A DNA stretch of 64,000 bases from Planctomycetota bacterium. GTDB taxonomy: Bacteria > Planctomycetota > UBA1135 > UBA2386. Below are positions 1 to 64,000 of this stretch, piece by piece; positions within the stretch are counted from its first letter, which is position 1, and the number at the start of each line of letters is the position of its first letter. The notes beneath the pieces are model-generated. The model searched no databases and was not told where the DNA came from. It saw only the letters and a list, made by a program, of their open reading frames with translations. The DNA lies in the NCBI GenBank assembly GCA_028281765.1, contig JANQJF010000071.1, positions 1-64,000 on the forward strand. Direction: 5' to 3'. The position numbers and the translations under genes are program-made.

Positions 1-49
1 TCATGGCATTTCCCGAGGAATCTGTCGCCGACCGGGTGAGCCGATTCAT
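1..49 (-). CDS. Possible 5' end of a gene running out of the window
   Basis: An ATG at 49-47 on the minus strand opens a frame that stays open to the window edge (MNRLTRSATDSSGNAM...). It would lie just downstream of the DUF1570-like gene on the same strand. Only about 16 codons are visible, so neither the start nor the function can be supported. An ATG at position 4 is an alternative start. Confidence 0.25.
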   Translation of the reverse strand, partial: MNRLTRSATDSSGNAM

Positions 50-96
50 GCCGCCTGGAAATGGTCCTTCTCGGCCGAGCTTCTAGCCCGCATCCG

Positions 97-1731
97 TCAG
101 CGGACGGCTTTGACCCACTTCAGGAAGGCCGCGTCCAGCTTCTCGTAGTCGACGCCTTCGAAGCCCTTGTCGACGGCCGCCTCGAGGATCTCGTCGACCT
201 TCTCGCGATCGACGAAACTCGAGACCTTCACACCCGGGATCCCCGGCACGCCTTCGCCGCTGTCGTCGTCCTTGTCCTTGCCGGACTTCTTGAACGCCGC
301 GAGGTTGTCGCGCAGGTGCTTGAAGTAGCGGTCGGGGATCGCCCGCCATTCCTTGTTCTTCGTGACCTTACGCAGGTAGTAGATCAACGCCCAGCCCTGG
401 GCGTACTTGAGACCCGCGTTGCTGTAGTACTCGCGCTGCGGGAGTCGCACCAAGCTCCGGATCGGGATGAGGTTCTTGCGCAGCGACAGGTGGCGCTTGA
501 GGTAGTTGACGCGCCAGCTGAACTTCTTGAACGAGACGTTCGAGCCCTTGACCGACATGCCGGCGAAGAAGTCACCGTGGCCCTCGTTGAACCACGAGTG
601 CGGAGCCAGGTCGCCGACCGCGTAGTAGATGTACTGGTGGAAGGCCTCGTGGTACATCACGGACTTCGTGAACTTGACGCTCTTGACCTTCGACACGCCG
701 GAGAAACCGTCGAACAGCACGAGCTCCTCCTTCGCGGAGCTCCAGTAGCCGGCCGAACCGCGCGGGCCGCCGTACTGGTAGTACTCCGACTCGTCGGAGA
801 ACACGCGCACGATGCAGATCGCGTCGACCGTGTTCGTCGGCGGGAAGTACTTCTCGTAGACCTTCGCGCGGATCGTCTCGATCTCCTTGCCGAGCTGACT
901 GATCAGACTCTTCTTCTTCGTGTTCGTCAGGAACACGTAGTTCTTCGTGTCGTGCGCCCACCAACCGGGCGAGCCCGCGATACCGGCCTTGATCGCCTCG
1001 CGCTTCTTGTCTCCCTTGAGGCTCTTGGTGTCGACGCCGTCGGCGACGCTGTAGACCTTGCCCTCGGGCTCGAAGACGCGGAAGGACTTGAGGCTCTTCC
1101 CGTAGAGCTTCTTCCACTCCTTGACGTAGTAGTCTTCGCGCGCTTCGTAGAACACGCCCCAGTGCCAGTCGGTCTCTTCGAACAGCGCGGCGACGACGTA
1201 GGAGCTGCCCTTGGTGAACTCGAGCAGTTCACCCTGCAGCTTACGCTTGCCGGAACCGGCCTTGATCGTCTTCGGTAGGCAGCGCTTGCGCGCACCCTCG
1301 TAGTTGCTCTCGAGGTAACCCTCGAGGGTCTTGGCCTTGCCGAACTTCTTCCCCATGAACTTGCGCAGCTCGTCCGGGATCTTCGGCTCGTCCTTCTTCT
1401 TCTCCTCTTCCTCCTCCTTCTGCTGCCCGGTCACCGCACTCGTCGCCGCGAAGCGGACGACGGTGAGCTCGCAGCCGTAGGAAGCGACGTCCCACTTCTT
1501 CTCGACCTCTTTGGGGTCCGGCTCCCACTTGCCGACGACCTTGGTCTCTCCCGGTTGGTTCGGCACGGCCGTCCAGCGGTCCGGGATGCGGATGCTGTAG
1601 CCGTACTTCTTGATCTTCTGGGTCTTGCCGAGCTTGCGAGCGGGGATCGGCGTCTCCGGCCCGGGGGTCGCCCCCACGAGCACGAACGAAGGCAGCAGCG
1701 CCGCCAGGGCAATGAGACGAATTCGATGCAT
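97..1731 (-). CDS. Secreted zincin-like protein (DUF1570-like)
   Basis: A 544-residue protein with an N-terminal signal peptide (MHRIRLIALAALLPSFVLVG) and no lipobox, so it is probably exported. The C-terminal half holds HEAFH, a match to the HExxH zinc site, followed about 20 residues later by NEGHGDFF, which could give the third ligand. This arrangement is typical of DUF1570/peptidase MA-like planctomycete proteins, so a metallopeptidase role is inferred. The region before it has a charged linker (EEEEEKKKDE). I chose the start at 1731, not the longer frame at 1749, because AGAGG sits five bases upstream and the signal peptide begins there. A GCTAGAAT box lies about 40 bases upstream. Substrate unknown. 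Confidence 0.75.
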   Translation of the reverse strand: MHRIRLIALAALLPSFVLVGATPGPETPIPARKLGKTQKIKKYGYSIRIPDRWTAVPNQPGETKVVGKWEPDPKEVEKKWDVASYGCELTVVRFAATSAVTGQQKEEEEEKKKDEPKIPDELRKFMGKKFGKAKTLEGYLESNYEGARKRCLPKTIKAGSGKRKLQGELLEFTKGSSYVVAALFEETDWHWGVFYEAREDYYVKEWKKLYGKSLKSFRVFEPEGKVYSVADGVDTKSLKGDKKREAIKAGIAGSPGWWAHDTKNYVFLTNTKKKSLISQLGKEIETIRAKVYEKYFPPTNTVDAICIVRVFSDESEYYQYGGPRGSAGYWSSAKEELVLFDGFSGVSKVKSVKFTKSVMYHEAFHQYIYYAVGDLAPHSWFNEGHGDFFAGMSVKGSNVSFKKFSWRVNYLKRHLSLRKNLIPIRSLVRLPQREYYSNAGLKYAQGWALIYYLRKVTKNKEWRAIPDRYFKHLRDNLAAFKKSGKDKDDDSGEGVPGIPGVKVSSFVDREKVDEILEAAVDKGFEGVDYEKLDAAFLKWVKAVR

Positions 1732-1773
1732 GTGTCCTCTGCCTTCCAAATCCTGGCCAGTCGGCCATCGCGG

Positions 1774-1781
1774 ATTCTAGC
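1774..1781 (-). promoter_or_regulatory. Candidate -10 box GCTAGAAT
   Basis: GCTAGAATCC on the minus strand lies 42 bases upstream of the DUF1570-like gene. The same 10-mer recurs immediately upstream of the next minus-strand gene (2939-2946). No convincing -35 hexamer was found. Confidence 0.4.
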
Positions 1782-1855
1782 CCAGTCATGACGATCCAGG
1801 GCCGTCAGGCTTCCGCCGTCACCAGGGATTTATTCAGAATGGCAGGAACTTCGGC

Positions 1856-2932
1856 TCACCGGTTTTGCTCCGGCGGATTCGGAAGTTTCGACGCCGAATC
1901 CTGCCGGGCGTCGTGGATGACGAACCGGATCGACGGCCGGATACGCGCACGCTCCTCCTCGGTCATCACTCTGGCAGCCCGCAGACGGTCGGCGAAATCC
2001 TGAAACGCCGCTTCCTGCTCGGCGGCGAAGACCCGGAGATCTCGCTCGTAGGTCTCGGCGTCGACGAACTCCGTCGTCCGCCATGCATCGAGACGCAGCT
2101 CGTGACCGAGAGCGTTCTCACCGGCCATCTGCTCGAGCCAACCAAGCTTGACGACACCCGAACGGTAGCGGCGATTGCGAATGCGCACGCGCAGCGTGCG
2201 CCGCACCGCCGCGCGACGCCGTGAGAACACCGTCGACTTCGGCCCCTCTGCGAGCACGAAGTCCCCCGGCTTCGGGACGAGCAGCAGGTCGTAGCTGGGG
2301 ATCGGCGGATAGCCGGGCGGAATGCGAATCGCGCGCATGCCGCCGGCCGCACCACCTCCGAATCCGACGCCGACGCTTCTCGGCTCCGCACCCGGATCGG
2401 TCACCGTCACTTGGATCCGTAGAGAGAGCTTCGACAGCACCTCGTGCGCGAACCCGCGTGCGCGCGTCGCCGCGAGAAGATTGCCAGCCGCGACCCACGC
2501 GTGGCCGCGCCGCGACGTCGCGTGCGCGTCGAACACTTCGCGAAGCTTGCCCGAGTGCCGATTCGGATTGCGCGCAAGGATCGCGAGGCTCGGCTCGAGC
2601 GCCAGGTCCAGATCCAAGGACGTCGCTTCCCGAACCGTGAACTCCGCGCCGAGCCGTGCGAGCGCGTCGATCAACAGCAGCCGGGCGATCCGGTTCTCGG
2701 TCTGACACTGCAGGAGGGTGCGGCGAAGCTCCGGGACGACTTCCCGCAGATCGTGCTCGCCGGCGAGATGCGCACCCCACGCGACGTCGCGACGCTCGGT
2801 CGACTGCAACAACTCGAGGACGTCCGGCACAAGCTGCATCGTCACAGCGCGGTGCAGCGGATGCGCGCGCCGTTCTTGAGCCACGGGCGAAGCAGCCAGA
2901 GTGACGAGCAGGATTGTCGCACGACACACCAC
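1856..2932 (-). CDS. Secreted HEAT-repeat-like hypothetical protein
   Basis: A 358-residue protein with a short signal peptide (MVCRATILLVTLAASPVAQ). Residues of about 25-180 form alternating helices of the type D/E-L...LRR-LL seen in HEAT/armadillo repeats (for example REVVPELRRTLLQ), so a protein-binding scaffold is likely. The C-terminal third has no recognised domain. The start is a GTG with no leader: a TAGAAT hexamer ends seven bases upstream. It lies 9 bases downstream of the YfhO-like gene on the same strand and may be co-transcribed as well as having its own promoter. Family not recognised. Confidence 0.6.
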   Translation of the reverse strand: MVCRATILLVTLAASPVAQERRAHPLHRAVTMQLVPDVLELLQSTERRDVAWGAHLAGEHDLREVVPELRRTLLQCQTENRIARLLLIDALARLGAEFTVREATSLDLDLALEPSLAILARNPNRHSGKLREVFDAHATSRRGHAWVAAGNLLAATRARGFAHEVLSKLSLRIQVTVTDPGAEPRSVGVGFGGGAAGGMRAIRIPPGYPPIPSYDLLLVPKPGDFVLAEGPKSTVFSRRRAAVRRTLRVRIRNRRYRSGVVKLGWLEQMAGENALGHELRLDAWRTTEFVDAETYERDLRVFAAEQEAAFQDFADRLRAARVMTEEERARIRPSIRFVIHDARQDSASKLPNPPEQNR

Positions 2933-2938
2933 GCCCGG

Positions 2939-2946
2939 ATTCTAGC
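2939..2946 (-). promoter_or_regulatory. Candidate -10 box, leaderless start
   Basis: GCTAGAAT on the minus strand ends six bases before the GTG at 2932. Transcription from it would begin at or next to the start codon, giving a leaderless mRNA. Confidence 0.45.
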
Positions 2947-5485
2947 GCCGCCGCGGCCGCCAGAGGATCAAACCGAGGCTGATCAGCAGCCCGAGCAACG
3001 CCAGCCAGCGCGGAGCCCGCACCGACATGCCGTCGAACCGGAACTCGACCTCGTGGTCGCCCGGTTCGAGATAGACGGCCCGGAAGTAGTGGTCGGCAAC
3101 GAACACGTCGAGCGGCTCGTCCTTCTTGCGCGTTGCGGTCCAACCACGATCGAACGGATCGGCGAGCCGCAGGTAGCCGGGTTCACGACAGATGACACGC
3201 ACTGCGACGTATTCGTCGGTGTGCGAGATCACCTCGACGTCGGCATCGACCACACCGTCGCCGGTCGCTTGGGGCGCGTCGGCGGACTCGAGCACGACCT
3301 CGGCCCGCGGGTCCCGCGTCGGATCGCCGAGGACGCGCAACCGCTCCGCGCCGCCCTCGATCCGACGCGACGTGTCGACGAACGTCGCACGAGGCAGCGA
3401 GCCCGAGCGCCGATACAGCCGGAACGGCTCAGGGACCCCGGCCGGCGTCTCATCGCGCAGCCGCGGCGAGTCGCAGGGCGTGCTGGCCAGGATCCACTCG
3501 ACGCCGAACACGTCGAGCATCGGATGATCGACGGTCGCCGGATCGCGCAGGCAGTCGACACCGGAACCGCCGCTGCCGTAGACGACGCGAGGCTTGCCTT
3601 CACGGTCCGGCTCGATCGCGAGCCAGAGTTCCTCCATCCGTGCCTTCGGCAGCGGGTTGTAGGCGCCCAAGTGCTCGACCCCCCAGGTGCCGAGCAGATT
3701 CGCGACGACGAGGTCGCGCGGCGTGACGTCGCCAAGCGCGGCCAGGTTCATCAAGCGGGGACGCACGCCGTTCGCGGTCGAGCCCGTGGCGTCGATCGCG
3801 GGCTGCAGCACTTCGGGCGGCGTCGTCACGCGCTCTACCGGGATCGCGAGACGGTTGCCGTACCCCGCGTGCAGCAGCTCGATCGCGACCAGCACGATGA
3901 GCAGTGGCACCGTCCACGCCCGCCGGAGCCAGATCGCGAGCGTCGCGCACAGGCCGACCAGCCAAGTTCGCAACCCCGTCGCGAACAAGTGCGATGCGTT
4001 GGCCTCGACTTCTCCCGGCCGGAACCGACTCTGCACGAGTTCCGGCGTGACCGGCGCCTGCGCCGAGTAGACCTCGGCCAACAGCTTGCTGTAGAGCTGC
4101 GTCAGACCTTCGATCGACTGGATGTGGACGAAGAGGAGCCCCGCACTCACAGCCGTGAGGCACGCTCCGAGCGTGAACGATCCCCACGCCTTCGCGCCGT
4201 CCAGCCAGCGGTCGCAGCCGAAGGCCGCGAGCACGCACACCGCGACGTGCACCGTGAACAGGAAGCGCCGCAGGTCACCGGCACGCGCGCCTGGAATCAC
4301 CGCCGTCAGTTCCAACATCGGCGACTGGGCGTTCGCGAGCAGGAACGCGAGCACACCCGCAGCGCCGAACAACCCGACCAGAGCACCGCGGAGGCGCAGC
4401 CCTTCCAGTCGCACGCCACCCCGCGAAAACAGCGCGGCAACCGCCAGCAGCGCTACCAGGCCCGCGCCGTAGGTCATCTCCGTGTAGTTGGGCTGGGGAT
4501 CGAGTCGCGTCAGCATCGACAGTGCGGCAACCGACGGCCGATCCGACACGAAGCCGGGATTCGGCCAGAACAGGAGATCGGGCCACGCGAGCGTCAGCAC
4601 GTTCGCGAAGTCGAGACCGCTCGCCGCGAGATGCTCGGCCGTCGGCACCTGCCGCGCCGATTCTGCCGACGCCAGCAGGACGGGCCCCATGGTCGCTAGG
4701 GAGACCACGGCACCGAGACCGATCCCGACGCCGGCCAGCAGGGCCGGCCGCGCTTCGCGCTGCGTGACCGCGAGCGCGACCGCCAGCGCGACCGTCAGGT
4801 AGCTGGCCTGCAGACTGACCGGCGCGAAGCCGCCCGACCACGACACGCCCGCCGCGATCGCGAGGACGCCGATCGACCGCGCCTTCCGCTCGGCGAAGAA
4901 CAGGTCCCAGACGCAGGACAGCATCAAGAACAGCGGCAGCGCGGCCGAGATCACGACGTTCTGATGCACGCGGCCTTGCGTCCACATGCCGAGGACGACG
5001 CAGACCATCCCGAACACGGCGCTCGCGTGACGACACCCAACCCGCCGCAGGAAGCGGTAGGCGAACCAACCCATCAGCACGAGCTGCAGGAACACGACCG
5101 GCCCGTACCACTCCGCCGACGGCAGCACGAACAGCAGCGCGTTCCACGGCTGATACGGCTGGCCCATCTGCGGGACGAACGGCGCGCCGCCGCCGATGTC
5201 CCGCGTCCACAGCGGAAACTCGCCCGCGCGGAAGCGCGACTCGATCACCCGATCCCACATCAGGGACTGGTGATACTTGTCGGCCATCGTCAGATTGCCG
5301 CGCTCGATCGTTTCCACGGTCGCGCCGTTCGCGAGAGCCTCCGTGCGCAGCGGCTCGAAGTGTTCCGGCGGGTGCGGCACGAGCGCGCGCCCGGGAATCA
5401 GTGCGGGACCGAGGTAGACGAGAGCGCAAATCGTGGCGATCAGGAGCGCCTGGATTTGCTCTCGTTTGGTCGGGACCGCGTGCAT
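2942..5485 (-). CDS. YfhO-family polytopic membrane protein
   Basis: An 847-residue integral membrane protein with a dozen or more hydrophobic helices, beginning with residues 9-30 (IQALLIATICALVYLGPAL). The long extracytoplasmic loop after the first helix contains DKYHQSLMWDRVIESRFRAGEFPLW, the sequence block that characterises YfhO/GT-C-like membrane proteins. The C-terminus has a beta-rich part (GDHEVEFRFDG) followed by one last helix (WLALLGLLISLGLILW). YfhO of Bacillus is implicated in glycosylating lipoteichoic acid; a role in surface glycan modification here is inference. It is preceded 73 bases upstream by a small kinase-like gene and followed by the HEAT-like gene. Confidence 0.8.
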   Translation of the reverse strand: MHAVPTKREQIQALLIATICALVYLGPALIPGRALVPHPPEHFEPLRTEALANGATVETIERGNLTMADKYHQSLMWDRVIESRFRAGEFPLWTRDIGGGAPFVPQMGQPYQPWNALLFVLPSAEWYGPVVFLQLVLMGWFAYRFLRRVGCRHASAVFGMVCVVLGMWTQGRVHQNVVISAALPLFLMLSCVWDLFFAERKARSIGVLAIAAGVSWSGGFAPVSLQASYLTVALAVALAVTQREARPALLAGVGIGLGAVVSLATMGPVLLASAESARQVPTAEHLAASGLDFANVLTLAWPDLLFWPNPGFVSDRPSVAALSMLTRLDPQPNYTEMTYGAGLVALLAVAALFSRGGVRLEGLRLRGALVGLFGAAGVLAFLLANAQSPMLELTAVIPGARAGDLRRFLFTVHVAVCVLAAFGCDRWLDGAKAWGSFTLGACLTAVSAGLLFVHIQSIEGLTQLYSKLLAEVYSAQAPVTPELVQSRFRPGEVEANASHLFATGLRTWLVGLCATLAIWLRRAWTVPLLIVLVAIELLHAGYGNRLAIPVERVTTPPEVLQPAIDATGSTANGVRPRLMNLAALGDVTPRDLVVANLLGTWGVEHLGAYNPLPKARMEELWLAIEPDREGKPRVVYGSGGSGVDCLRDPATVDHPMLDVFGVEWILASTPCDSPRLRDETPAGVPEPFRLYRRSGSLPRATFVDTSRRIEGGAERLRVLGDPTRDPRAEVVLESADAPQATGDGVVDADVEVISHTDEYVAVRVICREPGYLRLADPFDRGWTATRKKDEPLDVFVADHYFRAVYLEPGDHEVEFRFDGMSVRAPRWLALLGLLISLGLILWRPRRR

Positions 5486-5558
5486 TGGGTCCCACGCTGC
5501 CGCCCGGCGGGATGCAGGTCAAGAAGGCGCGCTCGCCGAGGCGGCGCTTCGAATCGAG

Positions 5559-5840
5559 TCAGGCCGAGAGGGCCGGCGATTCGTCGCCCAGATCGGCGAT
5601 TTCGAGCAGTCGCGGCTCGTCGAGGTCACCGTCGACGATGCGGAGGGCGACCGCGTTGTGGTCGGGCCCGGAGCGCTCGGCGAGCCAGACGCTCTCTTCG
5701 TCGTGCGAACCCAGGCAGCACACGAGGGTGTAAGAGCCGACGACCTCGCCCGGGGTCAGCCCGGCGGGCGCTCGGAAGTTGAGCCATGGCTCACTCGAGG
5801 CTTCGCGGAGGAAACGGCGGAATGGTGGGTCTTGGAACAT
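5559..5840 (-). CDS. 93-residue protein resembling a degenerate kinase N-lobe
   Basis: The frame has a good Shine-Dalgarno (AAAGAGGTCGTC before ATG) and codon use like its neighbours, so I treat it as real although the ORF track merges it into a longer frame. Residues 31-70 read VVGSYTLVCCLGSHDEES then VWLAERSG...VALRIVDG, which follows the pattern of a bacterial Ser/Thr kinase N-lobe (IGxYxLxxxLGxGxxxxVWLAE...VALK). The glycine loop is degraded, the ATP-binding lysine is Arg, and there is no C-lobe. It cannot be an active kinase. It may be a remnant or a regulatory mini-domain. It lies upstream of the YfhO-like gene on the same strand. Confidence 0.55.
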   Translation of the reverse strand: MFQDPPFRRFLREASSEPWLNFRAPAGLTPGEVVGSYTLVCCLGSHDEESVWLAERSGPDHNAVALRIVDGDLDEPRLLEIADLGDESPALSA

Positions 5841-5945
5841 GACGACCTCTTTCGCGGGACTGGTGTTTTCGAGGGAGCACCGCATCCCGGATGCGCTACA
5901 CGGCGAAAAACCGTGCGCGTTCCGAGGAATTATTGCCGTAACCCA

Positions 5946-7541
5946 ATGCCTACCGCCGCTTTCCAGAGACCCCGCTGCCGCGGACGCGTGCGCCACCTCG
6001 CCGTGGTATTCGGCGATCAGCTCGATCCGAACCTCCACGCCGTGGCCGAACTCGACCGGGAGCGCGACGCCGTGCTCATGATGGAGGTGGCTGGCGAGTC
6101 CGAGCAGGGCCCGAGCCACAGGTCGCGAACCGTGATGTTCCTGTCGGCGATGCGGCACTTCGCCACCGACCTCGTCGAACGCGGCTATCGCGTGCGCTAC
6201 GTCTGCCTGGACGACCGTGACAACACGCAGGAGTTCGCGTCGGAGATCGAGCGGGTCTGCGAGTCCCTTCGCCCCGAGCGCATGGTGTGCACGATGCCCG
6301 GCGAGTGGCGCGTGCTCGACATGTTCCGGGCCACTGCCGACCGACTGGAGATTCCCGCCGACGTCCTCGACGACAGCCGCTTCTACACGACTCCCGAACA
6401 GTTCGGTTCGTGGGCCGAGGGTCGCAAGGAGCTCCGCCTCGAGTGGTTCTACCGCGAGGTGCGCAAGCGCTTCGGCGTCCTCGTCGAAGACACACAGCCG
6501 GTCGGCGGCCAGTGGAACTACGACAGCGACAACCGCGAAACGTTCCGGTCGGCGCCCGACTCGCCGAAGCCCTACACGCCCCGGATCGACGCGATCACCG
6601 AGGAGGTCATCCGACTCGTCGAGCGCCGGCTCCCGGACCTCCCCGGCGAGTGCGATCCGACCGACTTCCGATGGCCCGTCACCCGCAACGCCGCGAAGCG
6701 CGCGTTGCGCGACTTCATCGGCGCCAGGCTGGAGAACTTCGGCCGATTCCAGGACGCGATGTGGACCGACGAGCCGTTCCTCTACCACTCGCTGCTGTCA
6801 CCCGCGCTCAACCTCGGCTTGCTCTCGCCACGCGAATGCGTCGATGCGGCGGTCGCGGCCTACGAAAACGATGCCGCCCCGCTCAACAGTGTCGAAGGCT
6901 TCGTCCGTCAGATCCTCGGCTGGCGCGAGTTCATCCGTGGGATCTACTGGACACAAGGCCCGGACTACCGAGACCGCAACGGTCTCCACGCCCACGGCGC
7001 ACTGCCGTCGTTCTTCTGGGACGGCGACACGGACATGCGCTGCATGGCCCAATCGCTGCAGCCGGTCCTGAAGCACGGCTACGGCCACCACATCGCGCGC
7101 CTCATGGTGCTCGCGAACTTCGCACTCATCGCCGGCATCGAACCCCGCGCGATCGGCGACTGGTTCTACGGCATGTATGTCGACGCCGTGGACTGGGTGA
7201 CGACCCCGAACACGATCGGCATGGGCGTGCATGCCGACCACGCCGTCGTCGGCTCGAAGCCGTACGCCGCCAGCGGCAACTACATCCGCAAGATGAGCAA
7301 CTACTGCTCGGACTGCCGCTACAACCCGAAGGAGCGCACGGGCGAAGACGCGTGCCCGTTCAACGCCTACTACTGGGACTTCATGCTACGCAACGAGTCG
7401 GGGCTCAGGCGCAACCAGCGGATGTCGATGGTCTACCGGAACGTGGATCGGCTCGACGCGAAGGAGCGGCGCGCGATTCGCGCGCGGGCCGACGAGCTGT
7501 CGGAGCGATTCGGAATCGCTACTGTCGTCCCCGCCACGTGA
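5946..7541 (+). CDS. Cryptochrome/photolyase, Fe-S bacterial type (PhrB-like)
   Basis: A 531-residue flavoprotein of the deoxyribodipyrimidine photolyase-related family, which repairs UV photoproducts (typically 6-4) with FAD and an antenna. The N-terminal Rossmann part starts HLAVVFGDQLDP. The C-terminal helical FAD part carries SVEGFVRQILGWREFIRGIYW and the four cysteines that bind a [4Fe-4S] cluster in this family: one in DTDMRCMAQ, two in NYCSDC and one in DACPF. The ATG at 5946 lacks a close Shine-Dalgarno; an in-frame GTG at 5988 is an alternative start. It is transcribed away from the minus-strand group at its 5' side and converges on the pilM remnant. Confidence 0.88.
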   Translation: MPTAAFQRPRCRGRVRHLAVVFGDQLDPNLHAVAELDRERDAVLMMEVAGESEQGPSHRSRTVMFLSAMRHFATDLVERGYRVRYVCLDDRDNTQEFASEIERVCESLRPERMVCTMPGEWRVLDMFRATADRLEIPADVLDDSRFYTTPEQFGSWAEGRKELRLEWFYREVRKRFGVLVEDTQPVGGQWNYDSDNRETFRSAPDSPKPYTPRIDAITEEVIRLVERRLPDLPGECDPTDFRWPVTRNAAKRALRDFIGARLENFGRFQDAMWTDEPFLYHSLLSPALNLGLLSPRECVDAAVAAYENDAAPLNSVEGFVRQILGWREFIRGIYWTQGPDYRDRNGLHAHGALPSFFWDGDTDMRCMAQSLQPVLKHGYGHHIARLMVLANFALIAGIEPRAIGDWFYGMYVDAVDWVTTPNTIGMGVHADHAVVGSKPYAASGNYIRKMSNYCSDCRYNPKERTGEDACPFNAYYWDFMLRNESGLRRNQRMSMVYRNVDRLDAKERRAIRARADELSERFGIATVVPAT

Positions 7542-7727
7542 TCGACACCGAGCTCCCGGAGGAAGGCAGCTCGAACCCCATCGGTACAGCCGGCGTGAAT
7601 CCCGTCGGGACATCGACCGGGAAGCCGCTCCCGATATCGGCGATTCGATCGCGACCGGAGTCAGCCCGAGCTCTTCGACGAGCGAGATGTGCTCATGCAC
7701 GACGTCGAGGTCCGCGATGCAGCAGAG
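7521..7727 (-). pseudogene. 3' remnant of a pilM-like gene
   Basis: Reading straight on through the TAG that ends the upstream frame gives IADLDVVHEHISLVEELGL then TPVAIES, which matches the conserved PilM segment (helix, then LVEExGLxPVAIE). Shortly after this the plausible coding frame shifts (DIGSGFPVDVPTG...) and ends at 7521, overlapping the end of the photolyase gene. The nonsense codon and later frame change indicate a decaying gene. Stop-codon readthrough cannot be excluded but would not rescue the missing C-terminal half. Confidence 0.5.
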
Positions 7728-8123
7728 CTACTCACGCCGCTGCTCGTCACGCTCGCGCAGTTCGGTGACCGGGATCGCGCAGAACTGGATCTGACGACCG
7801 TCGCCCGGCTGGTCCTGCACTTCGTTCTGGAGGAACGGGCCGGGATCCTCGAGGTGCGCCTGGGGCACGCGGATGTGCCGCGTCGTCACGTCGGCGAGAC
7901 GCAGCGCGGTGATCGCCTGATTGCCCCGAAACTTGCCGGTCCGCAGCGCTTCCCGCGCCGCTGCGATCACGCGGGCGCGGCGATCCGAGCCGGAGTCGGT
8001 CGAGATCTCGACGCTGCGCGCGTCCTGCAGACTCAGGCGCGTGTCACGCACCGCGAGCTGGACGACTTTGACCGCGTGCTCGCCGAAGTCGAGCGCGATC
8101 GCACTGGCCTTGGCTCGGAACAT
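7728..8123 (-). CDS. PilM-like N-terminal fragment (truncated by TAG)
   Basis: 131 residues starting MFRAKASAIALDFGEHAVKV, with GAGGA five bases upstream. The N-terminus matches the actin-like phosphate-1 motif of type IV pilus inner-membrane protein PilM (IGIDxGxxxxKxVxL), and ITALRLADVTTRHIRVP fits its next conserved block. PilM is normally about 340-360 residues; this one stops after RDEQRRE although homology continues past the stop. It is followed by no PilN, PilO or PilQ gene. It lies about 106 bases downstream of the pilin gene on the same strand. It is probably non-functional as a PilM. Confidence 0.55.
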   Translation of the reverse strand: MFRAKASAIALDFGEHAVKVVQLAVRDTRLSLQDARSVEISTDSGSDRRARVIAAAREALRTGKFRGNQAITALRLADVTTRHIRVPQAHLEDPGPFLQNEVQDQPGDGRQIQFCAIPVTELRERDEQRRE

Positions 8124-8229
8124 TGCGTCCTCACCATCGTCCTTCGTGCGCGCACACACCCCATGCGCGCGACACTTGTTCCCGCCAACCCCATTGGGAT
8201 TGCATCACCGACCTCGATCCCCGAAACGT

Positions 8230-8760
8230 TCAGAAGTTGTAGTACGCGCGGCCCGACGGGGCTTTGCCCGTGCTGTTCGCGCGAATCTTGCCGATCTCCG
8301 CCTGGTAGATCCAACCAGTCGAGTTGTCGGCCGCCGGGAACGTGCCACCGTCATTGACGATGGTCATCGTCGAGAGCCCGTTGATCGGGTTCTCGGGGAT
8401 GCTCTCATTGATGTACGGACCGAACTCATAGCCGGACGTGCCTGGCGCTGCGAAATCACCGTCGAGTTCGGTCGCGAGCGTCATTTGGTTGACGAACTCT
8501 GCGCCCGTCGGGTTTCCCCCCGCACTCGGGTAGCCCGGATACTTGCCGTTGTGCTGCAACTTGTAGTACTCGAGCGCGTTGCGGAGCACGGACAGGTTGG
8601 TCCGCAGGTTCGAAGCGCGCGCTTCTTCCGCGCTGTTCGTGAACTGCGGGATCGCCACGGCAGCCAGGATGCTCAGGATCACGACCACTATCAGAAGCTC
8701 GACCAACGTGAAACCGATCACGGATCGCGCCCTGCGGCGGGGTTTCCGGGGTGTGTTCAT
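8230..8760 (-). CDS. Type IV pilin / GspG-like pseudopilin
   Basis: A 176-residue prepilin. The leader is short and basic (MNTPRKPRRRARSVIG) and is followed by the prepilin peptidase site and hydrophobic helix GFTLVELLIVVVILSILAAV, with the conserved Glu at mature position 5. The body has EARASNLRTNLSVLRNALEYYKLQHNGKYPG, the helix-to-loop pattern of GspG/PulG-like major pseudopilins in planctomycetes. The C-terminal part is specific. The ATG at 8760 was chosen because it begins the basic leader; the longer frame to 8928 has no coding signal. No assembly ATPase, platform protein or peptidase is present nearby, so the machinery must be encoded elsewhere. Confidence 0.85.
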   Translation of the reverse strand: MNTPRKPRRRARSVIGFTLVELLIVVVILSILAAVAIPQFTNSAEEARASNLRTNLSVLRNALEYYKLQHNGKYPGYPSAGGNPTGAEFVNQMTLATELDGDFAAPGTSGYEFGPYINESIPENPINGLSTMTIVNDGGTFPAADNSTGWIYQAEIGKIRANSTGKAPSGRAYYNF

Positions 8761-9063
8761 GCATCGGTCTCGTCGTCGACACGCAATGAGACACTTGAGC
8801 CGACTTGCGAATACGCCAATGGCGATCCGGCCCGTCGCACCGCGGACTCGAACCTGTAGCTCGTAAGTGCCCTGCCCCACGACGATTCCACAGTTCTCAC
8901 GCGCCGACCCGTCCGGATCGAACATCAATGGGGCGTCTCGCTACGAGTTCGAGAGACGGACGATTCCGGCGTGCGTCATCCCCGCCTCACCGGAGGTACG
9001 GGCCTCCAGCACGTAGCCCCATTCATGACCGTCTCGTCAGCCCCGCATCGGGGCAGTCTGAAG
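8761..9063. other. 303-bp intergenic region upstream of the pilin gene
   Basis: It separates the pilin gene from the upstream PLP enzyme gene on the same strand and presumably contains the pilin promoter. A tRNA T-arm-like string (GGTTCGAGTCC, minus strand) occurs but no cloverleaf can be built. I see no gene or strong hairpin. Confidence 0.4.
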
Positions 9064-10014
9064 TCACACGACCCAGGGCAGTCGATCCAAGTCGACGTTG
9101 CCACCCGTCAGCACGATGCCGACGCGCCGGTCCGCGAATCTGTCCGGGTTCTTCAACACCGCCGCGAGCGCGACGGCGCACGACGCCTCGATGATCAGCT
9201 TCATTCGCTCCCAGACGAGACGCATCGAGCAGATGACGTCGCCTTCGTCGATCGCGAAGACGTCGGACACGGCGCGCTCGACGATCCGGTAGGTCAGCTG
9301 GCCGAGGCTCGTGCGAAGACCGTCACATACGGTGGTCGGGTTGCCGGCAGCGACCGGCGCGCCGTTCGTGAGCGAGCGAGTCGCGGTGTTGGCTGCGAGC
9401 GGCTCGGCGCCCATGACCTTCGTCGCGGGCGCCAGCGTCTCGTAGGCGAGCGCCGTGCCACTGAGCAAGCCGCCGCCGCCGCACGGCGTGATCACGCAGT
9501 CGAGATCGGGATACTCGTCGTGCAGTTCGAGCGCGGCCGTCCCCTGCCCGGCGATGACGTGCGGATGGTCGAACGGCGGGATCACGACCGATCCCGTGCG
9601 CTCGGCGATCTCCGCACAGGCGGCCTCTCGCGCTTCGGAGACCGGTTCACAGAACGTGATCTCGGCGCCGTATCCCTCGACGGCCTTCACCTTCACCGAA
9701 GGCGCCGTGCGCGGCATCACGACGCGCGCGGGGATGCCGCGCTTCCGCGCCGCGAGCGCCAGCGCCGCAGCGTGGTTGCCGGACGAATGCGTCACGACGC
9801 CGCGCGCGGCCGATTCATCATCGAGCGCGAAGACCGCATTGGTCGCGCCACGGATCTTGAACGCCCCGACCTTCTGCAGGTTCTCGCACTTGAAGAAGAG
9901 CGAGGCCCCGGCCATCTCGTCGATCGCCGACGACGTCATCACGGGCGTGCGGTGGATGTGCGGCCGAATGCGCTCCGCCGCGGCGAGGACGTCTTCAAAC
10001 GTCGGTAGTTGCAT
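9064..10014 (-). CDS. Fold-type II PLP enzyme: threonine/serine dehydratase or serine racemase
   Basis: A 316-residue single-domain enzyme. The PLP lysine lies in FKCENLQKVGAFKIRGA, the substrate loop is SSGNHAA, and the phosphate-binding loop is CGGGGLLSG. There is no C-terminal ACT regulatory domain, so it resembles catabolic threonine dehydratase, serine racemase or L-threo-3-hydroxyaspartate dehydratase, which sequence alone does not separate. The ATG overlaps the stop of the upstream VWA gene (TGATG), so the two are probably translationally coupled. That pairing has no obvious metabolic meaning. Confidence 0.85.
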   Translation of the reverse strand: MQLPTFEDVLAAAERIRPHIHRTPVMTSSAIDEMAGASLFFKCENLQKVGAFKIRGATNAVFALDDESAARGVVTHSSGNHAAALALAARKRGIPARVVMPRTAPSVKVKAVEGYGAEITFCEPVSEAREAACAEIAERTGSVVIPPFDHPHVIAGQGTAALELHDEYPDLDCVITPCGGGGLLSGTALAYETLAPATKVMGAEPLAANTATRSLTNGAPVAAGNPTTVCDGLRTSLGQLTYRIVERAVSDVFAIDEGDVICSMRLVWERMKLIIEASCAVALAAVLKNPDRFADRRVGIVLTGGNVDLDRLPWVV

Positions 10015-11597
10015 CAGTACTTGCGGAACTCGCCATTGTTCTCCCGCGCGAGCTGCTCGAGGAACGCGGTGTTGATGTTCTTGCCGATGCCGATGCAGTG
10101 GATCTTGATGCGCTTGAGCACGTTCCACTCACGCACGGCCTCGATGATCTTCTCCGTGCTGTCGGCCTTGCCGTCGGGCTTCGTCGGCGAGCCGTCGGTC
10201 AGCAGGAAGATCGTGTCGAGCTCGACACCGTAGTACTTGTCCTTCGAACCCTGCCCCGCGACGTCGAAGGCCATCTTCAAGCTGTCGTAGATGTTCGTCG
10301 ACGAGTTCGGCTTGAGCTGCTTGACCCAATCCTGGCCCCGCTTCACGTCCGCCTTGCTCGCCTTGAGCATCTGCTCGCTGAACAGATACGGGAGGTTGTT
10401 GTACCAGATGATGTTGAACTCGGCGTCGCGCTCGAGGCGGCCAAGCGCCGAGATCAGCTCGCCCTTGCAGGCTTCGAGGCGCGTGTCCTTCTTCGGCTCG
10501 CCTTTGCTGTTCTTGAGGACGAGCTCGATCTCCGCCTTCATCGATCCGGACGAGTCGATGATGTACATGATCGACTGCCCGTCCATCGCGATGTCGAAGT
10601 AGTAGCCCATGTCCTTCGTCGACGCGTTGCGGGCGAACATGCCACCGCCGAGCGGAGCCTTGCCCGCGAGCAGCTTCTCCTTCTCATCGGCGTACCACCG
10701 ACGCCACGAGGCGACGAGCACCCCGTGGTTCTGCCGCGTGAGCACTTCGAGCGCAGCGGCGACGTTCTCCTGGGCTCGGCCCTTCTCGGTCTCGAGCAGG
10801 TCGATCAACGGCTCGATCGCCTCGGGGGCCGCGATCTTAGACAGCGCGTAGGCCGCCCGCTCGCGCACCGGCTGCTCCTTGTGCTTGAGCAGCTTGATGA
10901 TCTGTGGCGCGAGCTTCTGCGCGTTCTTCTCGGCGAACGAGATGCCCTCGAGCAGCGCGACGATCTGCGCCGGCTTCTTGGCCTTCGCGAACACGCGCTG
11001 GAGGTCATCGAGCACCCGGTCGCTGAGCTGACCGGCGAGTCGCGAAACCGTGAGCTTGAGCAGGAGCGTGTGCTTCTTGCTCGCGAGCACGTTCTTGACG
11101 AGCCACTTCACGGCCTGCGCTTCGGTGAGCGCTCCGATCTGTGCGCGCAGCGCCGCGTGGAGTCCGCGCAGCTCGTCCACGTTCGCGCGCGAATCCTGCA
11201 GGAGCTTCTTCAGCTCGTTGATGCGGTTGAAGACTGGACGCGGATAGCTCGGTTTCTCTTCGAACTCCTTGCCCTTGGTCAGCTGGACGTATTCCGCGAG
11301 CCAGCCGACACGCTGTACGTCGATCGATTCGATTTCGTTGCCGACGGCAACGTGACCATCGACGAGCGACTTCGCGACCTTCTGCGAGTCGAACGCCGCG
11401 ATGTTCGTCAGCGCGGTTTGCCTCGCCGAGACCGGCTGCGGCTTCTTGGGGTGATAGGCCTTCTTGAAGACCTTGACCGCCTTGGCTTCGTCGGCAGGCG
11501 CCTGAGGGACTGCGACGGCCGGAACAGGGACAATCGGTGCCGCGACGATCGGTAGCGCGAGCAGCAGCGCCGACAGCAGAGGGAGGATCAGCTTCAT
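10014..11597 (-). CDS. Secreted HEAT-repeat plus von Willebrand A domain protein
   Basis: 527 residues with a signal peptide (MKLILPLLSALLLALPIVAA). The middle is a helical repeat region with a clear HEAT unit (KEQPVRERAAYALSKIAAPE). The C-terminal part of about 190 residues is a VWA domain with the MIDAS motif DSSGSM, a downstream Thr in SSTNIYDSL and Asp in LLTDGS, so it should bind a divalent metal and a protein ligand. It probably acts in the periplasm or at the surface. The start codon has no Shine-Dalgarno; CCCCTCCCG precedes ATGAAG, as it does at the epimerase gene at 50810. It overlaps the PLP-enzyme start by one base. Confidence 0.8.
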   Translation of the reverse strand: MKLILPLLSALLLALPIVAAPIVPVPAVAVPQAPADEAKAVKVFKKAYHPKKPQPVSARQTALTNIAAFDSQKVAKSLVDGHVAVGNEIESIDVQRVGWLAEYVQLTKGKEFEEKPSYPRPVFNRINELKKLLQDSRANVDELRGLHAALRAQIGALTEAQAVKWLVKNVLASKKHTLLLKLTVSRLAGQLSDRVLDDLQRVFAKAKKPAQIVALLEGISFAEKNAQKLAPQIIKLLKHKEQPVRERAAYALSKIAAPEAIEPLIDLLETEKGRAQENVAAALEVLTRQNHGVLVASWRRWYADEKEKLLAGKAPLGGGMFARNASTKDMGYYFDIAMDGQSIMYIIDSSGSMKAEIELVLKNSKGEPKKDTRLEACKGELISALGRLERDAEFNIIWYNNLPYLFSEQMLKASKADVKRGQDWVKQLKPNSSTNIYDSLKMAFDVAGQGSKDKYYGVELDTIFLLTDGSPTKPDGKADSTEKIIEAVREWNVLKRIKIHCIGIGKNINTAFLEQLARENNGEFRKY

Positions 11598-11696
11598 CGG
11601 GAGGGGGACGGGCGGACGAGCTCCGTCGTTTGGTGAGAGGGGCCGGGCCAGGGCGCCGCTATCATGACGCGCCGTCGCCTGGGCGACGAGACCCTG

Positions 11697-13328
11697 ATGA
11701 CGGAAACCGATCACACCCGACCGTCCAACCCGTTCCTGCGAAATGCCCTGAGCGCCGGCCTCATCGCCGCGCTGTTGGGGGTCGTCGCCTACGGCATCGT
11801 CACGCTGTTCGACGGGTTCCAGATCCTCGACGACGGCTATTTCTACGCTCGCTACGCGCACCACCTCGTGACCGAGGGGACGGTCGCGTGGAACCCGGGG
11901 GCCGCGCCCTCGTTCGGGCCGACCTCGCTCGGTTGGGTGTTCGCACTGGCGCCGCTGATGGTCGTGTTTCCCACGTGGCCGGCACAGGCGATTCTGGTCG
12001 GCTGCGCGGTCTTCGCCGGAGTCTTCGCCCTCGCCCTGCTCGGACTCATCGCGCGCGACGCGCCACGCGGCGTCCGGCTGCCGGCAATGGTGTTGGTCGC
12101 ACTCTCGCTGGGCCTGAGCGCGCCCCACTTCGCGGCAATGGTCACGAGCGGAATGGACACCGCATTCGCGCTCACGTTCGTGCCGTTTCTCTTGTGGGCC
12201 TACCTCGGCGCCGAGCGGCGGGCGACCACGTTTCGCGCGATCTTCGCAGGAGCGGTCGGTGGTCTGGCGTTCGTCGTGCGACCCGACCTCTTGCTGTTCG
12301 CGTTCGCGGCACCGACCGCGATGCTGGTGTTGGGGCGAGACGAGGCACGACGCAGTGGCGCCATCGCCATGACGACGACCGGCCTCGTGCTCGGCGCCCA
12401 GCTCCTGGCCGCGCAGATCTACTTCGGCCGCCCGCTACCCCTGTCGTTCTACGCGAAGTCCACCGGGTTCTTCAGCGACGAGATGCACGCGGTGTTCGTC
12501 GACACGCCGCAACTCGAGCTACTCAAGTTCGCGCTGTCGTACCGCATCCTGCTGGTGCTGATCCTGATCGACTTCGTGTTCGCGCCGCGCCGCTGGTGGC
12601 GTGCGACGTCACCGGTCGAGAAGGGGATCACCGGCGCAGCCGTGCTCTTCATTACCTACTACCTGTTCTTTGTGCTGCAGATGATGGGCGAGAACGCGCG
12701 CTTCTACTACCCGACCCTTCCCGTAATCGCCTGGCTCGCGACGCGCAGCCTCGCGCGGTTGCTGGGTGATCGGACCGATAGGCTCCGCGATGCGACCGCA
12801 CGACTCCCCATCGCGGCCCACGCCTTCGGCGCTGCCGCACTCGTCGCGCTGACGCTGCCGGCCGTGCGCGGAATCGTCGAGTTCCAGCCGCAGAAGCGCG
12901 ACGATGCCCGCCGCCTGGGTCGCTTCGACATCGCCGCGATGCACGCGGAGATCCCGAACCCGTCGATCTGGTACGGCATCCGGGAGTTCGCACAGCTCGA
13001 CGGCGACTTCACGATCGCAACGACCGAAGTCGGCGTCCCTGGCGTCGTCTGCATCGACAAGACGATCGCCGACCTCTCGGGACTGAACGAACCGTGGATC
13101 GTCGACGCCGGTGGCTTCACGGCAGAAGCGTTCTTCGAACAGCACCGGCCGGACATCCTGTACCAAGTGTTTGACACCTACCCGCAGATCCGCAACGAAC
13201 TCGAGAACAGCAGGACGTTCCGGAACGACTACGACTACTTCCCCGATCTCGGCACCGGCATTGCAGTGCGCCGCGACAGTCCCCACCACGGGTTCCTGAT
13301 CGAGCTCGTGGCGAAGTACCCGCGATGA
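11697..13328 (+). CDS. Polytopic glycosyltransferase-like membrane protein (GT-C type)
   Basis: 543 residues with about ten hydrophobic helices. The first periplasmic loop contains LDDGYFYARYAHHLVTEGTV then AWNPG, the DDxxxxxRYAxNxxxGxGxxxNPG block of GT-C mannosyl/arabinofuranosyltransferase-like proteins that use lipid-linked sugars. The C-terminal part is soluble and may recognise the acceptor. The ORF could start at ATG 11664, but a TATCAT box overlaps that codon, so I prefer ATG 11697. Its stop overlaps the next start (ATGA), so the next gene is probably co-translated. Confidence 0.75.
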   Translation: MTETDHTRPSNPFLRNALSAGLIAALLGVVAYGIVTLFDGFQILDDGYFYARYAHHLVTEGTVAWNPGAAPSFGPTSLGWVFALAPLMVVFPTWPAQAILVGCAVFAGVFALALLGLIARDAPRGVRLPAMVLVALSLGLSAPHFAAMVTSGMDTAFALTFVPFLLWAYLGAERRATTFRAIFAGAVGGLAFVVRPDLLLFAFAAPTAMLVLGRDEARRSGAIAMTTTGLVLGAQLLAAQIYFGRPLPLSFYAKSTGFFSDEMHAVFVDTPQLELLKFALSYRILLVLILIDFVFAPRRWWRATSPVEKGITGAAVLFITYYLFFVLQMMGENARFYYPTLPVIAWLATRSLARLLGDRTDRLRDATARLPIAAHAFGAAALVALTLPAVRGIVEFQPQKRDDARRLGRFDIAAMHAEIPNPSIWYGIREFAQLDGDFTIATTEVGVPGVVCIDKTIADLSGLNEPWIVDAGGFTAEAFFEQHRPDILYQVFDTYPQIRNELENSRTFRNDYDYFPDLGTGIAVRRDSPHHGFLIELVAKYPR

Positions 13329-14092
13329 ACCGCTACCTGTCGACACTCCTGGTCTGCGTCTTCACCGGGGCGGCACATGGGCAATCGAAGCCGGCGTCCC
13401 AACCGAGTTCGCGACCGACCAAGCCCGAGCCCGCCGCGACTTCGACGCGCGATGGGCGCAACGTCACGGTCGGAAGGAGCGGTCCGGCGTTTCGGATCCC
13501 GACGAGCTGGGTGCGCTGGCAGGACAAGTTCGGCGGCGCGCTGATCGAGGACGGCGCTGCACTCGAGAAGATCCCGGTGCAGGGAGAGTTCGACAAGGAG
13601 ATCGACGAGGTGCTGCGCAGCGCGTTGTCGACGCGACGTTGCGCGTTCCACGGCGGCAGCTCGACCTGGGGCAAGGGCCTGGCTTACAGCGGATTCGCGA
13701 TGCGGGTCTACCTTCTCGACGAGGCACCGAAGGATATCGAAACGAAGCTGGACGTTCAGGCGGCCACCGCGGCCCGAGACGTGATGTCCCCGCGACGCGC
13801 CAAGGCGCGCAACGCCGCGGGCAGCTTCGTCCGCAAGAACCCGAAGGGGCCGCCCCCGAAACCCGCCCCTCCGGAGCCGATCGAAAAGTATCGCCCGGAA
13901 CGCACCAAGGACACGCACTGGCACCGCAACCGGTTCCTGCTCGACCTCCACTACGGCGACTACGGCGCGAAGGCGGAGATCGACATTCGATTGCGATCGC
14001 ACGGCACGCAGACGCTCGCGGTCGTGTTCTTGCACACCGACTTCAAGGACCAGGCGAAGACCAAGGAAGTCCTGCTGTCGATGCTGCAGTGA
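13325..14092 (+). CDS. Secreted hypothetical protein
   Basis: 255 residues with a signal peptide (MNRYLSTLLVCVFTGAAHGQ) and a low-complexity linker (SKPASQPSSRPTKPEP). The mature part starts with a beta-rich stretch (GPAFRIPTSWVRW) and has a proline-rich segment near residue 180. The C-terminal block AEIDIRLRSHGTQTLAVVFL suggests a small alpha/beta domain. No family recognised. It overlaps the GT-C-like gene by four bases (ATGA), so it may be a partner of that membrane protein. Confidence 0.6.
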   Translation: MNRYLSTLLVCVFTGAAHGQSKPASQPSSRPTKPEPAATSTRDGRNVTVGRSGPAFRIPTSWVRWQDKFGGALIEDGAALEKIPVQGEFDKEIDEVLRSALSTRRCAFHGGSSTWGKGLAYSGFAMRVYLLDEAPKDIETKLDVQAATAARDVMSPRRAKARNAAGSFVRKNPKGPPPKPAPPEPIEKYRPERTKDTHWHRNRFLLDLHYGDYGAKAEIDIRLRSHGTQTLAVVFLHTDFKDQAKTKEVLLSMLQ

Positions 14093-14095
14093 GGC

Positions 14096-15775
14096 TCAGT
14101 CCAATCGCGACACGAACGACTCGGCGACCAATCGGGCGAGGAGTGCGTATCCCTCAGCCGTGCAGTGACCGCCATCCGGCGCGAAGATCTCTTCGCGAGG
14201 ACGCTCCGTCAGCAGCTCGCGAAAGGCCCGCTGCACGCGCACGACAGCAACACCCCGAGCGTCTCGAACGCGAGTCATCGCGCGCTCGGTCTCGGCGAGT
14301 CCGCTCGGGTAACCGACCAACGTCACGCCGGCCCCCCGCTCGCGACAGCGGTCGACGAACTGCACGAGATGATCCACGAGCACGTCCTCGACGTTCGCGG
14401 CTCGAGTGACAACGGACGAGAGCAGCGACTCGACGCGTGCACGCCCATGCCCCAACGCTGAGTCGTTCTTGAACACATGATCCAGCTGAGCAGCGGTCGG
14501 AAGGGGCGACACCAACAGGCCGACCTCCTCGAGGAACATGTCCGCGTCATCGTTCGCGAGCAGCCCTCGGATCAAATCCGAGAGCACTTCACTCGGCGGA
14601 TCGCCGGCAAACTTCCGAATCCGCGCCTTCGCGCGATATGCCCGCGCGCGTTCGTCGGGCTCCTTCGCGGTCCGCTCCGCGACCTCGGCGACACGCATGC
14701 CCTCGTCCGTCAGGTCGAGCGCCCAACAGGCGGTTGCGTACTGGACGTGCAGAGCGAAGTCATCGGGAAAGCGCGGAGCCTGCACGCGACACCACTCGAG
14801 GTGCTCGCGATCCGCTCCGAGTCTGTGGTAGCTCAGCGCGACGCTCGTGGCCTCTTCTGCGGACGGTTGCGGGCCCACCCGCTCGAGCAGCTCTTCGAGT
14901 AGCCGCCGCGCATGCTTCGTGCGTCCGAGCCTCGCCGCCGCATCGATTCGCAGCGTCGTCGATTCGACGAACTGCTCGTCCGGCAGCTCGCCGGACACGA
15001 AAGGCTCGGGATCACTCGCCAGGAGCTGACTCGGATGCGTCCCGACCGCTTCGAGCAAGAGCCCATGTTCGTGCTCGGTGACCGAGTACTCCTGCAGCTC
15101 GCCACCGAACCCGAACCAAACGCTGCGCCCCTCGACTCGCCAGCTCCCGACGAACGGCGCCGCGAACAGCACACCGTCGCCGTGAAACTCGAGGCGTTCG
15201 CTTCGCACGGTGCGGAACGCCCGACCGACAAAGAGGTCCGGGGAGAGCGACTCTCCCCCGACTCCGACCGCGGCACCGCGGGCATCTCCGAGCCGATCGA
15301 ACAACCACGTCGCCAAGTGGCCGACGCGGAATCGCCATCGGAATCCCGTCGGATCGGATCCCGACGCGCCCGACCTCGCGGGCAGTTCCACGCGAGCGGG
15401 TTTGCGCCAGACGTCGTTCGTCCCGACGAGCACGAAGACGTGTTCGGGTCGCACGCGATCGAAGTCCGCGTCCAGCCGGAGCAGAACGTCGGCGGAGTGC
15501 TGTCCGGGGTAGCCACAGTTCGCGACGGTGAAGTCCATCCCCGTGCGCTCGCGCAACTCGCGCTCGAGCTGTGCGGGGTACGAGCCCGCCGGGGTTTCTG
15601 CACCGATCCCGAACGTGAACGAGTCGCCGACACAGAGCACGCGACGTGCACTGTCTTTCGTGGCCACCTCCGCCCCCGCGTTGGTCAGCCAAACCACGAC
15701 CGCGCCAAGCTGGAGCACGAGCTCGAGCAGCAGAACGGTGAGGATGGCCTGGACCAGGAGACGGCGAATTCGCAC
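14096..15775 (-). CDS. SGNH-type hydrolase with central TPR-like region
   Basis: 559 residues. An N-terminal membrane anchor (LLVQAILTVLLLELVLQLGAVVV) is followed by SGNH block I with the serine (LCVGDSFTFGIG), block III (LVGTNDVW), and at the far C-terminus block V with the Asp-His pair (APDGGHCTAEGYALLA). About 250 residues inserted between blocks III and V form helical pairs like TPR (ARLGRTKHARRLLEELLERV). Members of this family act on acyl groups of glycans or lipids. The GTG start lies six bases after a TAGGAT hexamer, so the transcript may be leaderless. Divergent from the DUF885 gene. Confidence 0.75.
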   Translation of the reverse strand: MRIRRLLVQAILTVLLLELVLQLGAVVVWLTNAGAEVATKDSARRVLCVGDSFTFGIGAETPAGSYPAQLERELRERTGMDFTVANCGYPGQHSADVLLRLDADFDRVRPEHVFVLVGTNDVWRKPARVELPARSGASGSDPTGFRWRFRVGHLATWLFDRLGDARGAAVGVGGESLSPDLFVGRAFRTVRSERLEFHGDGVLFAAPFVGSWRVEGRSVWFGFGGELQEYSVTEHEHGLLLEAVGTHPSQLLASDPEPFVSGELPDEQFVESTTLRIDAAARLGRTKHARRLLEELLERVGPQPSAEEATSVALSYHRLGADREHLEWCRVQAPRFPDDFALHVQYATACWALDLTDEGMRVAEVAERTAKEPDERARAYRAKARIRKFAGDPPSEVLSDLIRGLLANDDADMFLEEVGLLVSPLPTAAQLDHVFKNDSALGHGRARVESLLSSVVTRAANVEDVLVDHLVQFVDRCRERGAGVTLVGYPSGLAETERAMTRVRDARGVAVVRVQRAFRELLTERPREEIFAPDGGHCTAEGYALLARLVAESFVSRLD

Positions 15776-15781
15776 GCCACG

Positions 15782-15787
15782 ATCCTA
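15782..15787 (-). promoter_or_regulatory. Candidate -10 box TAGGAT, leaderless start
   Basis: The hexamer ends six bases before the GTG of the SGNH hydrolase gene. A facing box serves the divergent DUF885 gene. Confidence 0.35.
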
Positions 15788-15825
15788 CTCCGGGTTCGAC
15801 GATCGATCTCCTGCCCAGCCGGTGC

Positions 15826-15831
15826 GATAGT
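15826..15831 (+). promoter_or_regulatory. Candidate -10 box GATAGT, leaderless start
   Basis: GATAGT ends six bases before the ATG of the DUF885 gene in a 62-bp divergent intergenic region. No Shine-Dalgarno is present. Confidence 0.35.
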
Positions 15832-15837
15832 GAGCCC

Positions 15838-17508
15838 ATGCGCGCCCTCCCGCTGCTCGTGGTGATCGCCCTGGCCCCGTCGACGCTCGCCCAGGATCCG
15901 CGAATCCGCCCTCTCATCGAGAGATACCAGACCGACAAGGCGCTGCTCGAGCGACGCTACGAACTCGTGTTCTCGAACACGTTCGCGCAGCGCATGCAGC
16001 GGTTCTTCCACGAGACGCTCGACGGACTCGCCGCGCTGCCGTTCGAGGACCTGACCAAGGACGACCAAGTCGACTGGCTGTTGTTCCGCAACGCGATCCA
16101 GCGCGAGCTCGCGAGGCGCACGCGCACCGCGAAACAGGACGACGCCATCGGCGAACTCGTCCCGTTCGCCGAGGCAATCGTCGAACTCGTCGAGAAACGG
16201 CGTGGCGTCGAGCCGATCGAACCCAAGAAGCTGGCCGCGCAGCTCTCCCAACTCGCGCCGACCATCGAGAAGCTCACAGCCTCGCTCGGCTCCGTCGACC
16301 TCGACTCGAAGACGGGCAACCACGCCGCGCGCAGAGTCAGCGCGTTGAGCCGCGCGCTGCGCGAGTGGTACCGTTTCTACAAAGGCTACGACCCGATGTT
16401 CTCTTGGTGGGTCAAGAGCCCCTACACCGACGTCGAGGAGGCGCTCGGCGACTACGCGCAGGCGATCCGCGCAAAACAACGCGGAGGCGGATCCTTCCGG
16501 GGCGAGCCGATCGGTCGCGCCGCGCTGCTCGACGAGCTCGCCTTCGAGATGATCCCCTATTCGCCCGAAGAGCTGGTGCGCATCGCGCAGAAGGAGTTTG
16601 CGTGGTGCGACAAGGAGATGCTCCGCGCCTCTCGCGACCTCGGCTTTGGCGAGGAGTGGAAGAAGGCACTCGACTCCGTCAAGAACCGCCACGTCGAGCC
16701 CGGCGAGCAGCCGCGGATGATCCGCGAGCTCGCCTGGGAAGCGATCGACTACATCGACGAGCACGAGCTCATCACCGTCCCGGAGCTCTGCAAGGAGAGC
16801 TGGCGCATGACGATGATGTCACCCGAGCGCCAGAAGACGAGCCCGTACTTCCTCGGCGGCGAGACGATCCAAGTGTCGTTCCCGACCGACGCGATGGCGC
16901 ACATCGACAAGCTCATGTCGATGCGCGGCAACAACCGCCATTTCGCGCGCGCTACGGTGCACCACGAGCTGATCCCTGGTCACCATCTACAGGGGTTCAT
17001 GACCGACCGTCACCGGACCTACCGGCGACTGTTCCGCACGCCGTTCTGGATGGAAGGCTGGGCGCTGTATTGGGAGATGACGCTCTGGGACAGAGACTTC
17101 CAACAAAGCGCCGCGGACCGCGTCGGCATGCTGTTCTGGCGCATGCACCGCTGCGCGCGCATCGTGTTTTCGCTGTCGTATCACCTCGGCGAGATGACCG
17201 AACAGGAGTGCATCGACTTCCTCGTCGAGCGCGTCGGGCACGAGCGCAACAACGCGACTGCCGAAGTGCGACGGTCGGTCGTCGGCGGGTACGGCCCGCT
17301 CTACCAAGCGGCCTACATGCTGGGCGCACTGCAGCTGCGCGCGCTCCGTCGCGAAGTCGTGGACTCGGGCAAGCTGCCGGAGCGCGACTTCCACGACCAG
17401 GTGCTGCGCGCGAACAGCATCCCGATCGAGATGGTCCGCGCGCTCGTCATCGACCAGAAACTGACGCGCGACTTCCGCTCGTCGTGGCGCTTCTACGGCG
17501 ACGTGTGA
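15838..17508 (+). CDS. Secreted DUF885-family putative metallopeptidase
   Basis: 556 residues with a signal peptide (MRALPLLVVIALAPSTLAQ). The C-terminal half carries HHELIPGHHLQGFM, the HExxPGHHxQ signature of DUF885, followed by FWMEGWALYWE, which supplies the expected glutamate ligand. Length is normal for the family. DUF885 proteins are related to M32-like carboxypeptidases; peptidase activity is inferred from the zinc motif. Likely periplasmic. The ATG lies close behind a GATAGT box, without a Shine-Dalgarno. It converges on a small lipoprotein gene 20 bases downstream. Confidence 0.88.
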   Translation: MRALPLLVVIALAPSTLAQDPRIRPLIERYQTDKALLERRYELVFSNTFAQRMQRFFHETLDGLAALPFEDLTKDDQVDWLLFRNAIQRELARRTRTAKQDDAIGELVPFAEAIVELVEKRRGVEPIEPKKLAAQLSQLAPTIEKLTASLGSVDLDSKTGNHAARRVSALSRALREWYRFYKGYDPMFSWWVKSPYTDVEEALGDYAQAIRAKQRGGGSFRGEPIGRAALLDELAFEMIPYSPEELVRIAQKEFAWCDKEMLRASRDLGFGEEWKKALDSVKNRHVEPGEQPRMIRELAWEAIDYIDEHELITVPELCKESWRMTMMSPERQKTSPYFLGGETIQVSFPTDAMAHIDKLMSMRGNNRHFARATVHHELIPGHHLQGFMTDRHRTYRRLFRTPFWMEGWALYWEMTLWDRDFQQSAADRVGMLFWRMHRCARIVFSLSYHLGEMTEQECIDFLVERVGHERNNATAEVRRSVVGGYGPLYQAAYMLGALQLRALRREVVDSGKLPERDFHDQVLRANSIPIEMVRALVIDQKLTRDFRSSWRFYGDV

Positions 17509-17527
17509 GTCGAGAGTGTCGCTCCGA

Positions 17528-17962
17528 TCACTTCTTGATCAGAGTGATCTCCATCTCCTTGCCGTCGGGACCCTTGTCCTTGCCGACGAGCTTGCCGTCC
17601 TTGATCTCGAGAACGCGGGTCTCGCCCTTGTCCTTGCCCTCGGTCGTGGTCATCGAGACCTTGCCATTCTCGAGCTTCCAGGTGCCCTTCGCGTCCTGAT
17701 CGCCACCGCTGACGACGAACGTGTTGTCGGCCTTCACCTCGACGGACATCTCGCCCATCGCCTTGATCATGCCCTCCATCATCGGCTTCATCATGGCCTT
17801 CTGCTCGGCGGGCATGTCACCCATGCCGTCCATGATCATCTTCTCCAACGCCTTGGTATCGAGCGAGTACTTGCCGGCGACGGAGGCGGCCTGCGACTCG
17901 CCACCACAGGAACCGAGAGCGAACAGAACGGCGGACAGAGCGGCGATAACAGCGTGTTTCAT
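17528..17962 (-). CDS. Small lipoprotein of unknown function
   Basis: 144 residues. The signal peptide ends in the lipobox LGSC (VIAALSAVLFALGSCGGE). A Met-rich helix (KMIMDGMGDMPAEQKAMMKP) is followed by a short beta-sheet part (GTWKLENGKVSMTTT, EITLIKK), the layout of small lipocalin-like exported proteins. Met-rich helices can bind copper, but there is no copper gene nearby, so that is speculation. ATG 17962 was chosen for the lipoprotein signal and AAGGAA six bases upstream. Confidence 0.7.
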   Translation of the reverse strand: MKHAVIAALSAVLFALGSCGGESQAASVAGKYSLDTKALEKMIMDGMGDMPAEQKAMMKPMMEGMIKAMGEMSVEVKADNTFVVSGGDQDAKGTWKLENGKVSMTTTEGKDKGETRVLEIKDGKLVGKDKGPDGKEMEITLIKK

Positions 17963-18115
17963 GGGGTTTCCTTCGATTGGGAGGGGTGGCGACGGTAGCA
18001 GCATTGCTCCGGGCGCCAAGCCCCTTCGGGCATAGCGGGGATCAATTCACAAATTGGCGACTTTGGCCGGAGGGCAGTCCGGCAACGGCAGTGGCCTCGA
18101 GACGACGTTTCCGCC

Positions 18116-18508
18116 TCAAAACCGCGTCCCGACGAACGGGGGCGGCCGATTCCTCTCCAACAACCAAACCGCTAGTAGCGTCAGCCCCACCAGCGCCGCC
18201 GCCCACAGGATCACGCTGCGCCAAAAGCCGACCGGACAGTCCCGCGTCAACGCCGTCCCGTCCTTCCGCACGAACATCCGCACGCACAGGGTCTCCCCCT
18301 CCTTCTCCCGAATCAGCGCTTCCAGCTCGTCCTTCGTCAGCACCTCGACGTTGTAGACGTTCAGCTTGCAGCTCGCGCAGAAGCGTGCGCGCTCGTCACC
18401 GACCATGTCCTCCCACTTCGCCGAGCAGGAGGTCGCGCGAGAGACGACGGGTTTGTCTGCAGTCTTGGCCAACTCGCCCGGCAAGGATAACGCGTATGCT
18501 CGGCGCAT
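18116..18508 (-). CDS. CxxC protein with C-terminal membrane helix
   Basis: 130 residues. The motif VGDERARFCASCKLNVYNVE then TLCVRMFVRKDGTALTRDCP contains four cysteines (two in CASC, then C and C), a pattern I know from small uncharacterised proteins of planctomycetes and acidobacteria (RxCxxCxxxVYNLSxMT). One helix (SVILWAAALVGLTLLAVWLL) anchors the C-terminus. A redox or metal site is plausible. The ATG at 18508 overlaps the start of the divergent RidA gene by two bases, so a later start inside the first 15 residues is possible. Confidence 0.6.
   Translation of the reverse strand: MRRAYALSLPGELAKTADKPVVSRATSCSAKWEDMVGDERARFCASCKLNVYNVEVLTKDELEALIREKEGETLCVRMFVRKDGTALTRDCPVGFWRSVILWAAALVGLTLLAVWLLERNRPPPFVGTRF
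18495..18500 (+). promoter_or_regulatory. Candidate -10 box TATGCT, leaderless start
   Basis: TATGCT ends six bases before the ATG of the RidA-like gene. It lies within the N-terminal codons assigned to the divergent CxxC protein. Confidence 0.35.
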
Positions 18509-18905
18509 GACGCGCCACCGCTACTTTTCCGCTTCGCCGTTCGAGAAGACGATCGGGTTCTGCCGCGCGATCCGCAGCGGGCCCTGGGTCTGCGTCAGCG
18601 GCACGGGACCGCTCGACGCGGACGGCAAGACCGTCGCCGGTGGAGCGTACGCACAGACACGGCGCTGCTTCGAAATCTCGCGCAACGCGCTGCGAGAATT
18701 CGGCGGCGACGTCGACACGGTCGTGCGCACACGCATGTTCATCACCGACGCATCGGTCGCCGAAGACGTCGGCCGCGCGCACGCCGAGTTCTTCGGCGAC
18801 GCGCCGCCGGCCGCGACGATGGTCGTCGTCAGCGGCCTGCTCGATCCCGACTGGGTCGTCGAGACCGAGGTCGACGCCGTGTTCAGCGACGACGACGCGT
18901 CATGA
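18507..18905 (+). CDS. RidA/YjgF-family protein
   Basis: 132 residues with the fold-specific blocks VCVSGTGPLDADGKTVAGGA, QTRRCFEISRNALREFGGDV and VVRTRMFITD. In catalytic RidA an arginine in the strand after the PPAATxV block hydrolyses 2-iminobutyrate. Here that region reads AATMVVVSGLLDP and lacks the arginine, so it belongs to a Rid subfamily without proven deaminase activity. ATG 18507 fits the family N-terminus. The last six bases overlap the convergent Nramp-like gene. Confidence 0.85.
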   Translation: MTRHRYFSASPFEKTIGFCRAIRSGPWVCVSGTGPLDADGKTVAGGAYAQTRRCFEISRNALREFGGDVDTVVRTRMFITDASVAEDVGRAHAEFFGDAPPAATMVVVSGLLDPDWVVETEVDAVFSDDDAS

Positions 18906-20300
18906 GAACTTGTTGATCAGGTAGAGCGCGAGCGCCACGACCAGGAGCGCGGTCGCGAGGAAGATCGCGCCGACCCACAGTTTGCCCTTGAGACCCGACG
19001 GGGTGTCGTCGCCGAGGTAGCTGCGGTTGCGGTGGAGCAACGCGAAGCCGACGTAGGCGAGCGGCAAGAACAGGCCGCAGATGATCGACGTCGGCACCGC
19101 CAGCCACACAAGCGCGTTCGGGAAGGCGATCGGCGCGAGCACGGCCGGCGTCGGCAGCCAAGTCGCGAGCCGATACTTCATGCTGCCGACCTGCCAGCCG
19201 AACAGCTGACTGCAGACGAAGCCGCACGTCGTCATGTGCAGCGTGATCGTGCTCAGCACCATGCCGAGCACGCCGACGAGAAACACGACGCGACCGAAAT
19301 CGCTGTCGGGGAACATCGACGTCGCGGCCTGGATCGGGCTGAGGCGCGTCGCCTCGAACGCCGGGTCGAGGTTCACCGTATTCGCGGTGGCGATGACCAT
19401 CAGCGACGTCGCGAGCGCGTACGGCACCAGCATACCCGTCATCAGGTCGAAGCGAGCGAGCTGCCGGTGCTCCCTCCCCCACCCACGCGCGAGCAGGCTG
19501 TACGGATAGAGGAACACCATGTTGATGCCGACGGCAGCCGCGAGTCCGGCGACGACGACTTCGATCCCCTGGATGCCGTTACGCTCTCCCGGGATCTCGA
19601 AGGAGAAGAAGCCGGCGGCGAGCTCGCCCCAGTCGCGCACGCCGGTGTTCCACACGACGATCGCGAAGCAGACGACGACACCCCAGACGATGTACTTGAG
19701 CGTGCGCTCGTACGCGCGCACGAGCCCTGGAGTCCTGCCGTACATCCACGAAATCCCGACGGCCCAGACGAGCACGATCACGCCCATCCAACCGGGCTCG
19801 AGCCCTTCGATCCCGGCGAGCTCACCGAGGTTCGACAGGCACGCCGACGCGAGCGAGTACTGCGGCAGGTGCCAGATGATCGACGCGACGAGCGCGCCGA
19901 TCGCCCACGCCCACGCGAGGGGCGCGCCCGCGAACTTCCGCATCGCTTCGAACGGCTGCATGCCGGTCGACAACGTCTGGTGCGCGATCGCGCCGAGCAC
20001 GACGACCCCGATCAGCATGCCGACGGGGGCAACCCAGAGCAGCGAGTAGCCGAACGCGGCACCCGCGAAGAGCGAAGCTGCAGCCGAGCCGCTGCCGAGC
20101 GTCATCGCGCTCTGCAGGAAACCCGGTCCGCTGAGCTTCGCGTAGAAACCGTAGCGCTGCGCGGTCGGCGCGTGTTCGACGGCGGCGAGCGCTTGCTTCT
20201 CCGCTTCGAGCTGCGCGGGATCCGGCGGATTCGACATGCGCAGACCGGCTCGCACCGAGTCGAGGTTCATCGAATCCTGCGTCGCGTCGCCGTGCGTCAT
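18900..20300 (-). CDS. Nramp-related transporter lacking the usual metal-binding residues
   Basis: 466 residues with about eleven membrane helices, in the Nramp/APC fold. The first helix reads GPGFLQSAMTLGSGSAAASL where canonical Nramp has GPGFLxxxxxxDPGNxxxxL, so the metal-binding Asp and Asn are Gly and Ser. The helix-6 motif MPH is also absent (INMVFLYPYSLL). Cargo is therefore unlikely to be Mn or Fe by the known mechanism. The start overlaps the stop of the upstream oxidoreductase by four bases (ATGA), so both are made together. Confidence 0.75.
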   Translation of the reverse strand: MTHGDATQDSMNLDSVRAGLRMSNPPDPAQLEAEKQALAAVEHAPTAQRYGFYAKLSGPGFLQSAMTLGSGSAAASLFAGAAFGYSLLWVAPVGMLIGVVVLGAIAHQTLSTGMQPFEAMRKFAGAPLAWAWAIGALVASIIWHLPQYSLASACLSNLGELAGIEGLEPGWMGVIVLVWAVGISWMYGRTPGLVRAYERTLKYIVWGVVVCFAIVVWNTGVRDWGELAAGFFSFEIPGERNGIQGIEVVVAGLAAAVGINMVFLYPYSLLARGWGREHRQLARFDLMTGMLVPYALATSLMVIATANTVNLDPAFEATRLSPIQAATSMFPDSDFGRVVFLVGVLGMVLSTITLHMTTCGFVCSQLFGWQVGSMKYRLATWLPTPAVLAPIAFPNALVWLAVPTSIICGLFLPLAYVGFALLHRNRSYLGDDTPSGLKGKLWVGAIFLATALLVVALALYLINKFS

Positions 20301-21733
20301 GACTTGGCCTTCTTCTTGATCGCCTGGAGCTGCTGGAACTCCGGGCGCTCCTTGTAGAACGGGTCGAGCGGGAAGCAGCCGCTGATCATCCCGTTGCGCG
20401 GCGCCGTCGTGCAGTCGCTGAACGTGCGGCAGATCCGCTTGCGCGCGATCTCGTTGCCCTGCACGACGTCGTGCGCCATGTCGGGGTAGATCAGCGCCAT
20501 GCGACCGAGCCCGACGAAGTCGACGTGGCCGTTACCGACCTCGTGCTGCGCGACGTGCGGCAAGTACTCCTGCAGGTAGGTGTAGCCAGTGCCGACGAAC
20601 GCGAGGCTGGGGAACACGTGCTTGCACGCGCGCATGACGCGGAGGTGTCGGATCACGCTCTCGAGGGGATCTTCCGGCGGCTGATAGCCATCCGACGGCG
20701 GGTAGGCCGCGGGCCGCTGTACGTGCGGACAGTAGTACGGAGAGCCGATGCTCAGATTGACGAGCCGGATGTCGAGCGACTCGAGCAGTCGCAGGAACTG
20801 CAGCGACTCGGTCAGGTCGATGCGCCGCGGGTCGTCGGCACGGAGACCGAACCCGTGCTCGAACGGCAGCTCCGCATCCCAGCCAATAGGTTCACCGACC
20901 CCGTCCTCGCCTGCGCGATGCGGGAACACGTCGACGATCGATACGCGCACACCGATGTCGAGACCCGGGCACGCGCCGCGGATGCCTGCGACGATGCGCT
21001 GGAACAACCGTGTGCGATTCTCGAACGAGCCGCCGTACGGTCCCGGCCGAGACTTCGCGCCAAGCGTCTCGTGCAGCAGGTAGCCGTGGCACGCCTTGAC
21101 GTCGACGAAGTCGAAGCCGGCTTCCTGCGCGAGCTTCGCCGACTCGACGTAGTCGTCGGCGATCGACTCGAGCTCTTCGTCGCTGAGCATCGCGTCGTCG
21201 GTCACCCCGAACTTGGCGTCGAGCACGGGGTGCCGGTAGGCGACGCGCGGGGCGAGGTCCTTCTCCGGACGCGAGAACCGGCCGGAGTGCGTCAGCTGCA
21301 GCCCGATGTACATGTCCTCCGGCGACGCTCCGATCTCGTCGTGGCCGGCGAACAATGCGCCGCGCAATGCGTGCAATCCCACCAATGTGTTCGTCTCGGG
21401 ATTGCGGAACAGCTGGTTCGGATTCGCGCGCCCCTCGGCACGCACGGCGAACGCTTCGCCGCCCCAGATCAACTTGGCACCACTGCGCCCGAAGTTGTGC
21501 CAGCGGCGTAGCGTCAGGTCGGACGGCATCCCGTCGGGCTCGGCGTCCCAACCTTCCATCGGGTGGATCGCGAATCGATTGCCGATCACGCGACCGCGGT
21601 GCTCGAACGGCTGCGCGAGCGGGCCATCGGGACCGCGCAATTCGTCGTCACAATCGAACGCGGCATCGATCGATTGCAGGTGTTCGCGGAAGTCGGAGAC
21701 GGACTTGTGGTGGCCTGGCGAGCGATACTTCAT
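20297..21733 (-). CDS. NADH:flavin oxidoreductase, old yellow enzyme family
   Basis: 478 residues. FMN TIM-barrel features include [17 protein letters not shown] near residue 55, LQLTHSGR, the catalytic-site block [18 protein letters not shown] and the barrel end [14 protein letters not shown]. The C-terminal segment ([14 protein letters not shown]) resembles the start of the Fe-S region of larger family members, but the NAD(P) domains are missing. It probably reduces an activated alkene; the substrate is unknown. The four-base overlap with the Nramp-like gene suggests that transporter brings in its substrate or cofactor (inference). Confidence 0.85.
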
Positions 21734-21928
21734 GGGCGGAGAGGGCCGATTAGTGATAGGCGCCGGCGTCCGAGCGCGCCGCATGAAACCGCGTTTTCTG
21801 GCCCGGTCGGTAGCCGAGGGCGGACACAAATCGGGATTCGCTGCATCCGAGGAGGTGCCTGGAGCGATTTAGGCAGCCACACGCGGATCACGGTCCGCTC
21901 CACTCAACTTCAGCCAAGTCCGAACTTC

Positions 21929-22849
21929 ATGCGTCTTATCGCCACCATCTTCGCCTCGTCCGTCCTCGCCACCGGCCTCAGCGCCCAAGCTGGCTACGCC
22001 AAGGCGTCCTCGAAGGACATCGTCGACACCGCCATCTCCGCCGGCTCGTTCGGCACGCTCGTGACCGCGGTCAAAGCCGCCGAGCTCGTCGACACCCTGA
22101 AGGGTAAAGGTCCGTTCACGGTCTTCGCGCCGACGGACGATGCGTTCGCGAAGCTGCCGAAGGGTACAATCCCGGCGCTGCTCAAGGACAAGAAGCAGCT
22201 CGCCAGCGTCCTGACCTACCACGTCGTGCCCGGCAAGATGATGGCCAAGGACGTCCTCGGCAAGACCTGGCTCACGACCGCGCAGGGCCAGAGCCTGATG
22301 GTCTCGATGGCCGGTAAGGACGCGATGATCGACGGTGCGAAGATCGTCAAGACCGACATCCCGTGCTCGAACGGCGTCATCCACGTCATCGACACGGTCG
22401 TCTTGCCGCGCGAGGACATCGTCGACACGGCCGTCGCAGCCGGGTCGTTCAAGACGCTCGCCACCGCGCTGACGAAGGCCAAGCTCGTCGACGCGCTCAA
22501 GGGCAACGGCCCGTTCACCGTGTTCGCCCCGGCCGACTCGGCGTTCGCCAAGCTGCCCGCCGGCACGATCGAAGGTCTCCTCAAAGACATCCCGGCGCTG
22601 TCGAACATCCTGAAGTACCACGTCATCCCGGGTCGCGTCCTCTCGACGGACCTGCCGAAAGGCAAGGCTGTCATGCCGAAAACCCTCGCGGGCCAGTCGC
22701 TCAACGTCATGGCCGGCAAGAAGGGTGGGGTCACCGTCGACGGTGCGAAGGTCGTCAAGGCCGACATCATCTGCGGCAACGGCATCATCCACGTGATCGA
22801 CTCGGTCGTCCTGCCGAAGGCGGCGGACGGCGCGGGCGGCAGCAAGTGA
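21929..22849 (+). CDS. Secreted protein with two fasciclin (FAS1) domains
   Basis: 306 residues. A signal peptide ([20 protein letters not shown]) precedes two FAS1 domains of about 135 residues. Each has the H1 motif ([40 protein letters not shown]) and the H2/YH motif ([20 protein letters not shown]), each ending in ngIIHVID.VVLP. FAS1 proteins mediate cell or matrix adhesion at the surface. The two domains are near-duplicates, so a recent internal duplication is likely. A strong stem-loop follows the gene. Confidence 0.93.
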
Positions 22850-22890
22850 TCGTCTGACCAGCGCGTTCGCCCCTCCACCTGTGAACAGCG

Positions 22891-22929
22891 AGAGGCCCTG
22901 CGTCGTACCTGTGACGATGCGGGGCCTCT
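22891..22929 (+). terminator. Stem-loop terminator after the fasciclin gene
   Basis: AGAGGCCCTGCGTCG pairs with CGATGCGGGGCCTCT over 15 bp (two G-T pairs) around a 9-nt loop. It lies 42 bases after the stop codon. The run of Ts is short (TT), so termination may be helped by the stem's strength. Confidence 0.65.
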
Positions 22930-22949
22930 TGCGTTGCGTCGATCCGGCT

Positions 22950-22955
22950 TACTAT
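22950..22955 (+). promoter_or_regulatory. Candidate -10 box TACTAT, leaderless start
   Basis: TACTAT ends eight bases before the ATG of the radical SAM gene and just after the terminator hairpin, so the gene has its own promoter. Confidence 0.4.
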
Positions 22956-22963
22956 CTCGACGC

Positions 22964-23977
22964 ATGCCACGCCGCGCCGAGAACCCGCCGAATCCCTGGC
23001 ACAGCTCGCACGTCGAGCTGCTCGGACCGCCGCCCGACGTCGAACTCGAGGTGTTCGAGGAAGAGGCGGAGTCGATCGTCTCGAAGAACGACAGCGACGA
23101 CCTGCCGTTCACGTGGAGCGTCAATCCGTATCGCGGCTGCTTCCACGCGTGCGCGTATTGCTACGCGCGTCCGACTCACGAATACCTCGACTGGGGGGCC
23201 GGCACGGACTTCGACCGCCGCATCGTCGTCAAGACGAACGCCGCGTCCCTGCTGCGCCAGCGTCTCGCGAAGAAGTCGTGGCAGGGCGAGTCGATCGCGT
23301 TCTCCGGCGTGACCGATTGCTACCAGCCGCTCGAGGCGACGTATCGCCTGACGCGTCACTGCCTCGAGGTGTGCGCCGACTCCCGCAACCCCGTAGGGAT
23401 GGTCACGAAGGGTGCATTGTGCGAACGCGACATCGACGTGTTCCACGCGCTGCACGAGCGTGCGTCGTTCGACATCTCGATCAGCATCCCGTTCGCCGAC
23501 GACGAGACCGGTCGCGCGATCGAGCCGTTCGCCGCGCCGCCGTCGCGCCGATTCGAGACCGTGAGCAGACTCGCGAGCGAGGGCCTCGACGTCGGCGTTT
23601 CGATCGCGCCGCTGATCCCCGGACTGAACGATCACCAGATTCCCGAGATCCTCGAACGCGTACATGACGCCGGCGCGCGCCGCGCGGCGCTGACGCTGGT
23701 CCGCTTGCCACGATCGGTCTTGCCCGTGTTCGAGCAGCGACTGCGCGAGTCGTTCCCCGACCGCGCGAAGAAGGTGCTCAGCGGGCTCGACGCGATGCGC
23801 GACGGCAATCTGCAAGAGGGACGCTTCGGCCACCGCATGGTCGGGGTCGGACCGAAGTGGGACGTCGCGCAGAAGCTGTTCACGATGCATTGCAGGCGGC
23901 TCGGACTCACGGTCGCGACGAGTGCGATCGAGGTGCGGAAACGGAAGGAAGCGAAGCAGGGGGAGCTGTTCGGTTGA
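22964..23977 (+). CDS. Radical SAM protein (PA0069 / SplB-like)
   Basis: 337 residues. The [4Fe-4S] motif CxxxCxYC appears as NPYRGCFHACAYCYARPTHE, preceded by SVNPYRGC as in the PA0069/Rv2578c family that resembles spore photoproduct lyase. Further family blocks are GVTDCYQPLEATYRLTR and VGMVTKGALCERD. The reaction is unknown, although genes of this family often occur close to DNA repair genes. The ATG at 22964 follows a TACTAT box by eight bases. The TGA overlaps a TTG that may start the next gene. Confidence 0.87.
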   Translation: MPRRAENPPNPWHSSHVELLGPPPDVELEVFEEEAESIVSKNDSDDLPFTWSVNPYRGCFHACAYCYARPTHEYLDWGAGTDFDRRIVVKTNAASLLRQRLAKKSWQGESIAFSGVTDCYQPLEATYRLTRHCLEVCADSRNPVGMVTKGALCERDIDVFHALHERASFDISISIPFADDETGRAIEPFAAPPSRRFETVSRLASEGLDVGVSIAPLIPGLNDHQIPEILERVHDAGARRAALTLVRLPRSVLPVFEQRLRESFPDRAKKVLSGLDAMRDGNLQEGRFGHRMVGVGPKWDVAQKLFTMHCRRLGLTVATSAIEVRKRKEAKQGELFG

Positions 23978-23988
23978 ACGACGCTCAC

Positions 23989-24774
23989 ATGCGCATGGCC
24001 CGCGCCCTCCTCCGCGTGGCCATTCTGGGCTGTGTCGCCGCGGTCGCGAACACGGGCCTCACACATGGCGGCGCGATCTTCTCCGTGCTCTGGATGGAAT
24101 GGGGCATGCCCGAAGACGTCGCGCTCTGGATCGTGCGCGTCGGCTCGTGGATCGTCCTCGCCGCATCGATCGCGATCTGGTTCCCGCCGGCGCGCACCGC
24201 GTTGTGGTGGATCGCGGCCTGGCTCCTGCTTGTCGCGTTCGCGCGGGTCTCGCAAACCGAGCGACACCCGTGGATCATCCCAGGCGCGATGGCGACGCGC
24301 ATTCTTGCGCCGATCGCACTGCTCGCCCTAGTCCCGCCGCGGATCCGAGTCGAACGCGCCACCTGGATCCTGCGCGTCGCCGCCGCGTTGACGTTCGCGT
24401 GCCACGGCTACGAGGCCCTACGATTCGAACCGGCGTTCTTCGACTACATCGTGATCGCGAGCCGCAGGTTCACGGGGAGCGAGTTCGAACCCGACACGAT
24501 CTACGCGCTGCTCGTCGCAATCGGTGTCGTCGACATCGTCGTCGCCGCATGGATCCTGTGGAAGCCGACCCGCTCGATCGCTCTCTACATGGCGGTGTGG
24601 GGGCTGATCACCGCGCTGTCGCGGACCGTGCATTCGGGCTGGGTCGCGAAGTGGGAGGTCGCCTTGCGACTCCCGAACGTCGCCGTACCGCTCGCGCTGT
24701 TCTTCCTGCTGTGCACGCGACAGCGAGCGATCACGGGTCAGTCGGCGACGGACACCTCGGCCGTCCCGACGTAG
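23989..24774 (+). CDS. Integral membrane protein of unknown function
   Basis: 261 residues with seven or eight hydrophobic helices (for example LLRVAILGCVAAVANTGL, WIVLAASIAIWF, WWIAAWLLLVAFA). No family motif recognised; the layout is DoxX-like but this is not firm. I set the start at ATG 23989. An in-frame TTG at 23974 overlapping the upstream TGA (TTGA), with GGGGGAG nine bases before it, is an equally good start and would couple it to the radical SAM gene. Confidence 0.65.
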   Translation: MRMARALLRVAILGCVAAVANTGLTHGGAIFSVLWMEWGMPEDVALWIVRVGSWIVLAASIAIWFPPARTALWWIAAWLLLVAFARVSQTERHPWIIPGAMATRILAPIALLALVPPRIRVERATWILRVAAALTFACHGYEALRFEPAFFDYIVIASRRFTGSEFEPDTIYALLVAIGVVDIVVAAWILWKPTRSIALYMAVWGLITALSRTVHSGWVAKWEVALRLPNVAVPLALFFLLCTRQRAITGQSATDTSAVPT

Positions 24775-24848
24775 GCGACTGAAATCAGAACGGCCCGGCC
24801 GCGCTGGCTTTCACCATCACGACAGGGCCTGCGCCACACGAACCCGCC

Positions 24849-25928
24849 TCAGTCGGTGAGGATGCCGGCATTCGACATCTCTTCGAGCGTCAGCAGACGA
24901 CCGGCGCTCGACGCGACGTCGTCGAGGAAGTCGAAGGTCTCGGCGGCGAAGCCGAGCTGCTCGTAGACCTCGCGGATTGCCGCGGCGATCGGACTGTTCG
25001 GCGTGATGACCACGGCGTTGTTGATGCCACCGACCGCGTCGCGATCGACCAGGAGGCGAGCGCCTTCCTCGGCGCGACGCTCGACGCCGCCCAGGAACAT
25101 GTGGAATGCCGAGGGGGCGAGCTCACCCGCCGCGGTCACGAGCGTGTCGAGACCGGCTTCGCGGATGGCGACGGCCGTGCCGAGGACCGCGTTGAGATCG
25201 ATGCCGTCGACGAGCGAGTCGATGACGATCGCGTCGACTTCGAATTGCGCGTCGAGCTCGGCGATCAGCAGCGGGGTGTCGCTGTCGATGGTCCCGGCGA
25301 GGATCGCGCGACCACCGGAGACACTGATGCGAACGCGGCTACGGGTCAGCTCGCCGTCGAGCTGCTTGTTCGACTTGGTGAGCTCGAGCTCGAACTCGCG
25401 TTCGATCGATTCGCCCTCGTCGCCGAACCGGAACTCGGTCAGCGTCTCGAGCTTCATCGTCGCCGTCGTCGCCGACGTCGTGATCGCGACGAAGCGGACG
25501 CCGCGAGTCAGCTGAAAGATCGGGGTCTGCGCCTGCAGGACGAGAGCGAACGCGGACTCCTCCTGCTCGCCGACCTCGTTGAGGCGGACCGGAACCGAAA
25601 CCTGCGCGTCCTCCGCGTCCGGGAGCTCGGCCAAGCCGTCGACCGACTCGCCTTCCGTCGAGACGAACAGGCCCTGGGCGAAGACCAGGCGGTCTCCGTC
25701 CGACGCGAAGTCCTCCTCGGGCGCACCTTCCGGAGCCGGCGCGCCGACTTCGACCCGCGAGGTGACGATCCAAGCGCCGTCGAGCAGACCGCCCGGCGCA
25801 CCCTGCGACTCCGGCGCCGCCGCCTCCGGCTGGGGTTCGTCGCCGCCGCCACCGCCGCCGCCGCAGGAGGTCATGGTCATCGGGAGGACGGCGGCGAGGG
25901 TGAGGAGGGTGGTCTTGGCGAAGTGCAT
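24849..25928 (-). CDS. Lipoprotein of unknown function
   Basis: 359 residues. A lipoprotein signal ends in MTMTSC and is followed by seven glycines and an acidic, Ala/Pro-rich linker. Residues 50-230 are beta-rich (FVSTEGESVDG, FELELTKSNKQLDGELTRSR). The C-terminal part is more helical. No domain recognised. It converges on the membrane protein gene. It is the first gene downstream of the structured RNA described at 26.2-26.4 kb on the same strand, about 250 bases away and behind a strong hairpin. Confidence 0.6.
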   Translation of the reverse strand: MHFAKTTLLTLAAVLPMTMTSCGGGGGGGDEPQPEAAAPESQGAPGGLLDGAWIVTSRVEVGAPAPEGAPEEDFASDGDRLVFAQGLFVSTEGESVDGLAELPDAEDAQVSVPVRLNEVGEQEESAFALVLQAQTPIFQLTRGVRFVAITTSATTATMKLETLTEFRFGDEGESIEREFELELTKSNKQLDGELTRSRVRISVSGGRAILAGTIDSDTPLLIAELDAQFEVDAIVIDSLVDGIDLNAVLGTAVAIREAGLDTLVTAAGELAPSAFHMFLGGVERRAEEGARLLVDRDAVGGINNAVVITPNSPIAAAIREVYEQLGFAAETFDFLDDVASSAGRLLTLEEMSNAGILTD

Positions 25929-26107
25929 CGTATGGATCTCTTGGTTCGTGGTTGGTGGGTCGTGTTCACGGACCTGTCCGAGATCGCGGGGGGATGCCCT
26001 TCAGGAACTCTGCATGTTTTCGGGGTCGGGCTGAAGGGCTCACCGCCACGGAGAACGTAAGCCACATCAGATAAGCATCTTAGAGATCTCCAACCCGCGA
26101 ACGCGTC

Positions 26108-26160
26108 GCGGGCCACGGGTCACCATCGCGCATGCGCAGGCGCAGCACGGGAGGTTGAAG
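26108..26160 (+). repeat. Dispersed intergenic repeat, copy 1
   Basis: GGGTCACCATCGCGCATGCG continuing to GCGCAGCACGGGAG matches copy 2 at 42704-42752 at both flanks, with fewer internal GCGCAN units. GGGCCACGGGTCACCA also matches the other, inverted arm of copy 2. Confidence 0.55.
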
Positions 26161-26174
26161 GGAGGGGGTAAAGG

Positions 26175-26210
26175 GGCGGGCCCGCGCGCCGGGTGGCGCG
26201 CGGGCCCGCT
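26175..26210 (-). terminator. Very strong GC-rich hairpin
   Basis: GCGGGCCCGCGCGCC and GGCGCGCGGGCCCGC form a perfect 15-bp stem with a 4-nt loop. It ends the structured RNA unit on the minus strand (followed by CCCCTTTACC) and could also block transcription from the other side. Confidence 0.7.
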
Positions 26211-26262
26211 CATTTCGGAGTGTGGGCGGCTACACAGGCCGTCCAACCCGTCGGTTACACGG

Positions 26263-26301
26263 TCAGACGTGCAGCCCTCCGAAAAGATCACAACAACACA
26301 T
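26263..26301 (-). CDS. 12-codon mini-ORF (MCCCDLFGGLHV) behind an extended Shine-Dalgarno
   Basis: ATG TGT TGT TGT GAT... ends in TGA after 12 codons. AAAGGAGGTGATCCA precedes the ATG, with GGAGG seven bases away, the optimal spacing. The ORF has three consecutive Cys codons and its second half encodes the 5' arm of hairpin H3, so a translating ribosome would open that hairpin. This is the layout of a leader peptide, but the next gene has its own likely promoter and no known cysteine link. No peptide function is claimed. Confidence 0.4.
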   Translation of the reverse strand: MCCCDLFGGLHV

Positions 26302-26302
26302 T

Positions 26303-26317
26303 GGATCACCTCCTTTC
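26303..26317 (-). promoter_or_regulatory. 15-nt extended Shine-Dalgarno
   Basis: GAAAGGAGGTGATCC is complementary to GGATCACCTCCTTTC, the typical bacterial 16S rRNA 3' end. No other gene start in this window was seen with more than a short GGAGG-like match. Confidence 0.6.
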
Positions 26318-26395
26318 GTTGAGCCATCCCGGCAGGCGCAGCGTGATGAACTGCCGCCGGGCGGTTACCCCCTCGGCGACCCGAGGGACTTCGGC

Positions 26396-26425
26396 AACCT
26401 AGCAGGCGTCGAAGCGATGAGACAA
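26396..26425 (-). promoter_or_regulatory. Promoter of the structured RNA
   Basis: TTGTCT (26425-26420), 18-bp spacer, TAGGTT (26401-26396). Expected transcription start about 26389, directly at hairpin H1. Confidence 0.5.
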
Positions 26426-26494
26426 GGGCACCCAAGTGGACTTGCCGAAATCGCACGCGCGTCGTCCGGCAGTCGCGGCGCGATCCGATCGCGC

Positions 26495-26500
26495 TAAGCT
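26495..26500 (+). promoter_or_regulatory. Candidate -10 box TAAGCT, leaderless start
   Basis: CGCTAAGCTGCC ends with the TAAGCT hexamer seven bases before the ATG of the phosphatase gene. The identical 12-mer lies upstream of the S46 peptidase gene. Confidence 0.45.
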
Positions 26501-26507
26501 GCCGCGG

Positions 26508-28298
26508 ATGACTCGCCGCAGTTCGATCCACCTCTTGGCATGGGCACTTCTGCTGCTCGGCAGCTGCGCGCCGGAGACGACCGGCGCGGCGGCGCCGCGA
26601 GGCCCACACCATTGGCGAATCACCTGGACCGAGCACCCGCAGACCCGCGCGATCATCTCGTGGTCGACGGCGCGGGCCGGCTCGACGCACCGCGTCCACT
26701 ACGACACCGCCCCGCGCAGCGACGATATCACATCGTACGAGCAGGCGATCGATGCCCAGGTCAACGGTCGATTCACCGGCGCCGCAGACACTCCCGAACT
26801 GCACTACCACCACGCGACGCTGACCGGTCTGCGACCGGCGACCCGCTACTACTTCCGCATCGTCAGCGATGACGTGGCGACGCAGGAGTTCTGGTTCCAA
26901 ACCGCGCCGACCGGCGACGTCGACATCTCGATCATCCAGGGCGGCGACTCCCGCTCCGATCCGGCGATGCGCCGCGACATGAACCGACGCATCGCGCAAA
27001 CCGCGGCCGCGCACCCGGATGTCCTGTGCTTCGCGCACGGCGGTGACTACGTCTACAGCGGCACGGACCTGAATCAGTGGATTCAGTGGCTCTCCGACCA
27101 CGAGCTGACGACCGGCGAAGACGGACGCATGCTCCCGGTCGTGCCCACGCGCGGCAACCACGAGTCGGTCGGCGCGTTGTTCGACGAGGTCTTCGGCTCG
27201 CCCGGCGGCGGCCTCGGCAAGAACTACTTCAAGACGCTGTTCACGCCCGAGATCCTACTCGTCACGCTGAATACAGAGATCCCGCGCGGCGGGCCACAGA
27301 CGCGCTTCCTCGAAGACGTCTCGTCGGAGCATCGCAACATCCGCTGGAAGGTCGCGCAGTACCACCGTCCGATCTGGCCCGCGGTAAAGCTCGCGGACGC
27401 CGCCAAGTTCCATTGGCAGCCCGTGTTCGACAACGAACGCTACGACCTCGTCTGCGAAGCCGACGGACACACGCTGAAGCGCACGCCGCCGATCCTCGGC
27501 AACAACTTCGTCGACGACGGTGTCGTCTACATCGGCGAGGGTGGCCTCGGCGTGCCACAGCGCACGCCGTTTTCGGGCAGTCGCCTGTTCTTGCAGTCGC
27601 CCGGTCACGCGGCGAGCGCGCACCACGTCTGGAAGCTCGACTTCACCGCGGCCGAGATCCGGTGCGCGGCGATCGGCAAAGACGGCACGACGCTCGACAC
27701 GTACACGTGCAGGGTGCGCGACCGCGCCGCGCTGCGACTCGACGCGCTCGAGCGCGAACTCCTCGCCGCGACCAAGCTGGAGCTCGGATTCCAGACTCGC
27801 TCCGAAGGCATCGTGAAGTCCGCGTTCGACGGCACGCTGAAGATCGAAGGCGACGTCGTGGAGCTCGAGTTTTCGGGCGAGTTCATGGGCAAATCGAACC
27901 GCGTCTCGCTGCGCGCCGAAGGCGAGACGATGTCGATCAAGCTCGGCAGACAGGAGCCGACGACCCTCGCGCGCCCCCGCGCGCTGGGCGAGGGCGTCCT
28001 GCTTGGCCTGACCCGCATGGGCATCCTGCACAATCTCGCGCGCCTGTTCGGCGGCGCGGCACCGGAAGGCACGGACGGCAACGCGCGGGAATGGGTGCAG
28101 TCCGTCGAACCGGCGCTGACCGAAGATGGAGCGGTGGGCTTCGGACTCGTCGTCGGCGGCAACCGATCCGGCGACGCCAAGCTCGAATTCGGCGACGACG
28201 GGCTGCCCGCGCGGCGCACGCAGGAGGTCGAGTTCGGGCCGCGGAAGCAAATGCGGGTGGTCGAAGTGTACGAAGTGCGGCAGTTCGAGCGCGAGTAG
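26508..28298 (+). CDS. Purple acid phosphatase-like metallophosphoesterase lipoprotein
   Basis: 596 residues. The signal peptide ends in the lipobox LGSC (LLAWALLLLGSCAPE). Residues 35-140 form the fibronectin-like N domain of purple acid phosphatases (RITWTEHPQTRAIISWST, TGLRPATRYYFRI). The metallophosphoesterase core follows with QGGDSRSD, HGGDYVYSG, the signature TRGNHES, QYHRP and ADGHTLKR. About 200 residues at the C-terminus are beta-rich and unassigned. It probably hydrolyses phosphate esters in the periplasm. A TAAGCT box lies just before the ATG. Confidence 0.88.
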   Translation: MTRRSSIHLLAWALLLLGSCAPETTGAAAPRGPHHWRITWTEHPQTRAIISWSTARAGSTHRVHYDTAPRSDDITSYEQAIDAQVNGRFTGAADTPELHYHHATLTGLRPATRYYFRIVSDDVATQEFWFQTAPTGDVDISIIQGGDSRSDPAMRRDMNRRIAQTAAAHPDVLCFAHGGDYVYSGTDLNQWIQWLSDHELTTGEDGRMLPVVPTRGNHESVGALFDEVFGSPGGGLGKNYFKTLFTPEILLVTLNTEIPRGGPQTRFLEDVSSEHRNIRWKVAQYHRPIWPAVKLADAAKFHWQPVFDNERYDLVCEADGHTLKRTPPILGNNFVDDGVVYIGEGGLGVPQRTPFSGSRLFLQSPGHAASAHHVWKLDFTAAEIRCAAIGKDGTTLDTYTCRVRDRAALRLDALERELLAATKLELGFQTRSEGIVKSAFDGTLKIEGDVVELEFSGEFMGKSNRVSLRAEGETMSIKLGRQEPTTLARPRALGEGVLLGLTRMGILHNLARLFGGAAPEGTDGNAREWVQSVEPALTEDGAVGFGLVVGGNRSGDAKLEFGDDGLPARRTQEVEFGPRKQMRVVEVYEVRQFERE

Positions 28299-28341
28299 AG
28301 GCATCCCAGCCAGTGCTTTAGACACCGGCGAAGCCGACCGC

Positions 28342-28347
28342 TAAGCT
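28342..28347 (+). promoter_or_regulatory. Candidate promoter TTAGAC-N18-TAAGCT
   Basis: TTAGAC at 28318-28323 and TAAGCT here are 18 bp apart, upstream of the S46 peptidase/FtcD operon, with a leader of about 30 bases. Confidence 0.45.
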
Positions 28348-28386
28348 GCCTCGCCCTCCGCACTCCGAAGAACCCCGAGAACCGCC

Positions 28387-30075
28387 ATGTCATTGATCGC
28401 GAACCTGCGGCCGTTCGGCGCCGCGCTTTCCCTCCTCGCGCTGTTCACGCCCGCGCTGTCGGCCCAGAAGCACAAGGAGCTCGGCCGCATGTGGACCTTC
28501 GAGCACGCCCCGCTCGATTGGTTCGAACAGACCTACGGCTTCCGTCCGACGCAGGCGTGGCTCGACGCGCTGCGTCTCGCGTCACTGCGTTTCGGCAACG
28601 GCTGCTCTTCGTCCTTCATCAGCCCGCGCGGCTTGATCATCACGAACAACCACTGCGCGCAGGACTACGTCGGTCAGGTGCAGCCGAAGGAAGAAGACTG
28701 GGTCCTCAACGGGTTCTTCGCGAACAGCCTCGAACAAGAAGTGCCGGTTCCCGACCTGACCGTGCAGCAGCTGATCAGCCAGCGCGACATCACGGCCGAG
28801 ATCAACGACGGCTTCACCGAGCAGATGACGGCGGCCGAGCGGCAGGAGAAGCTGCGCGAGAACCGCATCAAGATCACGAAGGCCGCGAACGAGAAACACC
28901 CCGAGCTGACGCCGGAGATCGTCACGCTCTACCAGGGCGGCAACTACCAGCTCTACATGTACAAGGTGTACTCCGACGTGCGCCTCGTCTGTGCCCCCGC
29001 AAAGAACATCGCGGAGTTCGGTGGCGATCCCGACAACTTCACCTACCCGCGCTTCTGCCTCGACTTCGCGCTGTGCCGCGCCTACGAGGACGGCGAGCCG
29101 GCCAACACGGCGGCGCACTACCTGCGCTGGAAGAACGAGGGCCCTAGCGAGGGCGACGCGGTCTTCGTCACCGGCAACCCCGGCTCGACCGGCCGCCTCA
29201 ACACGATCGCGCAGATGGAGTACATGCGCGACGTGCAGTACCCGCGCGCGCTGCGTGGCATCGGCATGCAGCTCGATCAACTGCGCACCGCGATGGCGGA
29301 GAGCGAAGAGTCCGCGAAGAACCTGCGCCCGCGCCTGCTGATGCTGGAGAACGCAAGGAAGGCGTACGGTGGCTACCTCGCCGGTCTCGAGAACGCCGAC
29401 ATCATGGCGGTCAAGAAGAAGGCCGAAACGAAGCTCCGCGAAGCGGTCGCGTCGAACCCGAAGCTCGAGGCCAAGTTCGGTGACGCGTGGACTCAGCTCG
29501 AGGAGCTCGTCGCGAAGAAGCGCGAAGGCGGCGGCATGCAGCGCGGCCCGAGCCAGGAAGAGCAAGACATGATCAAGCGGATCGGTGAGGCCACGTTCGC
29601 GGTCTACGGCACCGAGATCCCGCCCGATGCGACCTTCTCTCTGCGCATCAGCGACGGCGTCGTAGCCGGCTACGACTACAACGGCACGAAGGCGCCGTGG
29701 TTCACGTCGCTCTACGGCCTGTTCGCGCGTCACACCGAGTTCGGTGGCAAGGACCCGTTCCGCATGCCCGACAACTGGCTGACGAACGCGCACAAGCTCG
29801 ACATGTCGACGCCGTTCAATTTCGTGACGACGTGCGACATCATCGGCGGCAACTCGGGCAGTCCGATCGTCGACAAGCACGGTCACTTCGTCGGCCTCGT
29901 GTTCGACGGCAACATCGAGAGCCTCGGCAACCGCTTCGTGTTCACGGACGAGACGCCGCGCACGATCTGCGTGCACCCGGCGATCATCACCGAGGCGCTG
30001 CGCAAGGTGTACGACCGACCGCAGCTCGCGGACGAGCTCGAAGGCAAGGACCAGGACAGCAGGGACCAGAAGTGA
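28387..30075 (+). CDS. S46-family dipeptidyl-peptidase-like serine protease
   Basis: 562 residues with a signal peptide (ending TPALSAQ). Family blocks are clear: GCSSSFISPRGLIITNNHC with the catalytic His, EFGGDPDNFTYPRF with the Asp region, and DIIGGNSGSPIVDKHGHFVG with the catalytic Ser. S46 enzymes (DPP7/DPP11) release dipeptides in the periplasm. They are usually about 700 residues, so this one is short, mainly in the helical cap between the Asp and Ser regions. Its TGA overlaps the GTG start of ftcD by four bases. Confidence 0.9.
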   Translation: MSLIANLRPFGAALSLLALFTPALSAQKHKELGRMWTFEHAPLDWFEQTYGFRPTQAWLDALRLASLRFGNGCSSSFISPRGLIITNNHCAQDYVGQVQPKEEDWVLNGFFANSLEQEVPVPDLTVQQLISQRDITAEINDGFTEQMTAAERQEKLRENRIKITKAANEKHPELTPEIVTLYQGGNYQLYMYKVYSDVRLVCAPAKNIAEFGGDPDNFTYPRFCLDFALCRAYEDGEPANTAAHYLRWKNEGPSEGDAVFVTGNPGSTGRLNTIAQMEYMRDVQYPRALRGIGMQLDQLRTAMAESEESAKNLRPRLLMLENARKAYGGYLAGLENADIMAVKKKAETKLREAVASNPKLEAKFGDAWTQLEELVAKKREGGGMQRGPSQEEQDMIKRIGEATFAVYGTEIPPDATFSLRISDGVVAGYDYNGTKAPWFTSLYGLFARHTEFGGKDPFRMPDNWLTNAHKLDMSTPFNFVTTCDIIGGNSGSPIVDKHGHFVGLVFDGNIESLGNRFVFTDETPRTICVHPAIITEALRKVYDRPQLADELEGKDQDSRDQK

Positions 30076-31757
30076 CCGAGCGCATCATCGAGTGCGTCCC
30101 GAATTTCAGCGAAGGACGCGACATGTCCGTGATCCAACAGATCACGGACGCGGCCGAGACCGTCGACGGCGTGCGCCTGCTCGACGTCGATCCAGGCAAA
30201 GCGACGAACCGCACGGTCGTCACGATCGCGGGGCCGCCCGAAGCCGTCGTCGAAGCGGCGGTGCGCGCGGGTCGCAAGGCGGCCGAGCTCATCGACATGT
30301 CGAAGCACGCGGGCGAACACCCGCGCTTCGGCGCGATGGACGTTTGCCCGCTCGTGCCGATCGCCGGCGTGACGATGGAAGAAACCGTCGAGCACGCCCA
30401 CACGCTCGCGCGACGCCTCGGTGAAGAAGTCGGCCTGACGATCTACTGCTACGAGCACGCCGCGCGCACGGAGGAGCGACGCAACCTCGCGACCGTTCGC
30501 TCTGGCGAGTACGAGGGCCTGCCGGACAAGCTCTCGAAGCCCGAGTGGAAGCCGGACTTCGGCCCCGCCGAGTTCAACGCGCGCTCGGGTGCGACGGCCG
30601 TGTCGGCCCGCGACTTCCTGATCGCCTACAACGTCAACCTCAACACGACGTCGACCCGTCGCGCGAACGCGATCGCGTTCGACGTGCGCGAGAAGGGACG
30701 GCAGAAGCGTGAGGGCAACCCGCTGACCGGTCCGATCGTCAAGGACGACAACGGCGACGCGGTGTGGATCCCCGGGTCGCTGAAGTGCGTGAAGGGCATC
30801 GGCTGGTTCATCGAGGAGTACGGCGTCGCCCAGATCTCGATGAACCTGACGAACATCTCGGTCTCGCCGGTGCACGTCGCGTTCGACGAGGTCTGTAAGA
30901 AGGCCGACGCCCGCGGCGTGCGCGTCACGGGCTCGGAGCTCGTCGGACTGATTCCGCTACAGGCGATGCTCGACGCGGGGCGCTACTTCCTGCGGAAGCA
31001 GAGCCGTTCGACCGGCATCCCCGACAGCGAGATCATCAAGATCGCCGTGAAGTCCATGGGGCTCGACGAGCTCGGCCCGTTCGACCCGAACGAGAAGATC
31101 ATCGAGTACGTCCTGCGTGACGACTCGAAGAGGACGCTCGCCGGGATGACGGTGAAGGACTTCGTCGAGGAAACGCAGTCGGAGTCGCCCGCCCCGGGCG
31201 GCGGCTCCGTCGCGGCGACGCTCGGCGCGCTCGGCGCCGCGCTCAGCGCGATGGTTGCGAACCTGTCCTCGCACAAGCGCGGCTGGGACGATCGGTGGAA
31301 TGAGTTCTCGGAGCACGCCGAGCAAGCCAAGGCCTCTCAGGACGAACTCGTGGCGCTGATCGACAAGGACACCGACGCGTTCAACGAGATCATGGCCGCG
31401 TTCGGCTTGCCGAAGGGCACGCACGAAGAGAAGGCCGCGCGGCACGCGGCGATTCAGGCCGCTACGAAGGGCGCGATCGACGTGCCGTTCCGCACGATGG
31501 AAGTCGCGCTGCAGTCAATGGACGTGATCCGCTCGATGGCCGAGCACGGTCTTGCCGCGTCCGCATCCGACGCGGGCGTCGCCGCGCTGTGCGCCCGGTC
31601 GGCGGTGATCGGCGCGTTCTTGAACGTGCGGATCAACGCGAAGGACCTCGAAGACGAAGCCGCGGTCGCCGATTACCTCGCGCGCGGCGAGAAGATCGAA
31701 GCGGACGCGATCCGTTTCGAGAGCGAGATCCTCGAGATCGTGCGCGGCCGAATGTAG
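30072..31757 (+). CDS. ftcD: Bifunctional glutamate formimidoyltransferase / formimido-THF cyclodeaminase
   Basis: 561 residues from GTG 30072 (GTGA overlap with the S46 gene). Residues 1 to about 325 are the formiminotransferase part (IIECVPNFSEGRD, DVDPGKATNRTVVTIAG, HPRFGAMDVCPLVPI). Residues of about 355-561 are the cyclodeaminase (MTVKDFVEETQSESPAPGGG, SVAATLGALGAALSAMVANLS). It moves the formimino group of N-formimidoyl-glutamate from histidine breakdown to tetrahydrofolate and then forms methenyl-THF. No hutH, hutU or hutI is in the window. Coupling to a periplasmic dipeptidase suggests joint use in peptide or histidine catabolism (inference). Confidence 0.93.
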   Translation: MTERIIECVPNFSEGRDMSVIQQITDAAETVDGVRLLDVDPGKATNRTVVTIAGPPEAVVEAAVRAGRKAAELIDMSKHAGEHPRFGAMDVCPLVPIAGVTMEETVEHAHTLARRLGEEVGLTIYCYEHAARTEERRNLATVRSGEYEGLPDKLSKPEWKPDFGPAEFNARSGATAVSARDFLIAYNVNLNTTSTRRANAIAFDVREKGRQKREGNPLTGPIVKDDNGDAVWIPGSLKCVKGIGWFIEEYGVAQISMNLTNISVSPVHVAFDEVCKKADARGVRVTGSELVGLIPLQAMLDAGRYFLRKQSRSTGIPDSEIIKIAVKSMGLDELGPFDPNEKIIEYVLRDDSKRTLAGMTVKDFVEETQSESPAPGGGSVAATLGALGAALSAMVANLSSHKRGWDDRWNEFSEHAEQAKASQDELVALIDKDTDAFNEIMAAFGLPKGTHEEKAARHAAIQAATKGAIDVPFRTMEVALQSMDVIRSMAEHGLAASASDAGVAALCARSAVIGAFLNVRINAKDLEDEAAVADYLARGEKIEADAIRFESEILEIVRGRM

Positions 31758-31764
31758 CGACGGC

Positions 31765-31783
31765 GGCCGGCCTCGCGCCGGTC
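31765..31783. terminator. Bidirectional hairpin between ftcD and a convergent gene
   Basis: GGCCGGC-CTCGC-GCCGGTC forms a 7-bp stem in the 24-bp gap between convergent genes. It has no T run and touches the stop codon of the minus-strand gene. Confidence 0.4.
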
Positions 31784-32252
31784 AGCCGATCGTGACGACG
31801 ATGCCCGGCGACAGCGTCGGGTAGCACCCCGAGAATCCACACTCGACGCAGTACGACTGCAGTCCGAGCGGGAAGCCCTGCCATATCGGGTCGTTCGGGA
31901 TCGGGATCGGGATCGGCCCGAACGTCGTCGAGAAGTCGGCGACGACGATCGCGGGGAAGATCGATACCGAACACGTCGCGTACTGCTGGAACGACGTCTG
32001 CATCACGACCGGCACCCGGCTGGTCGCCGGCAGCTCGACGCCGAACAGCATGAAGCGCATCGAGTTGGCAGTCTCGGCGCAGGCCATGTCGAGCGTCATC
32101 GTCGAACCGATGGTCAGCGACCCGCTGACCGAAGGCGCAGCACGGTTGGGGCAGCCTCCGCCGACGACCGTAGGATTCTGGGCCGTGGCGTCGGAGGTGA
32201 TCACCATTCCGGCGATCATGACGAGCGTTGCGAGCAGGCGAGTCGGGGTCAT
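31782..32252 (-). CDS. Small secreted beta-module protein
   Basis: 156 residues with a signal peptide ending SDATAQ. The mature part begins VVGGGCPNRAAPSVSGSLTI and ends PIPIPIPNDPIWQGFPLGLQ...LSPGIVVTIG. This start (GCP...) and end (P.PIPNDP...GLxxQxY....G.xxSxGxxVTIG) form a module that occurs at the C-terminus of many exported planctomycete proteins; related ends are seen here in the lamin-tail and FG-GAP proteins. Six cysteines suggest disulfides. It may serve sorting or surface display. Function unknown. Confidence 0.65.
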   Translation of the reverse strand: MTPTRLLATLVMIAGMVITSDATAQNPTVVGGGCPNRAAPSVSGSLTIGSTMTLDMACAETANSMRFMLFGVELPATSRVPVVMQTSFQQYATCSVSIFPAIVVADFSTTFGPIPIPIPNDPIWQGFPLGLQSYCVECGFSGCYPTLSPGIVVTIG

Positions 32253-32399
32253 CTAGGGCACCTGTGGTCTCAGTTGGCTCTGACCGAGCCACTCTAAGAT
32301 CGGAACGACGCGGGCGCCGGGATGAACCGCGACTGTCCAAAATTTCCCGAGCGCCGGAGTTGCCGATGCCACCGGGGCCCCAGGGTCCCCGGCCCCGCT

Positions 32400-34115
32400 T
32401 CAGAGCCCGACTTCGAGGGCCAACGCGCGTGACGTCCCGAACGGCAGCGGCAGCGCGGAGGTCGGGTCGAAGTCGAACCACTGGACGGACATCACCGTGT
32501 GGCAGGACTGCGGCACGAACGGCGTCTCGATCGTCACCGACCCCGACGGAGCGAGCAGCGTCGCGAGCGGATCGAGGCAGAAGCTCGCGCCCGAGAACCC
32601 GAACGGAATCGGCAGCGGCGCCGGCCGCGCGTCGCCGAATGCGAGCACGGTGATCACACCGTGCGTGTTGCCGGCGCTGAGCGTGTACTCCTCACCCAGC
32701 TTCGGCAGCCCCGAGAGCCCGAGCACCGGACCACCCAGCGAGTGATGCCCGGCGTCGCAGTAGAACGTCGCGGTCGCGGGGTCGCAGCACTTCACGACAA
32801 AGTAGTCGACGGTCAGCGGCCGTGCCGGCGTCGCGCCAACGACGTCACCCGCGTAGCCCAAGTAGAAACCCCGCGGCGCGACATCGACCGTGCCGAACAT
32901 CGCGATGTGCCCCGGGCCCGGCCGACCGAAGTGCGCTTCGACCTGATCGTCGACGATGCACAGACTCAGATGACGCCAGCCGTCCGACAGTCCCGGCGCA
33001 AGCGTGACTAGCCCGAGAATCTGCTCGGGCGTGACGGTGTTCGGATTGTGGCCCCAGCCGCCGTCGTTGTGGTCGATCAGGTAGAGGTTGGCGGAGCCGT
33101 CACCGAGTCGCTGGTAGGTCCAAGCGACGCCGGTATTTCCGTTCTGCGTCCCGAACGGCAAGCCGACGTCCTGCGGATCGGGCTCGTTGTAGTAGCTACC
33201 TGTCGTACCGAAGCCGAGTGTCCAGGTCTCGTGATCGCCGGGATCGGCCAGCGGCGTCGCGTCGAAGAACACGTACGCCTCGAAGAAGACGCTCGTGCAC
33301 ACGGCGCTCTGCAGCATCATCGCGTTGCTGTTGCCAGCCGCGTCCCAGAACACGCCTGCGTTTCCACCATCACCGGACGTGTGGATGCCGTACGGGTTGT
33401 TCGCGTCCGCGACGCCGGGATCGATCGTCACCGCGTTGTCGTGGGTGCCGACCCATTCGGCCGGGCGATCGCCCGGCTGTCGCGCGTTGAAGTCTTCGAA
33501 ATACGAACGCAGCGACTCGCCACCGTTGTTCGACGCACCCGGTGTCGCCGGCTGCAGCCGGAAGTCGTAGCCGTTCCGACCGGAGTCCAACCCATCGAGA
33601 ACGCGGCCCCACACCATGTGCGGCGCCCCGCCGGGCTGCTGGCCCGCGTCGACCATCACGCCGAACAACCCGTCGTCGCCCTCGACGAGCGCAGGATCGA
33701 AGACGCCGCTGTCGGACGTTTCGTACGTGACCGTGTCCACGACCGCGCCGCCCGCGTCGTAGAGCGTCAGCGCTTCGGTGCCGTTCTGCCACGAGCCGAA
33801 CTGCGCCAGGTCGACGCCCGGGACGGCGGCCATCCCGATCACGTAGAACGCGCCGGGAGCCAGCGTGGTACCACCAGGGATCACGTTGGCCGCGTTGTCC
33901 GGTCCGCCGGCGTCGCCACCCACCACCGACCAGCCGCCGATGTCCACCGGCGCCGCGGTCGCGTTGAAGAGTTCGACGAACTCGGCGTCGTCCGCTCCCG
34001 CGTCGTCATTCGAGAATTCGTTGATCACGACAGGCGCATCGGCCTGTCCGGCGACATGAGGGGCGAACAAAGCGCTGCAGAGCGACCCGAAGAGAGCGAG
34101 GTGATTGCGACTCAT
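32400..34115 (-). CDS. Secreted lamin-tail-domain (LTD) protein
   Basis: 571 residues. A signal peptide (MSRNHLALFGSLCSALFAPH) is followed by an LTD at about residues 25-140 (VVINEFSNDDAGADDAEFVE, APVDIGGWSVVGG). The middle is a lectin/LamG-like beta domain (WTLGFGTTGSYYNEPDP, GWRHLSLCIVDDQ). The last 130 residues are the exported beta module (LGLSGLPKLGEEYTLSAGN, ending ALALEVGL). Extracellular, function unknown. GGAGGAA lies nine bases before the ATG. It is divergent from the kinase-FGE gene. Confidence 0.75.
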   Translation of the reverse strand: MSRNHLALFGSLCSALFAPHVAGQADAPVVINEFSNDDAGADDAEFVELFNATAAPVDIGGWSVVGGDAGGPDNAANVIPGGTTLAPGAFYVIGMAAVPGVDLAQFGSWQNGTEALTLYDAGGAVVDTVTYETSDSGVFDPALVEGDDGLFGVMVDAGQQPGGAPHMVWGRVLDGLDSGRNGYDFRLQPATPGASNNGGESLRSYFEDFNARQPGDRPAEWVGTHDNAVTIDPGVADANNPYGIHTSGDGGNAGVFWDAAGNSNAMMLQSAVCTSVFFEAYVFFDATPLADPGDHETWTLGFGTTGSYYNEPDPQDVGLPFGTQNGNTGVAWTYQRLGDGSANLYLIDHNDGGWGHNPNTVTPEQILGLVTLAPGLSDGWRHLSLCIVDDQVEAHFGRPGPGHIAMFGTVDVAPRGFYLGYAGDVVGATPARPLTVDYFVVKCCDPATATFYCDAGHHSLGGPVLGLSGLPKLGEEYTLSAGNTHGVITVLAFGDARPAPLPIPFGFSGASFCLDPLATLLAPSGSVTIETPFVPQSCHTVMSVQWFDFDPTSALPLPFGTSRALALEVGL

Positions 34116-34172
34116 CGTTGAGGTTCCTCCGGATGACCGGCCCAGTGTAGCGACGGCGCCTTTGTGGATCGC

Positions 34173-34178
34173 TAAACT
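34173..34178 (+). promoter_or_regulatory. Candidate -10 box TAAACT
   Basis: ATCGCTAAACTCC lies 27 bases before the kinase-FGE start codon and resembles the GCTAAGCT boxes at 26.5 and 28.3 kb. Confidence 0.35.
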
Positions 34179-34205
34179 CCCGCCGACGTAGCGCGCGCAA
34201 TCGAG

Positions 34206-36644
34206 ATGGAGCCCAGTTCCCGCCACCCGTTCGTCGACTTCCTCGAGGACCGAGGATTGTTGCAAGTCACGCCGGACCAAGAGTTCGCGGCGGACACGGA
34301 CCTCGATTCGATCGTGGTCTCACTGGCCGAGCTCGGGGGGGACCGGGAAGAGCTCGAGGACGCACGCGACGAGTACATTCGCATTGCGACCGTGCTGACC
34401 GGCGGTCGTCCCGCGCCGAAGCCGGACGACGCGCGCATCGGTTGCGTCATCGGTTCGTACCGACTCGAAGCGAAGATCGGCAGCGGTGGACAGGGCTCGG
34501 TCTTCTTGGCCAAGCACGTCGAGCTCGGCAGCGACGTGGCGGTCAAGCTGCTGACCGATTGCACCAAGCGAGACGTCGCGCGCATGCGTCGCGAAGCGGG
34601 TGCACTCAGTCAGCTCAAGCATCCCAACGTCGTCGGCTTCTACGACTACGGTCAGTTCGAGACCGTGCAGTGGCTGGCGATGGAGTACGTCGACGGAGAG
34701 AGCGCGGGGCAACGCGTTTCGCGCGACGGGCCATTCGACGGCGAGCAGGTCGAGCGCATCCTCGACGACGTGCTGTCGGGCCTCGCCGCCGCGCACGGCA
34801 TCCACGAGAACTCGGTCCATCGCGACTTATCTTCGAACAACGTGCTGCTCGACCGGAGCGGTCGCGCACTGATCGCGGACTTCGGACTCGCGCGTGGCGT
34901 CGTCGGCAACGATCAGGTCACCCACAGCGTCGGCATGATCATGGGCACGCTTCCGTACATCGCGCCCGAAGTGTTCGACGGTCAACCTTCGACGCAGACG
35001 AGTGACCTGTGGTCGATCGGCGTGCTCGCGTTCGAGTTCTCGACCGGGAAGCCGCCGTTCCAAGGCGGGGCTCTCGAACTGATCAAGGCGGTCTGCGAAA
35101 CGGACCCGCCGTTCGAAACCCTGCCGAGCAAGAGTCTGCGGGTCCTCGCGGAAGCCTGCCTGCGCAAGGACCCGGAGGAACGCGTCGGGTCCGCGGCCGA
35201 AGCGCTCACGCTGCTCCGGCACGGGCGACCCCAGGCGGCCCCCACGAGCGTCGCGAGTCGCGTCGCCGGGACGCTGGTCGTCGCCGTGTTCGCGGCGTTC
35301 GTCTGGATGTTCGGGCCGTGGCACGAAACTGACGGCGCCGCGCCGCCAACTCCGACGACTCCGCCCGATCGAGGCGACGGACAGAGACCGAAGCCGGCCC
35401 CCGATCCGGAACGCGAGGCCGAACTCGCGCGACAGCGCCAGGCGCTCGAAGCCTGGAGCGAACTCGTCGCAAACGCACACCGCATGCTCGCGGCATTGCG
35501 TCCGCCGGATCAGGACGCGCTCCGGCAGCTGACGACCGACCTCTCGGCGACGACCCGGCCAGCGGACGGCGACGAAGCGCCAGAGGCCGACCTCGCGAAA
35601 CTCGACGCGCTCCTCCGCGCGCGCGCGAGCTGGCAGGCGATCGAAGGCAGCGGCGTCGATCGTGATTGGACGACCTGGCGACGGGCAATCGCCGACGCGT
35701 CCGGTCTCGGTTGCGTCGCCAGCGTGATGGAGGAATTCCGGCGCCTCGAGGCTCGCACGCTCGACGAGATGTTCCGCGCGTCGGGCACGGTGCGCGAAGC
35801 CACGGCCGTCGAATCCGAACTCCGCGCGACGGAAGCCGCCGCGCGCGCTCGTGGTCTCACGTTCGACGCGACGCTTCCCCTCGCGCAGGAAGCCGACGAC
35901 GCGCGACGGCTGACGGCCGTCCTCGCGATGCGCTTTCGCCCGTCAGAGCACCCGGAGTTGCCGACGCACGAACCGTATCTCCAGCGCGCGCAGCAGCACC
36001 TGACGACACTTCTGCCACCACCGTGGATCCCGTCCGGTTTCTCGTCTCCGACGCGGGAGTACCAAGCCGCCGGATCCGAGCGATCGCTCCCGCGCACGCT
36101 GGTCCACGACAAGTCCGGAATCCACCTCACGCTCGTCCCGATGGCCTCGGGCCACCTCTACGTGGGCACCACCGAAGTCACGGAGGCCGAGTTCTCCAAG
36201 GGCGGAGGCATGGCCGACTCGCAGCGAGCCGGATACCCCGTCACGGACGTCAGCTTCGACGCGGCGATCGCGTTCGCGCGCGCGAACGGCATGGACCTAC
36301 CCACGCTGCCCGAGTGGCGACGGGCGTGCCTCGGCTCCGATGCGAGTCGCGCCGAGTTCCACTGCCCGATTACGGACCTCGCCGAGTTCGCCGTTTTCGA
36401 TTCGGACGCCAAGCAGACCGTTCGGCGGCGCTCGCCCAACTCGCTCAACCTCTACGACATGCACGGCAACGTGCACGAGTGGGTCCAGCCAGAACCCGAC
36501 GAGAGTGCGGGCAACCAGCGTCGCTACGTCGGCGGCGCCTACAACAGCCCGGCCGACGACTGCTCGGTCGACGCGATGCACCGGCAGATGCGCGACTTCC
36601 GCGCGAAGACACTCGGATTCCGGGTGGTCGTCCGCGTCCCGTAG
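34206..36644 (+). CDS. Membrane Ser/Thr protein kinase with C-terminal FGE-sulfatase domain
   Basis: 812 residues. The N-terminal 75 residues are unassigned. The kinase (about 84-340) has the glycine loop IGSGGQGSVFLA, Lys114, Glu130, the catalytic loop HRDLSSNN (205-212) and DFG (225-227). The usual catalytic-loop lysine is Ser209, a position where tyrosine kinases have Ala. A membrane helix (VAGTLVVAVFAAFVWMFGPW) is near 350-370, then a helical linker. The last 180 residues are a formylglycine-generating-enzyme-like fold (VPMASGHLYVGTTEVTEAEF, NSLNLYDMHGNVHEWVQ, KTLGFRVVVR). The FGE part would lie outside the membrane and probably senses or binds rather than modifies sulfatases. Confidence 0.88.
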   Translation: MEPSSRHPFVDFLEDRGLLQVTPDQEFAADTDLDSIVVSLAELGGDREELEDARDEYIRIATVLTGGRPAPKPDDARIGCVIGSYRLEAKIGSGGQGSVFLAKHVELGSDVAVKLLTDCTKRDVARMRREAGALSQLKHPNVVGFYDYGQFETVQWLAMEYVDGESAGQRVSRDGPFDGEQVERILDDVLSGLAAAHGIHENSVHRDLSSNNVLLDRSGRALIADFGLARGVVGNDQVTHSVGMIMGTLPYIAPEVFDGQPSTQTSDLWSIGVLAFEFSTGKPPFQGGALELIKAVCETDPPFETLPSKSLRVLAEACLRKDPEERVGSAAEALTLLRHGRPQAAPTSVASRVAGTLVVAVFAAFVWMFGPWHETDGAAPPTPTTPPDRGDGQRPKPAPDPEREAELARQRQALEAWSELVANAHRMLAALRPPDQDALRQLTTDLSATTRPADGDEAPEADLAKLDALLRARASWQAIEGSGVDRDWTTWRRAIADASGLGCVASVMEEFRRLEARTLDEMFRASGTVREATAVESELRATEAAARARGLTFDATLPLAQEADDARRLTAVLAMRFRPSEHPELPTHEPYLQRAQQHLTTLLPPPWIPSGFSSPTREYQAAGSERSLPRTLVHDKSGIHLTLVPMASGHLYVGTTEVTEAEFSKGGGMADSQRAGYPVTDVSFDAAIAFARANGMDLPTLPEWRRACLGSDASRAEFHCPITDLAEFAVFDSDAKQTVRRRSPNSLNLYDMHGNVHEWVQPEPDESAGNQRRYVGGAYNSPADDCSVDAMHRQMRDFRAKTLGFRVVVRVP

Positions 36645-36650
36645 CCCGCC

Positions 36651-37112
36651 CTACGGCGTCCGCGCCGCCGGCCGTCGCGCACCCGGTAGACCCGGCCACC
36701 CACGCACTTCCAGCGACCGGAAGTTGAAGAACAGCGGCCGAAAGAACACGACGAGGGGGATCAGGTCGATCCCGTTTTCCATGACGACGTGCAGGAGGGT
36801 GCGTTCGGTCCGCAGGTAGAACCGCCACCGCAACGTCGAGTCGACCGAGCGGATGTCCCGCATCATCGTGCCCGCCTCGACCGGCTCCGATTCGTCCCAG
36901 GGGCGAAAGCCCATCAGCGCGAACCAGTGCCAGTGGTCGGCACGCAGCTCGAGCGAGTCGTCCTCGCGCGTCTCGGCCTCTTCGACACTGCCGAAGAACA
37001 CGCCGTTGTAGCGTGACTTCGCGTCGTCGCCCTTCTCACAGAAGTGGCGGTAGTGGAAGCACCCGGACAGGATCGACGCCACGAGCAGGAGGCACAGCAG
37101 TCTCGACTTCAC
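36651..37112 (-). CDS. Small lipoprotein, second of a pair
   Basis: 153 residues with the lipobox LSGC (LLCLLLVASILSGCFHYRHF). The body has one hydrophobic stretch (NGIDLIPLVVFFRPLFFNF) and a basic C-terminus. No family recognised. The start overlaps the stop of the upstream lipoprotein gene by four bases (ATGA), so the two are translated together and probably form a complex or act at the same envelope site. It converges on the kinase-FGE gene with only six bases between. Confidence 0.6.
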   Translation of the reverse strand: MKSRLLCLLLVASILSGCFHYRHFCEKGDDAKSRYNGVFFGSVEEAETREDDSLELRADHWHWFALMGFRPWDESEPVEAGTMMRDIRSVDSTLRWRFYLRTERTLLHVVMENGIDLIPLVVFFRPLFFNFRSLEVRGWPGLPGARRPAARTP

Positions 37113-37501
37113 CCACGCCTCCCGTCGATCGCGTGCACATCACCGCGCACCTCGACGGTGCGCGACGAGATGAACAGCGAGAACAGCGTGCTCGAGATGA
37201 CGTCGACCCAGTCGTAGTACTCCTCGATCTCGATGCGCGTGATGCCGTCGAAGTTCGGACCGAACTCCTCTTCCGCCAGGTCTTCCGCGAGCTCCGCGCC
37301 CGAGGGGCGGTTGAGCGGGACGAACCCGAACAGCGTGTAGAGCGCGCGCTTCCTCCCGGAGATCTCGCCGAGCTTTCGACTCTCACGCAGCAGCTCGATG
37401 CCGGGCGTCAGCTGACGATCGCCGTCGTAGCCGTGCTCGATCACGTGGCACGACGAGGCAATGACTCCCAAGAGGCAAAGTCCGGTGATTCTCCGCTTCA
37501 C
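37109..37501 (-). CDS. Small lipoprotein, first of a pair
   Basis: 130 residues with the lipobox ASSC (ITGLCLLGVIASSCHVIEHG). The rest is mixed (KRALYTLFGFVPLNRPSG; DWVDVISSTLFSLFISSRTV) and ends in a short strand (VEVRGDVHAIDGRRG), similar to the partner's LEVRGWPGLPGARR, so the pair may be distant paralogues. No known family. Confidence 0.6.
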   Translation of the reverse strand: MKRRITGLCLLGVIASSCHVIEHGYDGDRQLTPGIELLRESRKLGEISGRKRALYTLFGFVPLNRPSGAELAEDLAEEEFGPNFDGITRIEIEEYYDWVDVISSTLFSLFISSRTVEVRGDVHAIDGRRG

Positions 37502-37540
37502 GGGCGCGAGGCTAGTGGCCCCGCCGCACCTCGTCGAGGG

Positions 37541-39418
37541 TCACTTGTCGCTCGTCGCCAGGATCCGCTCGACGGCCGCGAGGACGGTCTCCCGCGGCAG
37601 CGCGAGGGTCTCGACACGGCCGGCCCGCGCGATGTTGATCCCCACGGCCTTGCCGTCGAGGTCGACGATCGGACCGCCGCACTGGGACGGCAGGAGCACC
37701 GTGTCGTGCTGGATCACCGTGCCGAATCCCGCACGGACTTCGCTCAGTTCGCCCCAGACGCGCTCCTGGCGAGACGCCTCGGTCTGGAATCCGAGCTTCG
37801 CGGTGACGTCGAACTCCTCTTCGCCGCGGCGCACGCGAATCTTGATCTCGGTGCCGGCCGGGTGGGCGCGCAGCGCCGGCCGCAGGTCGTTGGCCTTCTC
37901 GAGCTTGGTGCCATTGATCGCGAGGAGGACGTCATCGGCCTCGAGGCCGGCGCGAGACGCGGCCGAGTCGTCGACCACTTCGTCGAGACGCGGCGGCGCC
38001 GACGATCGATCGATCCGCACTCCCAGGTAGCCGCGTGCGTGGGAGTACGGCGCGGAGCTGACGATGCCGACCGAAACCGGCAGGCCGTCGCCGTCGGGAC
38101 TCGCGAGCCAGGCCCCACGCGACGGAACGGAATCGGCCCACTCGATCGGCGCCAGATCCTTCGCGCCGACGCGCAGCAGCGCGAGGTCGTTGTCTTCATC
38201 GGAACCGACCCAGGTCGCGGCGACGTTACGCCCATCGATGTGGCAGAGAAGCCCCGTCTCTTCGAGTTCACTCGCCTTCGTGAGGACGAGGCCGTCCGCG
38301 CGCACGACGGTACCGAGGAGCACGCGATCGCCTTCGAGCATGATCGGAACCGTGCTCGCGTTCACTCGATCGACGACGCCACGAAACGCGCTGACCACGG
38401 CATCGTTCGCACGCATCTGTCGCAGGCGGCGCAGCTCGCGGTCGTTGCGCTCCATGACCGGTAAACCCGGGCGCAGCTCGACCGTGACTGTGACGTCCTT
38501 GCCATCGCGTCGGATCTCGAGTTCGACCGCGTCTTCGGCCTCCTTGATCAGGCGGGCCATCTCGCGCCGATGCTTCACGTCGGTGCCGTTGACGCTGAGG
38601 ATGATGTCCCCGGCCTGGACACCGTCGCGCTCGGCCGGCTTACCCGGCAGGACCTCGCGCACCTTGACGGCGCCCCTGTGCTTGCGGTCGTAGCGCGCAC
38701 CAAAGCGCACCGAACGCCCGCGCCTGTCCATGCTGCCGATGACCTCGCCCTTGTCGAGGGACTCCCACTCGCGGTGGAACGCGTCGATCGGCACGTGCAT
38801 GTTCTGCGCGAGGTTGTCGGCGATGCGGCTGTTGATGCCGATGACGTTGCCCTGCATGTCGAAGATCGGCCCGCCCGAGTCGCCGCCCTGCATCGTGCAG
38901 TCGGAGACGAGCCACCCGTTGCCTTCGGGGATGTGAAGGACACGGCCGAGTCGCGCCGGCGCCGAGCGTCCGATCTTCGCGCCGCTCGGATGCCCGAGCT
39001 GCAGACACCACTCGCCCTTCCGCAGCGACGTCGTCGTGCCCATCGGAACCGTCGGGAATTCGCCCTTCGACAGGATCTTGATCAGACCGGTGTCCGTGCC
39101 GTGATTCGCGCCGAGCGTCTCGCCCTCGATGACGCGACCGTCGTGCAGGGTCATCTCGATCTTCTGCCCGGCCGACACCGAAACGTGACCCGCGGTCAGC
39201 ACGTAGCCGTTCGGAATGACGACGCCACTCGCGCCCGGCAGCGAGACCGTCGCCGGCAGCACGCGCTCGATCAACTCCTGCACGTAGCCCTGCATCTCGC
39301 GGAGCTCGACGCGATTCGCCGGCTCCCCACCGGCGAGGATTTCGGTGAGTCGCGCTTCTTGAGTCGAGGCGGGGGCGGCCGCGACCAGAACGGTGAGGGC
39401 GAGTCCGATCTGTCTCAT
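37541..39418 (-). CDS. Trypsin-like protease with PDZ domains and a degenerate second protease half
   Basis: 625 residues with a signal peptide ending APASTQ. First half: a DegP-like chymotrypsin fold with His78 (LTAGHV), Asp109 (GTDTGL) and Ser181 (MQGGDSGGP), then a PDZ domain (VREVLPGKPAERDGVQAGDI then ILSVNG). Second half: a protease-like fold in which the His region reads LVLTKASEL, the Asp is kept (EDNDLALL), a PDZ is inserted (DDSAASRAGLEADDVLLAIN), and the Ser site is PSQCGGP with Cys for Ser. The second half should be inactive and may bind substrate or regulate. Periplasmic quality control is the likely role. Confidence 0.87.
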   Translation of the reverse strand: MRQIGLALTVLVAAAPASTQEARLTEILAGGEPANRVELREMQGYVQELIERVLPATVSLPGASGVVIPNGYVLTAGHVSVSAGQKIEMTLHDGRVIEGETLGANHGTDTGLIKILSKGEFPTVPMGTTTSLRKGEWCLQLGHPSGAKIGRSAPARLGRVLHIPEGNGWLVSDCTMQGGDSGGPIFDMQGNVIGINSRIADNLAQNMHVPIDAFHREWESLDKGEVIGSMDRRGRSVRFGARYDRKHRGAVKVREVLPGKPAERDGVQAGDIILSVNGTDVKHRREMARLIKEAEDAVELEIRRDGKDVTVTVELRPGLPVMERNDRELRRLRQMRANDAVVSAFRGVVDRVNASTVPIMLEGDRVLLGTVVRADGLVLTKASELEETGLLCHIDGRNVAATWVGSDEDNDLALLRVGAKDLAPIEWADSVPSRGAWLASPDGDGLPVSVGIVSSAPYSHARGYLGVRIDRSSAPPRLDEVVDDSAASRAGLEADDVLLAINGTKLEKANDLRPALRAHPAGTEIKIRVRRGEEEFDVTAKLGFQTEASRQERVWGELSEVRAGFGTVIQHDTVLLPSQCGGPIVDLDGKAVGINIARAGRVETLALPRETVLAAVERILATSDK

Positions 39419-39543
39419 GGCCGCGAAGCATAGCGAGCCCGTCTACACCCGCGCGTCGCGTGAGCACCCCACCGGAAGAACGACAGGGTTGTTACTTCTC
39501 TGCGGCGCCCCTCACACGGAACGCCGCAGCAGCCACTCGAACG

Positions 39544-42500
39544 CTACCGAAGCGTTACCCGAATCGTGCGTGCCGGCTTCAGATCACGGACCTGCAGCGT
39601 CTTCTCGGCGCGGAGTCCCGTCGTCGTTTCCGCGACGAACTTCCACGTGCCGAGCGGGATCTGAATCCGTCGCTCGTACGGACGGGGCAGCACGACCGCA
39701 CGTTCTTCGGTCAGGCTCCAGTACGCGCTGCCATCTCGCGGATCGATGACCTTCACCGTCAAGGAGCCGAGGTCACGGTCGTTCGGTAGCTCCATGAGGA
39801 AGTGGTGCATCGCCGCCGCGAGCAGCTTGACCTCGACGGCCGTCTCGACGCCGGACGTGACCTCGAACTCGTGACGAACCGTTCCGGCACCCTTGCCGCG
39901 AACCGTCAGCGAGTACTTGCCGGGCGACAGGTTGCTCCAGAACACTTCGTTGCCGAGCCCGACGTCTTCCGACACGTTCTGATACGAACCGGTCGGCGCC
40001 GCGCGGACGGTGGCCTCGATCGATCGCGTCGAGTCGTCGCGCAGTAAACGAACGCGTGCCGAACCCGCCGGCTCGGTCACGAGAGGATCCAGGTGTCGCT
40101 CTTCGCTCTCCGCGAGATCGAACCAATCGCCAATCGCGATCGCGATGTCACCGACGAGCGCGATCGGGCGGTACCGTCCAGGAGCGAGACGCTTGAACGT
40201 GAACTCGAGACCATCCTTCTGTGGCCCCATGCGCCAGAATCCCTTGTCGCTCTTGAGGATCATGCCCGGCGTCGCCTTCGGCGGCACGCGGCCACCCGCG
40301 TCGTCCAGGCGCACCTTGACGATCCCGTTCTCCTTCGACTTCACGACGTCGAAACTCGCGCGGAGATGCACGTCGCCACGATCCGGCCAGACGTTGCCCT
40401 TCTCGAGCGGATCCGCGTCTTTCGGCTTGTTCCACAGCTGCACGGACATCGTGTGCTGGACGTCCTCGACGTTGTAGAACGTGAAGCGTCCGTCCTTGTT
40501 CGCGTGCAGCACTTCCTGCTTGCCCGACTCGGTCTGCGTCAGGTTGACGAACACGTTGCCCATCGGCGAACCGTCGAGGTACGTGATGTAGCCCTGGATC
40601 ACGTGTCCCGGTTCGATCACCGGATCCCAGTCGATCGTCTCACCCGGCTTCGCATCGAGCAAAAGACGCGCGCGCATGATCGACTCCTGCCACTTGCGAC
40701 GCCCCCCGCGCGTCGCGTACGCGATCGTCGGACCGCCGCTGTGTTCGCGGAGTACGTATCGACCGTAGTCGTCCGCGATCGAGAACGGATGACCGATCGC
40801 CGTATCGAAGTCGAACTGACCCGCCTGCTGGAAGCTCTCGCGAATGCGCTCCGGGAACGCGCGCACGATCGCACCCGCGATCGGTTCGCCCTCTTCGTCG
40901 CGCACCGTGCCACGCAGAGTTACCGGCGCCTCGAGTCGAATGTCGAGCTCCGCCGGCGTCTCGACGACCAGGGTCTGCTCGCCATACCACACGGGGAAGC
41001 CCTTGCCGTACGCGGCGACCGGATGGTCCCCGGGCTTCACGCCGCGGAAGCGGTAAAATCCCTCGGCGTCCGTGCGCGTCGTCAGCGGCGTCCAGCTCTC
41101 CTTGACGCCGCCACCCGTACGCATCTCGAAGTGCCCCGGCGCGCGCCCGACGGCGACGAGTGCGCCGACAACGGGATCTCCGTCCGGTCCGAGCACGCGA
41201 CCCGACAGGACCGCCCCACGACCAGAGACGACGAGCCGAAGCTCGGTCGGCGACACTTCCTCGAGATCGACGAGCTGAGACGGCGCGAAGTGCTCGGCCA
41301 GCGCGCCGAGCGAGCACGACGGCTTCACGCCACGCACGGAGAAGCGACCGTCCTTCGCGCTCCGTGCGACGACGCGCCCGCCGATCCAATTCGTCCAGCC
41401 GTTCGTCAGCCAGATGCCGGCGTCGGCGATCGACTGCCCGTTGCTGTCGACGACGATGCCATCCACGTCGACGCCCTCGTCGAGCGTCACGTCGATCTCG
41501 GCCTGCTCGGCGGCCACGACCTCCGCCTTGCCTCGCGCACCGCGATCCGTGCGCGCCGAGTAGTGACCCGGCGCGAGTCCTCGGAACAGGGCCCGGCCAT
41601 CCTCGTCGGTGACCGAACGGCCCACGGGAATCCGCGGTGCGCCTTCGGTCGAAGTGATCAGATCGACGCCGACGTCGGGCGCACGCTCGTCGTCCGACCA
41701 CGAGACGACGACGACCAGAGACCCGGTCGAAGGGTCGTCGACCACGGGCGCGCCGGACGGTTTCGCCTGCACGTCCGTTCGTGAGACCGTGTCGGCTTCG
41801 GCGGCCGTGGTCGACGGTTGCGTATCGTGTTCGATCGCATCGAGCGACGCCGTCACGGGCGCGGGGGCAGCGCCTGGTGGTGGAGATTCGGAGTCGGGTC
41901 CACTCAGGAGGGCCGACACCCCCCAGACACCGAGGCCGACGAGGAGAACTGCAGCGAGGATGACGACGCGTCGCACGATCTCGATTCCTCCGAACACAGA
42001 GAATGTGGAACTCCCTCCCGCGATGGCGCCGGCAGCCGCAGCGAGTTCGCCCGGACCGACGGCGATCGCGAGGAGCGCCGCTTGCCAGCTGCGCCCTTCC
42101 CCATCGAAGTCCGCGGACAACTTGCCGCGCAACTCGACGAGCGCACGGCTCAACCGGGTCTTGACGGTCTTGACCGGCACGTCGAAACGCGCCGCGATCT
42201 CGCGCGGCGGCAGGTTCTCGAAGTAGCGCAGATAGACGGTCTCGCGATACGGCTCACGCAACGTACGCAGCGCGCGCGCCAGACTCTCGTGCGCTTCGAG
42301 CTTTTCGACGATCGAGTCGGTCGGCGGCGCGGGATCGGGTTGCGGCAGCGACGACTTGTGAACGTGCGTCGTCGCGTTGCGCCGAAACCTATCGATGACG
42401 CGTCGCCGCAGCGTCGTGACGAGCCAGGATCGCGACAGCACGCGCGGCGGCTTCTCGACCGCGGTCAAGAACACCGACTGGACGACATCGTCGCAGTCGG

Positions 42501-42585
42501 CCTCGTGCGCGAGCAGAGTGCGCGCAACCCGGCGCAAGGCCGCCGAGTGATCGGGCCAATCGGGGAGGTGGACGGTGGGGTCCAT
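39544..42585 (-). CDS. ECF sigma factor fused to a membrane helix and extracytoplasmic Ig-like repeats
   Basis: 1013 residues. Residues 20-70 are sigma region 2 (EADCDDVVQSVFLTAVEKPP and RSWLVTTLRRRVIDRFRR). Residues 100-155 are region 4 (LRTLREPYRETVYLRYFENL, PPREIAARFDVPVKTVKTRL). One membrane helix spans about 205-228. The remaining 780 residues would be outside the cytoplasm and contain several carboxypeptidase-regulatory-like (CarboxypepD_reg/CNA-B-like) domains, each with DGRxxFRGLxPGxY-type strands. This joins promoter recognition and an external module in one chain. Release by proteolysis would be needed to reach promoters freely. No separate anti-sigma gene lies next to it. Confidence 0.88.
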   Translation of the reverse strand: MDPTVHLPDWPDHSAALRRVARTLLAHEADCDDVVQSVFLTAVEKPPRVLSRSWLVTTLRRRVIDRFRRNATTHVHKSSLPQPDPAPPTDSIVEKLEAHESLARALRTLREPYRETVYLRYFENLPPREIAARFDVPVKTVKTRLSRALVELRGKLSADFDGEGRSWQAALLAIAVGPGELAAAAGAIAGGSSTFSVFGGIEIVRRVVILAAVLLVGLGVWGVSALLSGPDSESPPPGAAPAPVTASLDAIEHDTQPSTTAAEADTVSRTDVQAKPSGAPVVDDPSTGSLVVVVSWSDDERAPDVGVDLITSTEGAPRIPVGRSVTDEDGRALFRGLAPGHYSARTDRGARGKAEVVAAEQAEIDVTLDEGVDVDGIVVDSNGQSIADAGIWLTNGWTNWIGGRVVARSAKDGRFSVRGVKPSCSLGALAEHFAPSQLVDLEEVSPTELRLVVSGRGAVLSGRVLGPDGDPVVGALVAVGRAPGHFEMRTGGGVKESWTPLTTRTDAEGFYRFRGVKPGDHPVAAYGKGFPVWYGEQTLVVETPAELDIRLEAPVTLRGTVRDEEGEPIAGAIVRAFPERIRESFQQAGQFDFDTAIGHPFSIADDYGRYVLREHSGGPTIAYATRGGRRKWQESIMRARLLLDAKPGETIDWDPVIEPGHVIQGYITYLDGSPMGNVFVNLTQTESGKQEVLHANKDGRFTFYNVEDVQHTMSVQLWNKPKDADPLEKGNVWPDRGDVHLRASFDVVKSKENGIVKVRLDDAGGRVPPKATPGMILKSDKGFWRMGPQKDGLEFTFKRLAPGRYRPIALVGDIAIAIGDWFDLAESEERHLDPLVTEPAGSARVRLLRDDSTRSIEATVRAAPTGSYQNVSEDVGLGNEVFWSNLSPGKYSLTVRGKGAGTVRHEFEVTSGVETAVEVKLLAAAMHHFLMELPNDRDLGSLTVKVIDPRDGSAYWSLTEERAVVLPRPYERRIQIPLGTWKFVAETTTGLRAEKTLQVRDLKPARTIRVTLR

Positions 42586-42885
42586 TCGGAGGGAGGAGAC
42601 GCTCGGGGGAGCAAATCGACCTCGGGATTTTATCCGGTCGTGCGGCGGGCCGTGCGTGTCGGGAGCAGGGGCACGGGCATGGGAACGGGCACGGACGGGT
42701 CAGGGGTCACCACCGCGCAGGCGCAGGCGCAAGCGCACGCGCAGCACGGGAGTCGTGCGGCGCACCGACATGGTCACCAAATAGCACCGTGTCGCGTGGT
42801 GTGCCTGCGCGGTGGTGACCCGTGGCCCATGGCCCCTTGACCCGTGCTTCGCGCCCGTAGCCCGAGGACCCTACCGACGCACCCC
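42586..42885. other. 300-bp intergenic region mostly made of repeat copy 2
   Basis: It separates the sigma-fusion gene from the polysaccharide locus. It has an 18-bp perfect inverted repeat and G-rich runs (see the repeat entry). ORFs called in it are shadows with no start signal. Confidence 0.5.
42661..42840. repeat. Dispersed intergenic repeat, copy 2, with 18-bp inverted repeat
   Basis: GGTCACCACCGCGCAGGC (42705-42722) and GCCTGCGCGGTGGTGACC (42803-42820) are a perfect inverted repeat about 80 bases apart. Inside are GCGCAN hexamers (GCGCAGGCGCAAGCGCACGC). The left flank is G-rich (CAGGGGCACGGGCATGGGAA). Flanks match copy 1 (26.1 kb) and copy 3 (50.8 kb). It has the look of a REP/MITE-like element and lies 2.4 kb from the RAYT-like gene. 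Confidence 0.6.
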
Positions 42886-43884
42886 TCAGTCGAGGCGGTG
42901 CATCGGAACCGGCTCCCCGCCGGTCATCAGCGAGCGCTGCGCGGCTTGCAGCACGCGGAGGGTCTGCAGGCCCGAGACCCCGTCGGTCAACGCCGGCTCG
43001 CGCGTCTTGATCGCGTCGAGGAACGCGGAGCACTCCTGGAAAAGCGGCTCGTCGTCGGCGAACTCGAGCTCGATGCCTTCGCCCTTGATCGGGACCGGGC
43101 CGTCGGGGCCCTGCTCGACGCGCTTGTCGTGGCGGATCAACTGCTTCGTGACGTCGTCGTAGGTCACCATGCCCTTCGAGCCGGTGACGACGAGGCGCTG
43201 CTCCTTGAACGGGTGCAGCCACGACACGAAGACGTGCGCGCGCACCCCGTTGTCGAACAGCATCGTGCTGACCGTCGAGTCGGCGATGTTCGCGGTGATG
43301 TAGTTCCCACCCACCGACGTGACCTGCAGCGGCGCGGCGCCGACCAACCGGAGGATGATCGCGACGTCGTGCGGCGCGAAGCTCCAGAGGATGTTCTCCT
43401 CCGTGCGAATCTTGCCGAGGTTCAGACGGTTCGAATAGATGTATTGGACCTTCCCGAGCTCACCCTCGCGCACCATCGAGCAAATGCGCCGAATCGCCGG
43501 ATGGTACTCGAGCACGTGGCCGACCATGAGCATGCGGCCCTTGGCCTGGGCCAACTGCACGAGCTCGGAAGCATGCGAGAGCTCGAGCGCCAGCGGCTTC
43601 TCGACGAAGACGTCCTTGCCGGCCTCCATCGCGAGCTTCGCCAACGAGTAGTGCGTCTCGGCCGGAGTCGCGAACACAACACCGTGCACGTCGGAGCCGA
43701 GCACGGCGTCGAGGTCCGCGGTGATGTCTGCATCAGGCGCGAGTTCGGCGGCCTTGGCGCGACCGGCTTCGGTCGCGTCACAGACAACGGCAAGCGCACC
43801 GGTGCGGGCGAAGTTGCGGACGAGGTTCTTCCCCCAGTAGCCGCAGCCAACGACCGCGACCTTGGGATCGCTGATAGTGCTCAC
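42886..43884 (-). CDS. Gfo/Idh/MocA oxidoreductase, WbpB/WlbA-like
   Basis: 332 residues. The N-terminal Rossmann motif is VAVVGCGYWGKNL, and the EKP motif is KDVFVEKPLAL. HVLEYHPAIRRI and FAPHDVAIILRL match UDP-N-acetylglucosaminuronate 3-dehydrogenases of the WbpB/WlbA group. With the aminotransferase 12 bases upstream it would make the 3-amino group of UDP-GlcNAc(3N)A from a 3-keto intermediate in the cytoplasm. It is the last gene of this minus-strand pair. Symbol left open because a paralogous pathway is possible. Confidence 0.82.
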   Translation of the reverse strand: MSTISDPKVAVVGCGYWGKNLVRNFARTGALAVVCDATEAGRAKAAELAPDADITADLDAVLGSDVHGVVFATPAETHYSLAKLAMEAGKDVFVEKPLALELSHASELVQLAQAKGRMLMVGHVLEYHPAIRRICSMVREGELGKVQYIYSNRLNLGKIRTEENILWSFAPHDVAIILRLVGAAPLQVTSVGGNYITANIADSTVSTMLFDNGVRAHVFVSWLHPFKEQRLVVTGSKGMVTYDDVTKQLIRHDKRVEQGPDGPVPIKGEGIELEFADDEPLFQECSAFLDAIKTREPALTDGVSGLQTLRVLQAAQRSLMTGGEPVPMHRLD

Positions 43885-43896
43885 GGGGAGCCCTCC

Positions 43897-45057
43897 CTAA
43901 CTGTCCTTCAGAATGTCGACGACTTGCTCGACGACGTATTCGATCTCGCTTTCGCGAAGTCCCGAGAATACCGGAAGTGCCAAGGTCTCGGCAGCGGCTT
44001 TCTCCGCCACCGGAAAATCCCCCGCGGTGTGCCCGCACGCAGCGAAACACTCCTGCATGTGCATCGGCACCGGGTAGTAGATCTCGGAGCCGACGCCACG
44101 CTCGCCGAGCTCGGCGCGCACCGCGTCGCGGCGACCGCCGCCGAAGCGCACGACGAACTGGTTGTAGATGTGGCTGTCCTGCACGCGCACCGGGAGGCCG
44201 ATCTCGTGCGGGGCGACCTCGGTCGGCTCCGCGCTGACGACGCCAGCGGCGCGGAAGAGCCGCTCGTAGAGCGCGGCGTTCGCGCGGCGCTTCTCGGTGT
44301 CGGCCGGGAGGCGCGGCAGCTTCGCACGCACGAATGCGGCCTGCAGCGGGTCGAGGCGGAAGTTGCCGCCGACGACCTTGTGGTAGTACTTCGGCTTGCC
44401 GCCGTGCTGACGCATCAGGCGCGCCTTGTCGGCGAGCTCCTGGTCGTTGGTCGTGACGACGCCCCCATCGCCGAGGCAGCCGAGGTTCTTCGAGGGGAAA
44501 AACGAGAAGCAGCCATAGTCGGCCATCGAACCGGCGCCCTGGCCGTTCCACTGCGCGCCGATCGCCTGCGCCGCGTCTTCGATGACCGCGATGCCACGCT
44601 CCTTGGCGAGATCCATGATCGCGCCGACGTCGGTGCACTGGCCGTAGAGGTGCACGGGCATGATCACCTTCGTCTTGTCGGTGATCTTGGCCGCGATGTG
44701 CTCGGCGGTCGTGTTGTAGGTGATCGGGTCGACGTCGACGAAGACGGGCTTCGCGCCGGTACGCCAGATCGTGCCGGCCGTCGCGAAGAACGTGTAGGTC
44801 GGGCAAATCACCTCGTCGCCCTGACCGACGCCGAGCGCCATCAGGGTGCACATCAGCGCATCCGTTCCCGAGGAGACGCCAATCGCGTGCTTCGCTCCGG
44901 TGAACTCCGCGATCTCGGCTTCGAGGCCTTCGACCTCGGGGCCCATGATGTAACGGCCGGACGTCAGGACGCGCTCGAACGCGTCGCGCAGCTCACCCAT
45001 CAGGTCGTCTTCGACGCGCGTAAGATCGAGAAGCGGAACCTTGGTGATTTGTGTCAC
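43897..45057 (-). CDS. DegT/DnrJ/EryC1 aminotransferase, WbpE/WlbC-like
   Basis: 386 residues. PLP-site features are GVSSGTDALMCTLMALGVG, the Asp-containing VIEDAAQAIGA and the lysine in CFSFFPSKNLGCLGDGG. These match sugar aminotransferases such as WbpE, which aminate the C3 keto group of a UDP-hexuronic acid with glutamate. Start is GTG 45057. The adjacent Gfo/Idh gene supports the assignment. It is divergent from the RAYT-like gene. Confidence 0.87.
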   Translation of the reverse strand: MTQITKVPLLDLTRVEDDLMGELRDAFERVLTSGRYIMGPEVEGLEAEIAEFTGAKHAIGVSSGTDALMCTLMALGVGQGDEVICPTYTFFATAGTIWRTGAKPVFVDVDPITYNTTAEHIAAKITDKTKVIMPVHLYGQCTDVGAIMDLAKERGIAVIEDAAQAIGAQWNGQGAGSMADYGCFSFFPSKNLGCLGDGGVVTTNDQELADKARLMRQHGGKPKYYHKVVGGNFRLDPLQAAFVRAKLPRLPADTEKRRANAALYERLFRAAGVVSAEPTEVAPHEIGLPVRVQDSHIYNQFVVRFGGGRRDAVRAELGERGVGSEIYYPVPMHMQECFAACGHTAGDFPVAEKAAAETLALPVFSGLRESEIEYVVEQVVDILKDS

Positions 45058-45126
45058 GAGAAGGGGTCTCCAGGTACGGCTAGGGCCTAGGAAGGGCCCA
45101 GGTTAGCGCTTGGCAATCTGCCGGAC

Positions 45127-45147
45127 ACTCCAGAATTTCGTTGGAGT
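45127..45147. promoter_or_regulatory. Small inverted repeat in a divergent promoter region
   Basis: ACTCCA-N9-TGGAGT sits between the aminotransferase gene and the RAYT-like gene. It could be an operator or a weak hairpin; only 6 bp pair. Confidence 0.25.
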
Positions 45148-45178
45148 TCTCGGTCGACCGGAAGTCCCATATCAAGCG

Positions 45179-46057
45179 ATGGCAGCGAAGAAGAAGAAGC
45201 AACAGCGGAAGCCGGCCGGCAAGAAGGCGGTCAAGAAGACCACCGGCAGCAAGGGCCGACGCGTCACGAAAAAGACGCCAGCCAAGAAGAAGGCGGCGAA
45301 GAAGGCTACGACCAAGAAGAAGTCGGTTCGCAAGCCGGCAACCAAGAAGAAGGTCGTCAAGAAGGCCCGAAAGAAGGTCAGCAAGAAGAAGCCCGCGTTC
45401 GGCTGGGGCGGCGCGCGCCCCGGAGCCGGCCGTCCGCCGAAGGGCGACAAGCCGATGGCGTCCCACGCGAAGAAGGGCGCACTCCCGAAGGGCTGCCCGC
45501 TGCTCGTGACGACGCCGCTCCGGCCGGGCCTCCCGAGCCTGCGGCGCACGCGCGAGTACGAGATCCTGCGGGAGCAGTTCGAGCTCGGCTGCGACCGGTT
45601 CGGGTTCCGCCTGTGCCACTACTCGGTCGGCAAGGACCACTACCACATGATTTGCGAGGCGCCGAATCGCAACGCGATGTCCCGCGGGCTGCAGGGCCTC
45701 ACGATTCGCATCGCGCGCGCGCTCAACCGACACTGGGGCCGCAAGGGCAAGGTGTTCTCGGACCACTACGACGAACGCAGCCTCGAGACCCCACAGGAGG
45801 TCCGCCAGGGCCTAGTGTTCGTCCTGAACAACGCGAAGCGACTCAAGTACCGCCCGGCGTCCAAGATCGACCTCTACTCGTCCGGCCCGTGGTTCGACGG
45901 CTGGAAGGGATCGGCCAAGGCGTCCGGCCACGAGGACTGGGAGCTGCCGATCGTGCAGCCGCGATTCGCACTGCTGAAATCGAGCTGGCGCCGCCTCGGC
46001 AAGATCTCGCCCACCGAGATCCAGCAGCCGCTGAAGCGCCGCAGCGCGTTCGACTAG
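45179..46057 (+). CDS. RAYT-like (Y1 transposase) protein with histone H1-like N-terminal tail
   Basis: 292 residues. Residues 1-75 are Lys/Ala/Thr-rich repeats (TKKTPAKKKAAKKATTKKKS) like histone H1 or bacterial HctB/AlgR3 tails, followed by GWGGARPGAGRPPKGDKP, an AT-hook-like basic-proline element. The rest is a Y1/REP-associated transposase domain with an HUH motif (DHYHMI) and MSRGLQGLTIRIARALNRHW then GRKGKVFSDHY. In the helix where relatives have the nicking tyrosine (xYxxxNPxxAG or RYVLxNAxKH) it reads LVFVLNNAKRL, Phe for Tyr. Catalysis may be lost and the protein kept as a DNA-binding factor. No flanking repeats prove mobility. Confidence 0.78.
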   Translation: MAAKKKKQQRKPAGKKAVKKTTGSKGRRVTKKTPAKKKAAKKATTKKKSVRKPATKKKVVKKARKKVSKKKPAFGWGGARPGAGRPPKGDKPMASHAKKGALPKGCPLLVTTPLRPGLPSLRRTREYEILREQFELGCDRFGFRLCHYSVGKDHYHMICEAPNRNAMSRGLQGLTIRIARALNRHWGRKGKVFSDHYDERSLETPQEVRQGLVFVLNNAKRLKYRPASKIDLYSSGPWFDGWKGSAKASGHEDWELPIVQPRFALLKSSWRRLGKISPTEIQQPLKRRSAFD

Positions 46058-46713
46058 CCGCGCTCGCGGAACTCGCGGTAGCCCTTCTCACCGGTCGCGA
46101 GGTCCTCGGGCAGCGCGGCATCCTCGTCCAGGTCCATGCAACGGAGGACGCCATCCTCTTCGCGATACCGAAAGCGGCTCTCCGGGCAGACGAAGTTGCC
46201 CTCGGCGTCGCGGTCCTCGAGTCGATGGCCGTGCCGGCTCATCCAGCCCTTCTGCTGCGCCGGCACGCCCATCATCAGCGCGTAGTCGGGGACGTCCTTG
46301 GTCACGACCGCCCCCGCGGACACGAACGCGTACCGACCGACCGTGGTGCCGCACACGATCGTCGAGTTCGCGCCGATCGTGCAGCCGCGGCGCAGACGCG
46401 TGGTCTCGTAGAGCGAACGACGCACGACCTGCGAACGCGGGTTGCTGATATTCGTCAGCACGCACGACGGCCCGAGGAACACGTCGTCCTCGACGATCGT
46501 CCCCTCGTAGAGCGAGACGTTGTTCTGGATCTTGACGTTGTTGCCGATCTCAACCTGCGACGCGACGAACACGTTCTGACCAAGGTTGCAGCGCTCGCCG
46601 AGCTTCGCGCCCTTCATGATATGGCTGAAGTGCCAGATCGCGGAGCCTTCGCCGATTTCACACGGCTGATCGACGTAGGCGGATTCGTGAACGCGGTAGG
46701 AGAGATCGACCAT
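46054..46713 (-). CDS. Left-handed beta-helix acetyltransferase, WbpD/WlbB-like
   Basis: 219 residues with hexapeptide repeats (IGNNVKIQNNVSLYEGTIVE, IGANSTIVCGTTVGRYAFVS) and the active-site block SAIWHFSHIMKGAKLG that typifies WbpD/WlbB, which acetylate the 3-amino group of UDP-GlcNAc(3N)A from acetyl-CoA. The C-terminus has a Cys pair region (FVCPESRFRY...LRCMDLD), common in this group. ATG 46713 gives the family start. It begins 11 bases after the glycosyltransferase gene. Its stop overlaps that of the convergent RAYT-like gene. Confidence 0.88.
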   Translation of the reverse strand: MVDLSYRVHESAYVDQPCEIGEGSAIWHFSHIMKGAKLGERCNLGQNVFVASQVEIGNNVKIQNNVSLYEGTIVEDDVFLGPSCVLTNISNPRSQVVRRSLYETTRLRRGCTIGANSTIVCGTTVGRYAFVSAGAVVTKDVPDYALMMGVPAQQKGWMSRHGHRLEDRDAEGNFVCPESRFRYREEDGVLRCMDLDEDAALPEDLATGEKGYREFRERG

Positions 46714-46724
46714 CGGGTGCAAGG

Positions 46725-47969
46725 CTACGGCGCAGGCGATATCCCTGCCAGGACGCGCTGACCGAGCACGTCTTCGAACAGCGCCCCGGTCTCGAAGCGA
46801 TGGTTGCCGTCCCGCGGGTATTCCCGGTCGAGCCGGCCATCGCGCCACGCCGCAAACGCCGACAGCAGTCCGTCGGCGACGGCGGCCGGGTCGTCGGAAG
46901 GCACGCAGGCGCCCGCCCCCGTCGACTCGAGGATGCGAGCCGCTTCGTTGCCGCGAGCGAGCGCGAACACCGGCCGCTCGACGGCGAGATAGTCGAACAG
47001 CTTGCGCGTCGCGATCGAGCGCTGGTTCGGCGGCGTCAGGAGCAGGAGCATCGTCGCGCCCGCGGCGACTCGCTGCGCGCCGACGTAGTCACACTCCGCC
47101 AGCTCCTGCACGACGTCCGCGAGGGGCGACTGGCTCCAGATCGCTCGCTCGTCGTCGGTGAACCGACCCAGCAACGTCAAACGGAACGCACGCGCGAAGT
47201 CCGCGTCTTCCGCGAGGGCACGCACCAGTCCGGAGAAGAACACCTGCGGCGCCGAGGTCCCACGCGACAGACTCATGCGACCGGTGTAGACGAGTTCGAA
47301 TCGATCCGGCGGCGGCGCGACCTCGCCCGTTTCGGGCTTGGTGAAGCCCGTCGGCAGGCAGTGGATCGCATCGCGCTTCGCGGGGAAACGCGCCTGCAGG
47401 TCCTCGGCGATCGGCAGCGTCGCGGCGGTCACCCAGTCCGCGCGTTCGACGACGTTCGCCTCCAGCCGCTTCTCGACGGCGCGACGCAGCGGCAGCCGCG
47501 CCTCCGCGCGATGCGGTTCGAACGTCCACCCGTCGCGGAAGTCGGCGAGCCACGCGCACCCGGACCGTCGTTTCAAGAACGCGCCTACGCGGTGCATCGA
47601 TTCCGGCGGAGCCGTCGTCACGACGAGATCGAACGGTGTCGCATCCGCGCTCTCGGCCACTTCGCGGATCGCCCGGCGCACCCACAGCACGAACCCGTCG
47701 GGCACGAACACCCAACGGCGCGCGAAGCGTCGCAGCGGATTGCGCGACGCCCGCGGCGCCCCCCCGGCGTCGCTCGGCGGCGCGGCGAGCAGTCCCGGCA
47801 GCGGCACGCTCAGGAGTTCACCGCCACGCTGCGCGCGGTCGATCGGCTGCGGCGTCAGCACGCGCACGCGATCCCCGCGGCGCACGAAGTAGTCCTCGAG
47901 CGCGAGCGAACGCGCAACACCTCCGGAGATCTCTGGGGGGTAGTGAAAGGCGACGAGCAGTACTTCCAA
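46725..47969 (-). CDS. Glycosyltransferase, GT-B fold (group 1-like)
   Basis: 414 residues from TTG 47969, two bases after the asparagine-synthase stop. The N-terminus LLVAFHYPPEISGGVARSLA is typical of cytoplasmic GT4-type enzymes. Further blocks are WLADFRDGWTFEPH, LPTGFTKPE, ELVYTGRMSLSRG and the C-terminal TPPNQRSIATRKLFDYLAVE, the family's glutamate region. It transfers a sugar to the growing polysaccharide repeat. No ATG lies near, so the TTG start is chosen for the coupling and the family length. Confidence 0.82.
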   Translation of the reverse strand: MEVLLVAFHYPPEISGGVARSLALEDYFVRRGDRVRVLTPQPIDRAQRGGELLSVPLPGLLAAPPSDAGGAPRASRNPLRRFARRWVFVPDGFVLWVRRAIREVAESADATPFDLVVTTAPPESMHRVGAFLKRRSGCAWLADFRDGWTFEPHRAEARLPLRRAVEKRLEANVVERADWVTAATLPIAEDLQARFPAKRDAIHCLPTGFTKPETGEVAPPPDRFELVYTGRMSLSRGTSAPQVFFSGLVRALAEDADFARAFRLTLLGRFTDDERAIWSQSPLADVVQELAECDYVGAQRVAAGATMLLLLTPPNQRSIATRKLFDYLAVERPVFALARGNEAARILESTGAGACVPSDDPAAVADGLLSAFAAWRDGRLDREYPRDGNHRFETGALFEDVLGQRVLAGISPAP

Positions 47970-47971
47970 GT

Positions 47972-49753
47972 TCAGTCCCGCCGACGGACGCAGAGGTCGT
48001 GCCACCGAGTGGCGCACAGGACCTTCCAGGACATGCGATGGTAGGCACCGCGGTCGAGTTCTTCCAGCGCGGCGCGCGCGTGCTGCCGACCGTTCGGCAC
48101 CTCGCTCCACAGCGGATCGGCAGCGGCCTCGCGAACAGCGTCGCAAAGCGGGCCCCGGATCCATTGCGTCTCGGGGACTGCGAACGCGGTCTTGTCGCGG
48201 CGATAGAGCACGGACTCGGGCACGCGACCCCGCATCGCGGTGCGCAACAGCGCCTTCGGGAATCCGTCCGCAGCGCAGTCCCGCGCCGACAGACGCACGG
48301 CCGCTTCGACGAGCCGGTGATCCAAGAACGGGAGCCGGGCCTCGACGCCGAACGACATCGAGTTGCGATCCGCGTAGCGCAGCAGCGACGGCAGACTCAG
48401 CCGCAACAGCGACGCGCGCAACGCCGCGGACAGACAGTCCGGAAGTCCCGTCGTCCGCCCGCGGAAGCGACTCAACACGACGCTGCCCAAAAGTAACGCG
48501 TACGGGAACCGCGGCCCGACGAACGCGCGCAACGCGCGATGCGCAGCGAAGAACCCGTCGGTCCGCCAGAGCGCCGCGAGCGCTTTCGGCACCACCCAGT
48601 CGTAGCCACCGAACAGCTCGTCCGCCCCCTGCCCGTCGAACATCACGCGCAAGCCGAGTTCGGACGCGCGCCGGAACACGCACCGCTGCGCGTAGATCGA
48701 CGGCCCGAGGAAGGGCTCGCCCTGCCGCGCGATCAGCTCGTCGAGTTCGGCGGCGCAGCCTTCTCCGGTGACCTCGACGAACTCGACTTCGAGATCCAGA
48801 TGCTCGGCGACTTCGCGCACGAGAGTGCGCTCGTCCGCTTCGGGCACGGGCGCGTACGCGTGCACCCCGACGTAGCGCATGCTCGACGCCTCCTCGGCCT
48901 GCTGCCGCACGGCGGCGACGACGCTCGGCGAGTCGACCCCACCGCTGATACTCGTCCCGATCGGCACATCGCTCCGGAGTCGCAGACGCACCGAGTCGTC
49001 GAACAGCTCACGGAGTTCGTCCGCGGTCAGCGGCGGCGCATCGCGCTCCGGCTCGGGCAGATTCCAGTAGGGCGACTCCGTGCAATTCACGCGGCCGTCC
49101 TCGACGTCGGCGATCAGCCGATGCCCGGCCGGCAGCTCACGAATCCCGCGGAAGAAGGTTTCCGCATGACGCTCCTGCCACGAAGTCGCCATGAACTCGT
49201 CGAGGCGTTCGGCATCGAGAGCACGCGGTACGGGAGCCCCGAAGCGCAGCACGGACTCGAGCTCCGAACCGAACACGAGACCCGCCAGACCAGACCAGTA
49301 GAAGAACGGCTTCTCGCCGAGACGATCCCTCGCGCAGAAGAGCCGGCGTCGCCGCGCGTCCCAGATCGCGAACGCGAACATGCCGTTGAGCTTCTGGACG
49401 CAGTCCTCGCCCCACTCGCGATACGCCGCGAGCAACACCTCGGTGTCGCCCGTGGTCGTGAACTGGTGCGAACGCGCGCTCAGCTCGTCGCGCAGCTCGA
49501 CGTAGTTGTAGATCTCGCCGTTGTAGACCGTGCACAGGTCGTTGCGCACCATCGGCTGGTTCGCCGCTTCGCTGAGATCGAGGATCGAAAGGCGCCGGTG
49601 CCCGAACGCGACGAGGACGTCCCCGAGGTCGCTACTCCATCGCCCCTCGGCATCCGGTCCCCGCGTGAGGATCGGCGCGAGCATCGCGGCAATCCGCCGG
49701 TTCCCGGTGTCGACATGCGACCGACCTACGGCAAACCCGGCAATCCCACACAC
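47972..49753 (-). CDS. AsnB-like glutamine-dependent amidotransferase (first copy)
   Basis: 593 residues. Class II glutaminase domain with Cys2 (MCGIAGF), RLSILDLS and YNGEIYNYVELR, then the ATP-pyrophosphatase domain with SGGVDS and DGQGADELFGGY. In O-antigen clusters such enzymes (WbpS type) often amidate uronic acids of the polysaccharide instead of making asparagine. The setting between UDP-sugar genes favours that. It is followed two bases later by a glycosyltransferase gene and preceded by the epimerase gene (4-base gap). Confidence 0.87.
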   Translation of the reverse strand: MCGIAGFAVGRSHVDTGNRRIAAMLAPILTRGPDAEGRWSSDLGDVLVAFGHRRLSILDLSEAANQPMVRNDLCTVYNGEIYNYVELRDELSARSHQFTTTGDTEVLLAAYREWGEDCVQKLNGMFAFAIWDARRRRLFCARDRLGEKPFFYWSGLAGLVFGSELESVLRFGAPVPRALDAERLDEFMATSWQERHAETFFRGIRELPAGHRLIADVEDGRVNCTESPYWNLPEPERDAPPLTADELRELFDDSVRLRLRSDVPIGTSISGGVDSPSVVAAVRQQAEEASSMRYVGVHAYAPVPEADERTLVREVAEHLDLEVEFVEVTGEGCAAELDELIARQGEPFLGPSIYAQRCVFRRASELGLRVMFDGQGADELFGGYDWVVPKALAALWRTDGFFAAHRALRAFVGPRFPYALLLGSVVLSRFRGRTTGLPDCLSAALRASLLRLSLPSLLRYADRNSMSFGVEARLPFLDHRLVEAAVRLSARDCAADGFPKALLRTAMRGRVPESVLYRRDKTAFAVPETQWIRGPLCDAVREAAADPLWSEVPNGRQHARAALEELDRGAYHRMSWKVLCATRWHDLCVRRRD

Positions 49754-49757
49754 GCGA

Positions 49758-50810
49758 TCAGGCCCGCAGCTCGCGAACGATGACGTCGCCCGCGGTCCCG
49801 TCTCCGTACACGGCCGGCGCGTCGGTCACCGGCGCATCGGCCCAGGCGATCGCGTCCCGGATGGCCTGCTCCGACGAGCCCACCACGCGGTTCGCGCCGA
49901 TCTCGACCAGCTCGACCCACTCGGTCTCGTCCCGCATCGTCACGCAGCGTTTGCCGAACCAGAACGCTTCCTTCTGCAGTCCACCCGAATCCGTCAGCAC
50001 GAAGCGGGCGGCCTCGAGAAGGCCCAGCATTTCGAAGTACGAGACCGGCTCGACGATGCGCAGCGATCCCTGCGGCGAGATCCCGAGCCGCTCGAAGGTC
50101 GCGGCCGTGCGGGGATGCAGCGGCAGCACGACGGGAATGTCCGAACCCTCGAGCGCGGCGACGATGCCGCGCAGGCGTTCGGGCTCGTCGGTGTTCTCGG
50201 CGCGGTGCAGCGTCGCGAGCGCGAACGGCCCGTCGATCGACGGCGCGATCGCTTTCTGCCGGTAGTGCTCGACGGCGTCGGCCATGACGTCGCCGACGAC
50301 GCGCACTCCATCGTGGATGCCTTCGTTCGCGAGGTGCTTCTTCGAAACCTCGGACGGGCAGAACAGCCACTGCGACACGTGGTCGGTCAGCACGCGGTTG
50401 ACCTCTTCGGGCATCGCGCGGTTGAAGCTGCGAAGACCGGCCTCGACGTGCGCGACCGGCACGTGCAGCTTGGCCGCCGCCAGGGCCGCCGCGAGCGTCG
50501 AATTCGTGTCGCCGTAGACGAGCACGACGTCCGGGCTGCGCGCGAGGATCTCCCGCTCGATCCCCGCGAGCATCGCGCCGGTGGTCTCCCCGTGCCGCCC
50601 CGACCCGACCGCGAGATCCACGACCGGCCGCGGGATGTCCATCTGCTCGAAGAACACCTCGCTCATGCCGTGATCGTAGTGCTGGCCCGTGTGGACGATC
50701 TCCTCTTCGATCGCGGGGCCGCCCGCCGCGCGCGCGCGAAGCACTGCGCGGCTGACGACCGCCGCCTTCACGAACTGGGGGCGCGCGCCCACGACGGTGA
50801 GGATCTTCAT
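49758..50810 (-). CDS. UDP-N-acetylglucosamine 2-epimerase family, WecB/WbpI-like
   Basis: 350 residues. Non-hydrolysing 2-epimerase signatures are VVGARPQFVKAAVV, HTGQHYD, YGDTNSTLAAALAA, HVEAGLRSF, LATLHRAENTD and LTDSGGLQKEA. WecB makes UDP-ManNAc; WbpI acts on UDP-GlcNAc3NAcA. The neighbouring WbpB, WbpE and WbpD homologues favour the WbpI role. ATG 50810 was chosen from the family start. CCCTCCCG instead of a Shine-Dalgarno precedes it. Confidence 0.9.
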   Translation of the reverse strand: MKILTVVGARPQFVKAAVVSRAVLRARAAGGPAIEEEIVHTGQHYDHGMSEVFFEQMDIPRPVVDLAVGSGRHGETTGAMLAGIEREILARSPDVVLVYGDTNSTLAAALAAAKLHVPVAHVEAGLRSFNRAMPEEVNRVLTDHVSQWLFCPSEVSKKHLANEGIHDGVRVVGDVMADAVEHYRQKAIAPSIDGPFALATLHRAENTDEPERLRGIVAALEGSDIPVVLPLHPRTAATFERLGISPQGSLRIVEPVSYFEMLGLLEAARFVLTDSGGLQKEAFWFGKRCVTMRDETEWVELVEIGANRVVGSSEQAIRDAIAWADAPVTDAPAVYGDGTAGDVIVRELRA

Positions 50811-50829
50811 CGGGAGGGATGTTGTGGTT

Positions 50830-50895
50830 GGGCAGGCGCAAGCGCAAGCGCACGTGCACGAAACGTTCCCGTGGCCCTTGCCCCTGCGCACCTTC
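50830..50895 (-). repeat. Dispersed intergenic repeat, copy 3
   Basis: On the minus strand GCAGGGGCAAGGGCCACGGG is close to GCAGGGGCACGGGCATGGGA of copy 2, and GCAGGCGCAAGCGCAAGCGC (plus strand) matches its hexamer block in the other order. It lies in the divergent region between the epimerase and transglutaminase-like genes. Confidence 0.5.
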
Positions 50896-50962
50896 CGACG
50901 AACCTCGAAAAACCCGTGCCATTCCCTCACCCCTTCCGGTTTCTCCCACACCGGAGGGCACG

Positions 50963-52213
50963 ATGGGATCGAGCACGCCACCAAGACCGACCTGCAGTCC
51001 GCACCGCGTCGCACTCGCCATCCTCTGCCTCACCGCCATCGCCGTCATCGCTTGGCTCCGTCACGACGCGCCCACCGCCGCGTATCTGCGTACGACCACC
51101 CTCGAGTCCCTGATTCGAAACGCCCTCGAACTCACCGATCCTCGCTATTCTCCCGACCGGCTCGGCAAACCCCGCGGCCAGCTCGACACCGTCTTCGACT
51201 ACGACTTCGAACGGCTCGAAGCGATCCGTCGACGGCTCGACGGTGTCGACCGACGTGCCGTGCTCGCCGAGCTCTTCGACCGGATCTCGCACGACTGCAC
51301 GACCGACCACGACCGCCACGTCGCGGTCCTCGAGTTCTGCAACAAGTGCGGCTTCTACAACGCGATCCAGCCGATGTGGCCCGATCGCACGCCGGTCTTC
51401 GATCCGCTGATCTGCCTCGAGCTCGCCGAACAACGTTGCGGCCACTCCGCGCGTGTCGCTGCGTCGCTACTCGACGCAGGCGGCTACGAGACGCGGATCG
51501 TCCAGCTGGGCGGACACCTCATCGCCGAGGTGTTCTACGACGACGACTGGCACTACCTCGACGCGACGTCGTTCGGCGGGCGCTGGACCGTGACCGACGC
51601 CGACGGCTCGATTCCGAGCGTCCACGAGCTCGGCCACCGCCCGTTCGCGATCGACGCGGGACCTTCGTACGTCGAACCCAATCAGCCCAACACGCCGATC
51701 GGCAGCGGGATCTATCCGTCCTACTACTACTTCTCGCAGCGCGCCTACACGGTGCCCGCGAAGACCTACAGGAAGCTCGCGACCGCGGGCGAAGAGGCGG
51801 CGAGTCGCAACTACGGGTGGGAATTCTCGCGCGCGCTCCGCGACGAGTCGCGGCCGCTCTACGACTTCGCTCCGAAGCATCTGCCGTCGACTCCCGGCAC
51901 TCCGCAACTCGACGGTGATCGCATCACGTGGCGCGCATCGACCGACCCCGACGGCGACCTGATGGGCTACCGTGTCTATGTCGGGTCGCGTTCTCGTGGA
52001 TGGTGCTACGGCAAGGGCTGGCGACCGGAGATGTACGACGGACGACTGTCGCTGCCGCCCGGAGACCGCGCCGTGCTCGAGACGGCCGAAGCTTCGATCG
52101 ATGCTCCCCCGACTCGGCCGGCCTACGTGACCGTCATGGCATTCGATCGGCACGGCGAATCGGTCGGCCGCGAGCTCTATCCGATGTCGCCGGAGCTCGC
52201 GCTCACCGACTGA
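50963..52213 (+). CDS. Membrane-anchored transglutaminase-like protein
   Basis: 416 residues. GGAGGG lies six bases before ATG 50963. One membrane helix (VALAILCLTAIAVIAWL) anchors the N-terminus. A papain-like transglutaminase core is suggested by RCGHSARVAASLLDAGGYET with the Cys, GGHLIAEVFYDDDWHYLDAT with the His and Asp. The C-terminal 110 residues look like a fibronectin-type beta domain (ITWRASTDPDGDLMGYRVYV). It probably acts outside the cytoplasm on protein or peptide cross-links; the substrate is unknown. It is the only plus-strand gene in this part of the polysaccharide locus. Confidence 0.72.
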   Translation: MGSSTPPRPTCSPHRVALAILCLTAIAVIAWLRHDAPTAAYLRTTTLESLIRNALELTDPRYSPDRLGKPRGQLDTVFDYDFERLEAIRRRLDGVDRRAVLAELFDRISHDCTTDHDRHVAVLEFCNKCGFYNAIQPMWPDRTPVFDPLICLELAEQRCGHSARVAASLLDAGGYETRIVQLGGHLIAEVFYDDDWHYLDATSFGGRWTVTDADGSIPSVHELGHRPFAIDAGPSYVEPNQPNTPIGSGIYPSYYYFSQRAYTVPAKTYRKLATAGEEAASRNYGWEFSRALRDESRPLYDFAPKHLPSTPGTPQLDGDRITWRASTDPDGDLMGYRVYVGSRSRGWCYGKGWRPEMYDGRLSLPPGDRAVLETAEASIDAPPTRPAYVTVMAFDRHGESVGRELYPMSPELALTD

Positions 52214-52216
52214 ACG

Positions 52217-53287
52217 TCACTGCCAGTAGCCACGATCAGGAGCGTCGTAAACTCGCAGCATCCGCTCAGCGATCGTCCGCGGGTCGTGCCAGCGCTCGAC
52301 GAACGTGCGCGACCGCCGGCCGATGTCGGCGAGGCGTTCGGGGTTCTCGAGCAGCTCACCCACGATGTCGTGCACGTCGTCCGGCGTCGCGCGCACGATC
52401 GGCAGCTCCTCGGCCATCGCCTCCGGAATGAACCGCAGATCCTCCTCGCGCACGTAGGCTACGACCGGCTTGCCCATCGCCATCAGCTCGACCGCGAATG
52501 CGCCGTACCACCCGACGCGCAGCTGATCGATCACGAGGTCCGCGTCGCGGTACATCGCCATCGCTTCGTCGTGCGGCACGTTCTCGACGAGGCGGAAGTC
52601 GACGTCGCACTCCCGCTCGATCGACGCCATCGCCGCGAGCACGTCGTCCGTGCCCTTCACGAGTCGGTTCGTCGGCGCGTGCAGCACGGTCATCCGCCCG
52701 CTCGCCTTCGGCGGCCGAACCTCGACGTCCTGCGGCTTGACCGCGGCGTAGGGCACGAAGTCCGCGTCGGGGATCACGTGGAGCAAATCGGGATTGACCG
52801 CGAACACGCGGTGCGCGTGTTTGCGCACGAACTCGATGCGGCGCGCCTTCCGCGCGTCGTCGGCCGGGTTGCACAGTCCCGGCCCCTCACGATTCCCGCA
52901 GCACGAGATCGCGAAGTTTGCAGCGCAGTACGAATGCTGCCGCGCATCACAGCCCTGGAACGTGACGAACACCTTCTTGCCGAGCTTCCGCAGCAGCGGC
53001 AGGTCGACGCCGCGCCCACCGACCATCGGCAGGAACGTCTGGCCGAAGTTGAAGTGGAACACGTCGTAACGACGCACCGCCTTGCCGAAGAACCGCAGGC
53101 GGTGCGCGAGGTCTGACCACTTGCTGTCCGGCTTCGCGCCGAGGTCGATGTCTACCGGATAGCGCAGCCACGACCGCCGGAGCACCGCGACCTCGGAGTC
53201 GGCCTCGTGCGCACGCTCGCCGTGCGACAGCGCGACCGGATGCCCGCCGACGTCGGTCGGGAAGTGCAGAATGCGCGTGTCAGGCAT
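52217..53287 (-). CDS. Glycosyltransferase, GT-B fold, with Cys-rich insert
   Basis: 356 residues. C-terminal half is typical GT4-like (VLHAPTNRLVKGTDDVLAAM, then GAFAVELMAMGKPVVAYVRE with the conserved Glu). The N-terminal half has a Cys-rich segment (FQGCDARQHSYCAANFAISC then CGN...GLC) not usual in GT4 enzymes, possibly a metal or disulfide site. The start overlaps the upstream epimerase gene by eight bases. A similar Cys cluster occurs in the glycosyltransferase at 54.3 kb. Confidence 0.8.
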   Translation of the reverse strand: MPDTRILHFPTDVGGHPVALSHGERAHEADSEVAVLRRSWLRYPVDIDLGAKPDSKWSDLAHRLRFFGKAVRRYDVFHFNFGQTFLPMVGGRGVDLPLLRKLGKKVFVTFQGCDARQHSYCAANFAISCCGNREGPGLCNPADDARKARRIEFVRKHAHRVFAVNPDLLHVIPDADFVPYAAVKPQDVEVRPPKASGRMTVLHAPTNRLVKGTDDVLAAMASIERECDVDFRLVENVPHDEAMAMYRDADLVIDQLRVGWYGAFAVELMAMGKPVVAYVREEDLRFIPEAMAEELPIVRATPDDVHDIVGELLENPERLADIGRRSRTFVERWHDPRTIAERMLRVYDAPDRGYWQ

Positions 53288-54161
53288 CCAGTGTGCGGTC
53301 GATCGCCGCGCGGAACGGCGTGAAGTCGGGCGCCCCGAACGCCTGCAGGCGCGACACGTCGGCGATCAGGTCGAACACGCGCGCACGCCCCGAGTCCTCG
53401 AACACGGGCTCGACGCCGAGCTTGGCGCCAATCGCTTCGCCGACATCACGGATGCTGACCGGCTCCGGCGCCGCGACGTTGAGGACCTGTGGCACGTCTT
53501 CGCCGGCGACGCCGCGCCGACAGATGTCGGTCAGCGACGCGACGACGTCATCGACGTAGGTCAGCGAGATGCGGAGGCCACCCTTGTCGGCCGCGTCCTG
53601 CGGGTTCGCATCGATCGACATCGCCTCACCGCGCCGCACGCGACCGGTCAGCGCCGGCACGAGCATCGTCTGTTGGCCAGGACCAAACACGCCGAACAGC
53701 CGCACGCACACGATCCGCATGTCGTCGGGTAGCAGACGCAGCGCGTCCTCGGCCGTGATCTTGCTCAGGGCGTACGGGTCGTCGCGCCGAACGGGACTCG
53801 ACTCGTCGAGCGGCTCGAACGACGGGCCGTAGACGCTGCCGGTCGACGCGTAGACGAACACCTTCGCGCCCGCGTCGGCCGCGGCCTTCGCGGCACGCAG
53901 CCCGCCGACGACGTTGACGCCGAACAGGTGATCTCCCCGTTCGGCGAAGTCCCGGTAGTGCGGCGACTGCGACAGGTAGATCACCGCGTCCGCCGGATCG
54001 AGCGCTACCGCCTCGTTCAGCACGTCGAGCGTGCGGAACGAGTAGTCCGCCTTCGGATCGACGACGTCGAAACCGACCACCTCGTCGTCCGGCGAGAGGT
54101 GCATGGAATCACACAGATGACGGCCGACAAATCCGCCGGCTCCGAAAACAGCAACCTTCAC
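53280..54161 (-). CDS. NAD-dependent sugar epimerase/dehydratase
   Basis: 293 residues. Extended SDR features: NAD motif FGAGGFVG, VYASTGSVYGPS, the active-site YALSK (YxxxK) and LNVAAPEPVSIRDVGEA. It converts a nucleotide sugar, but the product cannot be named. Its stop region overlaps the next glycosyltransferase start, so they are co-translated. Confidence 0.85.
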   Translation of the reverse strand: MKVAVFGAGGFVGRHLCDSMHLSPDDEVVGFDVVDPKADYSFRTLDVLNEAVALDPADAVIYLSQSPHYRDFAERGDHLFGVNVVGGLRAAKAAADAGAKVFVYASTGSVYGPSFEPLDESSPVRRDDPYALSKITAEDALRLLPDDMRIVCVRLFGVFGPGQQTMLVPALTGRVRRGEAMSIDANPQDAADKGGLRISLTYVDDVVASLTDICRRGVAGEDVPQVLNVAAPEPVSIRDVGEAIGAKLGVEPVFEDSGRARVFDLIADVSRLQAFGAPDFTPFRAAIDRTLDA

Positions 54162-54250
54162 TCGAGCACTCCGGTCTGGGTTGACCTTCCGGCGGCCGCG
54201 CCAGCCGGGACGCGACCCAGCCTAGTCGCGCCACCCGCAAAAGACACGCG

Positions 54251-55408
54251 CTACGCGGCCCCGATCTCGGCGTAGACGCGGCCGAGCCGCTCCGCGAACG
54301 CCGCGATCGTGTGGTGGCGCTCGATGTAGCGGCGGCCCTGCTCGCCGAGGTCACGCACGCGCTGCCGGTCGCCCGCGAGCTCGCGCAAGCGCGCCGCGAT
54401 GGTCGCGGGCGCGACATCGACGATCGGGCACTCGTCCGGCGCGAGCAGGTACTCCTCCGGCTTGCGGATGAAGCACATCACCGCCTTGCCGAGCGCCATC
54501 GCCTCCTGGGCGAGGTACCCATGGAAGCCGATGATGCACTGGTCGAAGATCACGTCGGCGGAGCGGTAGAGCTCGAGCGCCTCTCGGTTGGGCACGCGTT
54601 CGACGAGCTGCAGGTCGATCTCGACGCCTTCTTCGCGTAGCCGCTCGACAGCCTCGAGCAGGTGACGGGTGCCTTTGAACTCGCGGTGGTTCGGCGCGTG
54701 GACGACGCGCAGCGGCGCCGCTGTGTCCGCCGCCGGATACACCGGCGCGTAGCGCGCGCCATCCTCGGCCTCGAGATCGACCGGCCAGAAGTACAGGTCG
54801 TTGCGGCTCCCGGGCGTGTATTCGGCCATGTCCCCCATCGCGAAGACGGCCGTCGCATCCTGCAGCGACGCCGCGTGGTTGCGCTGCTGCAGCGCGTCCT
54901 CACACACGCACGCGATGCCCGGCGCCGGACAGTCGACGCAGCAATGGAACTCCCCGAGCGCGCGCGTGCGCTCGACGGTGCGCACGTCCGCACCGTAGGT
55001 CCACAGGAACACCTGCTTGCCGAGCGAGCGAAGCAGCGGCAGCTCCTTCGGGTGGAAGCAATAGGCCTGCTCGGGCGGCAGCAGCCCGCGATCGCAGAAG
55101 AAGTGGAACCGGTCGTAGCGGAACACCGCCCACAAGAAGACGACGTACGGCACGAACAGCCCGACGAGCGGCATGCGCACCCACTTCGACAGGTCGTAAC
55201 GAAACTGCTGCGTGATGAAGTAGGTCTCGTAGACGAGCGTGTCGGCGCGCTCGACCATCTGCTCCTCGGCGCGCGCCTGCATCACGAAGTTGATGATCGG
55301 CGAGCCGGCCCAGAGGCTCCGCACGCGCGCACGGCGTCGCCGCAGTCGACTCAGCTGAGCGACTACGCGCACGACCCCGAACACGGCCGCACGCAGGAGC
55401 GCCTTCAC
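54251..55408 (-). CDS. Glycosyltransferase, GT-B fold, with N-terminal hydrophobic segment
   Basis: 385 residues from GTG 55408, whose bases overlap the asparagine-synthase stop (GTGA). A hydrophobic stretch (MPLVGLFVPYVVFLWAVF) may attach it to the membrane. The middle has a Cys cluster (FHCCVDCPAPGIACVCEDAL). The donor-binding half has VVHAPNHREFKGTRHLLEAV and GYLAQEAMALGKAVMCFIRK, closely parallel to the glycosyltransferase at 52.2 kb, so the two are paralogues. Confidence 0.8.
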   Translation of the reverse strand: MKALLRAAVFGVVRVVAQLSRLRRRRARVRSLWAGSPIINFVMQARAEEQMVERADTLVYETYFITQQFRYDLSKWVRMPLVGLFVPYVVFLWAVFRYDRFHFFCDRGLLPPEQAYCFHPKELPLLRSLGKQVFLWTYGADVRTVERTRALGEFHCCVDCPAPGIACVCEDALQQRNHAASLQDATAVFAMGDMAEYTPGSRNDLYFWPVDLEAEDGARYAPVYPAADTAAPLRVVHAPNHREFKGTRHLLEAVERLREEGVEIDLQLVERVPNREALELYRSADVIFDQCIIGFHGYLAQEAMALGKAVMCFIRKPEEYLLAPDECPIVDVAPATIAARLRELAGDRQRVRDLGEQGRRYIERHHTIAAFAERLGRVYAEIGAA

Positions 55409-57462
55409 CGCAGCGTGTCGCGCGCGGGTAGCTGATACGCCTCGCTCGCGCGCGGCGACTCGCCGGTCGACGCCTCGTCGGCGAAGTGGCGCTGGATCCA
55501 CTCGACGCTGAGCAGCGACCACACGAGCAGGCGGTGGTTGCGGCGACCGTCGAAGTGCTCGTCGAGCTTGGCCTTGACGAACTCGGCGTCGAACCACGGC
55601 CGCTCGAGCGTGCGCTTGTCGAGCAGGATCTCCTTGATGTAGTCCATCGAAGGACCGCGGTACCAGTTCTCGTCGGGCGGCGAGAAGCCCTGCTTCTGCT
55701 GGTGCAAGAACTCGCGCGGCAGCAGGTCCTCCATCGCGCGCCGCAGGCACAGCTTGCCCTCGGACGACTCGATGTGGTCGTTGCCCGAGTTGACGAGCTT
55801 GTCGAGGTGCAGCTTGGCCGACGACGGGATGCGCCACGCCAGGTCCGCGAGGTCGTTGTCGAGGAACGGCACGCGGCTCTCCATGCTGTGCGCCATCGAG
55901 ATCTTGTCCTCGGTGACGAGCAGGCCGTTGAGGAACGTCTCGAATTCGAAGTGAAGCGCGCGCTGGAGCCCGTTCTCGGCGTCCGACAGGTCGGGGTGCC
56001 GCTCGGGCGCGCGGGATAGCACGCCTTCGAGGCTGCGCCGCGGCGCGTCGAGGCAGCGGCGCAGGTCGGGCGCGAACAGCCCCGTCAGCTCACCGGCCGG
56101 CAGCAGGCGGTGCCAGTAGCCGTAGTACTTCTTCGCGAACTCTTCGTCGCTGAGACCCTGCAGCGCCGGTCGGTAGCGCCACGGGTAGCCCGCGAACAGC
56201 TCGTCACCACCGGTGCCCGCGAGGCAAACCTTGACGAAGCGACTCGCGAGCTTCGCGACGTACCACACCTGATGGCACATCCCGACGCGCGGGTCGTCCA
56301 TGTGCCACGTGATCTTGTCCATCGCCGCAGGCATGTCGCCCGCGTGCAGCACGACGTCGTAGTGCTCGGTCTGCAGCAGATACGACAGCCGCTCCGCGTC
56401 GCGCCGCTCGTCGAAGCCCTGCTCGATGCCGTTGACGTTCGTCAGGTCGAAACCACCCGTGAAGGTGTGCATGCGCGGGATCGCGCGGCCGGCGACCGCG
56501 ACGATCGAACCGCTGTCCATGCCGCCCGACAGGTACGAGCCGACCGCGACGTCACTGATCAGCTGCCGCTCGACGGCCTGCTTGAACGCGTCGACGATCT
56601 GCTCCGACAGCGCGACCGGATCCTCGCCGAGCTTCGGGTCGACGCTCGGGAAGCCTGCGAAGAAGCGCTTCTTCTCGACCTTGCCACCGAGCGACGGTCG
56701 CACGCGCAGCATGTGCCCGGGCTCGAGCAGCCGCACCGACTGCCACACCGTCGAGTCCCCGTAAAGGTTTTGGAACGTCAGGTATTCGACGAGCGATTCG
56801 GCCTCGATCGCGGCCTCGAGCGTGCCGCTGCGGAAGAGCGCCTTCACCTCGGACGCGAAGACGAGCTGCCCGTCGCGGTGCGCGTAGTAGAGCGGCTTGA
56901 CGCCGAAGCGATCGCGCGCGAGCACGAGCTCGTTGTCGAGGCGATCGTAGATCGCCAGCGCGAACATGCCGTTGAGCATCGACAGGCTCGCTTCGCCGAA
57001 CTCTTCCCAGAGGTAGAGCAGGACCTCGGTGTCGCTGCGCGTGTCGAACGTGTAGCCGCGCTCCTGCAGCGTCGCCCGCAGCTCCTTGAAGTTGTAGATC
57101 TCGCCGTTGTAGACGATCCAGTAGCGCTGGTCCGACGTCGCCATCGGCTGGTGACCCTTGTGGGTCAGATCCAGGATCGACAGTCGACGGTGTCCGAGCG
57201 CGACCCAGAAGTCTTGGCGCTCGAGCTCGCGACGGCAGTACTCGCCGTGGAACGCCGGCAGGTGCTCATTGATGTGCCGAAAGCGCGGATCGACGAACGC
57301 GTGCCATACGCCGCCGCGGCCGCGGTCGCCGCGGCCCGGCTTGAAGAACGCGTAGCCGGCATCGTCGGGGCCACGGTGTGCGATCGCGTCGCACATGTGC
57401 TTGATGGCGCCCTCGAAGATCGGACGACTGCCCAGACGAACGATGCCAGCGATGCCGCACAT
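55405..57462 (-). CDS. AsnB-like glutamine-dependent amidotransferase (second copy)
   Basis: 685 residues, with Cys2 (MCGIAGIVRL), YNGEIYNFKELR, the PP-loop SGGMDS and LAGTGGDELFAGYPW. It is larger than the first copy because of an insert near residues 45-80 (FFKPGRGDRGRGGVWHAFVD) and a longer C-terminus. It shares the locus with sugar genes and is coupled to the downstream glycosyltransferase by a four-base overlap, so amidation of a sugar residue or glycan is more likely than asparagine synthesis (inference). Confidence 0.87.
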   Translation of the reverse strand: MCGIAGIVRLGSRPIFEGAIKHMCDAIAHRGPDDAGYAFFKPGRGDRGRGGVWHAFVDPRFRHINEHLPAFHGEYCRRELERQDFWVALGHRRLSILDLTHKGHQPMATSDQRYWIVYNGEIYNFKELRATLQERGYTFDTRSDTEVLLYLWEEFGEASLSMLNGMFALAIYDRLDNELVLARDRFGVKPLYYAHRDGQLVFASEVKALFRSGTLEAAIEAESLVEYLTFQNLYGDSTVWQSVRLLEPGHMLRVRPSLGGKVEKKRFFAGFPSVDPKLGEDPVALSEQIVDAFKQAVERQLISDVAVGSYLSGGMDSGSIVAVAGRAIPRMHTFTGGFDLTNVNGIEQGFDERRDAERLSYLLQTEHYDVVLHAGDMPAAMDKITWHMDDPRVGMCHQVWYVAKLASRFVKVCLAGTGGDELFAGYPWRYRPALQGLSDEEFAKKYYGYWHRLLPAGELTGLFAPDLRRCLDAPRRSLEGVLSRAPERHPDLSDAENGLQRALHFEFETFLNGLLVTEDKISMAHSMESRVPFLDNDLADLAWRIPSSAKLHLDKLVNSGNDHIESSEGKLCLRRAMEDLLPREFLHQQKQGFSPPDENWYRGPSMDYIKEILLDKRTLERPWFDAEFVKAKLDEHFDGRRNHRLLVWSLLSVEWIQRHFADEASTGESPRASEAYQLPARDTLR

Positions 57463-57486
57463 GATCGGAACTCAGCGCGGATGCGC

Positions 57487-58491
57487 TTACGCGTTCGTGA
57501 CGCCGCCGATCGCCATCGCCTTCTCGGCGAGCGCATCGCGGTCCTTGCGACGCCATTCGATCAGGCTGCGCATGCCGTCCTCGAGATCGATCGTCCAATC
57601 GAAGCCGAGGTCGTCCTTCGCGAGCTTTGGGCAACCGATGCGGTTCGTGACGAACGTCTGGCCGGCTTCCTTGTACTCGATGCCGAGATCGCTGTCCGAC
57701 AGGCGCAGCAGCAGCTCGGTCAGCTCCTTGATCGAGGTGCCGATGCCGCGGCCGACGTTGTAGCACTTGCCCGACGCTTCGGCCTGCATCGCGAGCACGT
57801 TGCTGCGCGCAACGTCGGTCACGTGGATGAAGTCGTACTGCTGGCTGCCGTCCCCGAACACGAGCGGCTTCTCGCCGTGCTCGATGCGGTCGAGGATCTT
57901 GTGCATGACCGCGATGTAGGCGCCCTTGTAGTCCTGCCGCGGACCGTAGACGTTCATGTAGCGCAGGCCGCACCAGCTCAGGTCGTAGCGGACGCCGAGG
58001 CTCTTGAAGAAGTGCTCACCCGCGATCTTGGTCGCGCCGTAGAACGTGTCGTTGTTGTAGACGTGGTCCTCGGTCATCGGGATCTCGACGGCGTTGCCGT
58101 AGACCGACGCCGACGACGAGTAGACGACCCGCTTCACACCCTGGTTGATCGCGGCCATCGCGACGTTGAAGGTGCCGCGAACGTTCGTCTCGAACGCGGT
58201 CTCGGGATACTCGTGGCACTGCAGCAGCCAGAGCGCGGCCAGGTGGAACACGCCGTCGACGCCCTCCATCGCCTTCTCGAGAATGTCGCGCTGCATGATG
58301 TCGCCACCGTGCGGCGAGATCTTGACGCGCGGATCCTTCATCGCCTCGGCGATGTTGCGCATCGAGCCACGGCAGAAGTTGTCGTAGACGATGACCTCAC
58401 CGACGTCGGTCTCGAGGAGCTGGTCGATGACGTGGCTACCGATGAGTCCGCCACCACCGATGACGAGGAGTTTCTTACCGCTGAGATTCAC
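57487..58491 (-). CDS. NAD-dependent UDP-sugar epimerase/decarboxylase-like protein
   Basis: 334 residues from GTG 58491. NAD motif LLVIGGGGLIGSHVID, VVYSSSASVYGNAVE, active site YGATK (YxxxK) and YNVGRGIGTSIKELTELL place it in the extended SDR group with UDP-glucose 4-epimerase and UDP-glucuronate decarboxylase. It is first in a minus-strand group with the second AsnB-like gene (24 bases downstream). The long frame up to 58911 has no coding features. Confidence 0.87.
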   Translation of the reverse strand: MNLSGKKLLVIGGGGLIGSHVIDQLLETDVGEVIVYDNFCRGSMRNIAEAMKDPRVKISPHGGDIMQRDILEKAMEGVDGVFHLAALWLLQCHEYPETAFETNVRGTFNVAMAAINQGVKRVVYSSSASVYGNAVEIPMTEDHVYNNDTFYGATKIAGEHFFKSLGVRYDLSWCGLRYMNVYGPRQDYKGAYIAVMHKILDRIEHGEKPLVFGDGSQQYDFIHVTDVARSNVLAMQAEASGKCYNVGRGIGTSIKELTELLLRLSDSDLGIEYKEAGQTFVTNRIGCPKLAKDDLGFDWTIDLEDGMRSLIEWRRKDRDALAEKAMAIGGVTNA

Positions 58492-58708
58492 GTGTGTTCT
58501 CGGGCGAGGCCCGCCGGAGGGGCGATGCCTCTGAGTCAGGATGGAACCGGTGAATCTACCGGCGGTCGGGATGGGAGTAAAGAAAGCGAACTCGCGGAGA
58601 AGCGCCGGAACGACGCGGGTGACGCGTTTCCCAAAATGCCCGTGACACGGGGGAAGCGCTGCCGGTACCCACGACGACCGCCGCGCGATAGCCTGGAGAG
58701 GACGCACG

Positions 58709-59872
58709 ATGAGCAGCCGCATCCATTCGTCGATCCGCCCCGCCGCCAGCTCGGCCCTGCTCCTGCTGGTGCTCGGCTGCAGCGGCAAGAGCGGCGGCTC
58801 GACGATCATCGAGCCGCCGGAGCCGCCGACGACGCCGAGCCCGGCGCCGACCCCCGCGGACCCGGTCGAACCGGCCCTCCCGCGACTCTTCGCCGAGTTC
58901 GTGGATCGCAACGTCTTCCCGGTCGCGGATCACACGCGCCCGCGACACCTCGACGCGATCCGCACGGTGGGGTTCGCGGACCTCGACGGAGACGGCGATC
59001 TGGACGCGATCGGGCCGGACTTCGTCTGGATCCAGACCGCGCCGGCCCGGTTCGTCGACGAGTCGACGGTCCGTCTGTTTCCGCGCGCCGAGCCGAACGT
59101 GCTCAACTACGCCATGAAACGGCCCGTAGTCCTCGACATCGACGGCGATGGCGACCTGGACTTCTTCACCGGGGCGCACGACCCGAGCCGCCTCTACGTC
59201 AACAACGGCGCCGGTGTGTTCACCGACCAGACCGAGACGCTGGCGCCGCCGCTGCCTGCGGAAACCACACCCGTCGCCGCTGCTGACGTCGATGTCGATG
59301 GGGACCTCGACGTCATCGCCGCCCGCGACTTCGTGCCAGCCGAGCTGCTGCTGAACGACGGGTTCGGTCGGTTCGTGTCCGCCGCCGGGCTCCCGACCAC
59401 CGAGGCGTTCCAGGAAGGCCGGATCGTCGCCGTGCTTCCGTTCGCTGCTAACGGCGACAGCGCACCCGACCTGTACGTCGCTCGCGAATCGTTCTACGCG
59501 GAGGACCCGCCGATCTTCTTCGAGGGCCGCAACGACATCTTCGTCAATGATGGCACCGGGTCGTTCACACCGATCCTGAACGTCTCGGGACCCGACCGGC
59601 CGGTCGCCGCGGACTTCGATGGGACGTTGGCACAGCCCGTACTCTCCTCCCTGGCCTGGAACGGCGTCGGATTCGGCGACTTCGATGCGAACGGCCACGT
59701 CGACATCGTCATCGGCAATCGAGTCGTGTTCGCGAATCCCGGTGGCGGCTGGGATGGCAATCCGTCGATCATCTCCCTCGCATCGTGTTCTTCGGCGGCG
59801 ACCCGGAGGCCGCCTCCACGCGCAACTGCGTCGTCCTGGAGAACGACGGCACGGGCGTGTTCACCGATGTGA
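58709..59872 (+). CDS. FG-GAP/VCBS-repeat lipoprotein, N-terminal part (frameshifted)
   Basis: The lipobox is VLGC (SSALLLLVLGCSGKS), followed by a Pro/Thr linker. FG-GAP repeats follow with calcium-binding cores such as DLDGDGDLDA, DIDGDGDLDF, DVDVDGDLDV and DFDANGHVDI, so a beta-propeller on the surface is expected. True coding ends near 59764: the last 35 residues (SCSSAATRRPPPRATASSWR) are out-of-frame noise, and the repeat continues in the frame of the next entry. GGAGAGGA is a good Shine-Dalgarno. Confidence 0.75.
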   Translation: MSSRIHSSIRPAASSALLLLVLGCSGKSGGSTIIEPPEPPTTPSPAPTPADPVEPALPRLFAEFVDRNVFPVADHTRPRHLDAIRTVGFADLDGDGDLDAIGPDFVWIQTAPARFVDESTVRLFPRAEPNVLNYAMKRPVVLDIDGDGDLDFFTGAHDPSRLYVNNGAGVFTDQTETLAPPLPAETTPVAAADVDVDGDLDVIAARDFVPAELLLNDGFGRFVSAAGLPTTEAFQEGRIVAVLPFAANGDSAPDLYVARESFYAEDPPIFFEGRNDIFVNDGTGSFTPILNVSGPDRPVAADFDGTLAQPVLSSLAWNGVGFGDFDANGHVDIVIGNRVVFANPGGGWDGNPSIISLASCSSAATRRPPPRATASSWRTTARACSPM

Positions 59873-60501
59873 CAGACACCGTGCTCCCGATCGGCGCGAA
59901 CGAACGCGCGACGTTCGAGCTGCGTGACATGGACTTCGACGGAGACCTCGACCTCGTGCAACTCGACGGTGGCACTCTGTTCTTGCATGAGAACGTCGGG
60001 GGAGTCTTTGCCAATGATCTCGGCCAAGAGGTCGCTGACAATTCGGAGGGCGCGTTCCTCATCGAAGACTTCGACGCGGACGGCGACTGGGACCTCGTGG
60101 TCCACGACGGGGAACGCACGCGCTTTCTCCGCAGCCTGGTCCGCCAGCTCCGCGCACCGCTTCCCCCCGTCCTCGGGCGCAACTACGAGATCGAAGTCCG
60201 CGTCCACCACACGCTCGCCCAAGGCACCGAAACCGTGCTCCCGATGCTCGCGTTCGGCGAGGTCAGACCACCGGTCCACCTCAGCCCGCTCGGCGCGTTC
60301 CGCCTCGCCGGACACCCGACGGTGCCGCTCTCGAAGTTCGCAATCGATCCCGCAAGCGGCAAGGGCTCGACGACGATCGTGATCCCGGACTCTCCCGAGC
60401 TGGCCGACATCCCGTTCGTGCTGCAGGCGGTCGTGCAGCACGACGCCGACCCGGCGACGTGGCGGCTGACCCACGCGGTGCCGGAGCGGGTGGTCCGATG
60501 A
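59785..60501 (+). CDS. FG-GAP/VCBS-repeat lipoprotein, C-terminal part (frameshifted)
   Basis: 238 codons in the frame shifted by one lost base relative to the upstream part. It continues the propeller (DMDFDGDLDLV, DFDADGDWDLV) and ends with the exported beta module (LGRNYEIEVRVHHTL... ADIPFVLQAVVQHD). The in-frame sequence SVDHLPRIVFFGGD just before 59785 shows that the single-base indel lies between about 59756 and 59764. It is either a true pseudogene or a sequencing error; no slippery site is present. Confidence 0.7.
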   Translation: MFFGGDPEAASTRNCVVLENDGTGVFTDVTDTVLPIGANERATFELRDMDFDGDLDLVQLDGGTLFLHENVGGVFANDLGQEVADNSEGAFLIEDFDADGDWDLVVHDGERTRFLRSLVRQLRAPLPPVLGRNYEIEVRVHHTLAQGTETVLPMLAFGEVRPPVHLSPLGAFRLAGHPTVPLSKFAIDPASGKGSTTIVIPDSPELADIPFVLQAVVQHDADPATWRLTHAVPERVVR

Positions 60502-60590
60502 ACGGCGGACACTCACTGGCCGTCGAATCAAGTGACTTGGCGACGGCCGAGCGCCCTCAGCGAAGTCGTGCTCAACTGGCGCGCGGATCG

Positions 60591-60596
60591 TAGACT
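60591..60596 (+). promoter_or_regulatory. Candidate -10 box TAGACT, leaderless start
   Basis: TAGACT ends seven bases before the GTG of the LhgO gene, with no Shine-Dalgarno between. Confidence 0.4.
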
Positions 60597-60603
60597 CGCG
60601 CGC

Positions 60604-61851
60604 GTGACCACCAACGACCAACTGCGAACCTGCGACGTCGCGATCGTCGGCGGCGGCATCGTCGGCCTCGCGACGGCGTACCGCCTGCTGCAGGACCGTC
60701 CCGGAACAGACGTCCTGTTGCTCGAGAAGGAGTCCACGGTCGGCGCGCACCAGACCGGGCACAACAGCGGCGTGATCCACTCGGGGATCTACTACAAGCC
60801 CGGCTCGAGAAAAGCCGAGACCTGTGTGCGCGGCGCGGCCGCGATGAAGGAGTTCTGTCGCGAGCACGGCATCCCGGTCGACCACTGCGGCAAGGTCGTC
60901 GTGGCCACCGACGAGTCCGAGATCCCACGCCTTGACGAACTCGAACGCCGAGGGCGCGCCAACGGCGTACCCGACATGCGGCGCCTGGATCCCGACGGGT
61001 TGCGCGAGATTGAACCGCACGCGACCGGCCTTTCGGCGTTGCACGTCCCCGGCACCGCCGCGGTCGACTACGTCGCGGTGAGCCGCAAGCTCGCCGAACT
61101 CGTGCAGGCGGCGGGCGGCGAGGTGCGCACCGGAGCGCATGTCACCGGGCTTGAACGCGATGGCACTGGTGTGCGTGTCGACGTCGACGACGGCACTCAC
61201 ATCGAAGCCGGCTTCGCGGTCACCTGCGGCGGCTTGCAGTCCGACCGGATCGCACGCGGCACCGCACCGGAAACGCGCACGCGCATCGTGCCGTTCCGCG
61301 GCGAGTACTACGTGCTCGAACCCGACAGCCGCCACTTGGTGCGCGGCATGATCTACCCGGTTCCCGACCCGCGCTTCCCGTTCCTCGGCGTGCACTTCAC
61401 GCGGACCGTCGACGGCGGAGTCGAAGCCGGCCCCAACGCTGTGCTCGCACTGCACCGCGAGGGCTACGGGCGGTTCGCGTTCTCGCTGCGGGACACTGTC
61501 TCGACGCTCACCTTTCCCGGATTCTGGCGTCTCGCCAGCCGACACCTGTCGACCGGCGCCGGCGAGGTCTACCGCTCGTTCAGCAAAGGCGCGTTCACAC
61601 GCGCACTGCAGAAGCTGCTGCCCGGCATCCGTGCCGAGCACCTGCGCCGCGGCGGCTGTGGCATCCGCGCGCAGGCACTCGACCCCCAGGGCAAGTTGGT
61701 CGACGACTTCGTGCTAGCGGAGTCCGATCGCGTTGTTCATGTCCTCAATGCACCTTCACCGGCGGCGACCGCGTCGCTCGCAATCGGCGAACAGATCGCT
61801 GCGCACGTCAGCAACGCACCGGCGATCCGCACGTCTCTCGCGAAACGCTGA
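60604..61851 (+). CDS. lhgO: L-2-hydroxyglutarate oxidase
   Basis: 415 residues from GTG 60604. FAD-binding VAIVGGGIVGLATAYRLLQD is followed by the family-specific GAHQTGHNSGVIHSGIYYKP. Further blocks are IVPFRGEYYVL, NPV-region equivalents VPDPRFPFLGVHFTR, and GIRAQALDPQGKLVDDF near the C-terminus. It oxidises L-2-hydroxyglutarate to 2-oxoglutarate and passes electrons to the quinone pool at the inner membrane. No functional link to the glycan genes around it is evident. Confidence 0.9.
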   Translation: MTTNDQLRTCDVAIVGGGIVGLATAYRLLQDRPGTDVLLLEKESTVGAHQTGHNSGVIHSGIYYKPGSRKAETCVRGAAAMKEFCREHGIPVDHCGKVVVATDESEIPRLDELERRGRANGVPDMRRLDPDGLREIEPHATGLSALHVPGTAAVDYVAVSRKLAELVQAAGGEVRTGAHVTGLERDGTGVRVDVDDGTHIEAGFAVTCGGLQSDRIARGTAPETRTRIVPFRGEYYVLEPDSRHLVRGMIYPVPDPRFPFLGVHFTRTVDGGVEAGPNAVLALHREGYGRFAFSLRDTVSTLTFPGFWRLASRHLSTGAGEVYRSFSKGAFTRALQKLLPGIRAEHLRRGGCGIRAQALDPQGKLVDDFVLAESDRVVHVLNAPSPAATASLAIGEQIAAHVSNAPAIRTSLAKR

Positions 61852-61920
61852 ACCCGTCCGTGTCCAGAGCCGGTCTCTGCGACGCGTGAGGCACAGAGAA
61901 GGAACTCCACTGCCACCACA

Positions 61921-62940
61921 CTAGCCGGCGAAGTACTCCGGGTGCAGCACGAACACCACATCGCGCGCACCGTCGAGGTCGGTCAAGAACTCGAACACCC
62001 GATCCAAGTCGACCGGCCACTCGAGCGCTCCGTCCTCGCCGTGCCGCGCGATCGCCCACTGATCTGCCCCGAGCAGCCAGACGCTGACCTCGTAGCCCCG
62101 CTCGAACACCGGGTGCTCGATCAAATACGCACGCAACCACTCGGGATCGCGCACAGCGTCCGGCGGCGGTTCGAAGAACACCCCGGTCTGCGCCGGAACC
62201 TTCGCCCGCGGCAGCGGCAGGTTCGCCTCGTAGCGCAGCCCGAGTTCATCCATGTCGAGCACTTGCAGCGGAAGGCGTTCGCCATTCCACTTGACGCTGC
62301 GGCGACCGCCCGCGGCGAGTTCGCGGAACACTTCGAAGTTCTCCGCTCCGTACGAACACGCGGCGTTGTGCGCGCACACCGACGGCACTTCCGCGCCGAG
62401 CGAACGCAGCCAGGCGATCTCGGTCTTCACCGCCTCGGCGCCGTCGATTCCCTGCTGGTAGAGCGCGAGCGCATCGACGTGCAGCCCGAGCTCGGCGCCG
62501 GCGACAAGGAAACCGCGCACCAGATCGACGAGTTCGGGGTTGCGGTAGCGCACGCCGTCGACGACACGGACGTAGTACTTGCTCGTGTGCAGCACGAAGA
62601 ACTGCCCGGGCAACCCGAAGCGCGCAAGGTGCCGCGCCGCGCGCAAGCCGGTCGCGGGGTCGTCGTCGAGGTCGAAACGCAGCGCTACGCGGACGCCGCG
62701 ATTGTTCGGCATCGACGCGAAGTCGCCGAGCGGCACGACCTGGAGCTGCGGCCGCGCGCGAAGCCCTTCGATCAGCCGCTCGAAGAGCGAAAACGGGTTC
62801 AACGTCCCAGCCGACTCGCTGATCCCCTGGACGCGCACGACCCGCGCCGCGAAGGGCTCGGTCGGCTCAGTGTCCATCTGGACGCGGTACGCGGCGAACT
62901 CCTGTTCGCCGCGCAACTTGTTGAGCAGGGCGCGGATCAT
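61921..62940 (-). CDS. Polysaccharide deacetylase-like protein (NodB fold)
   Basis: 339 residues. RVALRFDLDDDPATGLRAAR is the first NodB-like motif with Asp residues. FFVLHTSKYY, LGLHVDALALYQQGIDGAEA and VCAHNAACSYG supply His ligands expected in motifs 2 and 3. The family often acts on glycan N-acetyl groups; similar proteins in capsule loci may only bind. The start overlaps the upstream methyltransferase stop (ATGA), so the two are coupled. Confidence 0.7.
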   Translation of the reverse strand: MIRALLNKLRGEQEFAAYRVQMDTEPTEPFAARVVRVQGISESAGTLNPFSLFERLIEGLRARPQLQVVPLGDFASMPNNRGVRVALRFDLDDDPATGLRAARHLARFGLPGQFFVLHTSKYYVRVVDGVRYRNPELVDLVRGFLVAGAELGLHVDALALYQQGIDGAEAVKTEIAWLRSLGAEVPSVCAHNAACSYGAENFEVFRELAAGGRRSVKWNGERLPLQVLDMDELGLRYEANLPLPRAKVPAQTGVFFEPPPDAVRDPEWLRAYLIEHPVFERGYEVSVWLLGADQWAIARHGEDGALEWPVDLDRVFEFLTDLDGARDVVFVLHPEYFAG

Positions 62941-64000
62941 GCCGGCACCCGCGCGCGCACGCGCGTCTCCTGTGGAATCGCCTCGTTGCCGGTCGGGATC
63001 GGCTCGATCGAGATCTCGGTACACCCCACGGCTTCGAGCGTACGCCGCATCCGCGACGGCGACACGTCGTTGTAGAAACACTGGTGCTCTGACTCGTAGG
63101 TGTAGCGGTGCTCGTCGAGTTCGGGGAACCAGCCGCGGTAGCACGTCGCGTGAATCCAGCCGCGTGACGCGCGCACCATCGCGCGCAGGCTCTCGTCGAC
63201 GTCGTACGAATTGTCGATAGTGCCGCTCGAAGTCACCAAGTCGAACCGTTCGCCCAGGTCCTGCGTTACGAAGTCGACGCAACGGTGATCGTGGAGAGGG
63301 TTATCGCGGTTCTGCCTGCACCACTCGACGTTATTCGGGCTCAGATCGATGCCGACGTAACGCCGCTCAGCGAACGCGTCGCAGTAGCCGACCTCGAGGC
63401 CGCAGCCGAAGTCGACGATTGAACGGATCGAGTCGTCGGCAGACACCCAGTCGATCAAGTCGCGGTGCACGCGTTCGCGACTCTCGAACATCCACTCGTA
63501 CCAGTCGATGCCGCCCTCGTGATCGATCCACCACTGGCCGTACTCCGCGGGACGCCACTCCGCAGCGGGCTCGGCGACGAACCCGAGCTCCGTCATCGCC
63601 GGACCGGCGATGCGCCAGAAGCGATCGCGCATTCCGCTGTCCCAATGCGTCCAGGCCGGGTACTTGTTCGACTCGCCGATGCGGTCGCCGAGCGAGTTGA
63701 CCCTGCTCTCGAGCGATTCGCGTACCGCACTGCCTTCGACTCCTTCGAGACCGAGGAACTCGACAACCTCGAGGATGCGGTCGGAATCGACGTTCGTGTA
63801 GTCGAGCTCGATCCAGTCGCTCGCCGGGATCCGCGCTAGCTGCGCGCGGTACTCACGATTCGATCGCGACCAGTAGTACGCGCACATCTCTTCGCGCGAC
63901 AGATGCTCCCATTCTGCCGCCAGCGGCTCGCCAGCGAGCGGCCGAGGACGCGAGTAGTCGCTCGTGTCCAGGTGCCCCGGCAGTTTCGCGGCCGCGGCAA
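62937..64000 (-). CDS. Sulfotransferase-methyltransferase fusion, 5' end outside the window
   Basis: The frame is open to the window edge, so the gene starts beyond position 64000; the track's ATG at 63887 is internal. The visible N-terminal 125 residues (AEWEHLSREEMCAYYWSRSN, SDWIELDYTNVDSDRILEVV then EFLGLEG) match the C-terminal third of a sulfotransferase (W/YxxxNRE, Y-D/E-x-L, FLGL). Residues after WIDHEGGIDWYEWMFESRER form a class I methyltransferase (SIVDFGCGLEVGYCDAF, YVGIDLSPNN, DLVTSSGTIDNSYDVDESLR). One chain would sulfate and methylate a glycan. Confidence 0.72.
   Translation of the reverse strand, partial: AAAAKLPGHLDTSDYSRPRPLAGEPLAAEWEHLSREEMCAYYWSRSNREYRAQLARIPASDWIELDYTNVDSDRILEVVEFLGLEGVEGSAVRESLESRVNSLGDRIGESNKYPAWTHWDSGMRDRFWRIAGPAMTELGFVAEPAAEWRPAEYGQWWIDHEGGIDWYEWMFESRERVHRDLIDWVSADDSIRSIVDFGCGLEVGYCDAFAERRYVGIDLSPNNVEWCRQNRDNPLHDHRCVDFVTQDLGERFDLVTSSGTIDNSYDVDESLRAMVRASRGWIHATCYRGWFPELDEHRYTYESEHQCFYNDVSPSRMRRTLEAVGCTEISIEPIPTGNEAIPQETRVRARVPA

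Follow-up and report, generated by a model that had tools for sequence, protein, structure and literature searches.

A family of predicted membrane-tethered ECF sigma factor-receptor fusions in Planctomycetota, with a candidate in-frame internal start before the membrane helix

Control of ECF sigma factors usually falls to an anti-sigma factor encoded as a protein of its own. A gene in the window (the whole analyzed stretch of 64,000 nucleotides, contig JANQJF010000071.1 of a Planctomycetota bacterium) appears to join a sigma factor, a membrane helix and a large extracytoplasmic part in one polypeptide, and this raises the question of how such a protein could connect the cell surface with promoters and what might temper it. 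The minus-strand ORF 39544-42585 was translated into 1013 aa from an ATG start, and codon-model gene calling picked the same start; the plus-strand frame at these positions was interrupted by stops. The protein, P0001, displayed the following layout:

39544..42585, minus strand: full-length sigma-TM-ectodomain coding sequence (P0001, 1013 aa; translation, Pfam, codon-model gene call)
42373..42549, minus strand: Sigma-70 region 2, residues 13-71 (PF04542, E 2.1e-9; AlphaFold2 helices 7-24, 28-44 and 52-79)
42130..42288, minus strand: Sigma-70 region 4, residues 100-152 (PF08281, Sigma70_r4_2, E 5.5e-14; AlphaFold2 helices 89-159)
41968..42105, minus strand: cytoplasmic linker of 46 residues (161-206), without anti-sigma or zinc-finger domain
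41911..41967, minus strand: single transmembrane helix, residues 207-225 (Kyte-Doolittle 2.49; AlphaFold2 helix 202-224)
41728..41910, minus strand: Pro/Asp/Glu-rich low-complexity extracytoplasmic stalk, residues 226-286 (sequence; pLDDT <50 at 221-283)
39547..41727, minus strand: ectodomain, residues 287-1013, made of beta-sandwich repeats of the CarboxypepD_reg/transthyretin-like type (PF13620, all-beta model, PDB fold matches)

The matches of P0001 to Sigma70_r2, Sigma70_r4_2 and CarboxypepD_reg all exceeded the curated Pfam cut-offs, the NCBIfam sigma70-ECF superfamily model scored 72.7 bits (cut-off 42.9), and residues 10-160 were matched by solved ECF sigma factors. By its predicted domains, P0001 is an ECF (group IV) sigma factor, with sigma2 and sigma4 and without sigma3 or region 1. 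The initial annotation had described regions 2 and 4 as intact, which is in agreement with these scores and with the retention of the sigma residues conserved among paralogues (D33, Q36, W54, L109, R114, I130, A131, R147 and R153). The check for lost residues was clean at these positions and less so at the end of region 2: at 61, 72-73 and 77, P0001 carries R, TT and K, respectively, where most paralogues have N, RR and E. Because of the location of these departures, -10 recognition by P0001 may be unusual.

In the AlphaFold2 model, built on an alignment of 14 sequences (mean pLDDT 72), the sigma helices ran to residue 159; a further helix at 202-224 was followed by a disordered stalk, and residues 288-1013 were all-beta. 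The claim that one helix joins the sigma part to about 780 extracytoplasmic residues was borne out by hydropathy (207-225), by this model (202-224) and by the charge bias of the family described below. The repeats had been called Ig-like; the beta-sandwich fold was confirmed, but CarboxypepD_reg or transthyretin-like beta-sandwich is the better label, according to six stretches of PF13620 (E 1.3e-40) and the all-beta model. Foldseek comparison with the PDB returned generic beta-sandwich chains such as pilins and macroglobulins at low TM-scores, therefore no ligand can be named.

Searches of the genome that carries the window gene (8.78 Mb in 129 contigs) gave more than 150 matches to P0001 and at least 150 matches to region 4. 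Loci with long frames were fetched and genes in them were called with a codon model, which yielded 72 distinct sigma-TM-ectodomain fusions of at least 500 residues, the window gene among them. Sigma70_r2 and Sigma70_r4_2 were each found in 51 of 53 scanned paralogues, and CarboxypepD_reg in 49/53. The linker between sigma part and helix had a median length of 38 residues, and the ectodomain a median of 657 aa and a maximum of 985. Summed over the 72 proteins, the flank before the helix held 131 K/R and 11 D/E, while the flank after it held 94 K/R and 396 D/E. By this strong positive-inside rule, the predicted orientation of the 72 fusions is N-in/C-out; the topology check on the window protein found one strong hydropathy helix.

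The family was present in 45 of 199 Planctomycetota genomes sampled across the phylum (E <= 1e-40), and genomes of the same family and of the same order carried dozens of such fusions apiece. Named relatives came from Planctomycetota metagenome-assembled genomes; with P0001 as the lone query, no relative was found in the genome-contig collection, and no segment of alignment A1 was conserved strongly enough to serve as a query. Among the groups listed in a 2022 review that sums up the ECF classification, none from planctomycetes has a membrane extension subject to proteolysis; the architecture may nevertheless have been mentioned earlier. Two family variants had reduced ectodomains: L251 997-1710 (+) carries a tiny extracytoplasmic tail (237 aa in all), and L254 1282-2421 (+) an ectodomain that is short and looks different (total length 379 aa), so that the sensor part is exchangeable. 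Some fusions formed divergent head-to-head pairs (L039 5553-10774; L028 6436-12578; L044 5621-11505), which suggests tandem duplication or shared promoters.

The statement that no separate anti-sigma gene lies nearby applied to the window gene and to all fusions of its genome, since zinc-finger (ZAS-like) anti-sigma genes were found beside 0/72 fusions. The HxxxCxxC motif was absent from all 72 fusion proteins, and there was no zinc-finger domain among the Pfam matches listed for the window protein and the 53 scanned paralogues. Recurring partners such as an anti-sigma factor, an HtrA or a kinase were rejected as well: no neighbour family did better than 13/72, and the best clusters consisted of other sigma-type genes, exported proteins and kinases.

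Fused ECF sigma factors are known from other bacteria. In Pseudomonas putida, regulated intramembrane proteolysis of IutY (ECF243) by Prc and RseP releases a sigma fragment of about 23 kDa (PMC5411451). Like IutY, the proteins described here combine a cytosolic ECF sigma domain, a single TM and an extracytoplasmic domain in one polypeptide. However, IutY (~374 aa) has the periplasmic domain of a cell-surface-signalling anti-sigma factor and works with the TonB-dependent receptor IutA, whereas the present family has a CarboxypepD_reg ectodomain (median as above), no partner gene, 72 copies and a conserved internal start. Pfam gave no FecR or STN match in P0001, and no TonB-receptor-type neighbour recurred beside the 72 fusions. 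Proteolytic release was also proposed for ECF52 / SCO4117 of Streptomyces coelicolor (PMC5826349, PMC8999054). ECF52, together with ECF48 and ECF53, shares the sigma-TM-extracytoplasmic fusion, its extracytoplasmic part being carbohydrate-binding. ECF52 has been described as exclusive to Actinobacteria. Its sigma part, like that of ECF48 and ECF53, is separated from the TM by an anti-sigma domain of zinc-finger type, a position occupied here by a linker of about 38 residues without the motif. As the defining anti-sigma parts of IutY and ECF52 are both absent, the window gene would work like them without being a member of either group.

A comparison with planctomycete ECF groups having C-terminal extensions had been proposed. 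The family resembles ECF57 and the WD40-extended ECFs, which are lineage-expanded sigma factors with long C-terminal extensions, but the extension of the WD40 type has been proposed to work through contacts with other proteins. The matches listed for P0001 included no WD40 domain, nor did the 25 families listed for the 53 scanned paralogues, and assignment to ECF57 was not supported among the matches listed.

The sigma part has been gained or lost as a module. In many genomes the closest relatives of P0001 residues ~204-1013 were standalone receptors of 806-832 aa, which lack sigma and have a short signal anchor at the N-terminus; three such copies were present in the own genome. Fused and standalone forms interleaved in a maximum-likelihood tree of the ectodomains, and the starred branches forced at least six gains or losses of sigma. 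Fused L137 (G014), for example, grouped with standalone L129 (G006) at a support of 100/100. Operons with split sigma and receptor genes were considered as a missing link and dropped, the fetched standalone receptors having no adjacent sigma gene. The short-frame sigma matches that were fetched turned out to be ordinary sigma factors, variants with a small ectodomain, or frames cut by a contig end or an apparent frameshift.

Just before the helix, where the standalone receptors start, the fused proteins usually had a methionine accompanied by lysines (MSTK, MKKT, MNAK). Such a methionine occurred in 47 of the 72 own genes (17.7 expected). In two further sets, chosen by a profile that includes the linker so that their methionine counts may be inflated, it occurred in 47/61 genes of nine other genomes (against 18%) and in 21/29 genes of other families in the phylum (6.5 expected). 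The nucleotide-level tests weigh most because the protein profile cannot bias them. In these, the protein was kept fixed and codons were resampled synonymously, and a Shine-Dalgarno (SD) element was defined as GGAG, GAGG or AGGA located 9-15 nt upstream of ATG or GTG. The combination was found in 23/72 own genes (null 5.3, maximum 14 of 1000), in 18/61 genes of the nine other genomes (null 5.3, maximum 11) and, most strongly, in 21/29 genes of the other families (null 4.2, maximum 11). The site is not universal, as 49 of the 72 own genes lack SD plus ATG/GTG and 25 lack the methionine.

The site had further features. GGA made up 23/33, 17/35 and 22/25 of the glycine codons just upstream in the three sets, compared with 14-17% in the same genes. 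Messenger RNA folding at the site was weaker than in synonymous shuffles (z +1.64, +1.16 and +1.40), while controls gave -0.15 for ectodomain methionine codons and -0.25 for the pre-helix region of other single-TM proteins. The SD-to-ATG spacing peaked at 12 nt, a value within the peak seen for called gene starts (9-12 nt). Conserved residues elsewhere mostly showed background codon usage, therefore synonymous sites are near saturation and the codons at the start site are not simply inherited. The simplest reading at the family level is that the pre-helix SD and start codon are under selection for translation initiation. The new element is an in-frame ATG or GTG that most family members retain before the helix, often together with an SD at the spacing of start sites. 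Programmed frameshifting stimulated by the SD was dropped as an explanation because the codons after the ATG are not consistently slippery and GTG may replace ATG.

In the window gene, the candidate elements and the product that they would give are:

41986..41991, minus strand: SD-like GGAGGA upstream of an in-frame GTG (sequence; family enrichment over synonymous nulls)
41974..41976, minus strand: candidate start GTG, codon 204, giving VRRVVILAAVLLVGLGVW... (homologous fused proteins carry ATG at the junction)
39544..41976, minus strand: predicted second product, a sigma-less TM-ectodomain of 810 aa (inferred; layout as in standalone homologues in relatives)

The GTG is followed by two arginines and then by the helix. 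The SD spacing is longish and the folding z is just +0.65, so that the internal start in this particular gene is only moderately convincing and draws mainly on the family.

Production of a full-length and an N-terminally truncated protein from one gene through an in-frame internal start is known from the Tn5 transposase and its inhibitor and from the long and short forms of CheA. In the present case it is a sigma factor that the shorter form would lack, and conservation of the site extends over a multigene family and to several families of the phylum.

Taken together, we consider it fairly probable that these proteins form a family of tethered-sigma receptors acting as one-protein transducers from the surface to promoters, with two products, release and tempering as conjectural elements. 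The initial annotation had suggested a one-protein transducer, perhaps released by proteolysis. The one-protein transducer draws support from the anatomy (an intact sigma part, an N-in/C-out helix, a large ectodomain and no ZAS motif in the protein or its neighbours) and from conservation that extends from the order to the phylum. Each gene would give two proteins, the full-length tethered sigma factor and, from the internal start, a sigma-less membrane-anchored receptor equivalent to the standalone homologues. The ectodomain would sense a ligand or the state of the envelope and trigger cleavage, at site 1 and then at site 2 by an RseP-like protease, which would free residues 1 to ~200. The freed part would bind core RNA polymerase and direct transcription. 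Through competition for ligand or through inactive complexes, the sigma-less form could determine the threshold of the response; alternatively, it could allow the ectodomain a surface job of its own. That each gene encodes both forms by design, with the sigma-less receptor tuning or antagonising the tethered one, we hold to be slightly better than an even chance.

Release by intramembrane proteolysis is plausible by analogy with IutY and SCO4117 and because an RseP-like M50 protease with PDZ domains is encoded in the own genome (G000:C74). For site 1, a gene separated from the sigma gene by a short gap may be considered:

37541..39418, minus strand: HtrA-like exported protein with trypsin-like and PDZ domains (PF13365 and PDZ; ~125-bp gap downstream of the sigma gene)

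Two of its domains are trypsin-like and two are of the PDZ type. On visual inspection, the His/Asp/Ser motifs are retained in the first protease domain, and the second appears to have degenerated, with SQCGGP in place of GDSGGP. It is a possible site-1 protease; the gene does not recur beside the 72 fusions.

The sigma part might also act without being cut free, either by working while membrane-bound, in the manner of ToxR or CadC, or by keeping polymerase close to the membrane. A short linker and a complete sigma unit would suit such a mode, and ECF sigma factors of Tuwongella were recovered in detergent-soluble fractions (PMC8567305). However, IutY, the sole experimentally characterised fused ECF activated by proteolysis, needs Prc and RseP (PMC8999054, PMC5411451), and the own genome encodes a site-2 protease; we regard action without release as distinctly unlikely. 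The pre-helix signal has also been weighed as a translational pause that aids membrane targeting of the full-length protein, since SD-like pauses are enriched near the targeting regions of Escherichia coli membrane proteins. Against this reading, these pauses were reported at codons 16-60 or before TM2 (PMC4359368), and pausing requires neither Met nor GTG. In addition, SD-to-ATG distances were tighter than SD-to-helix distances (sd 3.5 versus 7.2 nt), and other single-TM proteins of these genomes showed no Met, SD or folding signal before their helix. The latter control set ruled out pausing as the main cause, and as an account of the element it is very improbable.

A relic of gene fusion deserves more weight, although it too is unlikely. 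Each gene would then give a single product, released by regulated intramembrane proteolysis, and the pre-helix ATG and SD would be remnants of repeated fusions at the start codons of standalone receptors. Fusions at this junction did happen, as indicated by the homologous position of the standalone starts and the repeated gain or loss of sigma. Against a relic, the GGA codons and the low folding have been retained although synonymous sites are near saturation, and the signal is strongest in the other families of the phylum. Moreover, the site is kept in old pairs of fused orthologues; among them L077 and L168, at 48% identity, have it as GTG plus SD and ATG plus SD, respectively, so that start and SD were maintained between fused genes through a GTG/ATG exchange.

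If the tethered-receptor reading with two products holds, the ~72 paralogues would constitute the dominant envelope-to-transcription system of their genome, and with no recurring partner much of its surface sensing would run through single proteins. The conserved internal start offers a testable idea of how a system without anti-sigma factor could be tempered, and throughout a phylum with few cultured members, dozens of genes in a genome would each encode a further protein that annotation conceals.

ECF sigma factors commonly recognize promoters with an AAC-type -35 and a CGT-type -10, usually including that of their own gene. A shared two-block (autoregulatory) promoter motif was not found upstream of the 72 fusions. 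TGAACC occurred upstream of 13/72 fusions and 24/641 controls, at no fixed position and with no -10 partner. An octamer like GAGAATCT was enriched upstream of fusions (6/72 versus 2/641), mostly 35-75 nt before the start.

The region upstream of the sigma gene (42886-63887, mostly minus strand) contains a gene run of surface-polysaccharide type, including a Gfo/Idh oxidoreductase, a DegT aminotransferase, a hexapeptide transferase, a glycosyltransferase, two asparagine synthases, a UDP-GlcNAc 2-epimerase and an NAD-dependent epimerase. Within it, 45179-46057 (+) encodes a transposase-like protein of the IS200/Y1 type, whose long N-terminal tail is rich in lysine and alanine and resembles histone H1; similar Y1-type genes occur near three other sigma fusions. 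On the other side, 34206-36644 (+) encodes a serine/threonine kinase with a single TM and, outside the membrane, a fused domain of FGE-sulfatase-like type.
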